From positions 1-36,030 of the forward strand of contig JAFDEE010000025.1 of assembly GCA_019310525.1 (NCBI GenBank): 36,030 nucleotides of DNA, in the 5' to 3' direction. The notes beneath the pieces are model-generated. The model ran no database searches. It had not been told where the DNA came from and was given only the letters and a program-made list of their open reading frames with translations. The translations under genes and the position numbers were made by a program. Position 1 is the stretch's first letter. Each line of letters starts with the position of its first letter. This document shows positions 1 to 36,030 of the stretch, in pieces. Source of the DNA: Deltaproteobacteria bacterium. GTDB taxonomy: Bacteria; Desulfobacterota; DSM-4660; Desulfatiglandales; HGW-15.

Positions 1-1
1 A

Positions 2-118
2 CGGGATAACGCGAGGCTGCGCAGGGAGCGTGATATCTTAAAAAAAGCCGTGGCCATCTTCTCGCCTGTCTGCCGCCAGGCAGGGAAGACCCGAACAGGT
101 ATTCGGGTTCATAGAGAC
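2..118 (+). pseudogene. IS3-family transposase OrfA C-terminal remnant
   Basis: The frame starting at base 2 reads RDNARLRRERDILKKAVAIF, the typical leucine-zipper end of IS3-family OrfA, and continues to a stop just after base 118. A run of seven A followed by G at 40-47 is the kind of slippery site IS3 elements use for the OrfA/OrfB frameshift. After 60 the sequence is interrupted by a CCTG-type inverted repeat (64-84), and the residues beyond it no longer look like a normal OrfA end. The 5' part lies outside the window. Seen: the motif and slippery run. Inferred: that this is a dead fragment, since no intact OrfB follows. Confidence 0.7.
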
Positions 119-134
119 CTTTGAAGGTGTTTTT

Positions 135-177
135 ATTGCATAATGATACCGATTTGATTAATCAATTACGATGCAAT
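135..177 (+). promoter_or_regulatory. AT-rich palindromic region before the efflux operon
   Basis: A perfect 12-bp palindrome TTGATTAATCAA (154-165) is enclosed by a perfect 7-bp inverted repeat (ATTGCAT 135-141, ATGCAAT 171-177). TTGCAT at 136-141 followed 17 bp later by TAATCA is a possible weak promoter. The region lies 37-80 bp upstream of the TolC start codon, so an operator/promoter role is plausible, but no regulator can be named. Confidence 0.4.
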
Positions 178-213
178 AGGGTTAGGATACTACATGGGTT
201 GGAGGACGGGGAT

Positions 214-2100
214 ATGCCGTCGAATGAGGTTCAAAGGGGGGTGTTTCTGGATAGGAGAGGGATTCATCCCTTTTTTTGGCTCATGATACCCTTTGTCCTG
301 ATCTTCTCCGGAGCAGGGTGTAAGAGCACTTCACAACACCTCCGTGATGCAGACGAGGCCGCCCTTGCAATCATCAGGGAAAAACAGGAACAGGCCGTCG
401 GCAGGCATGAAGGATTTGATATCCGGCCCGAGAATATCCTGAGGAGGAGGCTCCTTTTAGACCAGGCACTTCCCTATTCGAGCGAGGCATCCCTCGGCAC
501 GGACAGGCTCCACCCTGTTGAACATTGGCCTGAATTGTATGACAAGACCCGGTCACGCCCCCCTGATACGTCCATAAATATCCCCATAGACAAACCCCTT
601 AAGCTCACCCTTATCCAGGCCCTCCAGGTGGGTGCCATGAACAGCTCGGCATATCAATCCAAAAAGGAGGACGTGTTTCGGGCCGCCCTTGACCTTGACC
701 TCAGGAGAAATGACTTTAAATACATCATGGAAGCTAAGGGAGATCTTTCTTATACCAATGATGGGTCAGGGAGCCTGACCCCAAAAGGGACCGTGAGGGG
801 GATTGAGATCGGCGGCTCGTTGGATGTCAAGAAGGACCTGATTCACGGTGCGGGCATAGCGGCCTCGCTTGTACTGGACCTGGCCAAACTCCTCAGCCAC
901 GGCATGACTTCTTCCCTCGGGATCTCCGCCGATACCTCCATCTCTATTCCCCTCCTCAGGGGTTCTGGCAGGCATATTGTGGCGGAGCCCCTGACCCAGG
1001 CCGAGCGGAACGTCATCTATGCCATATATGAATTTGAGAGGTTCAAAAAGGTCTTTGCAGTAGAGATTGCCGGCAGTTACCTTTCAGTTCTGGAACAGCA
1101 GGAACGTGTGGGAAATGCCACTAAGAACTATAATAACCTCAGGGAATCGACAAAGCGGTTGAGGATGTTGGCCAATGCGGGCCGTTCAACAGAGATAGAA
1201 GTGGATCAGGCGGTCCAGAGGGAGCTTGCCGCAAGGAACCGTTTGGTCCGGGAAAGGGAACTGTATAAGGGCCTCCTCGATGCCTTCAAGAGGGACCTCG
1301 GCCTGCCCCCGGATGCAGCGGTGGAACTAGACAGGTCCGAGATAGAGGGCCTCATAAGCAAAATCCTCCAGGAACAGGGACTGCGGGAGGACCCTGAATT
1401 CATCTATAAGGCGGAAGGGAAGCCCGGTCCCTTGGAGATGGATGCCACGAAAGCAATAGAGATCGCCCTTGAGAATCGCTTGGACCTCAGGATCATAGAA
1501 GGCAAGGTCCTTGACGCCCAGCGGAAGGTGGTGGTCAGGGCCGATGCCCTCCGACCTGAACTGACCCTCTTTGGCAAGGCAGAGACAGGAGAAGGTCGGT
1601 CTCTTGCCAATGCCCACATGGCCGACGCTGATCCGGGATTGGATAAAGGGGTCTATACAGGGATCTTGAGCCTCGACCTCGCCCTGGACAGGAGCGGAGA
1701 GAGGAATGAACTCCGGAAGGCCCTTCTTGACCTTGAGAAGGCCGTGAGGGACCTGCAGGATCTTGAAGACGACATCAAGCTGGCCGTTAGAAATAGGCTG
1801 AGGGACATGCTTGAGGCCAGGGAAGGCCTGAGGATACAATATCATGCCCTTGCCCTGGCTGAAAAGAGGGTGAAGAGCACCGACCTCTTCTTCAGGGCGG
1901 GAAGGGCCCAGGTCCGGGACATACTGGATGCAGAAGAGGCCCTGATCAATGCAAGGAACGCCCTGATGGAGGCCGCTGTGAATTACAGGGTGGCCGAACT
2001 GGAATTCCAAAGGGAGATAGGAACTCTGAAGATCGATGAGAGGGGAATCATGGAGGACTTTGTCCTGATAGGTAAGGAAGATGCCAAAGGAGACCAATAG
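214..2100 (+). CDS. TolC-family outer-membrane efflux lipoprotein
   Basis: Outer-membrane channel of a tripartite efflux or export system, 628 residues from the ATG at 214. That start is preferred because GGAGG lies 9 bases upstream and it gives a clean lipoprotein signal: basic N-region, hydrophobic stretch 19-31 and lipobox SGAG-Cys36. An upstream in-frame TTG at 121 would add 31 unlikely residues. The body has two halves with long helical heptad-rich stretches, as in the two OEP repeats of TolC proteins, and the second half contains the typical ALINARNAL-type helix near the end. It overlaps the next gene by 20 bases, so the operon is TolC-HlyD-ATPase-permease. It is longer than many TolC proteins (about 450-500 residues), with extra sequence before the first OEP repeat. 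Substrate unknown. Confidence 0.85.
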   Translation: MPSNEVQRGVFLDRRGIHPFFWLMIPFVLIFSGAGCKSTSQHLRDADEAALAIIREKQEQAVGRHEGFDIRPENILRRRLLLDQALPYSSEASLGTDRLHPVEHWPELYDKTRSRPPDTSINIPIDKPLKLTLIQALQVGAMNSSAYQSKKEDVFRAALDLDLRRNDFKYIMEAKGDLSYTNDGSGSLTPKGTVRGIEIGGSLDVKKDLIHGAGIAASLVLDLAKLLSHGMTSSLGISADTSISIPLLRGSGRHIVAEPLTQAERNVIYAIYEFERFKKVFAVEIAGSYLSVLEQQERVGNATKNYNNLRESTKRLRMLANAGRSTEIEVDQAVQRELAARNRLVRERELYKGLLDAFKRDLGLPPDAAVELDRSEIEGLISKILQEQGLREDPEFIYKAEGKPGPLEMDATKAIEIALENRLDLRIIEGKVLDAQRKVVVRADALRPELTLFGKAETGEGRSLANAHMADADPGLDKGVYTGILSLDLALDRSGERNELRKALLDLEKAVRDLQDLEDDIKLAVRNRLRDMLEAREGLRIQYHALALAEKRVKSTDLFFRAGRAQVRDILDAEEALINARNALMEAAVNYRVAELEFQREIGTLKIDERGIMEDFVLIGKEDAKGDQ

Positions 2101-3871
2101 GAAAAGAGGATCGAGGAAAAGACAAATACTGGTTTCCTCCCTCCTCATCCTGCTGACCATTGTCCTGGCCTCTTGGGCCTTTGTGGGTTTTTCCAAGGAC
2201 GATGGATCATTGGGTGATATGCCAGTGTTTTCGGTGAAGAGGGGTCCCCTGAAGATCAGTATAACGGAATCGGGGACCATCCAGGCCAGGGAGAAGATCA
2301 TTGTCAAGAGTGAGGTAGAGGGAAGGACTTCTATTATATACCTCGTGGATGAGGGGACAAGGGTCAAAAAAGGGGACCTCTTGGTGGAACTGGATGCCAG
2401 TGCGCTCCTGGACCAGAAGATCGATCAGGAGATAAGGGTCCAGAACGCGGAAGCGGCGTTTATCTCGGCACGGGAGGCCCTTGCAGTGGTGGAGAACCAG
2501 GCACAGAGCGATGTGGATATCGCCCGACTGAACTATGACTTCGCCCTCCAGGACCTGGAAAAATACACCCAGGGAGAATATCCAAACCAGTTAAAGGAGA
2601 TGGAATCCAAGATCACCATCGCTAAAGAGGAGCTCACGAGGGCCAGAGAGAGGCTGGAATGGTCGCGGAGGCTCTTTGAAGAGGGATATATTTCACAGAC
2701 AGAACTCCAGGCCGATGAGTTGGCAGAGAAAAAGGCCCTCCTTGACTTAGAGCTGGTGAAAAATGAACAGGGGCTTCTGAAGGATTTCACACACAAGAGG
2801 CGTCTTGCGCAACTTGAGAGCGATGTCAAGCAGGCCAAGATGTCTCTTGAAAGGACGATCAGGAAGGCAAAGGCCGATGTAGTCCAGGCAAAGGCAAACC
2901 TTGCAGCGAAGGAATCAGAATACAAAAGGCAACAGGACAAACTCCAAAGGATCGAGTCCCAGATCCGGAAGACGAAGATCTATGCCCCGGCAGACGGCCT
3001 GGTCATCTATGCCACAAGCGCGGACCGGGGCCACCGCTTCGGTCCCAGGCCCGAGCCACTCTCAGAGGGGGCCACTGTCCAGGAGAGACAGGAATTGATA
3101 CACCTACCCACCACGTCGGGTTTCAATGCAGAGATCGGGGTCTATGAGGCCAGTCTGGATAAGGTCAAGCCGGGCCTGCAGGTGGATGTGAAGGTGGACG
3201 CCCTTCCAGGGGAGAGATTTTCGGGCAGGGTCGTTTCCATAGCGCCCCTGCCCGATCCCAGGAGCGCCTTTTTAAACCCTGACCTGAAGATATATGACAC
3301 GGTCATCCGACTCGATGACAGCGTAAACACCCGACTCCTCAGAAGCGGCATGAGCTGCAACGCAGAGATAATCGTGGCGGAGTATGAAGATACGGTCTAT
3401 GTCCCTGTGCAGGCAGTGCTCCAGGTCAGGGGCAGGCCGACGGTCTATGTCGTAGAAGGGGGAAAGATCCACCCCAGGGTCGTGGAGACAGGCCTCAGCA
3501 ACAACAGCATGATCAGGATCATCCAAGGGTTGGAGCCGGGGGAGTTGGTCTCCCTGGCCCCTCCACTCTCTGAGGCGGCACTTGATGTGCCAGGGCCTGT
3601 TACCTCTACAAAAGGAGGAGCAAAAGGACCCGCTACCAAGGGGGCCCCTATCGCAGGGATCCAGGGCCGCTCTTTCGGAGAGGCCTTTATCAAGACAGCG
3701 GACAAGGATGGCGACAACAGGGTCTCAAGGGACGAGTTCAGAGGTCCGCCGGAGGTCTTTGACCGTCTTGACAAGGACAATGACGGATATATCACTGTCA
3801 GTGAAGCGCCTGAAAGGGTCCCGCCTCAGGGTGAGAGACAAGGCCAGGTTCTTTCGGGAGGCCTCCCTTGA
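2081..3871 (+). CDS. HlyD/MacA-family periplasmic adaptor with C-terminal EF-hand pair
   Basis: Membrane-fusion protein of 596 residues linking the MacB-type inner-membrane transporter to the TolC-like channel. A basic N-terminus is followed by a membrane anchor at about 17-37. A barrel/lipoyl half-motif is near 50-110 (IIVKSEVEGRTSIIYLVDEG), a very long coiled-coil hairpin runs from about 125 to 300, then come the second lipoyl half (IYAPADGLVI) and beta-barrel domains to about 500. The C-terminus is unusual: after a Gly/Pro/Lys-rich linker it carries two canonical calcium-binding loops, DKDGDNRVSRDE (541-552) and DKDNDGYITVSE (564-575), both with Asp at 1, 3 and 5 and Glu at 12. This suggests Ca2+ binding in the periplasm. 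The ATG overlaps the TolC gene; the stop overlaps the next start (TGATG). Confidence 0.85.
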   Translation: MPKETNRKRGSRKRQILVSSLLILLTIVLASWAFVGFSKDDGSLGDMPVFSVKRGPLKISITESGTIQAREKIIVKSEVEGRTSIIYLVDEGTRVKKGDLLVELDASALLDQKIDQEIRVQNAEAAFISAREALAVVENQAQSDVDIARLNYDFALQDLEKYTQGEYPNQLKEMESKITIAKEELTRARERLEWSRRLFEEGYISQTELQADELAEKKALLDLELVKNEQGLLKDFTHKRRLAQLESDVKQAKMSLERTIRKAKADVVQAKANLAAKESEYKRQQDKLQRIESQIRKTKIYAPADGLVIYATSADRGHRFGPRPEPLSEGATVQERQELIHLPTTSGFNAEIGVYEASLDKVKPGLQVDVKVDALPGERFSGRVVSIAPLPDPRSAFLNPDLKIYDTVIRLDDSVNTRLLRSGMSCNAEIIVAEYEDTVYVPVQAVLQVRGRPTVYVVEGGKIHPRVVETGLSNNSMIRIIQGLEPGELVSLAPPLSEAALDVPGPVTSTKGGAKGPATKGAPIAGIQGRSFGEAFIKTADKDGDNRVSRDEFRGPPEVFDRLDKDNDGYITVSEAPERVPPQGERQGQVLSGGLP

Positions 3872-4584
3872 TGGAACCCTCAAGGAATGATCAGGAAATC
3901 ATAATACTCGAAGGCGCCACCAAGATCTACCCTATGGGTTCCCAGGCGGTGAGGGCCCTTGACAATATAAGCATCGCCTTTAAGAAAGGGAGTTTTTGGG
4001 CCATTATGGGCCCGAGCGGATCCGGCAAGAGCACCATGATGAATATCCTTGGCTGTCTTGACCGCCTCACGAAGGGACGATACCTCCTTGAGGGTCATGA
4101 TGTGAGTGAGCTGGATGATGATGCATTGAGCGAATTCAGGCTCAGGCACCTGGGTTTTATCTTCCAGAGCTTCAACCTTATCCCCCAGCTTACGGTCCAG
4201 AAGAACATCGAACTGCCCCTGTATTACCTGGGTTGGGATCCACGAGAAAGCAGCAGGCGTGCCGAGGAACTTGCAAACCAGGTGGGGCTCGAGGGAAGGC
4301 TCGATCACAGGCCTTCGGAGCTGTCCGGCGGGCAGATGCAGAGGGTGGCCATAGCAAGGGCCATGGCCAACGACCCGATGATACTCCTTGCAGATGAGCC
4401 CACCGGGAACCTGGATACGACCACTGGGAGGCAGATTCTGGAACTCCTCGACGGGCTCCACGACCGTGGAAAGACCATCATCATAGTCACTCATGAGGAA
4501 CAGATAGCACAGTATGCGGAAAACAGGCTCTACATGAGGGACGGGGTCATAGAAAGGCTGGAAACCAGGGATGCTGGGACATAA
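3871..4584 (+). CDS. MacB/LolD-type ABC transporter ATPase
   Basis: 237-residue ATP-binding subunit. Walker A GPSGSGKS lies at 47-54, the ABC signature LSGGQMQRVAIARA in the C-terminal half, and Walker B ILLADEPTGNLD just after; the order and the LADEPTGNLD wording are typical of the MacB/LolD/FtsE group. It should energise the permease encoded directly downstream, and with HlyD and TolC forms a MacAB-TolC-like pump in which ATPase and permease are separate proteins. ATG at 3871 is chosen because it overlaps the HlyD stop as TGATG and has GGGAGG 9 bases upstream; the TTG three bases earlier is less likely. It overlaps the next gene by 14 bases. Confidence 0.92.
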   Translation: MEPSRNDQEIIILEGATKIYPMGSQAVRALDNISIAFKKGSFWAIMGPSGSGKSTMMNILGCLDRLTKGRYLLEGHDVSELDDDALSEFRLRHLGFIFQSFNLIPQLTVQKNIELPLYYLGWDPRESSRRAEELANQVGLEGRLDHRPSELSGGQMQRVAIARAMANDPMILLADEPTGNLDTTTGRQILELLDGLHDRGKTIIIVTHEEQIAQYAENRLYMRDGVIERLETRDAGT

Positions 4585-5842
4585 CAGGCTGACAAGGGAC
4601 ATCCTGTTGGGGATCGAAAACCTGAAGCTCCACAAGCTCCGGTCCTTCCTCACCATGTTGGGCGTGGTCTTCGGCGTGGGGAGCGTCGTGGCCATGCTGG
4701 CGGTCGGAGAAGGCGCGAGCAAGGAGGCCCTAGAACAGATCAGGAAGGTGGGGAGCAATAATATCTTGATAAACTCGGTGAAGTCCGTTGAGGAGGAGGC
4801 CCCTTCCACCACGAGGGTCCGAATGAGTGTATACGGCCTGACCTATAATGACTTTGACAGGATCTCCCAGACGTTTTCTACCATAAAAGAGGCCGTCCCC
4901 GTCAAGCTGGTCAGGGAGGAGGGCCGCCTGGGCGAGAGGTCCCTTGAGCTCAGGGTGGTGGGGACCACACCGGCCTGGTTTGACCTGGTCAGGAGACCCA
5001 TTATTGGTGGGAGGGTCCTGATGCCACTGGATTCCATAAATAAGGCCCCTGTGGTCGTGCTCACAGAGTTCGGGGCCCGGAGGCTCCTTGCCACCAGGAA
5101 CACCATAGGACAGGACATCAGGATCGGGGGCAACAGTTTCAGGGTGATCGGGATCGTCATGAGCGAGAAGGGAAGCTCTGGAGGTATCCAGCTACCGGAC
5201 CAGGTAGTGGATGCCTATATCCCTATCGAGGTGGCCAAGGCCTATTATGGGGATACGAGCATCAAGAGGACATCGGGTTCCTTTGAGATGAAGAGGGTGG
5301 AATTGGACCAGATCATCCTGGAGGTGACAAGGATGGAGGAAGTGGAAAGGACCGCCAAGGGCCTTGAGGCCATGCTGGAGCGTTTCCATGACAAGAAGGA
5401 CTATGTGATGAGCGTCCCCCTGGCTCTCCTGAAGCAGGCGGAGGCCACAAAGAGGACCTTTAATATCGTCCTGGGTTCCATTGCTGGTATCAGCCTCCTG
5501 GTGGGAGGGATAGGTATCATGAATATCATGCTCGCCTCTGTGACCGAAAGGACCAGGGAGATCGGGATCAGAAGGGCCATTGGCGCGAAAAAGGGGCAGA
5601 TCATCACCCAGTTTCTCATAGAGACGGTTGTCCTCTCCACGATTGGGGGCATCGCGGGACTGGGACTCGGGGTTTTCATCCCCCTCCTGATCACTTACAT
5701 TGCCGCCATGCCCACAGTTATAACCCCTTTAAGCATCATACTGCCCCTTGTGATCAGCATGGGTATAGGCATCATCTTCGGGCTCTACCCCGCCGCCCGC
5801 GCAGCGGAAGTGGATCCCATAATCGCCCTCAGGCACGAATAG
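4571..5842 (+). CDS. MacB-type ABC transporter permease (FtsX family)
   Basis: 423-residue permease. One N-terminal membrane span (about 26-46) is followed by a large periplasmic MacB_PCD-type domain, then three C-terminal spans (about 297-317, 347-375 and 386-405). The motif ERTREIGIRRAIGA at about 324-337 is the hallmark of MacB/FtsX permeases, and the protein ends AAEVDPIIALRHE as usual in this family. It starts inside the ATPase gene (14-base overlap), indicating translational coupling. Substrates of such systems include macrolides, peptides, lipids or siderophores; nothing in the sequence decides among them. Confidence 0.9.
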   Translation: MLGHNRLTRDILLGIENLKLHKLRSFLTMLGVVFGVGSVVAMLAVGEGASKEALEQIRKVGSNNILINSVKSVEEEAPSTTRVRMSVYGLTYNDFDRISQTFSTIKEAVPVKLVREEGRLGERSLELRVVGTTPAWFDLVRRPIIGGRVLMPLDSINKAPVVVLTEFGARRLLATRNTIGQDIRIGGNSFRVIGIVMSEKGSSGGIQLPDQVVDAYIPIEVAKAYYGDTSIKRTSGSFEMKRVELDQIILEVTRMEEVERTAKGLEAMLERFHDKKDYVMSVPLALLKQAEATKRTFNIVLGSIAGISLLVGGIGIMNIMLASVTERTREIGIRRAIGAKKGQIITQFLIETVVLSTIGGIAGLGLGVFIPLLITYIAAMPTVITPLSIILPLVISMGIGIIFGLYPAARAAEVDPIIALRHE

Positions 5843-5911
5843 GTTTGATGTAAGTCAAGGACATTTCAGAGAAAAAGAGAAAGACTTGCGAGAAGATGCG
5901 AGGTTGTCTTG

Positions 5912-6287
5912 AAAGAACTCAATAGCATACCTGGTGACCTCCTTACAACGGCAATGGCGGTGATGCCCCACAAGGATGTGGTTGGAGAGAGGGGGCATCA
6001 TTGTGTGGGGTATAGTACCCTCCAATTTCGAACCTTTTCACAATGAGGCTATCGATTCAATTGACCAGAAGCTAAAAGATATCTGGCATTCCTTGAGTAA
6101 AAAGGGAATTGATGTGGATCTTATGATATCAAGGAGCCTGCTTTCTCCTGCAACGTGCTTTCTGGTAAATCCTGATGGCTTCAAGACAGTGGAAGGGGCC
6201 TTCCGGATGACAAAGGCTTTATCAGAGAGGCTGAGAGGGAACAGCCGGCCCTTTGAAAAGAAGGTGAGCCGTCGGACGAAGAAATGA
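5912..6287 (+). pseudogene. MetE/UROD-like protein, internally deleted and frameshifted
   Basis: Two ends of one protein appear to be joined. The frame through 5915-5975 reads LNSIPGDLLTTAMAVMPHKDV, which resembles the start of cobalamin-independent methionine synthase-like/UROD-type proteins (TTAMGxMPHxDV). A second frame from about 5976 to 6287 reads WLERGGIIVWGIVPSN and SRSLLSPATCFLVNPDG, which resembles the end of the same family (GGxIxWGIVPT; S-x-L-x-P-x-C). The usual 250 or so residues between are missing and the frame changes at the junction near 5975-5982. No usable start or ribosome site is clear. Family assignment is from motif memory; the deletion is an inference from it. Confidence 0.6.
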
Positions 6288-6612
6288 GAGCAGATCATCG
6301 AGAGGTTAGAAAAGAAACGGACCCAGAAGAACGAAGTGCTCTCCGAGGTGATGGAAGAGCATGTGGCTTTGAAAAACACTCGGGAAAACCCGAGGGGTGG
6401 CCCATATATTGATAGACCAAGTCGTGGTGGTGTTGAATCCCTCCAGCGGGTATCGGGTGTTGAGGGAGGTAGGGTGTCTTCACAAGTGGAGTGGGGACCC
6501 CAAAGGCTGCACAGTGCCCTGGGTTACATCACGCCCAAGGACAAGCTGGAAGGCCGTGAGGAGGAGATCTTCGCTGCCCGGGACCGCAAGCTTCAGGAGG
6601 CCAGCGGGCGAA
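6288..6612 (+). pseudogene. Transposase remnants, IS3-type OrfB C-terminus
   Basis: In the same frame as the preceding pseudogene, just past its stop codon, lies EQIIERLEKKRTQKNEVLSE, a coiled-coil segment of a type seen in transposase helper proteins. From about 6490 the frame reads RLHSALGYITPKDKLEGREE then EIFAARDRKLQEA, the recognisable end of an IS3-family integrase (usually RPHSALGYxTP). The catalytic DDE core is absent and the join between the two segments is degenerate. Together with the OrfA remnant at 2-118 on the same strand, it brackets the efflux operon. Confidence 0.7.
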
Positions 6613-7050
6613 GCGCGGCAGGCAGGAATAACCTCTTGCTCTGTTACTCTTTTTTCCATAGGGCTTCTCCTTCCTTCCTGCCCTGCCGTCAGGCAGGTTT
6701 TCGGCCCCTTTCGGGACCTTTGATTTTCACCTATGGGAAGGTTAAGCCCTTGTATTTTCAGGTTCAAGAAATTTTACATCACTTTTGAAATACTACCACA
6801 AATCCCTTATGTTTAGATCCAAAAAAGGAAGTTCTTATCACTTCACTTCACTCACTTCACTTTTTTTGGGGACAGGGACCCTCCCGAAAGTGAGAGATTC
6901 CCTGCCCCGACATATGCAGGTTTTTTCAATGAACGGGGAGGCGGACTTCCGCACTGGAAGGATCGGTTTTAAGAAGGGGAGGTGCTGTGCTTGAGAGCCC
7001 TCCGATGAATCAATCCTCCCTTTCCGAGAAAAGGGATGTGGAAACAGGCA
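6613..7050. other. Gene-free, repeat-bearing stretch
   Basis: No convincing gene is present. It holds a CCTGCC-GTCA-GGCAGG palindrome (about 6684-6699), a CACTT-rich direct repeat (6839-6862) followed by a T run and GGGGACAGGGACC, and short open frames that lack family signatures or ribosome sites. Composition is less GC-rich than the neighbouring genes. It looks like decayed intergenic or mobile-element DNA. Confidence 0.5.
6684..6699. repeat. CCTGCC/GGCAGG palindromic repeat
   Basis: Six-base arms CCTGCC and GGCAGG separated by GTCA. Similar GC-rich palindromes with a CCTG(C)/(G)CAGG core occur at 64-84 (inside the OrfA remnant) and near 36001-36020, suggesting a dispersed REP-like family. 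Confidence 0.5.
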
Positions 7051-7091
7051 TATAAAACCCGAGGCGCACTTCAGGAAGGTGTGCACCTCGG
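7051..7091 (-). terminator. Rho-independent terminator of the DUF2080 gene
   Basis: An 11-bp stem (CCGAGGCGCAC 7059-7069 and GTGCACCTCGG 7081-7091, one mismatch) with an 11-base loop. Read on the minus strand the hairpin is followed by GTTTTATA, a short U tract, 26 bases past the DUF2080 stop codon. An A run on the other flank would give a U tract only for the minus-strand direction upstream, so minus is the best orientation. Confidence 0.6.
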
Positions 7092-7116
7092 AAAAACGAC
7101 CTGTTCCCTTCCTTGA

Positions 7117-7305
7117 CTAGTCGAGGCGTATGACCAGGACCTGGTGCCCCACCCATTCCGGGGGAACATAGATCCTGCCGGTCTTGCCGCTCGTTCCTAC
7201 CTTTTTGTCGATTGCAGCCTTTCCAAAAAGTTCAATCTTCACTCTCCCTTTGCCTTTTCTCGGTTTTGATGACCGGGAAGGTGTTTTTCGATCGGTTTTC
7301 GGCAC
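7117..7305 (-). CDS. DUF2080-type transposon-associated small protein
   Basis: 62-residue basic protein with a GTG start; AAAGGAG lies 8 bases upstream. A Lys/Arg/Ser-rich N-terminus (1-22) leads into a compact domain with VKIELFGKAAIDKKVGTSGK and TGRIYVPPEWVGHQVLVIRL. The pattern G-x-S-G-x-x-G-R-I-Y-V-P-x-x-W-x-G-x-x-V is what I know from DUF2080 proteins, described as transposon-encoded and found in archaea and some bacteria; molecular function unknown. It is a single-gene unit followed by a hairpin terminator, in gene-poor DNA beside transposase debris, consistent with a mobile origin. Confidence 0.65.
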   Translation of the reverse strand: MPKTDRKTPSRSSKPRKGKGRVKIELFGKAAIDKKVGTSGKTGRIYVPPEWVGHQVLVIRLD

Positions 7306-7557
7306 GTCAAACTCTCCTTTTCAAAAAAACTGATTTTTGTTCTCCACTCCCCGGGCAGGGTCCCACCCCGGGAACATGTGAAAAGCCCTTTGGAAAATGA
7401 CTTCCTTTGCTCAATTTGGGTGTCAGCCTCAAACCGGGGACCCGCCCGGAAGGCGGTAAGATTTGTATCCCTGTGGTGGAAATTTTCGTCTTCTTCTCAG
7501 GGCCTGAAACTTCACCCTTGAATAAAATCGAATGTTTTTCAATAAGGTTTCGTCACA
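7306..7557. other. Intergenic stretch with dispersed repeat
   Basis: Holds the ribosome site of the DUF2080 gene (AAAGGAG, minus, 7313-7319), the repeat at 7422-7455 and an imperfect GC-rich dyad (about 7350-7373). No gene seen. Confidence 0.4.
7422..7455. repeat. Copy 1 of a short dispersed repeat
   Basis: Contains GTCAGCCTCAAACC then GGGGACCCGCCC and GAAGG. The same string with few changes recurs at 15761-15794 between mlaD and the lipoprotein gene, and its TTTGAG-N-CTGAC core (minus strand) appears again at 16924-16935. Confidence 0.55.
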
Positions 7558-7737
7558 TCACAACCTGACGAGATCCGAGATGTTGATCTCCAGCATTTTG
7601 GCGCTGGCCAGGATCCGAACCGCGTTTCGCGCAAGGGCGGGGTTGTTTTCCCCCATAGACTTCAGCTCCTCCGCCGCTTCCTTTATGGTTTGAATCTTGG
7701 CATCCAGGGCCTGTAAATCGATTTGTTGGTCTGCCAT
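7558..7737 (-). CDS. Small helical protein downstream of the CoA ligase
   Basis: 59-residue acidic protein starting at the ATG at 7737, with AAGGAG about 10 bases upstream; longer in-frame upstream sequence has no such site. It reads MADQQIDLQALDAKIQTIKE and then AAEELKSMGENNPALARNAV, predicted almost entirely alpha-helical, ending ISDLVRL. I do not recognise a named family. It lies 134 bases after the PaaK-family gene on the same strand, so it is probably co-transcribed and may be an accessory or regulatory partner of that enzyme. No membrane segment, cysteine or metal motif. Confidence 0.75.
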   Translation of the reverse strand: MADQQIDLQALDAKIQTIKEAAEELKSMGENNPALARNAVRILASAKMLEINISDLVRL

Positions 7738-7871
7738 GATGTTTTTTCTCCTTCTTGAACCGGTTATGTCCTGGAGCAGATAGCTAAGGCTCGTCTTCTC
7801 CCGGGATCCACAGACGGTATTTTTGTTGTGGGAGAAGCAGAACCGCAGAAGATCCCGCAGGGGCGGCCCCC

Positions 7872-9206
7872 TCAATGGGTCTTCCGGAGATCCTTGAACC
7901 GCTTGGCCTTGACTTCGTACCGGGGAAGAGACTCGTACTCGTGGAATTCCAGCTTGTATCCAAGGTTGGTCTTAACCCGGAGTTCGTCCTTGAGGCGGCC
8001 TGCGATCTCTTCCTGCCTGCTCTTGAATTCCGGCATGAGTTCCACCTTGAGGGTGATCCGGTCGACATCCCCTACCTTGTCGACCACCACCTCGAACTCG
8101 TCGCTGAGTTCCTTGAAACCTCGCACGACTTCTTCGATGGCTGCCGGAGCCAGCAGAACTCCCTTGACTTTTGTGATATCGTCGGCCCTTCCGATGATCC
8201 CCCCCTTTATCAAACGAAAGGTCCGGCCGCAGGGACAGGCTTCTTCTCCCCACACGATGATGTCCTTGGAGTCGAAGCGGATGCACGGCTGGGCGACCCG
8301 GTCAAGGGCCGTTATGATCATCTTGCCGCGTCTGCCGGGTTCCAGGATGGGCTCCCCGGTATCCACGTCTTCGATCTCCACCAGGAAGAAGGCCTCGTTC
8401 ACGTGGAGCCCGCCGGACTGCTCCTCGCACTCGAAGCACCATGCGCCGATTTCCGTGGCCCCCGCGTGATCGTAAACCTTGGCGTTCCACGCCTCCTCCA
8501 TCCGTTGCTTTGTGGTGGGGATGGAGGCCCCGGGTTCCCCGGCGCAGGTGATCTTGTTGATGGTCATCTCCCTGGGGTCAAGCCCCATCTTGTTTCGTGC
8601 CGTGTCCGCCATTCCCAGGACGTAAGTAGGGGTCGCCATCATGGCTGTGGGTCGCAATTCCTGGATCTTGAGAATACGGGCCTGGGTATCCAGAACGCCG
8701 CCGGGGATCACCTCGCAGCCGATCTTCTCCGCGGCGTAATGGGCCGCCCAAAAGGCCACGAATACGTTGTAGCCGAAGGGGAGGAAGACACGGTCCTGCG
8801 GCCTGTAACCCTGGGCCCAAAGGATATAGGACCAGCACTCGGCCCACCACTCCCAGTCCTGCCAGGTGTCCGGCTGGTACACGGGTTGTCCTGTGGTTCC
8901 GCTCGTCTGGCGGAACTCGGTCACCTCCTCCAGGGGAACGCAGAGGGCGTCACCGTAAGGAAACGGGTCCTTTCTCTGGATGTCCCGCATCATGCTCTTC
9001 TCGACCTTGGGAACCCGCCGGATGTCCTCGAAAGAACGGATGTCTTCGGGCTTGATCCCCGCCTCGTCGTACAGGGATCTGTGGAACTTGGAATGTTCAT
9101 AGGCCCACTGGAAGATTCTCCTGAACTTCTTGAGCTGGAGATCTCTCAGTTTTTCCCCGGGCAGGGTTTCCAGCAATGGGTTCCAGTACTTTTGTTCGGT
9201 ATACAT
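7872..9206 (-). CDS. Phenylacetate-CoA ligase (PaaK) family enzyme
   Basis: 444-residue AMP-forming CoA ligase, the usual PaaK length (about 430-450). Visible motifs: phosphate loop TSGTTGQP (101-108), adenine/acid site DHAGATEIG (246-254), RFDSKD (310-315), a CPCGR turn (324-328) and GRADDITKVKG (339-349), all standard for PaaK. Expected reaction: carboxylic acid + ATP + CoA to acyl-CoA + AMP + PPi, in the cytoplasm. The acid need not be phenylacetate; many anaerobes carry paralogs for other aryl or indolyl acids. It follows an IclR-family regulator on the same strand, and a small helical protein gene comes after it. Start at ATG 9206 with an AGGGGG site close upstream. Confidence 0.9.
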   Translation of the reverse strand: MYTEQKYWNPLLETLPGEKLRDLQLKKFRRIFQWAYEHSKFHRSLYDEAGIKPEDIRSFEDIRRVPKVEKSMMRDIQRKDPFPYGDALCVPLEEVTEFRQTSGTTGQPVYQPDTWQDWEWWAECWSYILWAQGYRPQDRVFLPFGYNVFVAFWAAHYAAEKIGCEVIPGGVLDTQARILKIQELRPTAMMATPTYVLGMADTARNKMGLDPREMTINKITCAGEPGASIPTTKQRMEEAWNAKVYDHAGATEIGAWCFECEEQSGGLHVNEAFFLVEIEDVDTGEPILEPGRRGKMIITALDRVAQPCIRFDSKDIIVWGEEACPCGRTFRLIKGGIIGRADDITKVKGVLLAPAAIEEVVRGFKELSDEFEVVVDKVGDVDRITLKVELMPEFKSRQEEIAGRLKDELRVKTNLGYKLEFHEYESLPRYEVKAKRFKDLRKTH

Positions 9207-9396
9207 ATCGCCCCCTTTTCTTGAAAAAAATATTGATCATTAACGGTCTGCCGGGATATCCGGTTTAAGGGTTTCACCATGTCTCCCGGAGCATCCGGCG
9301 TTTTTGTTGCAGCCCGGACCGTCCTCTTGGAACTTGCCTGCAAGGCCGTCGGCCCCGCCCCCTCCGGCAAAAGAGGAATAGTCCCGGGAAAGGCTG

Positions 9397-10179
9397 TCAG
9401 CTCATGGCCAGACGCTCATCTATGGTTCTGGCCGTTTGCTTCAGGAGTTCACCGTAAGATGCCACGTCCTTGTCCTGGATCTGACTGTTCAATCCCAGGA
9501 TGTAGATGGCGGTCATGAGGTTCTGTTTGTAGTTGTTCAGGGGCACCGCCAGGGCCCGGATGCCCTCTATGTATTCCTGGTTGCTGTAAGCGTAACCATC
9601 CTCCCTGGTTTTACGGATCATTTCCATGAACTTTCCCTTGTCCACTATGGAATAAGGGGTGTAAGGCTTCAACTCATAACGCGACAAGATCTCCTCGATC
9701 TGTTCATCGCTCATCTTGGAAAGAATGATCTTACCCACGGCGCCGACCAGTATGTGGGTTGAGAGTCCGATTTCAGATGAGACTTTCAGGTGGATGGGGG
9801 AATCAACCTTATCCATGGTTACGACATGGTCTCCAACGAGGACTCCGAGATAGGCCGAAAGATGGAGTTTCCTGTGAATGTCCTCAAGGAAGGGGTGCAC
9901 GGTTCGGATCAGCTCGGAGCTGTTTCCGGCCGCCCTCCCGAGGGAATAGAGGCGGGCACCGAGGCGGAATTTGTTTTTCTGGGTCTGTTCAAGAATTCCC
10001 AGATCCAACAGGGTGTATACCATATTGTAGACGGTCCCCTTATGGTAGCCTAAACGCCTTGCGATTTCACTGATTCCGAGGGCCTGATCGGTTCTGGAAA
10101 GGATTTCAAGTAGATTGAAACATTTCTCGATCGCCGGGACCTTCTTGTAGTTTATTTTAGTCCGGTCCATAAAATTCAT
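9397..10179 (-). CDS. IclR-family transcriptional regulator
   Basis: 260 residues. An N-terminal winged helix-turn-helix (about 14-75) contains ISEIARRLGYHKGTVYNMVY, and a C-terminal IclR effector-binding domain follows (about 85-255), including ILVGAVGKIILS and the family pattern IRALAVPL. Such proteins bind small aromatic or organic acids and repress or activate neighbouring catabolic genes. It lies 190 bp upstream of the PaaK-type ligase on the same strand, so the ligase gene is its likely target. It may also control itself: a near-consensus promoter overlapped by a palindrome lies just upstream. ATG at 10179 is used; an ATG nine bases further in (10170) is possible. Confidence 0.9.
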   Translation of the reverse strand: MNFMDRTKINYKKVPAIEKCFNLLEILSRTDQALGISEIARRLGYHKGTVYNMVYTLLDLGILEQTQKNKFRLGARLYSLGRAAGNSSELIRTVHPFLEDIHRKLHLSAYLGVLVGDHVVTMDKVDSPIHLKVSSEIGLSTHILVGAVGKIILSKMSDEQIEEILSRYELKPYTPYSIVDKGKFMEMIRKTREDGYAYSNQEYIEGIRALAVPLNNYKQNLMTAIYILGLNSQIQDKDVASYGELLKQTARTIDERLAMS

Positions 10180-10185
10180 ATATAG

Positions 10186-10225
10186 AAAACAGTTGTTTTA
10201 TGAAGAAAACAGCTATTCTATAGCT
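10186..10225. promoter_or_regulatory. Putative IclR-type operators
   Basis: Two inverted repeats lie over the promoter: AGCTAT-TCT-ATAGCT at 10211-10225 (perfect 6-bp arms, overlapping the -10 box) and AAAACA-GT-TGTTTT at 10186-10199 (perfect 6-bp arms, just after the predicted start site). The string GAAAACAG also occurs twice (10185 and 10205). Location fits autoregulation by the IclR protein; binding is inferred. Confidence 0.5.
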
Positions 10226-10245
10226 AACATGTGTCTGTTTGTCAA
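10217..10245 (-). promoter_or_regulatory. Sigma70-type promoter of the IclR gene
   Basis: On the minus strand TTGACA (10245-10240), a 17-base spacer and TATAGA (10222-10217). Transcription would start near 10210, about 30 bases before the IclR start codon. Consensus spacing and the perfect -35 make this a strong call. Confidence 0.75.
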
Positions 10246-10397
10246 GAAAAAAGGTCTTTCTGTATGGATTCTTATGAAGAGCCGGACGATTTTTTATGCA
10301 AAATGACGAAGGGGGCTCCACCAAGGAAAGGCTATTGACAATCATCCATCAAACCTGTTGAGATATCTTTTACAGGTTGTTGACCCCGGAGCATGCA

Positions 10398-10519
10398 TGA
10401 CAAATTTTGAAAGAAGTCATTTATTTAATGATTGTAGACTGGTGGACATCTCTCCAGGTCAGATTGCATTCACTGGAAAGGTGCCGTCAGGAAACATCAA
10501 ATTTATTCAAAATTTGTCA
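10398..10519. repeat. Inverted repeat with perfect 14-bp arms
   Basis: TGACAAATTTTGAA (10398-10411) and its exact reverse complement (10506-10519) enclose 94 bp without a gene. Immediately after it (10520-10617) is a second, less perfect fold containing CTGCTGCG and AGTACTGAAAGTAC, like small repeats common between deltaproteobacterial genes. Together they fill most of the 10246-10756 gap; I see no gene there. Confidence 0.6.
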
Positions 10520-10756
10520 CCCTTCGGGATTGCCGATTTTGTCTAATCTGCTGCGTTGTAAGGCGCTTGAAGTACTGAAAGTACGTCTTCGCACCTTCGG
10601 GAAACTTGGCAATTGCATAATCCGGGTTGAAAAATTATTTCGTTTTCATTTAAGGCCCGGCGTTTCACGGGGCCTCGATGACCTGAGAGGGGGAGCGGAA
10701 TGCCGTTAATCCGCGGCTTTTCGATTCCACCGGAACCAAAAACAGAGGGAGAACTC

Positions 10757-11740
10757 ATGAAGGAAAAAAGCCGGAAAAAGATGTCCACCAGGGACACCAA
10801 GAAGGGGCACATGGGGTCGGTTTTATTGGTCCTTGTCGTTGTACTGGGGATTTTCATACTCGCGGTTATGGCCCTGAATTCCAGGAAGCCGGGGCCCCTC
10901 GTACTCGAGGACGTGGATGCGAATGTCAAGGGTGCCCATTTCATTCGGACCAATCAGGCCCTGGTCAAACAGATGCTCGAGAACTGGATGCCGAACGATC
11001 TTTTCTGGCCGACCGTATTCCTTGACAACATGCCCAATTTCCAGATCGGCGAGCTGGAGGTGGTTCGATACAACGTGAGGGTCCTGCGGGACAACCTTTC
11101 CAGGATGCGCACCACGGACAAGCTGGATCCCTTTGCGGAGGCCGCTTTCACAGCCCTTTCCAACGACCCTTACAAGTGGTGGTTCCCCTCCGCGGAGAGC
11201 AAGTGGAAATTGGGATATGATCAGCTCGAATCCTTTTACCGGAATCTACTCACCGGAAAGTCTGATTTCTACCCGAGGGCCGACAATTTGGTGGAACTCC
11301 TCACTCAGTACGCTTCACTTATGGGAGGAGTCAATACAAGGCTTATCAACGCCCCGGGAGACATCAGCCAGACCCTGATGATCGAGGAAAAGGCTGGCGA
11401 AACCGCTCCCTCCCAGGGAGGTTCCACCGTGGTGGATATCAATATACCCTGGTACCGGGTAGATGATAATTTTTATTACGCCCAGGGTGTGGCCTATGCC
11501 CTCAATGAATCCTTCAAGGCGATCCGCTCGGATTTCAAGGAAGTGCTCGTGGACAAGAATTCCTTGTTACTTGTGGATAAGATCCTGGAGGTGCTTGGGC
11601 GTTGCCAGTTCGAGCCCCTGATCGTATTCAACGGAGATCCCGACAGCATTTTCGCCAACCATTCCTTGAACCTATCCGGTCTCTTCAACGATGCGAGACA
11701 AAAGATCCAATCCCTCGTTGTCGCCTTGAAGGAAGGTTGA
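10757..11740 (+). CDS. DUF2333 family membrane-anchored protein
   Basis: 327 residues from the ATG at 10757 (AGGGAG five bases upstream); an earlier in-frame ATG at 10700 has no such site. A basic N-terminus is followed by one membrane span (about 19-40); the rest is predicted periplasmic. The string PNDLFWPTVFLDNMPNFQIG followed by RVLRDNLSR, and later KWWFPSAES and YPRADNLVELL, match what I know of DUF2333, a family of unknown function in Gammaproteobacteria and Deltaproteobacteria. It is 29 bp upstream of hypA, probably the first gene of a three-gene unit, but a functional link to hydrogenase maturation is not evident. Confidence 0.75.
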   Translation: MKEKSRKKMSTRDTKKGHMGSVLLVLVVVLGIFILAVMALNSRKPGPLVLEDVDANVKGAHFIRTNQALVKQMLENWMPNDLFWPTVFLDNMPNFQIGELEVVRYNVRVLRDNLSRMRTTDKLDPFAEAAFTALSNDPYKWWFPSAESKWKLGYDQLESFYRNLLTGKSDFYPRADNLVELLTQYASLMGGVNTRLINAPGDISQTLMIEEKAGETAPSQGGSTVVDINIPWYRVDDNFYYAQGVAYALNESFKAIRSDFKEVLVDKNSLLLVDKILEVLGRCQFEPLIVFNGDPDSIFANHSLNLSGLFNDARQKIQSLVVALKEG

Positions 11741-11769
11741 GCCGGGGCCGGATACCGCAGGACCAGACG

Positions 11770-12111
11770 ATGCACGAGATGTCCATCGCCAGGGACATGA
11801 TCCGGATCATCAGGGAGGAGATGGAATCTCATGGTATGCGAAGGGTCAAAAGCGTGTACCTCCGCCTGGGAAAGATGACCGGTGTGATCCCTGAATCTCT
11901 TTCCTTCTGCTTTGAGGTGATGATCCAGGGAACGGAACTGGAGGGGGCTCGTTTGATCACGGAAGTGCTTCCACTCATGGGAATGTGCAGGGAGTGCGGG
12001 TGCCGCTTCGAGATAAGGGATTATACCTTCCTGTGCCCTTCCTGCGGGAGCTCCGAGGTGGAACCTGTTTCGGGCAGGGAACTGGAGGTCTTTGAACTGG
12101 AGGGCGAGTGA
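11770..12111 (+). CDS. hypA: Hydrogenase/urease nickel chaperone HypA
   Basis: 113 residues, standard length. It begins MHEMSIARDM, giving the nickel-binding His2, and has the zinc site CRECGC (Cys73, Cys76) and CPSC (Cys89, Cys92). HypA delivers nickel to the large subunit of [NiFe]-hydrogenase together with HypB, whose gene follows 4 bases later. The true start is fixed by the conserved MHEMS; longer upstream reading (to 11602) is not protein-like. No hydrogenase structural genes or hypCDEF are in the window, so this pair stands apart from the rest of the maturation set. Confidence 0.92.
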   Translation: MHEMSIARDMIRIIREEMESHGMRRVKSVYLRLGKMTGVIPESLSFCFEVMIQGTELEGARLITEVLPLMGMCRECGCRFEIRDYTFLCPSCGSSEVEPVSGRELEVFELEGE

Positions 12112-12115
12112 AATC

Positions 12116-12802
12116 ATGAAGGTATCGGTGGTGCGAAACGTCCTGGAGGCGAACGAGCGCATAGCAAACCAGAACCGGGAGATTTTCGACCTGAACAGGG
12201 TCCTGGTCATCAACCTCATGAGTTCGCCGGGGGCCGGGAAGACAAGTCTCCTTGAAAAGACTATCGATGCATTGAAGGAAGACCTGAAGCTGGGCGTCAT
12301 CGAAGGAGACGTGCAGTCTACCCGTGACGCGGACCGTATCGCCCGAAAGGGGATTCCGGTCATTCAGATCAACACCGGAGGCGCCTGCCACCTGGACGCC
12401 AATATGGTGAGGGACGCCCTGGGGCGAATGGAGATCAAGGGGCTGGATTGCCTCATCATTGAAAACGTGGGGAACCTGGTCTGCCCCGCTGAATTCAAAG
12501 TGGGGGAAGATCACAAGGTGATGATTCTAAGTGTGACCGAGGGGGACGATAAGCCGGAGAAGTATCCTCTCATGTTTCGGGAGTCAAGGGTGCTTTTGAT
12601 CAACAAGATCGACCTTCTTCCCTACGTAACATGCAGCGTTGAAAGCATCATGGAGGCGGCCAGAAAGATCCGGCCGGACCTTGAGGTCCTTGAGATCTCC
12701 TGCAAGACGGAAGAGGGGCTGATATCGTGGTTTGAGTGGATCCGTAGAGAGATCCGGGCGAAGAAGGAAGGAGAGTCTCCCTGGGGGGGCGGTGACGATT
12801 AG
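12116..12802 (+). CDS. hypB: Hydrogenase nickel-incorporation GTPase HypB
   Basis: 228 residues. SIMIBI-class GTPase with P-loop SSPGAGKT (36-43), Walker B-like IIENVGN (114-120), base-specificity NKID (163-166) and the metal site Cys91-His92 (GGACHLD) with Cys123. It lacks both a histidine-rich N-terminus and the N-terminal CXXCGC high-affinity nickel site seen in some HypB, so it is the minimal form. Start at the ATG at 12116, with GGAGG upstream in the end of hypA; the ATG at 12092 would add eight residues overlapping hypA. It converges with the Fur-FeoA gene 31 bp away. Confidence 0.93.
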   Translation: MKVSVVRNVLEANERIANQNREIFDLNRVLVINLMSSPGAGKTSLLEKTIDALKEDLKLGVIEGDVQSTRDADRIARKGIPVIQINTGGACHLDANMVRDALGRMEIKGLDCLIIENVGNLVCPAEFKVGEDHKVMILSVTEGDDKPEKYPLMFRESRVLLINKIDLLPYVTCSVESIMEAARKIRPDLEVLEISCKTEEGLISWFEWIRREIRAKKEGESPWGGGDD

Positions 12803-12812
12803 GAGCCTTCAG

Positions 12813-12833
12813 GGCCAGGGGTTCTTCCCGGCC
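12813..12833. terminator. Short hairpin between convergent genes
   Basis: GGCC-AGGGG-TTC-TTCCC-GGCC lies between the hypB stop and the Fur-FeoA stop and could fold on either strand. It is followed by TTATT on the plus strand but has no good U run, so termination is only possible. Confidence 0.3.
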
Positions 12834-13547
12834 TTATTGGCGCTTTTCGCGGCAGTCCGGACCCTGACCCTGGGGGGCCAGGGAGACCATGATTTTTTGG
12901 GCGATTCCCCGCCCCAGGGCCAGGCGGGAGCATTCGTGACCTACGATCATCCGGCCTTTGCCGTTGTTGTTGATCACCTCCAGGATGTCTCCCGGGCGAA
13001 ACCCCATTGCAGCCAGCCTGCCGATCATCTCCCTTCCCCCCCTGATTTCCTTGATGATGACACTTTCACCGTTTTTGGCCATGGCGAGGGGGAGCAACGG
13101 CCTCCTCTTGGCCAGGCATGCGCTGCAGAGGCCGTAAATCTCCATCTTGTGCTGGAGCATATGGAACCCTCTCCGGGCCGCTATCTGGAGCTGAAGCCGT
13201 TCCAGTGCCTCGTCCCTGAACTCTTCGATTTTCCCGCACCTGGTGCAGATAAGATGGTCGTGGTGGCGGCCCAGATGGCGATGCTCGTAACGGGGGGGCT
13301 GGCCTTCAAATTGTTTTTTCTGGGCGAATCCGTGTTCTACCCAGCGATTGAGACATTGCTGAACAAAGGCGGGATCGTAATCGTATCCGCTTTTCCTGAG
13401 GATCTCCACCAGGTCTTCGACCGTCACATGCTCCTCGGTCCCCAGAAAGGCGTCGATCACATGGAGCCTCTTGTCCAGGTCCCCGGTGGTGTCTGATTCG
13501 ATGAGGTTCCTGAAATTGTCCTTTTCAAACTCGTTGTCATGGATCAT
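12834..13547 (-). CDS. Fur-FeoA fusion protein (Fur-like domain plus FeoA SH3-like domain)
   Basis: 237 residues from the ATG at 13547 (AAGGA upstream). Residues 20-148 are Fur-like: winged helix, HHDHLICTRCG (95-105) and the structural zinc pairs Cys101/Cys104 and Cys141/Cys144. Residues 158-225 form a FeoA-like domain: GRLAAMGFRPGDILEV (176-191) and HECSRLALGRGIAQKIMV (204-221). The usual Fur recognition helix (S-x-A-T-V-Y-R-x-L) is replaced by DPAFVQQCLNRW (58-69), so DNA specificity or DNA binding itself may differ. FeoA domains are also found at the C-terminus of DtxR/IdeR regulators, so this looks like the analogous architecture on a Fur scaffold. It lies 35 bp after a normal Fur gene and is probably co-transcribed with it. 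Confidence 0.85.
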   Translation of the reverse strand: MIHDNEFEKDNFRNLIESDTTGDLDKRLHVIDAFLGTEEHVTVEDLVEILRKSGYDYDPAFVQQCLNRWVEHGFAQKKQFEGQPPRYEHRHLGRHHDHLICTRCGKIEEFRDEALERLQLQIAARRGFHMLQHKMEIYGLCSACLAKRRPLLPLAMAKNGESVIIKEIRGGREMIGRLAAMGFRPGDILEVINNNGKGRMIVGHECSRLALGRGIAQKIMVSLAPQGQGPDCREKRQ

Positions 13548-13582
13548 GGGAATAGGTCCTTCAGATCCCGGAATAGAAAGGG

Positions 13583-14017
13583 TTACTGTTTTTTCCTGCA
13601 CTCCGGGCAATAACCCAGCACATCCATCCTATGGTCTATGATTTGAAAGCGGTACCTCTCCTCCAGGCGCTTTTCGATATTTTTCAGCTCCTCTTCGTAA
13701 AATTCAATGACCCTCCCGCACCGAATGCAACGGAGGTGGCAGTGGTGTTCCCGGCCGTACAGGGGTTCGTAATGCATGTGTCCGTCCTGGTGCCATACTT
13801 CCTTGATGAGGCCGCATTCCAGGATAAGCGGAAGGTTGCGGTAAATGGAGGCCTTGGAAACCTTGCTGCCCTTTTTGCGAAGCCGTAGGTAGAGCTCATC
13901 TACATCGAAATGTTCCCGGCTCGCGAAGATCTCCTCGATGATCATTTCCCTTTCAGGGGTGTTCCGCAGGCCTTTCTCACCAATGAAGGAACGGAAAAGC
14001 TCTACCTCCTCTCCCAT
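13583..14017 (-). CDS. Fur-family metal-responsive regulator
   Basis: 144 residues, canonical Fur/PerR/Zur length. The HTH includes SKASIYRNLPLILECGLI (54-71) with the family Tyr-Arg; the regulatory metal region is HHCHLRCIRCG (91-101), and the zinc pairs are Cys97/Cys100 and Cys137/Cys140. It could sense Fe2+, peroxide or Zn2+; sequence alone does not decide. AGGAG six bases before the ATG. A near-perfect promoter and an AT-rich stretch resembling a Fur/Per box lie directly upstream, so autoregulation is likely. First gene of a two-gene unit with the Fur-FeoA fusion. Confidence 0.92.
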   Translation of the reverse strand: MGEEVELFRSFIGEKGLRNTPEREMIIEEIFASREHFDVDELYLRLRKKGSKVSKASIYRNLPLILECGLIKEVWHQDGHMHYEPLYGREHHCHLRCIRCGRVIEFYEEELKNIEKRLEERYRFQIIDHRMDVLGYCPECRKKQ

Positions 14018-14048
14018 TTTGCGCTCCTATTGCAATTTATTATCAACA

Positions 14049-14077
14049 ATAATAATGGCCGAGACCCTCTTTGTCAA
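14049..14077 (-). promoter_or_regulatory. Promoter of the fur pair with AT-rich operator candidate
   Basis: Minus strand: TTGACA (14077-14072), 17-base spacer, TATTAT (14054-14049). Directly downstream (14033-14050) the minus strand reads TTGTTGATAATAAATTGCAA, partly dyad and rich in GATAAT-like units, as expected of a Fur or PerR box. Promoter strong; operator assignment inferred. Confidence 0.65.
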
Positions 14078-14104
14078 GCCGGCCTACCGTGCCCCATTCC
14101 TTTT

Positions 14105-14983
14105 CTAACCATTGCGGGAGAAGTAACCGACGTATCCCTGGATGCAGTGGGTAATGAACAGGATTTCCCTTTCTTTTTCCCAGGGAGCCATGTCCTTGAA
14201 GGCGGCGAGGCAGGAGTCTTTCTCCAGGAGCCTGTTGATGCAGACTTCCGTAAAGGCTTCAGTCCCTTTTCTAAATTCCTCTCCAATTACCTCTTCCCAA
14301 AGGAGAAGCTGGTCCAGGGCCCTTTTTAAGAATTCGTGGGAACTCGAGGCCTTCCCGAAGTGGATATAATAGAGGGGTTGATCTTCGAAGGCGAGTAGGC
14401 GCTTAAGGCTTTCCTCGTATTTTTCGAGAAAAAAGACCGGAGGGGTGGCGGGTCGGGTATAGGGGGTCCCATTGACTTCTATGAAAATTCCGCCGGCCTC
14501 CCCGGCGAAAAGATGTCCCCTGTAAAGAAAGCTCAGGTGGTGCGCTGCGTGCCCCGGAGTTTCGATGATTGTAAGCCCCTCCACCTTTGCCTCTTTGTGT
14601 GAGAGAAGAGAAGCCTGAGGGACGGGCCGGATAGGCCCGTAAGTGTCCATTAAATCCCCAAGGACCTCCCTGCTGGCGGCTTCGAGTCTGCCGGGGGAAA
14701 TGAGATGGGGGAGCCCTTTCTCGTGACAGACGATTTTGCTTTCCGGAAAGTAATCCAGGAAGCGGCCCAGGCCTCCCGCATGGTCTGCATGGATATGGCT
14801 CAGGAGGATGTAATCCACCCGATCCACTCCTCGTGTCTCCAGGGAGGATATCAACTGGTCGATGGAGTTGTTGGGTCCGACATCGATTAGAAGGTTCCGG
14901 TCTCGATCCGCGATAAGCCAGGATCCGATAAAATTTTCAAATCCTGGGCGGTCCTGTTTGAGTGGCAGTAAAACTGGTTCCAT
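14105..14983 (-). CDS. Metallo-beta-lactamase-fold hydrolase
   Basis: 292 residues from the ATG at 14983 (AAGGAG just upstream; the longer frame to 15274 overlaps the lipoprotein gene and is not supported). Motif HIHADH (63-68) and later ETPGHAAHH and YIHFG supply the usual His ligands of glyoxalase II/MBL proteins. The position normally held by the bridging Asp (FTGD) reads FAGEAGG, with Glu in place of Asp. The C-terminal 90 residues are helical, as in MBL proteins acting on CoA or hydroxyacyl thioesters, but the substrate cannot be told. Same strand as the Mla genes, 65 bp after the lipoprotein gene. Confidence 0.8.
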   Translation of the reverse strand: MEPVLLPLKQDRPGFENFIGSWLIADRDRNLLIDVGPNNSIDQLISSLETRGVDRVDYILLSHIHADHAGGLGRFLDYFPESKIVCHEKGLPHLISPGRLEAASREVLGDLMDTYGPIRPVPQASLLSHKEAKVEGLTIIETPGHAAHHLSFLYRGHLFAGEAGGIFIEVNGTPYTRPATPPVFFLEKYEESLKRLLAFEDQPLYYIHFGKASSSHEFLKRALDQLLLWEEVIGEEFRKGTEAFTEVCINRLLEKDSCLAAFKDMAPWEKEREILFITHCIQGYVGYFSRNG

Positions 14984-15048
14984 GATTCTCCTTTCATCTT
15001 CTATATCTATCGTGGGGAGGAGGCCCGGGTCCCCGCTCCTTTTCAGCA

Positions 15049-15672
15049 TCACCTGTGCATGTGCCCGTAAAGGTCCCTGAGAATTCTTTCGGCGATCCTC
15101 GCCATCGCCCCGCTCATGGCCTCGGCTACTGCCTCGGGGGTTCTGTCCTTGCAAGGTTGTTCTTCCCGATAGGTCTTCTGGAAGATTACCCCGCGCTGGA
15201 TGTTTGGTTCCCGATCGGCAATAAGGGCCACCGAGAGCGTGAGAACCGCCTTCCAGGTTTCTCCGGTGTCCCATTCGAAGAATTCGTCCACCGATCCTTC
15301 CAGGAGATAATCTGAAGGCCCCTTGCTGTCATAAGGAAGTACGGCCTTGAAAAGACCACTGGATTTGAGGTCTCTTTGGAGATAGGAGCTCACGAGGTCG
15401 CCGGGGTTCGCCCGCCACTTGTGGTAATGGTAGGTCTGTCTCCTGAAGGCTTTGTCCCTGTAAACAATGGGGATCCTGTTGTAAGGGGCCGCCACGCTGA
15501 AGCGCTGGACCCGGACTACGCACTCAAGGGGTCTAAGGCCCTCCAGGCGGGGCGGGGGATATTCAAGCGTATAGTAATCCACCTTGTTGCTGGGCTGTTC
15601 CAGGCCCAGGCAGGAAGGGAGGAGAAGGAAAAGGCCGACAATGATCACCTTAATGCGCTTGACACGGTTCAT
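15049..15672 (-). CDS. ABC-type transport auxiliary lipoprotein (PqiC/MlaD-partner type)
   Basis: 207 residues from the ATG at 15672 (AAAGGAG upstream). Signal peptide with a hydrophobic core IIVGLFLLLPS and lipobox LPSC, mature end at Cys21. The body has the pattern VDYYTLEYPPP, VVRVQRFSVAAPYN then YRDKAFRRQTYHYHKWRANP, typical of the auxiliary lipoproteins encoded at the end of MCE/Mla operons, which link the transporter to the outer membrane. Position after mlaE-mlaF-mlaD supports this. A 150-bp gap with repeat DNA separates it from mlaD. The longer open frame to 15819 runs through that repeat and is rejected as a start. Confidence 0.8.
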   Translation of the reverse strand: MNRVKRIKVIIVGLFLLLPSCLGLEQPSNKVDYYTLEYPPPRLEGLRPLECVVRVQRFSVAAPYNRIPIVYRDKAFRRQTYHYHKWRANPGDLVSSYLQRDLKSSGLFKAVLPYDSKGPSDYLLEGSVDEFFEWDTGETWKAVLTLSVALIADREPNIQRGVIFQKTYREEQPCKDRTPEAVAEAMSGAMARIAERILRDLYGHMHR

Positions 15673-15760
15673 CTGGAGGACTCCTTTGGATCTTTGAAAA
15701 AGCCTGACCCCCCTGCCCGATCTTCCGCCTTCGTCACGGCTACGGCGGACCCCGGGCTGC

Positions 15761-15794
15761 GTCAGACTCAAACCAGGGACCCGCCCGAAGGGAG
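15761..15794. repeat. Copy 2 of a short dispersed repeat
   Basis: Contains GTCAGACTCAAACC then AGGGACCCGCCC and GAAGG, nearly the same as 7422-7455. It lies in the gap between mlaD and the lipoprotein gene, next to a TCCGCC/GGCGGA inverted repeat at about 15724-15749. Confidence 0.55.
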
Positions 15795-15822
15795 GAAGGT
15801 CAAGGCGAAGCATAGACAAATT

Positions 15823-16854
15823 TTAATCCTCGTTCTGTTTTTTCACGGCCTTTCGGGGTTGAAGCTCCCGGGGCGGGGGAGGTTCCCCGAAGAGCAGCCG
15901 GGAGGGATGTTCCGAGAGGGATTCGAGTAGCCGATCCAGGTTTTCACTCGCCTTTTCCAGATTTTGGGCCGTCACCATGAGGGATGCCTTGAGATCATAC
16001 AGGGAATCATCCGTATCCTTGAGCAGGACCGAGCCCTTCTCAAGGAAAAGGTTGGCGTTTTTCATGGTGCGGTTGAATTCATCGAAGGCGGTGTGGAGAT
16101 TTGCGCCTTCCCTTGCGAGAATGTCTTTCACCTGGGTAATGGCATCCCGGCCGTTGTCCATCATCCCGGCGGCCTTGTCAAGGGTGACGTTCAGGGATCG
16201 AGCCGCCTCTTCCACTGAAGCCAGGATGGCCTCCCATCGCTCATCCCGCAGGAGGCGGCCGGCGCTGTCAAAGGAGTCCTGGATGCTCCGGGACAGGCCC
16301 TTCAAGTCCGCATCGGATACGGCCTGGTTTAGATTGCTGATCGTGGCCTTGACCATATCCGAGATCTCCCGGAGCTTCAGGGACTTGATTTCCTGCAGAA
16401 CGTCGTCCAGACCTCCGAGCAGCAGGCTGATGTCCGAGGGTTTGGAGGCCACAACGGGGTATTTGGAAGGGAAGCTCAAGGGAGGGGAGCGGTCAGGCTC
16501 TCCAGGCTTTTTACGGTCCAGTTCCACGAACATGCTCCCTGTGATACCCACGGATTTCAACTGGGCCACGATGCTGCTGTCCAGCTCTTGGCCGGATTCG
16601 ATCTTCATGACGACCTGGATCAGCTTGGAATCAGGCGCCACCTCGATCCGGTCCACCCGGCCTATGGAGACGCCCCTGTATTTGACCGGAGAATCGATAT
16701 CCAGGCCCTGGACGGACTCGTTGAAATAGGTGACGTAATATTGACCCTTTTCAAGGAAACGGGACATCCCCAACCAGATAACCGCAGCAACGGCCAGGGC
16801 GAGACCGCAGAACACGAAGAGACCGACGGAAAATTTCATTCTCTGGGCATTCAT
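15823..16854 (-). CDS. MlaD-type MCE domain substrate-binding protein
   Basis: 343 residues. N-terminal membrane anchor (about 8-30), then an MCE domain (about 38-115) with YYVTYFNESVQGLDIDSPVK and the YRGVSIGRVDRIEV signature. The C-terminal 200 residues are helical and heptad-like, as in longer MCE proteins that form a hydrophobic tunnel. Role: the periplasmic part of an ABC system moving phospholipids or other lipids between inner and outer membranes. AAGGA precedes the ATG at 16854. It lies 102 bp after mlaF; that gap carries a 65-bp inverted-repeat element. Confidence 0.9.
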   Translation of the reverse strand: MNAQRMKFSVGLFVFCGLALAVAAVIWLGMSRFLEKGQYYVTYFNESVQGLDIDSPVKYRGVSIGRVDRIEVAPDSKLIQVVMKIESGQELDSSIVAQLKSVGITGSMFVELDRKKPGEPDRSPPLSFPSKYPVVASKPSDISLLLGGLDDVLQEIKSLKLREISDMVKATISNLNQAVSDADLKGLSRSIQDSFDSAGRLLRDERWEAILASVEEAARSLNVTLDKAAGMMDNGRDAITQVKDILAREGANLHTAFDEFNRTMKNANLFLEKGSVLLKDTDDSLYDLKASLMVTAQNLEKASENLDRLLESLSEHPSRLLFGEPPPPRELQPRKAVKKQNED

Positions 16855-16888
16855 GGGGGAAGGTCCTTATATCCTACCTGCCTCGCGC

Positions 16889-16953
16889 CCATCCATAAAT
16901 GTCTGATTTTTCCAACTCTCAAGTCAGGCTCAAATTTTCCCAGTTATGGATGG
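16889..16953. repeat. 65-bp inverted-repeat element between mlaF and mlaD
   Basis: Ten-base perfect arms CCATCCATAA (16889-16898) and TTATGGATGG (16944-16953). The interior includes TCAGGCTCAAA (16924-16934), whose complement TTTGAGCCTGA matches the core of the repeats at 7422 and 15761. It ends three bases before the mlaF stop codon. Confidence 0.6.
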
Positions 16954-16956
16954 ACA

Positions 16957-17715
16957 CTACCTCATATTCTCAGCCTGCCGGTTGAAGAATTGCTTCACGA
17001 ATCGATTCTTGCTGTGATCCTTCAGATAATGCGGGTCGCCTTCAGCGATGATCCCGCGGGCCCTTTTGTCCAGCATGATGACCCGGTGGGCCACGGTGAA
17101 AATGCTTTGCAGTTCATGGGTCACGATTACCATGGTGGTGCCCAGGTTTTGATTGATCTTGATGATCAGTTCATCGAGTCCCGCCGAGGTAACAGGATCC
17201 AGTCCCGCGGAGGGCTCATCAAAGAACAGGATTTTCGGAGTCAAGGCCATGGCCCGGGCCAGTCCGGCCCGTTTTTTCATCCCCCCGCTGATCTCGGAAG
17301 GAAGGTAATCCTCATAGCCCTCCAGGCCCACCAGTCCGAGCTTCATGGTGACCAGGGTGTCCAGGGTCTCCTTGGGAAGGTCCGTGTGTTCGAGGATTGG
17401 AAGGGCCACATTCTCCGCCAGGGTCATTGACCCCAGGAGGGCGCCGCTCTGGTAAAGGATCCCGATTTTCCTCAAGACCTTCCGGAAAGTGCCTTCGTCG
17501 CACCTGGTGATGTCGTCTCCGTCGATTATGATTTTGCCCGAGACGGGCTGGAGGAGGCCCACCATGTGTTTCAACAGGGTGCTTTTTCCACATCCGCTCC
17601 CGCCCAGCACCACAAAGATCTCTCCCTCGTAAACATCGAAGGAGACATGGTCGAGGACGATCTCTTCGCCATATCCTCCCACCAGTTCCCGGACGCTGAT
17701 GATCGGCCTTCTCAT
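16957..17715 (-). CDS. MlaF-type ABC transporter ATPase
   Basis: 252 residues. Walker A GGSGCGKST (38-46), signature ISGGMKKRAGLARAM (141-155) and Walker B FFDEPSAGLDP (163-173). The ISGGMKKR-AGLARA and FDEPSAGLDP wording is diagnostic of the MlaF/MKL group that powers MCE lipid transporters. It pairs with the MlaE permease encoded 15 bp upstream, from the same message. AAGGGGG site before the ATG. Confidence 0.95.
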   Translation of the reverse strand: MRRPIISVRELVGGYGEEIVLDHVSFDVYEGEIFVVLGGSGCGKSTLLKHMVGLLQPVSGKIIIDGDDITRCDEGTFRKVLRKIGILYQSGALLGSMTLAENVALPILEHTDLPKETLDTLVTMKLGLVGLEGYEDYLPSEISGGMKKRAGLARAMALTPKILFFDEPSAGLDPVTSAGLDELIIKINQNLGTTMVIVTHELQSIFTVAHRVIMLDKRARGIIAEGDPHYLKDHSKNRFVKQFFNRQAENMR

Positions 17716-17730
17716 CGCCCCCTTTCCCCC

Positions 17731-18879
17731 TCAACCCCAGTACCGAAGGATTACGGCGAAAAGGGAATCCGAAAGTATGATCAGGAATATGCTGCTCACC
17801 ACGGCTGAGGTGGTGGCTTGGCCTACCCCGGCGGCGCCCCCGCTGACCCGGAATCCCCTTAGGCAGCCGATCCAGGAGATCAACAGGGCGAACACCCCGC
17901 TCTTGGCGAATCCCCAGGCCACGTCGAAAAGAGTGAGGGTCTTGATGGTCTGGCTCATGTAAGCGCTTGCCGTAAGATCCAGCATGAAGATCCCTACGAT
18001 CATACCTCCTGCTATGGCGAAAAGGTCCGAGAAGAGGGTCAGGAAGGGAACGACCACAACGCTGGCGATGATCTTCGGGACCACCAGGAAACGGGTGGGA
18101 TCGAACCCCATGGTGAAGAGTGCATCCACCTCCTCCGATATCTTCATGGTGCCGATTTCCGCCGCAAAGGAAGAGCCGGATCGGCCCGCCACGATGATGG
18201 CCGTCATGATGGGCCCCAGTTCGCGGACCATGGCCAGGCTCACCAGGGAGGCCACGTAGATGTTGGCGCCGAACTGCTGGAGCTGAACCGAAGACATGAA
18301 GGCCATGATGAGGCCGAGGAGGAAACTGATGAGTCCCACGATGGGGAGGGCATCCACCCCGGTTTTCTGCATGTAAAGAAAGGTGTCTTCGAGACGGAGT
18401 TTCCTGGGGTGGACCAGGATGAAGAGGAGCGCAAGGGTGACGGAGCCGAGGAAAGAGATCATGTATTTCAGATCTCCCAGGATCCTCAAAGTCCCTTCCC
18501 CCAGGCGCACGAAGGTGCCGGGACGGGGGGGCTTTCCAAATGCATGCTTCCGGCCCGCCGAATCCAGGTCGAAAAGGGAAAGGATCTCCTTGACCTTGCC
18601 GCTCGCATTCAAAAGCCGGTAACCGCCCCTCTCCGGGTGCAGGGTCTTTTTCAGTTCAAGGAGGACCAGGGCCCCGAAGTCATCAAGGTAAGAGACATCC
18701 ATCAGGTCCACAGTCAGGAAAGAAGGCGGATGTTTTTTCAACCGCGGGAGCAATTCGCGGAGCAGGGGCGCCGCGCTGGAGGAGTCCAGCACGCCCTTGA
18801 AGCGAATCCTCGTGCCTTTGTCATCTTCGGTAAGGATATAGCGGAAGGGCGGCTTTTCTATGGATCGGTCGGGGATCAT
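17731..18879 (-). CDS. MlaE-type permease with N-terminal STAS (MlaB-like) domain
   Basis: 382 residues. Residues 1-105 form a STAS-like domain (LTVDLMDVSYLDDFGALVLL), equivalent to MlaB, fused to an MlaE permease of about 260 residues with five to six spans and the family motif MVRELGPIMTAIIVAGRSGS then FAAEIGTM. The fusion of MlaB and MlaE is common in Deltaproteobacteria. Start ATG overlaps the stop of the preceding sensor gene as ATGA, so the two are translationally coupled. Together with MlaF, MlaD and the lipoprotein it makes a complete inner-membrane transporter. Confidence 0.92.
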   Translation of the reverse strand: MIPDRSIEKPPFRYILTEDDKGTRIRFKGVLDSSSAAPLLRELLPRLKKHPPSFLTVDLMDVSYLDDFGALVLLELKKTLHPERGGYRLLNASGKVKEILSLFDLDSAGRKHAFGKPPRPGTFVRLGEGTLRILGDLKYMISFLGSVTLALLFILVHPRKLRLEDTFLYMQKTGVDALPIVGLISFLLGLIMAFMSSVQLQQFGANIYVASLVSLAMVRELGPIMTAIIVAGRSGSSFAAEIGTMKISEEVDALFTMGFDPTRFLVVPKIIASVVVVPFLTLFSDLFAIAGGMIVGIFMLDLTASAYMSQTIKTLTLFDVAWGFAKSGVFALLISWIGCLRGFRVSGGAAGVGQATTSAVVSSIFLIILSDSLFAVILRYWG

Positions 18880-20183
18880 GGTTTTTTGAAACGAAAATTC
18901 CTCAGTCCCTCTTCATCTACGCCGTAATTTTCCTTGAGCAGTTCAACATCCATCTGAAAGATGAGCCAGCCCAAGAAACGTCCCTCCTTCGTCAATTCGA
19001 AGGCGAGTTCCAAACCCTTGCGTCCCATGGGGTGTTCCTTGCTGACCCGGTAAACCACCAGGACCCTGTGAAGGGAGTTGTCGTCTCCCTGGAATTCTAT
19101 CCCTGCGTAACTGTTTCCACGCATCCGTGAGGCCTGGAAGTCTTTTTCCGGTGAATAGGCGTCGAAGACCCTTTTCCGGGGATCCAGGAGCACCAGGCCC
19201 ACATAAGGGGATCGTTCGCTCTGGATCTGGAAGAACTCCTTCATTACGGCTGTGGTCTTTTCCCTGTCTCCGTTGATCATGGGCTCGGCCAGCAAGGACT
19301 TCAGGAGGAGCAGATCCCTGGCGATTTGGTCTCGGAGGCTTGACTTCTTGAGATCCACCGTCTTTTGTGTATCCACGAGGTAGGGATAGCCGAAGAACAG
19401 CCCCGCCCCTATAAGAACGAGGAGGATCAAGGGAGGCAGGATCAGGTTCCTGGCCCGTTGGTAGCGTCTCTCTAACTTCTTGACCGAGGTCACGTCCCGC
19501 CCGAGGGAGAGCACCCCCTGGCAATCGTGTTGTCCGTCGTAAAGCAAGGTCGTACTGGTGGAGACATAGCGTATGCCCATTTCGGGATGGCGTACCTTCA
19601 GGATTTTTTCCCGAACCGAATACCTGGACTCCACTTCTTCCAGGAAATCGCGGTAGGCGTGGGGTTCCTCGTAGATCTCCTCCACGTTGCGATTCTGCAT
19701 CTGGGTCCAGTCCCGGCCGTATAGTTTCTCGGCGGCGGAGTTCCAGGTGAGGATCTTGCCATCCCGGTCCGTTAGAATCACGGCGTCGGGAAGCTGGTCG
19801 CAGAACTCCTTGAGTCCGAAGAGGATCTGGCTGGTCTCGTTCAGGCGGCGGGCGAGGGCCTTGGTGATGGTTTCGGCGGCGTCCGGAAAGTCCCTCAAGA
19901 ACTGGGTGATCTCCTCCCTGGGGATGCAGATGACCGTTACGTCATCCCTGGCCCGGGCCGTGGCTGTCCTCTTGGAGTCAAGGAGAAAGGACATCTCCCC
20001 GAAGAGGGCCCCCTTCTCCTTGATCTCGTTGATCTTCATGTTGCCCTTGATGATTTCCAGTTCGCCGGATACCAGGATGTAGAGATCCTGTGCATCGTCC
20101 CCTTCGAGGAAGATGATGTGTCCGGCCTGGTAGTGGGTAATATACTTCTCAAGGGCCGGGTGATTGACGACCTCGTCCAGCAT
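18876..20183 (-). CDS. cNMP-binding / PAS / membrane / Cache-like sensor protein
   Basis: 435 residues in four parts. A cyclic-nucleotide-binding fold (about 10-115) has LYILVSGELEI and FGEMSFLLDSKRTATARA (61-78). A PAS domain (about 125-235) has DAVILTDRDGKILTWNSAAE. One membrane span (about 247-267) follows the positively charged RRYQRAR, giving cytoplasmic N and periplasmic C termini. A C-terminal domain (about 270-435) has LLLLKSLLAEPMINGD and YVGLVLLDPRKRVFDAYS, resembling a single Cache/sensor fold. No histidine kinase, GGDEF, EAL or HTH output is present. It is the first gene of the Mla operon and overlaps mlaE by four bases. A weak ribosome site precedes the ATG. Signalling to the transporter is inference. 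Confidence 0.8.
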   Translation of the reverse strand: MLDEVVNHPALEKYITHYQAGHIIFLEGDDAQDLYILVSGELEIIKGNMKINEIKEKGALFGEMSFLLDSKRTATARARDDVTVICIPREEITQFLRDFPDAAETITKALARRLNETSQILFGLKEFCDQLPDAVILTDRDGKILTWNSAAEKLYGRDWTQMQNRNVEEIYEEPHAYRDFLEEVESRYSVREKILKVRHPEMGIRYVSTSTTLLYDGQHDCQGVLSLGRDVTSVKKLERRYQRARNLILPPLILLVLIGAGLFFGYPYLVDTQKTVDLKKSSLRDQIARDLLLLKSLLAEPMINGDREKTTAVMKEFFQIQSERSPYVGLVLLDPRKRVFDAYSPEKDFQASRMRGNSYAGIEFQGDDNSLHRVLVVYRVSKEHPMGRKGLELAFELTKEGRFLGWLIFQMDVELLKENYGVDEEGLRNFRFKKP

Positions 20184-20220
20184 GGTAAATGTGCCTGAAA
20201 TTTCAAATAATATTCAATCG

Positions 20221-20249
20221 AGTATAGAGAAAAGCCTTGCCGGAGTCAA
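20221..20249 (-). promoter_or_regulatory. Sigma70-type promoter of the sensor-Mla operon
   Basis: Minus strand: TTGACT (20249-20244), 17-base spacer, TATACT (20226-20221), about 40 bases before the sensor start codon. The intergenic stretch up to 20420 otherwise holds a GC-rich inverted repeat around 20300-20318 (GGGGCCGCAGGCCCC). Confidence 0.7.
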
Positions 20250-20420
20250 GGACGCTCTTATAGGCGACGGGAGAGAGGGACCTTTTGCGGATCGGACACA
20301 GGGGCCGCAGGCCCCCGGGTTGACCTGGGAAAGGAAAGACCGTGCCCTGCGGGACCCTATTTAAACCCCGCGGTAGTTATGGTATGGTTGTCGTGCCGCA
20401 TCCATGGGGAGGAGGTGAAC
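20250..20420. other. Intergenic stretch between divergent operons
   Basis: Holds the upstream side of the sensor-Mla promoter, a GGGGCC-type inverted repeat (20300-20315) and a strong ribosome site for the cNMP-FHA gene at 20407-20415. No clear plus-strand promoter was found. Confidence 0.35.
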
Positions 20421-21182
20421 ATGGAGGTCAATGCTCTTCGGGTTTTCAAGCCGGGTGAAGTGATCATAGAGGAAGGCTCGAAGGGGACGTCTGCCTTTAT
20501 CGTGCTCTCAGGGGCCGTTGAGGTACTCAAGAGATCGGTAAAGGGAGAGGTCTTAGTGGCAACCCTGGGAGTTGGCCAGGTCTTCGGGGAAATGGGGTTG
20601 ATAGAGGATCGTCCCCGTTCGGCCACGGTAAGGGCCCTGACGGAACTCAAGGTGCGGGAGATAAATCGTGAGGATTTCAACGAACTCCTGCGGACCAAGC
20701 CGTCGGTGCTCATTCCGATCATGAAGTCCCTTTTTGAGAGGCTTCGGCAGGCGGGCGACCGGCTGGCCGCTTGCTGGGATCCGGAGGGAGAGGTGGAACG
20801 CTCCTTCGAAGTGATCATGGAGGGCCAGACCGCCGAGGCCAGAGAAGTACTCGAGGGGCGTCGTCTTCTCATCACCAAATTTCCGTTTCTCATAGGTAGA
20901 GAGGCGGAAAGTCCGGCGACGGACGTGTTTTACAATAATGATCTCTTCATCAGGGAGAGCCGACCTTATTTGGTCTCCCGTAACCACCTGGCTATCAGCA
21001 ACGAGGGAGGGAGCATGTGGATCCTCGATCGGGGAAGCGCCTTCGGCACAATTGTCAACGGCCGGGAGATCGGCGGTGAGACCGGGATACTGCGCGCCCC
21101 CCTCGATAAAGAGGAAAACCAGTTGATAATCGGGCCCGCTACCTCCAGATTCATCTTTCTCCTGAAGGTCGTACCTCTGTAA
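20421..21182 (+). CDS. cNMP-binding and FHA domain protein
   Basis: 253 residues from the ATG at 20421, with GGAGGTG five bases upstream. The N-terminal cNMP-type fold (about 5-115) has FIVLSGAVEVL and FGEMGLIEDRPRSATVRA (55-72). The C-terminal FHA domain (about 145-250) has Gly159-Arg160, Ser186, Asn188-His189, Ser206, Gly209-Thr210 and Asn213-Gly214 in the usual order, implying recognition of a phosphothreonine peptide. No DNA-binding or enzyme domain. It is divergent from the cNMP/PAS sensor and precedes a nuclease/ATPase gene pair (114-bp gap). A signalling adaptor role is likely; the partner kinase is not in the window. Confidence 0.85.
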   Translation: MEVNALRVFKPGEVIIEEGSKGTSAFIVLSGAVEVLKRSVKGEVLVATLGVGQVFGEMGLIEDRPRSATVRALTELKVREINREDFNELLRTKPSVLIPIMKSLFERLRQAGDRLAACWDPEGEVERSFEVIMEGQTAEAREVLEGRRLLITKFPFLIGREAESPATDVFYNNDLFIRESRPYLVSRNHLAISNEGGSMWILDRGSAFGTIVNGREIGGETGILRAPLDKEENQLIIGPATSRFIFLLKVVPL

Positions 21183-21296
21183 ACCCGACCCGCCTCCGAA
21201 CCTCCAGGGGGAGAGTGGTTGGTACCCGTCAGGAATCCGATTTCCGCTCCCAAAGGCCCGAAGCCCTGGAAAGCAATCCGAATCAAGGAACAGCCA

Positions 21297-22562
21297 ATGC
21301 CCGCATTTTCCTTTGTCCATGCCGCCGACCTTCACCTGGACACCCCCTTTTCGGCCGTTCGGCGGAATAACGAGGAACTGGGATCGGCCCTTCGCCGGGC
21401 CGCCTTCGATGCCTTTGAGGGCCTGATTCGGCTTTGCCTCGAAAAGACCGTGGATTTTCTGCTCGTAGCGGGCGATGTCTTTGACGGAGGGGAGCGGAGC
21501 ATCCAGGCCCAGGTCCGCTTCAGGGCCGGGCTGGAACGTCTTTCGGAGGCCGGCATTCGGACCCTTGTGGTCCACGGGAACCACGATCCCTTGTCCAGTT
21601 GGTCCTCGAGCCTTCAATGGCCCCCGGGGGTCCATGTGTTCGGGGAGCGGTTGGAAACCGTCCCCGTCGAGAGGGAAGGGAGATTGCTGGCCCGCGTGCA
21701 GGGAATCAGCCACCCTAAAAGGGATGAGAGAAGAAACCTGGCCCGGCTCTTCAGGCGTGAGGACGCCGCCTTCCATATCGGCCTCCTCCACGCGAACGTC
21801 GGTTCCGATACCGGGCACGAACCTTATGCCCCCTGCTCCCTCGGTGACCTGAGGGAGGCCGGGATGGATTACTGGGCCCTTGGCCACGTGCATTCCCGGA
21901 GAATCCTTTCCCCGGATTCCCCGGCCGTGGTCTATCCTGGAACCATCCAGGGCCGCAATATTCGTGAGGCGGGGGAAAAGGGGTGCTATCTCGTGCGAGT
22001 GAGCGAAAGCAGGGAGATCGATCTGGAATTTCACCCCACCGATATGATCCGCTGGATCCTGCGGGAGATCCGAATCAACGGGCTGGAGACGGAACAGGAT
22101 CTCCTGGAGACGCTTGAGAGGACTTGCGAGGAGATCTCTCTGGACGGGGCGGGACGTCCTGCCATCGCTCGTATCAGGCTTACCGGAAGCGGTCCCCTGC
22201 ACCGCCGTCTCATGCGGCCCGAGTGGGTGGATGAGCTCCTGGAAGTGCTTCGGGAGGCGTGGATGGCCCGGGATCCCTTTCTCTGGGTGGAAAGGTTGGA
22301 GAGGGATACCTCACCGCCTGCGGACCTGGAGACCCTCGCCCGGGGAGAGGACTTCCTGGGGGAGCTGCTTCGCTATTCCCGTGCCCTGCGTAGGGAGCCG
22401 GATTTCGAGGAACGCATAAGAAGGGAATTGGCCCCCCTTTTTGAAACCCCGTGGTCGAGGAACTTCCTGGATCCTCCCGACCCGGGAAAACTGAAAGAGT
22501 TGCTTCGGGCGGCGGAGGGTATTTGTTTTGAGGAGCTTTCGGGCGGAGAGGAAATCGATTGA
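21297..22562 (+). CDS. YhaO/SbcD-like metallophosphoesterase (DNA exonuclease family)
   Basis: 421 residues. Calcineurin-like phosphoesterase motifs in order: DLHLD (11-15), GDVFD (59-63), GNHD (94-97), then HANVG and GHVHSR in the middle, followed by about 170 residues of C-terminal accessory sequence. This is the SbcD/Mre11 family, and the opening SFVHAADLHLDTPF matches the YhaO subgroup. With the downstream SbcC/YhaN-like ATPase it should form a Mn2+-dependent nuclease complex acting on DNA ends or hairpins. ATG at 21297 is chosen because homology starts there (AAGGAA upstream). It overlaps the next gene by four bases. Confidence 0.9.
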   Translation: MPAFSFVHAADLHLDTPFSAVRRNNEELGSALRRAAFDAFEGLIRLCLEKTVDFLLVAGDVFDGGERSIQAQVRFRAGLERLSEAGIRTLVVHGNHDPLSSWSSSLQWPPGVHVFGERLETVPVEREGRLLARVQGISHPKRDERRNLARLFRREDAAFHIGLLHANVGSDTGHEPYAPCSLGDLREAGMDYWALGHVHSRRILSPDSPAVVYPGTIQGRNIREAGEKGCYLVRVSESREIDLEFHPTDMIRWILREIRINGLETEQDLLETLERTCEEISLDGAGRPAIARIRLTGSGPLHRRLMRPEWVDELLEVLREAWMARDPFLWVERLERDTSPPADLETLARGEDFLGELLRYSRALRREPDFEERIRRELAPLFETPWSRNFLDPPDPGKLKELLRAAEGICFEELSGGEEID

Positions 22563-25500
22563 GACTGGAGCGGATTTACATCGACGGTTTCGGGGTGTTT
22601 CACGATCTCCTGATCGAGGGGTTGTCCCCGGGACTCACGGTATTCCTGGGGCATAACGAGTCCGGGAAGACAACGCTTCTAAGTTTTGTGCGCACCTTGC
22701 TCTTTGGTTTCCCCCGGGGAAAGGAAAATCCTTACCCTCCCCTTGCAGGCGGAATGCACGGGGGGAACGTGACCCTGACAGCGGCCGATGGGGAAGTCTA
22801 CCAGGTGGAGCGCCGTCCAGGGCCTCACGGCGGGAGGGTGAATGTGTTTTGCCGCGACAGGGGAACCAGCGGGGGAAGGGAGCTCCTGGAGCGCCTCCTC
22901 GGGACGGCCAGCCGAACCCTTTACAGGAATGTGTACGCCTTCAGCCTGTCTGAACTCCAGCACTTCGAGACCCTGAATGACGCAGCGCTCCGGGAAGCCC
23001 TTTACAGCGCCGGGGCCGGCCTGGATTCCCATGTGCTGAACAGTTTCAAGGGCAGGCTTGAGAAATGGGAGGATCGTCTTTACAAGCCCAGGGGAAACAA
23101 GCCCCGGATCAACAGCCTTCTCCGGCGCCTCAGGGAAATCCGGAAGGAAAAGCAGGCCCTCCATGGAAATCTGGACCGCTACGACGAGATCAGGTCCAGG
23201 ATCCCGGAATTGGAAGGGAAAATCGCGAAGATCGAGGAAGAGCGTATAGGCCTTTCCCGGGACCTGGGAAGGATCGAGACGAGGATTCGGGCCTGGCAGG
23301 ACTGGGTCCATATCCGGGTGACCGCCGAGAAACTGGAGTCCCTCCCCACCATAGATGATTTCCCGGCCGACGGAGTCGCCCGGCTCGACACCCTGTCGGC
23401 CCGGCTCGCGGACGTGGAAAAGAGCCGTCTTGAGAAGCAGGAAGACCTGGAACGCCTGGAGGGGGATCTTTCGGACCTCAAACGGGATCCCGGGATCCTG
23501 GCCCTGAAGGAGGAAATTGGACGGATCCAGATGGGACAGGGGCGATTCGAGGCCCTTTGCCAGGAGCTTCAAAGTTTAAGGCTGGAGATCGCCGGGGCGG
23601 AAAGGCGCCTGCAGGAAGACTTGGAACGATTGGGCCCTGGATGGGGAGAGGACAGGATCCTCTCCTTTGATCTTTCCATCGCCCTGGCAGAGGAGGTCCG
23701 GCGCCAAGGGCAGGCCCTTGCCCGGGCCGAGAGGGAACTTCAGGGAAGACGGGCGGTTCATGAAGGCATCGTCTCCCGATTGCGGGAGGCGGAGGAGGCC
23801 TTCGGGGTTCTTCAAGCTGGGTTGAGGGGTGACTGGGAGCGGCTGGAAGAGAAGGAGAGGGCTTGTCGCCGCCTGGCCCGTTTTCAACATCGCCTGGAAT
23901 TCCTGGAAAGGGATCTCGGTCACCTAAAGGAACGCCTGGAAGAGTGCCGGGAAGAGCAGGAATCCCTCTTGGGGGCCCTTGAAACAGGGAAAGGGAGGCA
24001 GCGCCTGATCCCCCTTCTCTTGGCCCTGGGCCTCCTGGCGTTGGCCTGGGCCGCATACGGGAGAGAAGTGGCTCCGGAGGTCTTGTTGCCGGGGATCCTT
24101 TTGCTCCTTGCCCTTCTGTTCTGGGTGTTCCGGCGGGAGACACCAGGGCTGGCGCGAATCCAGGCTCGCCTCCGGGACCTGAAGGGTAGGGTGGAGGACC
24201 TGGAGGAAAGGAAGTCATCCGCTGAGAAGGAGAGGGAGTCGATCCTCGAGGAGATGGATAAGTTTGCCCGGATCCTGGGAGTGGGGGAGGTTCCGGATCC
24301 CGGGGTGCTCGAGGAGATCGAGCGGGGCCTGGCGGATCAGGCCGATGCCCGAAAGGCATGGCGGCGGGCACAGGAAGAAGTGGATCGGATCCGACGGAGG
24401 CGGGAAGAGTCCCTGGCAGAGCTCGAGGCCGAGACGTCGAGGTGGGAGGAGATCCAGGGGAGGTGGGAGCGCTGGCTGGAGGAAAGGGGCCTGGACCCGG
24501 GTCTTACGCCGGAAGGAGCCTTGGAGGTGATTGGGTTGATCCGATCCTGCCGGGAGCAGATCCAGTCCCTGGAACGCCTCAGGGATCGCCTTGGGGCCGC
24601 GGAGGAGGAAAGGTCCGTTTACGTGTCCCTGGTCAATGAGGTCATGGCCCGCAGCGGGGAGGTTCCGGGAACAGGTAAAGACATAGAGGGCAGGGTCCAG
24701 GGAATCGTCGAGAGATACCGGGAGGCTGAACAGGCCGAGCAGAGGTGGATCCTGATCACCAGAGAGATCTCTTTGTGCCGTGAATCCATGAAGCGGCTGC
24801 AGGAGCGTGCCGCCGCCCTCGAGGCCCGGATCAGTGACCTCCTGGCCGCAGGAGGAGCCGATCATGAAGAGGAATTCCGAAAAAGGGCCGGGATTTTCGA
24901 GAAACGCAGAGCCCTGGAAGGGGAACTGGAGATTCACAAGGACAACCTGAAACGCCTCGCCGGGCATTCAGAAGACCTGGCGGCTCTGGAGAAGAATCTT
25001 TCGGAAACCAGCCTGGAAGAGCTGGAGCGGAGTCGAGCCGAACTTGCGGAAAGAATGGGGGAGTTGGTCGAGATCCGGGACCTCCTGAAGAAGGAACAAG
25101 CGACCCTGGAAGAACAGGCCCGCCAATTGATCCGCGATGACCGGATGTCCGCCCTCCGCTCTGAGGAGGAAGACCTACGGGCCGAACTGGCCGAACTGGC
25201 CGAGCAGTGGGCGGTGATCAGGATCGCCCGCAATCTGTTGCAGGGCGCCGCCCAGCGTTATGAGAGGGAACGCCAGCCCGCGGTGATCAGGGAGGCAGGA
25301 CGCTTTTTCAAAATCCTCACCCTAGGCGCCTATTCCGCCATCGTGGCCCCTTTGGGGGAAGACCGTATCCATGTCGTCCGCAGGGATGGAGGCCGAAGGG
25401 AGATCGGAGAGTTGAGCCGGGGCACGGCAGAGCAGCTTTACCTGTCCCTCCGGTTCGGTTTCATCCGGGAATTTTCCCGCCGCTCCGAACCCCTGCCCGT

Positions 25501-25699
25501 CATCATGGACGACATCCTGGTCAATTTCGATCCTCCGAGGGCGAGGGCGGCCGCAAGGGCCATTTCCGAGCTATCCCTGGAACACCAAACCCTTTTCTTT
25601 ACGTGCCACCCGGTTCTCGCCGGCCTGTTCAAGGAACTGGATCAACGGATTCCGGTACTGGAAATCTCGGAAGGAAAGATAAAGGGGCACGGGGAGTGA
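22559..25699 (+). CDS. YhaN/SbcC-like coiled-coil ATPase with internal membrane hairpin
   Basis: 1046 residues, TTG start overlapping the upstream stop (TTGA). N-terminal Walker A GHNESGKTT (31-39) sits in LIEGLSPGLTVFLGHNESGK. Long coiled coils run from about 180 to 480 and 525 to 900, and the C-terminal ATPase half has signature LSRGTAEQLYLSLRFG (about 952) and Walker B PVIMDDILVNFDPPRA (about 980). The coiled-coil hinge is replaced by two hydrophobic segments (about 483-499 and 507-524) likely to form a membrane hairpin, as reported for YhaN proteins, so the SbcC-like zinc hook is absent. Partner of the nuclease encoded immediately before; it may tether a repair complex to the membrane. 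Confidence 0.9.
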   Translation: MRLERIYIDGFGVFHDLLIEGLSPGLTVFLGHNESGKTTLLSFVRTLLFGFPRGKENPYPPLAGGMHGGNVTLTAADGEVYQVERRPGPHGGRVNVFCRDRGTSGGRELLERLLGTASRTLYRNVYAFSLSELQHFETLNDAALREALYSAGAGLDSHVLNSFKGRLEKWEDRLYKPRGNKPRINSLLRRLREIRKEKQALHGNLDRYDEIRSRIPELEGKIAKIEEERIGLSRDLGRIETRIRAWQDWVHIRVTAEKLESLPTIDDFPADGVARLDTLSARLADVEKSRLEKQEDLERLEGDLSDLKRDPGILALKEEIGRIQMGQGRFEALCQELQSLRLEIAGAERRLQEDLERLGPGWGEDRILSFDLSIALAEEVRRQGQALARAERELQGRRAVHEGIVSRLREAEEAFGVLQAGLRGDWERLEEKERACRRLARFQHRLEFLERDLGHLKERLEECREEQESLLGALETGKGRQRLIPLLLALGLLALAWAAYGREVAPEVLLPGILLLLALLFWVFRRETPGLARIQARLRDLKGRVEDLEERKSSAEKERESILEEMDKFARILGVGEVPDPGVLEEIERGLADQADARKAWRRAQEEVDRIRRRREESLAELEAETSRWEEIQGRWERWLEERGLDPGLTPEGALEVIGLIRSCREQIQSLERLRDRLGAAEEERSVYVSLVNEVMARSGEVPGTGKDIEGRVQGIVERYREAEQAEQRWILITREISLCRESMKRLQERAAALEARISDLLAAGGADHEEEFRKRAGIFEKRRALEGELEIHKDNLKRLAGHSEDLAALEKNLSETSLEELERSRAELAERMGELVEIRDLLKKEQATLEEQARQLIRDDRMSALRSEEEDLRAELAELAEQWAVIRIARNLLQGAAQRYERERQPAVIREAGRFFKILTLGAYSAIVAPLGEDRIHVVRRDGGRREIGELSRGTAEQLYLSLRFGFIREFSRRSEPLPVIMDDILVNFDPPRARAAARAISELSLEHQTLFFTCHPVLAGLFKELDQRIPVLEISEGKIKGHGE

Positions 25700-25744
25700 T
25701 ACTCTCCTGTGCCATGGTCCCGGACCGTAAAAAGAGGGCCGGGG

Positions 25745-26701
25745 TTACAACTCCTCCGGGGTGAAAGTCACCACGTCGTCGATCCTGCCTGTGTCCCCGA
25801 AGAACATAACCAGCCTGTCCACCCCCAGAGCGATGCCTGCCGAGGGAGGCATCCGGGGAAGGTCCTCGAGGAACCTTTCAGGGAGGGGATAGGTTTTTTT
25901 TCCGAGGGAGGCCCGTTTTTCCCTCTCCCGCAGGAAACGTTCTTCCTGTTCCCGGGCGTCCGTCAGCTCTGTGAAGGCGTTGGCCAGTTCAAGGCCGCCG
26001 CCAAGGTAAAGTTCGAAGCGCTCGGCCACCCCGTCCTCTCCCGGCTTGAGCCGCGAGAGGGCGGCCAGGGGGGCGGGGTAGTCGTAAAGGAAGACCGGCT
26101 TTGGGGAACCCAGGTGGGGTTCGATCTCAAGGGCCAGGATTTCATCGAAGCGCCCCGATTCCAGCGCCTCCTCCACGGAAATATGAGCGTACCGCTCGAA
26201 GGCCGCCCCAAGCGTCAGGCGTTCCCAGGGCCTCTCCAGTTTGACTTCCCTGCCCTGGTAGGTGAGCACCTCTCCGTGGCCGAGGTATTCGGCCACGAAA
26301 CGGATCAATTCCTCGCACTCTTTCATGAGGTCTGTGTAATCGAATCCCGCGCGGTACCATTCCAAGAGGGTGAATTCCGGGAGATGAAGTCCTCCACGCT
26401 CTCCCTCTCGGAAACACTTGGCGATCTGGAAGATCCGGGGATAGCCTGCGGAAAGGAGCCGTTTCATGCAGAGTTCGGGAGAGGTATGAAGGAAGGCGCC
26501 GCCCGCCGCGACGGCGTCGATGTGAAGCTCCGGGGCGGGGGCGGGAATCAGGTAAGGGGTTTCGACCTCCAGGTATCCTCTCTTGGTGAAAAACACCCGC
26601 AAGGCCTGAAGAACCCGGGCGCGCAATTGGAGCAGAGACTTCCTGGCCAAGAGCCGCTCCGGGTCCGCTCCTGTGGCGTTATTCCTTGACGCGGGTGACA
26701 T
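25745..26701 (-). CDS. epmA: EF-P lysyl-transferase EpmA (PoxA/GenX)
   Basis: 318 residues, resembling the catalytic core of class II lysyl-tRNA synthetase without the anticodon-binding domain, which is the EpmA hallmark. Class II motif 2 is FREGERGGLHLPEFTLLEWY (97-116) and motif 3 is GIALGVDRLVMFF (289-301). The enzyme adds beta-lysine to the conserved lysine of EF-P. It overlaps the EF-P gene by 23 bases, so the two are co-expressed. The lysine 2,3-aminomutase EpmB is not in the window. Start ATG at 26701 (the start falls in the EF-P end). Confidence 0.92.
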   Translation of the reverse strand: MSPASRNNATGADPERLLARKSLLQLRARVLQALRVFFTKRGYLEVETPYLIPAPAPELHIDAVAAGGAFLHTSPELCMKRLLSAGYPRIFQIAKCFREGERGGLHLPEFTLLEWYRAGFDYTDLMKECEELIRFVAEYLGHGEVLTYQGREVKLERPWERLTLGAAFERYAHISVEEALESGRFDEILALEIEPHLGSPKPVFLYDYPAPLAALSRLKPGEDGVAERFELYLGGGLELANAFTELTDAREQEERFLREREKRASLGKKTYPLPERFLEDLPRMPPSAGIALGVDRLVMFFGDTGRIDDVVTFTPEEL

Positions 26702-27242
26702 ACTCCCCGGTTCGGGTGTCCACGGTGATTTTCGTTCCTTCCTCTATGAAAGGCGGGACCCGTAAAACATAACCGGTTTCGGTGGTCACGGGCTTGCTGT
26801 CACCCGAAACCGAGTCTCCCTTCACCCAAGGGTCGGCCTTGGTTACGGTGAGGTCCACGAAGTTGGGCAGCGTGATTCCGATGGGCCTCTCTCCAAAAAG
26901 GAGGATGTCCACCTCGAGGTTGTCGATCAGAAAATTCTTGGCCTCGCCCACCTGGTCCTCCGACAGCATGATCTGCTCGTAGTTCTCCACGTCCATGAAG
27001 TAGTATTCCTGCTCCTGGTTGTAGAGGTACTGCATTTTCCTCTCTTCCAGGTCAGCCGGTTCGAAGGTGTCCACGGAGCGGAAGGTCCGATCGACGATCA
27101 CGCCCGTGATCATGTTTTTAAGCTTGCATCTGTACAAAGCCTGCCCTTTTCCGGGCTTGGAAAACTGAAAATCGATGATTACGTAAGGTTCATCGTCGAA
27201 CTGTAATTTCAGGCCCTTTCTCAAATCACTCGCGTTGTACAT
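26679..27242 (-). CDS. efp: Translation elongation factor P
   Basis: 187 residues with the three EF-P domains. The loop KPGKGQA (29-35) supplies the modifiable Lys32, the EpmA-compatible PGKG type. The C-terminal OB-like end reads VPPFIEEGTKITVDTRTGEY, standard for EF-P. EF-P relieves ribosome stalling at proline runs. AAGGAAG precedes the ATG. It has a promoter about 160 bp upstream (long leader) and shares the message with the EpmA gene, an arrangement that links substrate and modifying enzyme. Confidence 0.96.
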   Translation of the reverse strand: MYNASDLRKGLKLQFDDEPYVIIDFQFSKPGKGQALYRCKLKNMITGVIVDRTFRSVDTFEPADLEERKMQYLYNQEQEYYFMDVENYEQIMLSEDQVGEAKNFLIDNLEVDILLFGERPIGITLPNFVDLTVTKADPWVKGDSVSGDSKPVTTETGYVLRVPPFIEEGTKITVDTRTGEYVTRVKE

Positions 27243-27409
27243 GGCAGACTTCCTTTTTTTAAGATCCCACTCGGGGGATGGAACACAGTAAAATCGACGC
27301 CCTGGGTTATGACCTGACAGGGGGAATTTCCATCAAATTTTTAACGGGTTCAAGTTTGTTTGTGGGACCAAGTGATTTTTGTAATGAAAACCCGGCTTTA
27401 AGATTGGTG

Positions 27410-27438
27410 AATATATGAGAGGGAATGTTCGGTGTCAA
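27410..27438 (-). promoter_or_regulatory. Promoter of the efp-epmA operon
   Basis: Minus strand: TTGACA (27438-27433), 17-base spacer, TATATT (27415-27410). Transcription would begin near 27404, leaving a leader of about 160 nt before the efp start codon; I see no strong terminator or riboswitch fold in that leader. Confidence 0.7.
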
Positions 27439-27463
27439 GGCCAAAAGGCGGGAGGGCGGGGTG

Positions 27464-27492
27464 TTGACAAAAGGGAAGGGGTCGCTTAAAAG
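27464..27492 (+). promoter_or_regulatory. Promoter of the ychF-like gene
   Basis: TTGACA (27464-27469), 17-base spacer, TAAAAG (27487-27492), directed toward the YchF-like gene with a leader of about 145 nt. It is back to back with the efp promoter, 26 bp apart. Confidence 0.55.
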
Positions 27493-27646
27493 GAGCGGGG
27501 TTTCAAGGGAATCCAACCCTTAACCCTTGAAAACAACCGTACTTAAGAAAAACTAAAGGGGCCGCCCCGATGGTTGAGGGGTGGCTTCTTTCATTGGAGG
27601 CGTCCTTGCCGGCGCCCGTTGGAATACAGTGGCGAGGTGACTATTG

Positions 27647-28717
27647 ATGAAAATCGGTCTGGTTGGACTTCAAAATTCAGGAAAAACAACGATCTTCAAT
27701 GCCTTGACGCGCTCGGAGGCCCGGGTGGCGGCCTATTCGGAGGCCGGGGTTGGACCGAATCTCGCGGTTCTCGATGTCCCTGACAGCCGGGTGGACCGCC
27801 TGGCGGAGATCTACCGGCCCGAAAAGACGGTTTACGCCGCCCTGGAGCTGGTGGACTTTGGGGGCCTTACCGAGGGCGCAGCGAAAAGCGAGCTGTTCTC
27901 GGGGGCCGCGATGGCGCAGATCCGTAACATGGACGCCTTGGCCCATGTGGTCAGGAATTTCCCGGACGGCTCGGGTGCAGAACCCACCCCACTCCAAGAT
28001 ATCCAAAAGTTGGACGAAGAGTTCCTCCTCTCTGATCTTGTCGTGGCGGAAGGGAGGCTCGAACGGATCGAGCAGGGCTACCGGCGGGGACAGAAGTCAA
28101 ATGCCCTGTTGCGGGAGGAGAAGATCCTCCGTAAGGTTCAAGCCCATCTTGCAGGAGACGAACCCCTTCGCACCCTGGACCTTGACCGGGACGAAGAGAA
28201 GGTCATCCGCGGCTTCCAGTTCCTGACCCGAAAGCCCATGATGGTCATCCTCAATTCGAGTGAATCCGGCTTCGGAAAAAACGGGGATCTGCTGGAAGAG
28301 ATTGAAGATTCATACAAGGTGGTGGAATTCGCGGGACATTTCGAAATGGAACTATCCCGGCTGGAGGATGAGGAAGAGATTCGACTTTTCATGGAGGACA
28401 TGGGGATCGAGGTCTCCGTGAGGGACCGCCTGTGCCGGGCGGCCTATGAGCTCCTCGGGTACATCAGCTTCTTCACCGTGGGAAAGGATGAGGTTAGGGC
28501 CTGGAACATCCGGAAAGGTGGGACCGCCCTGGAGGCGGCAGGCATCATCCATTCGGATCTGGCCAGGGGCTTCATACGGGCGGAGTGTTTCTCCTACCAG
28601 GACCTGATCGAATGCGGGTCGGAGAAGGAGGTGCGAAGCCGCGGGCTGCTGCGCCTCGAGGGACGTACATACAGGGTCAAGGACGGCGATATCCTGAACA
28701 TCCGGTTCAACGTCTAG
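27647..28717 (+). CDS. YchF/Obg-like GTPase-ATPase with TGS domain
   Basis: 356 residues. P-loop GLQNSGKTT (7-15) near the N-terminus, switch region VDFGGLTEG (69-77) in place of the usual VDIAGL, NxxE-type base motif NSSE (about 203-206, as in YchF rather than NKxD), a helical segment in the middle and a C-terminal TGS-like domain with VRAWNIRKGGTALEAAGIIH, HSDLARGFIRAE and ending KDGDILNIRFNV. YchF proteins bind ribosomes and hydrolyse ATP. This one is somewhat divergent from the housekeeping type (DFGGL, shorter switch), so it may be a second paralog. GAGG precedes; the ATG at 27647 is preferred to the TTG just before. Confidence 0.9.
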   Translation: MKIGLVGLQNSGKTTIFNALTRSEARVAAYSEAGVGPNLAVLDVPDSRVDRLAEIYRPEKTVYAALELVDFGGLTEGAAKSELFSGAAMAQIRNMDALAHVVRNFPDGSGAEPTPLQDIQKLDEEFLLSDLVVAEGRLERIEQGYRRGQKSNALLREEKILRKVQAHLAGDEPLRTLDLDRDEEKVIRGFQFLTRKPMMVILNSSESGFGKNGDLLEEIEDSYKVVEFAGHFEMELSRLEDEEEIRLFMEDMGIEVSVRDRLCRAAYELLGYISFFTVGKDEVRAWNIRKGGTALEAAGIIHSDLARGFIRAECFSYQDLIECGSEKEVRSRGLLRLEGRTYRVKDGDILNIRFNV

Positions 28718-28725
28718 CTCCCGGC

Positions 28726-28759
28726 CGAGGGGAGGGTCAGGATCAAGAGAAACCCCTCG
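28726..28759. terminator. Possible bidirectional hairpin after the YchF-like gene
   Basis: Arms CGAGGGG (28726-28732) and CCCCTCG (28753-28759), between the convergent YchF-like and amidohydrolase genes. No U run follows, so a terminator function is only tentative. Confidence 0.3.
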
Positions 28760-28768
28760 CCCGCAGGC

Positions 28769-29485
28769 CTATTCCATCCTGATAAGTCTTCTCAGGTTTT
28801 CTCCCAGGATCTTCTCCTTTGCCTCTTTCCCAAGGGGAAGGGAGAGTACTTTTTGAAGTTCCCTTTCCATGGTCCCGAAGGGGACGTCGGAACCGAAGAG
28901 GATCCTTTCAGGTCCGATCCTCCGGGCGAATTCGGCCAAGATGGAAGGAGCAGCCAGGGCCGTGTCGAAGTGGACGTTCTCGTCATCCTTGAAATGATCC
29001 AGGAAATCCATGGGATCGCCCCCGAGCATTCCCAGGTGGGGAATAATGACCTTCAGGGTTCGGGTCATGTCGACGAAGGCCCGGGTGAAGGCGAGTTCTT
29101 CTTCCACAATGATGGGAAGATCGATCGCCTCGGATCGCTCGATGAAGTCCCGGAGCCCGGGATCCTTCAGGACCTCGTAATTGGAAGCGGCGTCCTGGAT
29201 GCCCCGCATCCAATGCCACTTCCCGCCGCGGTATCCCTTTTCCACCGGGATGGGGCGGAGATCTTCCGGAATATAGTAATAGGGAATGAACGCCCCCACC
29301 TTTTCGCATTCCTCCAAGATATCCCCATTGACGCCTTCATGGGCCAGGGCCTGGGAAGGAAAAGGAAAGACCACGATACGGTCCACCCCGCATTTTTCCG
29401 CCTGTTCCAGCAAGTTCTCCGTACTCACGCGGATGCCGAGGGTTACCGAAGGACCCCAGTGGGTATGAGAATCGATTATTTCCAT
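28769..29485 (-). CDS. Amidohydrolase_2-family metal-dependent hydrolase
   Basis: 238 residues from the ATG at 29485 (AAGGAG five bases upstream); the longer reading to 29719 covers intergenic DNA. It begins MEIIDSHTHWGP with the HxH metal motif (7-9), then has VIIPHLGMLGG and RILFGSDVPFG, the later His and Asp sites of the amidohydrolase_2 (ACMSD/PDC-like) TIM barrel. These proteins hydrolyse or decarboxylate small ring or amide compounds. It is about 40 residues shorter than typical members. It is divergent from the flavodoxin gene and the substrate is unknown. Confidence 0.82.
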   Translation of the reverse strand: MEIIDSHTHWGPSVTLGIRVSTENLLEQAEKCGVDRIVVFPFPSQALAHEGVNGDILEECEKVGAFIPYYYIPEDLRPIPVEKGYRGGKWHWMRGIQDAASNYEVLKDPGLRDFIERSEAIDLPIIVEEELAFTRAFVDMTRTLKVIIPHLGMLGGDPMDFLDHFKDDENVHFDTALAAPSILAEFARRIGPERILFGSDVPFGTMERELQKVLSLPLGKEAKEKILGENLRRLIRME

Positions 29486-29730
29486 CAGCACTCCTTGTAG
29501 AAGGCTCAGACTTGAACCGTGATGCCGGATCCCAGATCGGTGATCACGGAAAGATCGCTCCGGGATGGGATTGGGTCCCCAGTGTATCGGAACGGGAATG
29601 CCGCATTCAAGGAAAAAGAGGAGGGCGGAGGCCTGTCGGCCTCCCGGAGATGCGAGCGCTTCAAATTCCTTGCAATGACCGGTGAAATCCTGTAAGTAGG
29701 CCTTACAATTTTCCGGCAAAGGAGGGGGAG

Positions 29731-30240
29731 ATGAAGGTATTGGTCACGTATTATTCCGAGACGGGAAACACGGAGAAACTGGCTAAGGCGATCTTCGAGG
29801 GCGCCGGTCGCGTCGACAAGGAGTTGATGCCGATCGACCAGGTGGGAGACCTCGAAAAGTACGAGCTCATCTTTTGCGGATTTCCCGTCCATTCCAGCAG
29901 CGTTCCGGGCAAGGTGCAGGAATTTCTGAAACGACTCCCGGAAGGTAAGAAGCTGGCCCTCTTCGCCACCCACGGATCCCTCCGCGGAGGCCAACTGGCT
30001 ACCACCGCCTTTGACTACGCAACAAGCCTGGCAAAGAATACCCGGGTTATCGGAACCTTCGGATGCAGAGGAAAGGTCAAGCAGGACCTCCTCGAGGCCC
30101 TGCTCCAGAAGCCCGAACACAGGGCCTGGGCCGAGGAGGCCCAGAGCAGCGCTGCGACCCATCCTGACGACGGAGACCTGGAAGACGGGAAGAACTTCGC
30201 CCAAAGGGTTATGGACAAGGCCCATTTCGGAAAGGACTAG
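29731..30240 (+). CDS. Flavodoxin-family protein
   Basis: 169 residues, with AAAGGAGG before the ATG. N-terminal FMN phosphate loop TYYSETGNTEKLA (6-18), then LIFCGFPVHSSSVPGKVQEF, KKLALFATHGSLRGGQ and VIGTFGCRGKV, the flavodoxin pattern with the beta-3 and beta-4 loops that hold the flavin. It ends with a longer helical tail than short-chain flavodoxins. Likely a cytoplasmic one-electron carrier or FMN-dependent redox protein. The stop codon lies inside an 85-bp inverted repeat. Confidence 0.85.
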   Translation: MKVLVTYYSETGNTEKLAKAIFEGAGRVDKELMPIDQVGDLEKYELIFCGFPVHSSSVPGKVQEFLKRLPEGKKLALFATHGSLRGGQLATTAFDYATSLAKNTRVIGTFGCRGKVKQDLLEALLQKPEHRAWAEEAQSSAATHPDDGDLEDGKNFAQRVMDKAHFGKD

Positions 30241-30323
30241 CGGGTTGTTGAAAAACTGCTGCGCTTTTTTGCCTCATTCGGCCTTGCTTCAACAACGCTC
30301 GCTACGTTTTTCAACAACCTGCT
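30239..30323. repeat. 85-bp hairpin element after the flavodoxin gene
   Basis: Arms of 18 bases (30239-30256 and 30306-30323, 17 of 18 pairs), core GGTTGTTGAAAAAC. The left arm overlaps the flavodoxin stop codon. The interior has CTGCTGCGC, as in the element at 10520-10617. It could act as a bidirectional terminator, or be a MITE-like repeat. The following stretch up to 30540 contains no gene. Confidence 0.65.
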
Positions 30324-30399
30324 AAACCTGCGCCACGCAGAGAGGTGTATTGCGCTGGCAGGTGCTGAGATCGGGCAAAGTCAGGCGTTTTGTAAAGAC

Positions 30400-30443
30400 T
30401 TTCCGCTCCCTTTAAAGCGGAAACGAGGATTATCGCTGTTTCC
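30400..30443. promoter_or_regulatory. Inverted repeats upstream of the uptake operon
   Basis: TTTCCGCT (30400-30407) and AGCGGAAA (30416-30423) form a perfect 8-bp stem; GGAAAC (30419-30424) pairs alternatively with GTTTCC (30438-30443). Either could be an operator or a short terminator; about 100-140 bp upstream of the promoter, function unproven. Confidence 0.35.
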
Positions 30444-30540
30444 ATATGTGCACTCTTCCTCCACCGGTGCAGGGAAGAAGAGAAATCAGGTGGAGTGGAT
30501 GAGCGTCTGCGGTTCTTTTCAGCGGCAGGAGGGATATCGA

Positions 30541-30570
30541 TTGACACCTGCAAGCTTTTTACCCTATACT
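30541..30570 (+). promoter_or_regulatory. Promoter of the branched-chain-type uptake operon
   Basis: TTGACA (30541-30546), 18-base spacer, TATACT (30565-30570). Leader of about 140 nt to the start codon of the binding protein at 30716. Confidence 0.7.
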
Positions 30571-30715
30571 CCTCCTTCAAGTTGCTTTTCCGCCGCTATT
30601 GTCAATCCCTTCACTTTTCTTGGAACCTCGTGAATGGATTCCGTTCCGGGATCCGAGCACTTGTTTTGTCAACTCCGTAATCTCACCAAACAACCAGAGA
30701 AAGGGAGGAGTTATC

Positions 30716-32002
30716 ATGGATAAGACAAGAGGGACGGACAAGGGTATGGATAGAAGAACCTTTATCAAGGTCGCGGGTATGACAGGTTTGGGCCTGACGG
30801 CCACGACATTCGGCGTCCCCACCCTGCTCAGGGCCAAGCCCAAGACCATCAAGATCGGCTCCATTCAGCCCGCCACCGGACCCCTGGCCGTGATCGGGCA
30901 GGCCCAGCGCAAGGGCAACCAGTTGGCCGTGGATCTTATTAACTCCAGGGGCGGTATCCGTTCCTTGGGCGGGGCCAAGTTGGAACTCCTCCTGGGGGAT
31001 AGTGAAAGCAAGCCCGAGGTCGGTAGATCCGAAGCCGACCGTCTGATCAGGGAAGGTGCCGCGGTGCTGGTGGGACCTTTTCAGAGCGGTGTCGCCATGG
31101 CGATCGCAACCCTTGCGGAGCAGCGCGGTGTTCCCTTTGTGATGGACGTGGCGGCGTTGGATGCCATCACCCAAAAAGGATACAAGCATGTCTTTCGGGT
31201 TTTTATCACGGCTAGAGGCCTTGTGGGCGGGGCCATCAAATACTACAAGATGGTCACTGAATCCACGGGCGTTATCCCCAAACGGGCCGTAGTCACCAAC
31301 ACGGCCGATCCCTTCGGCAAGGGCATGTCGGGGGGCTTCCTGAAGGCCATGGAAAAGTCCGGGCTGCCGGTCAAAATCGTCGAACGGATCCAGTATCCCT
31401 TGGGTATCCAGGATCTTTCCGCCGAGGTGGCCAAGATAAAGGCGGCCAAGCCCGATATCCTTTTCCCGGTCTCCCGGATCGGTGACAGCGTCATCCTCGT
31501 GCGGGAATTGTACAAGCAGAAGGTCCCGCTGATGGGAATTTTCGGCCCCGGGTCTCCAGGGTGGTACGAGCCGGAATTCGTCAAGGACGTGGGAAAGCTG
31601 GCCCTCTATGTCATGACCAACGTGCCATGGATCAATCCATTGAGCCCCGTATACCAGAAGGCCAACGCCGCCTGGCAGAAAAAATACGGAGGCTACCTGG
31701 ACACCAACTCGGCTTATGCCTACACAGGCATCTTGGTCGTTGCGGATGCCCTGGAGCGGGCCGGATCCACGGATACCGACAAGATTCTGGCGGCCCTGAA
31801 GCAGACCAACTTCAAGGATCATCCCGTAGTGGGAGGCCCGGTGCGCTTTGACGAAAAGGGCGATAACACCGGGGCCATGACGGCCCTTGTGCAGGTTCAG
31901 CCCGATCCGGATCCCCTCAAGCGGGTCAAGGTCGTGCTGCCCAAGGAATTCGCCCAGTCCGACAAGATCGTCTTCCCCGCACCCCAGCTCTGGGAACGGT
32001 AG
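30716..32002 (+). CDS. Branched-chain-type ABC transporter substrate-binding protein (Tat signal)
   Basis: 428 residues from the ATG at 30716 (GGGAGGAG five bases upstream). The N-terminus has a twin-arginine motif MDRRTFIKVAG (11-21) followed by a hydrophobic stretch, so it is probably exported folded by Tat. The mature part has the type I periplasmic-binding fold of the LivJ/LivK and Peripla_BP_6 group: IKIGSIQPATGPLAVIGQAQ, GAAVLVGPFQSGVAMA. Similar proteins bind aliphatic, aromatic or short-chain acids, not only Leu/Ile/Val; the ligand is unknown. First gene of a five-gene transporter operon, separated from the permease by 2 bases. Confidence 0.92.
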   Translation: MDKTRGTDKGMDRRTFIKVAGMTGLGLTATTFGVPTLLRAKPKTIKIGSIQPATGPLAVIGQAQRKGNQLAVDLINSRGGIRSLGGAKLELLLGDSESKPEVGRSEADRLIREGAAVLVGPFQSGVAMAIATLAEQRGVPFVMDVAALDAITQKGYKHVFRVFITARGLVGGAIKYYKMVTESTGVIPKRAVVTNTADPFGKGMSGGFLKAMEKSGLPVKIVERIQYPLGIQDLSAEVAKIKAAKPDILFPVSRIGDSVILVRELYKQKVPLMGIFGPGSPGWYEPEFVKDVGKLALYVMTNVPWINPLSPVYQKANAAWQKKYGGYLDTNSAYAYTGILVVADALERAGSTDTDKILAALKQTNFKDHPVVGGPVRFDEKGDNTGAMTALVQVQPDPDPLKRVKVVLPKEFAQSDKIVFPAPQLWER

Positions 32003-32004
32003 CC

Positions 32005-32874
32005 ATGGACGTCACCCTGGCCTTACAACTGCTTGTGCAGGGGGTTTTGCTGGGAGGGATCTATGGCCTGATCGCCATGGGTCTCTCCCTGATCTTCGGC
32101 GTCATGGGGGTGATCAATTTCGCCCACGGCCAGATGATGGTTATGGGCATGTACGTGTCCTACTGGATCTTTGTGCTCCTGGGGATCGATCCTTATGTCT
32201 CCCTTGTGGTGGTGGCGGCCGGCACCTTCCTCTTGGGGTATGCCATCCAGTCCTCTGTGGTGAACCGTATCCTGGATTACCCTGAGGCCATGCAGGTCCT
32301 TCCCTTGGTGGCCATGGGGCTGATCCTGGAGAACACCGCACTCCTCCTCTGGGGCCCGGATCACCGGAGTCCCCAGACGGCCCTCGGTCTCGAGGCCCTC
32401 TGGATCGGGCCGGTAATGGTGGATGTTTCCCGTCTCATAGCCTTTGCCCTGGCCATTCTTATCACAAGTCTGATCTTCTTCTTCCTCAAGAAGACGGATA
32501 TCGGTAAGAGCATCCGGGCCGCGGCGGACAACCGAACCGGGGCGATCCTGGTGGGTATCGACGTTAACCGGATCTTCAACATAGCTTTCGGCATCGGCGC
32601 GGCGAGCACCGGCGCCGCGGGCGCCCTCCTCCTTCCCCTCATGCCCGTATCCCCCCACATGGGCCACGACTTTACCCTGACCGCCTTCATCGTGGTGATC
32701 CTGGGCGGCCTGGGAAATCTCATGGGCGCCCTGATCGGGGGACTTATTCTGGGCGTGACCGAGTCCTTGTCTACTCTCCTGCTGCCCGCCACCCTCAAGC
32801 AGGTGGTCAGTTTCAGTATCCTTGTCCTTATCATGATCTTCAGGCCCCGGGGCCTGTTCGGGGGGAAGAAATGA
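32005..32874 (+). CDS. livH: LivH-type ABC transporter permease
   Basis: 289 residues, about eight membrane spans, with GGIYGLIAMGLSLIFGVMGVI near the N-terminus and ADNRTGAILVGIDVNRIF and DFTLTAFIVVILGGLGNLMG, the LivH family signature. One half of the inner-membrane channel of the branched-chain amino-acid (HAAT) family. Stop overlaps the livM start as ATGA, showing coupling. Specificity rests with the binding protein and is unknown. Confidence 0.93.
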   Translation: MDVTLALQLLVQGVLLGGIYGLIAMGLSLIFGVMGVINFAHGQMMVMGMYVSYWIFVLLGIDPYVSLVVVAAGTFLLGYAIQSSVVNRILDYPEAMQVLPLVAMGLILENTALLLWGPDHRSPQTALGLEALWIGPVMVDVSRLIAFALAILITSLIFFFLKKTDIGKSIRAAADNRTGAILVGIDVNRIFNIAFGIGAASTGAAGALLLPLMPVSPHMGHDFTLTAFIVVILGGLGNLMGALIGGLILGVTESLSTLLLPATLKQVVSFSILVLIMIFRPRGLFGGKK

Positions 32875-33851
32875 ATCGACTCCTTTTGTTCCTGTCTTCG
32901 ATCTTGGCGATCCTCCTGGTTCTCCCCCTGTTCCTGGATAAGTACGCCCTCGGCATCTTCGTGATGATCTTTTTCTATGCTTACCTGGGCCAGTCCTGGA
33001 ATGTGCTCACGGGGTACACGGGGCATATTTCCCTGGGCCATGCTCTGTACGTGGGGATAGGGGCATATACCACAACCTTCCTGGCCAAGGATTTCGGCCT
33101 GACTCCCTGGGCGGGCATGGTGGCCGGGGGAGTCATTGCCGTTATTGTCGCCTTGTTCCTGGGGTTCCTGGGCTTCCGCTTCGGCCTGAGGGGCGTATAC
33201 TTCGTCATCATGACCATTGCTTTCGCAGAAATTGCGCGCCTCATCGTCTCCCACGTGGAGGCCCTGGGGTCTTTTTCAGGAATCTTTATTGATTTCAGCC
33301 CTTCCTTCTGGAACTTCCAGTTCAGGGGAAACATCCCGTACTATTATATTTCCCTGGGCCTAATGGTGGGTTCCCTCGTCGTGGTGCGCCTGCTCGAGGT
33401 ATCCCGACTGGGCCGCTTCATGGTGGCCATCAGGGAGGATGAGGAAGCGGCCCAGTCCCTCGGTGTCAATACTTTCAGGATCAACATGATCGCCATTTCC
33501 ATCAGCGCCTTTATGACCTCCATCGCCGGGGCCTTTTACGCCAATTACATTTTCTACCTTCATCCCAACACCCTTTTCGGAATGGGCCTCAGCATCGAGC
33601 TGATCCTGCGCCCGATCGTCGGGGGTCTGGGGACCCTCTTCGGGCCCATCATCGGGTCCTTCATCCTGACTCCCCTCTCTGAGATCTCGAGGGCCTACTT
33701 CGCCAAGGGTGGACTTGAAGGGCTTCACCTGATCCTTTACGGGGTTCTGACCATCCTGGTTGTCCTTTTCATGCCCAAGGGGATCATTGTTTATGTCAGG
33801 CGGGCCTTGCGCCCCGTCCTTGAACCGGGAAAGGCAAAGCAGGGGGTGTGA
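32871..33851 (+). CDS. livM: LivM-type ABC transporter permease
   Basis: 326 residues, about nine membrane spans, with SLGHALYVGIGAY, AIREDEEAAQSLGVNTFRIN and the closing GLSIELILRPIVGGLGTLFG, characteristic of LivM. Second half of the channel with the preceding LivH protein. Starts by overlap ATGA with livH and ends 3 bases before livG. Confidence 0.93.
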   Translation: MNRLLLFLSSILAILLVLPLFLDKYALGIFVMIFFYAYLGQSWNVLTGYTGHISLGHALYVGIGAYTTTFLAKDFGLTPWAGMVAGGVIAVIVALFLGFLGFRFGLRGVYFVIMTIAFAEIARLIVSHVEALGSFSGIFIDFSPSFWNFQFRGNIPYYYISLGLMVGSLVVVRLLEVSRLGRFMVAIREDEEAAQSLGVNTFRINMIAISISAFMTSIAGAFYANYIFYLHPNTLFGMGLSIELILRPIVGGLGTLFGPIIGSFILTPLSEISRAYFAKGGLEGLHLILYGVLTILVVLFMPKGIIVYVRRALRPVLEPGKAKQGV

Positions 33852-33854
33852 GCG

Positions 33855-34586
33855 GTGGGTATACTGGATACGGTTCAATTGACGAAACGTTTCGGGGGCC
33901 TTCAGGCCGTGGTGGATCTGACCATCGAACTGAATGACGGGGAGATCCTGGGGCTTATCGGTCCCAACGGGGCGGGAAAGACCACCGTCTTCAACTGCCT
34001 GAGTGGTTTCCTGGCTCCTGACGAGGGAACGATTTTATTTCACGGGGAACCCATCCGGGGGCTTCAACCCTTCCAGATCTCCCTGATGGGCCTGGCCCGG
34101 ACATTTCAGATCGTAAAGCCCTTCCTCACCATCCCGGTCCTGGACAACGTGTTGATAGGGGCCCTTACGAGGGAAAAATCCATCAAAAAGGCCCGTTCCC
34201 AGGCCATGGAGATCCTGGAATTCACGGGCCTCACCCCTTACGCCGACAAGGAGGCCCAGGGACTTCCCTTACCCCTCAGGAAGCGTCTGGAACTGGCCCG
34301 GGCCCTCGCCACCCAGCCCGACGTGCTTCTACTGGACGAGGTGATGGCGGGACTCAATCCCACGGAGGTGGACGAGCTGATCGAACTCATCCGGGAGATC
34401 AACCAGCAGGGGATCAGCATTCTCCTGATCGAGCACGTGATGCGAGGGGTCATGGCTCTCTCCGAGCGGATGGTGGTCATCAACTACGGGAGGAAAATCG
34501 CCGAAGGATCGCCCCAGGAGGTCGTGAAGGACCAGGGGGTCATCGAGGCCTACCTTGGAAAGGAGTTTCTGGGTGCTCAAGGTTGA
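33855..34586 (+). CDS. livG: LivG-type ABC transporter ATPase
   Basis: 243 residues, GTG start with an AGGGGGTG site upstream. Walker A IGPNGAGKT sits in GLIGPNGAGKTTVFNCLSG. The signature region reads LPLPLRKRLELARALA in place of the canonical LSGGQ, a variation that I have seen in LivG relatives. Walker B is VLLLDEVMAGLNPTEVDELI, typical of LivG. Works as a dimer with LivF. Overlaps livF by 14 bases. Confidence 0.93.
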   Translation: MGILDTVQLTKRFGGLQAVVDLTIELNDGEILGLIGPNGAGKTTVFNCLSGFLAPDEGTILFHGEPIRGLQPFQISLMGLARTFQIVKPFLTIPVLDNVLIGALTREKSIKKARSQAMEILEFTGLTPYADKEAQGLPLPLRKRLELARALATQPDVLLLDEVMAGLNPTEVDELIELIREINQQGISILLIEHVMRGVMALSERMVVINYGRKIAEGSPQEVVKDQGVIEAYLGKEFLGAQG

Positions 34587-35277
34587 GGACATCTACGTAA
34601 CTTACGGTGATCTGCAGGCCCTGAGGGGTGTCACCCTGGAGGTGGATCCGGGAGAGATCGTTTCCGTGATCGGTTCCAACGGGGCCGGGAAATCCACCCT
34701 GTTGATATCCATATCCGGCGTGATTCGGCCCCGTAAAGGCCGTATCAGCTTCAAGGGGCAGGAGATTTCCAGGGTCTCTTCCCGCCGGATCGTGGAACTC
34801 GGCATCAGCCACGTTCCCGAGGGACGACAACTCTTCCCTACCATGACCGTCCTGGAAAACCTGGAACTGGGGGCCCAGTTTCCCAGGACCAAGAAAGTAC
34901 GGCGGGAGACCCTGGATCAGATCTTCAACTTTTTCCCCAGGCTCAAGGAAAGGGTGAAGCAGAAGGCAGGGACCCTGAGCGGGGGAGAGCAGCAGATGCT
35001 GGCCATCGGCAGGGGTCTGATGTCCCTGCCGGAGCTGATGATGCTGGATGAACCCTCCCTCGGACTGGCCCCTGTGCTGGTGAGCACCATCTTCGAGATT
35101 ATCAGGAAGATTCACCAGCAGGGCACGGCCATCCTCTTGATCGAACAGAACGTCTTCCATGCCCTGAACCTTTCCAACCGGGGCTATGTGCTGGAGAATG
35201 GAGAGATCGCCGTGAGCGGAAAAGGGAAAGAACTGCTGGAGAATCCTCATATCCGGAAAACCTACCTGGGACTGTGA
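34573..35277 (+). CDS. livF: LivF-type ABC transporter ATPase
   Basis: 234 residues from the GTG at 34573, supported by AAGGAG eight bases upstream and by the family start MLKVEDIYVTYGDLQAL; an earlier TTG at 34555 adds six residues. Walker A IGSNGAGKST, signature LSGGEQQMLAIGRGLM, Walker B MMLDEPSLGLAPVLV and HPEGRQLFPTMTVLENL-like segment are standard for LivF. Overlaps livG; its stop lies 20 bp before the cupin start. Confidence 0.94.
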   Translation: MLKVEDIYVTYGDLQALRGVTLEVDPGEIVSVIGSNGAGKSTLLISISGVIRPRKGRISFKGQEISRVSSRRIVELGISHVPEGRQLFPTMTVLENLELGAQFPRTKKVRRETLDQIFNFFPRLKERVKQKAGTLSGGEQQMLAIGRGLMSLPELMMLDEPSLGLAPVLVSTIFEIIRKIHQQGTAILLIEQNVFHALNLSNRGYVLENGEIAVSGKGKELLENPHIRKTYLGL

Positions 35278-35297
35278 ACCGAATGGGAGAAGGGATT

Positions 35298-35630
35298 ATG
35301 ACGATGATGAAGCACTTTGTAATTCAAGAAGTAGAGCCGCGAAAACCTGCCGATGGAGTAGAGATCCGGCCGATATCCGGGGAGAGAATGACCATGGCCT
35401 TCTTCCATCTCGCACCGGGATCCAAGATGCCGGAGCACTCCCATCCCCACGAGCAGATAGGGACGGTCTTGAAGGGTTCCGTGACCCTGGTGATCGGCGG
35501 CGAAGAGACCCTGATCGAGGCGGGCGGCGCCTACATCATTCCTCCCAATGTCACCCACGGCGGCAGGTGTGGTGACACGGCCACGGAGTTGATCGAGGTG
35601 TTCTCGCCGGTACGGGAAGATTTGAAGTAA
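35298..35630 (+). CDS. Single-domain cupin protein
   Basis: 110 residues from the ATG at 35298 (AAGGG upstream; an overlapping GTG at 35274 is also possible). Cupin motif 1 is PGSKMPEHSHPHEQIGTVLKG (G41, H47, H49, E52/Q53, G60) and motif 2 is IPPNVTHG with His87, so a metal-binding barrel is expected. Small cupins may be isomerases, dioxygenases or ligand sensors; which is not visible. It ends the transporter operon, 20 bp after livF, so it may act on or sense the transported compound. Confidence 0.8.
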   Translation: MTMMKHFVIQEVEPRKPADGVEIRPISGERMTMAFFHLAPGSKMPEHSHPHEQIGTVLKGSVTLVIGGEETLIEAGGAYIIPPNVTHGGRCGDTATELIEVFSPVREDLK

Positions 35631-35698
35631 GGCCCAAGATCCCACCTTTCCTTCTTTACTCCTCATGAAAATTTGTGGGTGGATGTTTTAGGGTAGCC

Positions 35699-36030
35699 GA
35701 AATAACAAAGGTTTACCCGCCAGCAGTTTGGCGGGCAAACCTAGGGGGGCTATTCCCTGGAAGGATGGTTCAAGCAAGGGCCATCGGCCATTCGGGGGCT
35801 GTTATCGAAATGAAGTACTCACCGGGTGTTATGGAAACGGAAGGGGCATGTGGATCTTTTCCTCGTTCCCGAGTCTCCCGGCCTGGTTATTTCAAGGGGT
35901 TAGGGACGGGGGAGTTTTGCCCCCTCCGCCGATCTCCCGCTTTTAGAAGCGGGAGCCGGGGTTTCCCCCATCCCTAACCCCCTGAAATAACGAAGGTTTA
36001 CCTGCTGCTGTCTGGCAGGCCTCCCGACAG
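35699..36030. repeat. Gene-free region with nested inverted repeats
   Basis: Three parts are visible. A stem with 12-base arms, 11 pairing (35711-35722 and 35729-35740). A large stem with 28-base arms (35886-35913 and 35964-35991, 26 pairs) that encloses a perfect 9-bp inner hairpin CTCCCGCTT/AAGCGGGAG (35934-35955). And the direct repeat GAAATAAC-A/G-AAGGTTTACC at 35699-35717 and 35984-36002, followed each time by a palindrome. Short open frames here have no family features. It resembles a MITE-like element or structured transcript. Confidence 0.65.

Follow-up and report, generated by a model that had tools for sequence, protein, structure and literature searches.

We found a candidate two-sided receptor subunit of an Mpc-type lipid transporter in a 36,030-nucleotide stretch of bacterial DNA (the window). 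The first gene of the transporter operon encodes a 435-residue protein, here called the sensor. It is predicted to cross the membrane once, with the N-terminus in and the C-terminus out, and the state of its cNMP-binding and PAS domains would act through a periplasmic Cache domain. We give this reading, in which we infer both the coupling and its direction, about an even chance of being correct. The sensor very probably serves the lipid transporter, and perhaps a cyclic-nucleotide signal controls lipid traffic through it. The domain content, topology and operon position were read from the sequence and from structure models, as was the lipoprotein consisting of the Cache domain alone at the same position in sister families. 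The ligand, the direction of the signal, the contact between sensor and transporter and the effect on transport would be as proposed below. The link to the Cache lipoproteins is the most useful new lead. The features of the operon are the following:

20221-20249, minus strand: promoter-like site TTGACT-17-TATACT upstream of the sensor gene
18876-20183, minus strand: sensor gene, 435 aa, first in the operon (cNMP-binding domain, PAS domain, one transmembrane span, Cache domain)
19893-20138, minus strand: cNMP-binding domain, residues 16-97 (Pfam PF00027, 71.5 bits)
19491-19805, minus strand: PAS domain, residues 127-231 (Pfam PF00989, 46.3 bits)
19374-19445, minus strand: single transmembrane span, residues about 247-270, within one predicted helix (232-303)
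18879-19370, minus strand: predicted periplasmic Cache-fold domain, residues 272-435, homologous to exported lipoproteins encoded before mlaE in other families
17731-18879, minus strand: STAS-MlaE permease, 382 aa, overlapping the sensor gene by four bases
18562-18810, minus strand: STAS domain of MlaE, with Asp at the usual Ser/Thr phospho-site (LDDFG)
16957-17715, minus strand: MlaF-type ATPase
15823-16854, minus strand: long MlaD, 343 aa, MCE domain at residues 37-113
15049-15672, minus strand: PqiC-type auxiliary lipoprotein, 207 aa, lipobox LPSC (PF03886, 44.1 bits)

Domains and topology of the sensor

Both open reading frames, of 435 and 382 aa, are present on the minus strand. The sensor gene ends and mlaE starts within the same ATGA, which is the four-base overlap with a STAS-fused mlaE described in the sequence-only reading of this DNA. 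The sigma-70-like site upstream of the sensor gene was found once, against 0.2 expected from shuffled sequences. The cNMP-binding and PAS domains score well above the Pfam cut-offs (27.5 and 22.6 bits, respectively), and the Pfam search of the sensor returned no kinase, GGDEF, EAL or HTH family. Thus, the earlier description of a one-span protein with these two domains and without kinase, GGDEF or HTH output was borne out. Judged by its sequence, the sensor appears to lack any enzymatic or DNA-binding output, and the predicted periplasmic domain would be its sole recognisable output.

In the cNMP domain the phosphate-binding cassette is conserved. Gly62, Arg72 and Thr73 are invariant among 35 homologs and Glu63 is nearly so. 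The domain scores above the family cut-off and also carries the Glu/Arg cassette; binding of cAMP or cGMP is predicted. At least five class III cyclase open reading frames are encoded in the genome, so a source of ligand for this domain exists.

AlphaFold2 (25 homologs) modelled a cNMP domain, a PAS domain, a continuous helix (residues 232-303) and a C-terminal alpha/beta domain. The full-length model had a pLDDT of 84 and a pTM of 0.41, which leaves the relative placement of the domains uncertain. Since a fold search with the whole model was swamped by PAS, LOV and CRP domains, the C-terminal domain was folded alone (34 homologs; pLDDT 88.5, pTM 0.85). Its best structural matches in the PDB were Cache-type extracytoplasmic sensor domains (3lid, Z 12.2; 2p7j, Z 11.9; WalK, Z 11.8). 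The C-terminal domain is thus predicted to have the Cache fold that had been proposed for it. No Pfam model, including those for Cache, matched it above the cut-off. The LapD_MoxY_N model matched 1 of the 34 members, at E 0.047 only, and a PDB sequence-profile match to Rhobin9 (E 0.0036 over 54 residues) was without support from a related family.

The sensor has only one hydrophobic span. On average, there are 5.3 Lys/Arg in the 15 residues before the span and 3.1 in the 15 residues after it (35 homologs). The N-terminal flank has the excess in 30 of these homologs, the flanks tie in 5 and in none does it have fewer. Because of the single span and this Lys/Arg bias, the half with the cNMP and PAS domains is predicted to be cytoplasmic and the Cache domain periplasmic. 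The Cache lipoproteins homologous to this domain are exported, which is independent support for a periplasmic C-terminus. The sequence-only reading had hinged on this topology; a C-terminus in the cytoplasm was rejected on the same three grounds.

Linkage to mlaE and the stand-alone Cache lipoprotein

Among 61 relatives, 17 encode a nearly full-length homolog of the sensor, and another 34 homologs align at 39-65% identity, so the protein is not a product of chance. mlaE lies directly 3' of the sensor gene in 16 of the 17 relatives, and in the remaining one (G037) the sensor gene is broken and fused into this operon. Checked base by base, the distance from the sensor to the start of mlaE is between -23 and +74 nt in all 20 ortholog loci, counted per locus and not de-duplicated by species. 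Five genomes (G004, G027, G033, G008 and G016) have the orthologous operon without the sensor, which means that the gene is accessory. At one locus (L075, 11629-12969) internal deletions fuse the sensor to the end of MlaE, and at another (L049, 1090-1902) the sensor gene carries stops and a deletion; both could be decay or assembly errors.

The distant full-length homologs (39-45% identity) do not adjoin mlaE. Several of them, in Desulfarculaceae-type genomes, are flanked by a nitroreductase gene and a CobQ-like gene, and a TonB-dependent receptor is encoded further out (L046, L047, L048, L064, L066 and L069). Such a context hints that the receptor may also serve corrinoid uptake. The remaining unlinked full-length homologs have varied neighbours. 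In the tree of the sensor family the mlaE-linked genes form one group, which also contains a single small unlinked branch. Strict linkage of the whole family to mlaE was rejected, as 13 homologs from three lineages are located elsewhere. The proposal that homologs would be linked to mlaE in other genomes therefore stood within the order (20/20 loci), but did not extend to the full-length homologs of the Desulfarculaceae type, where the Cache domain alone precedes mlaE.

In the Desulfarculaceae-type genomes, a small gene on the same strand is found upstream of the orthologous mlaE. Its product has a signal peptide that ends with Cys and is about 165 residues long in its mature form. Profile-profile comparison of seven of these lipoproteins with the C-terminal domain of the sensor gave a probability of 96.8 (E 2.8e-10). 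With 21 lipoproteins, the probability was 98.0 (E 1.6e-13) over 153 columns, including a common C-terminal tail. In the controls we obtained 8.2 for the PAS domain, 0.4 for the cNMP domain and 0.5 or less for column-shuffled alignments. Pfam searches with the lipoprotein forms returned weak Cache matches (dCache_1 at E 2.6e-4 at best).

A scan of the phylum found the Cache lipoprotein in 23 of 395 genomes. It stands directly before the orthologous mlaE in 22 of the 23 carriers (one copy is partial and one has an in-frame stop). These 22 genomes come from five families, none of which is the family of the window. At L159, near position 1501, an in-frame stop in the lipoprotein gene may be decay or an assembly error. 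Extra copies away from mlaE (L176-L182 and L160) have an asparaginase II gene as a neighbour in three genomes, and elsewhere an outer-membrane efflux protein or a xanthine/uracil permease.

The Cache lipoprotein at the same operon position is independent evidence of a functional tie between the Cache module and the transporter. On sequence comparison, the periplasmic Cache module is the element that both operon forms share, present either as a lipoprotein or as the C-terminus of the membrane-spanning cNMP-PAS protein. The lipoprotein form has no cytoplasmic part, so that the periplasm seems to be enough for the module to complete its effect on the transporter, and the cytoplasmic cNMP-PAS half would be an added control. 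We tentatively extend this to the phylum: a dedicated periplasmic Cache subunit may be common in Mpc-type transporters of Thermodesulfobacteriota, and one lineage may have joined it across the membrane to a cNMP-PAS receptor, which would bring lipid transport under second-messenger control without enzymatic output.

An Mpc-like lipid transporter

The permease has an N-terminal STAS domain (residues 24-106; 40.5 bits, cut-off 22.6) followed by the MlaE domain (residues 169-376; 254.8 bits, cut-off 22.5). E. coli MlaD has 183 residues, and the MlaD encoded here is much longer. There is no mlaC in the operon; MlaC is encoded on contig 92 together with a second MlaE. That contig (G000 contig 92, about 18440-23682; L001, L129 and L130) carries a canonical Mla operon of the same genome, with MlaE, MlaF, MlaD, MlaC and MlaA. 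The proteins of the window scored below the NCBIfam equivalog cut-offs, with 156 of 315 bits for MlaE, 199.5 of 441 for MlaF and 58.4 of 135 for MlaD. Because of these scores and the canonical set with MlaC elsewhere in the genome, we rejected the operon as canonical Mla. The sequence-only reading had called it an Mla operon; a lipid-transport operon with the sensor as its first gene it is, but of another type. The gene content (STAS-MlaE, MlaF, long MlaD, PqiC-type lipoprotein, no mlaC) indicates an Mpc-like, Mla-Pqi chimeric transporter, for which a bridge between the inner and outer membranes and movement of lipids are predicted.

The Mpc system of Brucella abortus, MpcEFDA, likewise has an MlaE with N-terminal STAS, MlaF, a long MlaD (331 aa, compared with 343 aa here) and a PqiC-type lipoprotein in an operon without mlaC (PMC12436622). 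In contrast to Brucella, the operon here has an extra first gene, which is the sensor (or the Cache lipoprotein in the sister families), and the genome has a canonical Mla set, which includes MlaC and MlaA, in addition.

The tree of MlaE, from a short search, has two clades (SH-aLRT 100). The sensor form is present in 16 of 21 assessable members of one clade and the lipoprotein form in 21 of 24 members of the other. The STAS phospho-site, placed by alignment to RsbV-type STAS, is Asp in the sensor clade (22/22), while it is Ser or Thr in the lipoprotein clade (24/24). In anti-sigma antagonists, Ser or Thr at that position is phosphorylated. This split is compatible with cNMP/PAS control having taken over from STAS phosphorylation, but it is only suggestive. 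The tree shows it as one change, from which causation cannot be concluded, and the Asp is also present in the five genomes that lack the sensor. For both reasons we rejected it as a proof by correlated traits.

Regulation of intermembrane lipid transporters is largely open, and this operon is a concrete candidate for it. Control of MlaF by MlaB/STAS has been described in a study which left the question of transporter regulation open (PMC7367683). Here too a regulatory domain is placed on the same ABC core. However, the STAS domain is fused to MlaE, its Ser/Thr site is Asp and the sensor would form a further membrane-spanning layer.

Direction of signalling and other possible roles

A two-sided receptor is suggested by the operon order, the four-base overlap and the tight linkage to mlaE in 20/20 loci. 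It is further suggested by the topology, the Cache fold, the lack of another output domain, the conserved cNMP cassette and the cyclases, and by the 22 genomes, from five other families, in which the Cache lipoprotein directly precedes the orthologous mlaE. The five sensor-less operons, the distant full-length homologs in other contexts and the Cache lipoproteins away from mlaE count against it. In the proposed mechanism, the input would be cyclic nucleotide in the cytoplasm, together with the state of the PAS domain. The signal would travel along the continuous PAS-TM-Cache helix to the Cache domain, which would tune transport through a target in the periplasm. This target may be MlaD, the PqiC-type lipoprotein or some lipid-related ligand. 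Binding of a periplasmic ligand to the Cache domain may feed back.

LapD is an inside-out receptor for c-di-GMP. Its cytoplasmic part binds the nucleotide and is linked across the membrane to a PAS-like domain in the periplasm, which was shown to act on a partner there (PMC3032553); the sensor would work in the same way. LapD has two spans, a HAMP domain and degenerate GGDEF/EAL domains, binds c-di-GMP and holds a protease (PMC3032553), whereas the sensor has one span, cNMP and PAS domains and a terminal Cache domain, and its gene adjoins a lipid transporter. Neither HAMP nor degenerate GGDEF/EAL was found in it by the Pfam search. Inside-out signalling was also proposed for DvhD of Desulfovibrio vulgaris, which similarly combines a periplasmic Cache with a cytoplasmic PAS and a nucleotide-binding module, but its Cache is a double one, its c-di-GMP switch is of the HD-GYP type and it targets adhesin proteolysis (PMC13090378). 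By analogy with LapD and DvhD, cytoplasmic nucleotide would set the periplasmic domain of the sensor, with a cNMP/PAS input and a lipid transporter as the target; the sensor is a member of neither family. Our literature search for MlaE linked to Cache or cNMP domains found none, with most subscription journals outside its coverage.

The signal could also run inward, with the Cache domain sensing a periplasmic ligand or the envelope state and the PAS/cNMP part acting in the cytoplasm, where its target would be either MlaF or the STAS domain of MlaE. Cache domains are mostly ligand sensors that signal inward, and the fold matches are sensors of the Cache type. We still consider this direction unlikely, as PAS and cNMP domains are themselves input domains and a homologous Cache lipoprotein without a cytoplasmic part is paired with the same transporter in five other families. 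MlaF is indeed regulated by STAS domains (PMC7367683), and members of the sensor clade have Asp at the phospho-site, but this Asp is also found in the sensor-less genomes.

Even less probable is that the Cache domain, rather than being a sensor, handles lipids or has a structural role in the periplasm, for instance as a carrier or assembly factor replacing MlaC, and that the cNMP-PAS half would control its assembly or amount. The operon has no mlaC, with MlaC on another contig, and the domain keeps to the first place in the operon whether it comes as sensor or as lipoprotein, as such a role would have it. However, its best fold matches are to sensor domains only, Mpc-type systems are thought to span the periplasm without a carrier (PMC12436622) and absence from five genomes speaks against a core part of the transporter. 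That the sensor gene is merely co-transcribed and serves another process, as the full-length homologs in other contexts such as the CobQ-like and TonB-receptor cluster might indicate, is highly improbable given the near-overlapping linkage to mlaE in 20/20 loci and the fact that five other families have the Cache domain by itself linked to mlaE.

The Cache module comes with the transporter in two versions, one of which is attached to a cyclic-nucleotide receptor. This makes second-messenger gating of lipid transport, as in the two-sided receptor reading, directly testable, and the sister families with Cache alone are a natural control. Of wider interest is the receptor layout itself, with cytoplasmic cNMP-PAS, one span and a terminal Cache domain.

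The divergent neighbour of the operon (20379-21182, plus strand) encodes a protein in which a canonical cNMP-binding domain is joined to an FHA domain. This gene also adjoins the operon in L024 and lies directly beside mlaE in the sensor-less L034 and L035. We rejected it as a fixed operon partner, since it is beside the operon in a few relatives only. Downstream of the operon are two overlapping FUR-family genes on the minus strand (12834-13610 and 13583-14017), the first of which is a FUR-FeoA fusion. At 2081-3871 (plus strand) the window encodes an HlyD/CusB-type membrane-fusion protein with C-terminal EF-hand repeats, which belongs to a MacB-type efflux set (121-5842) that includes an outer-membrane efflux gene.
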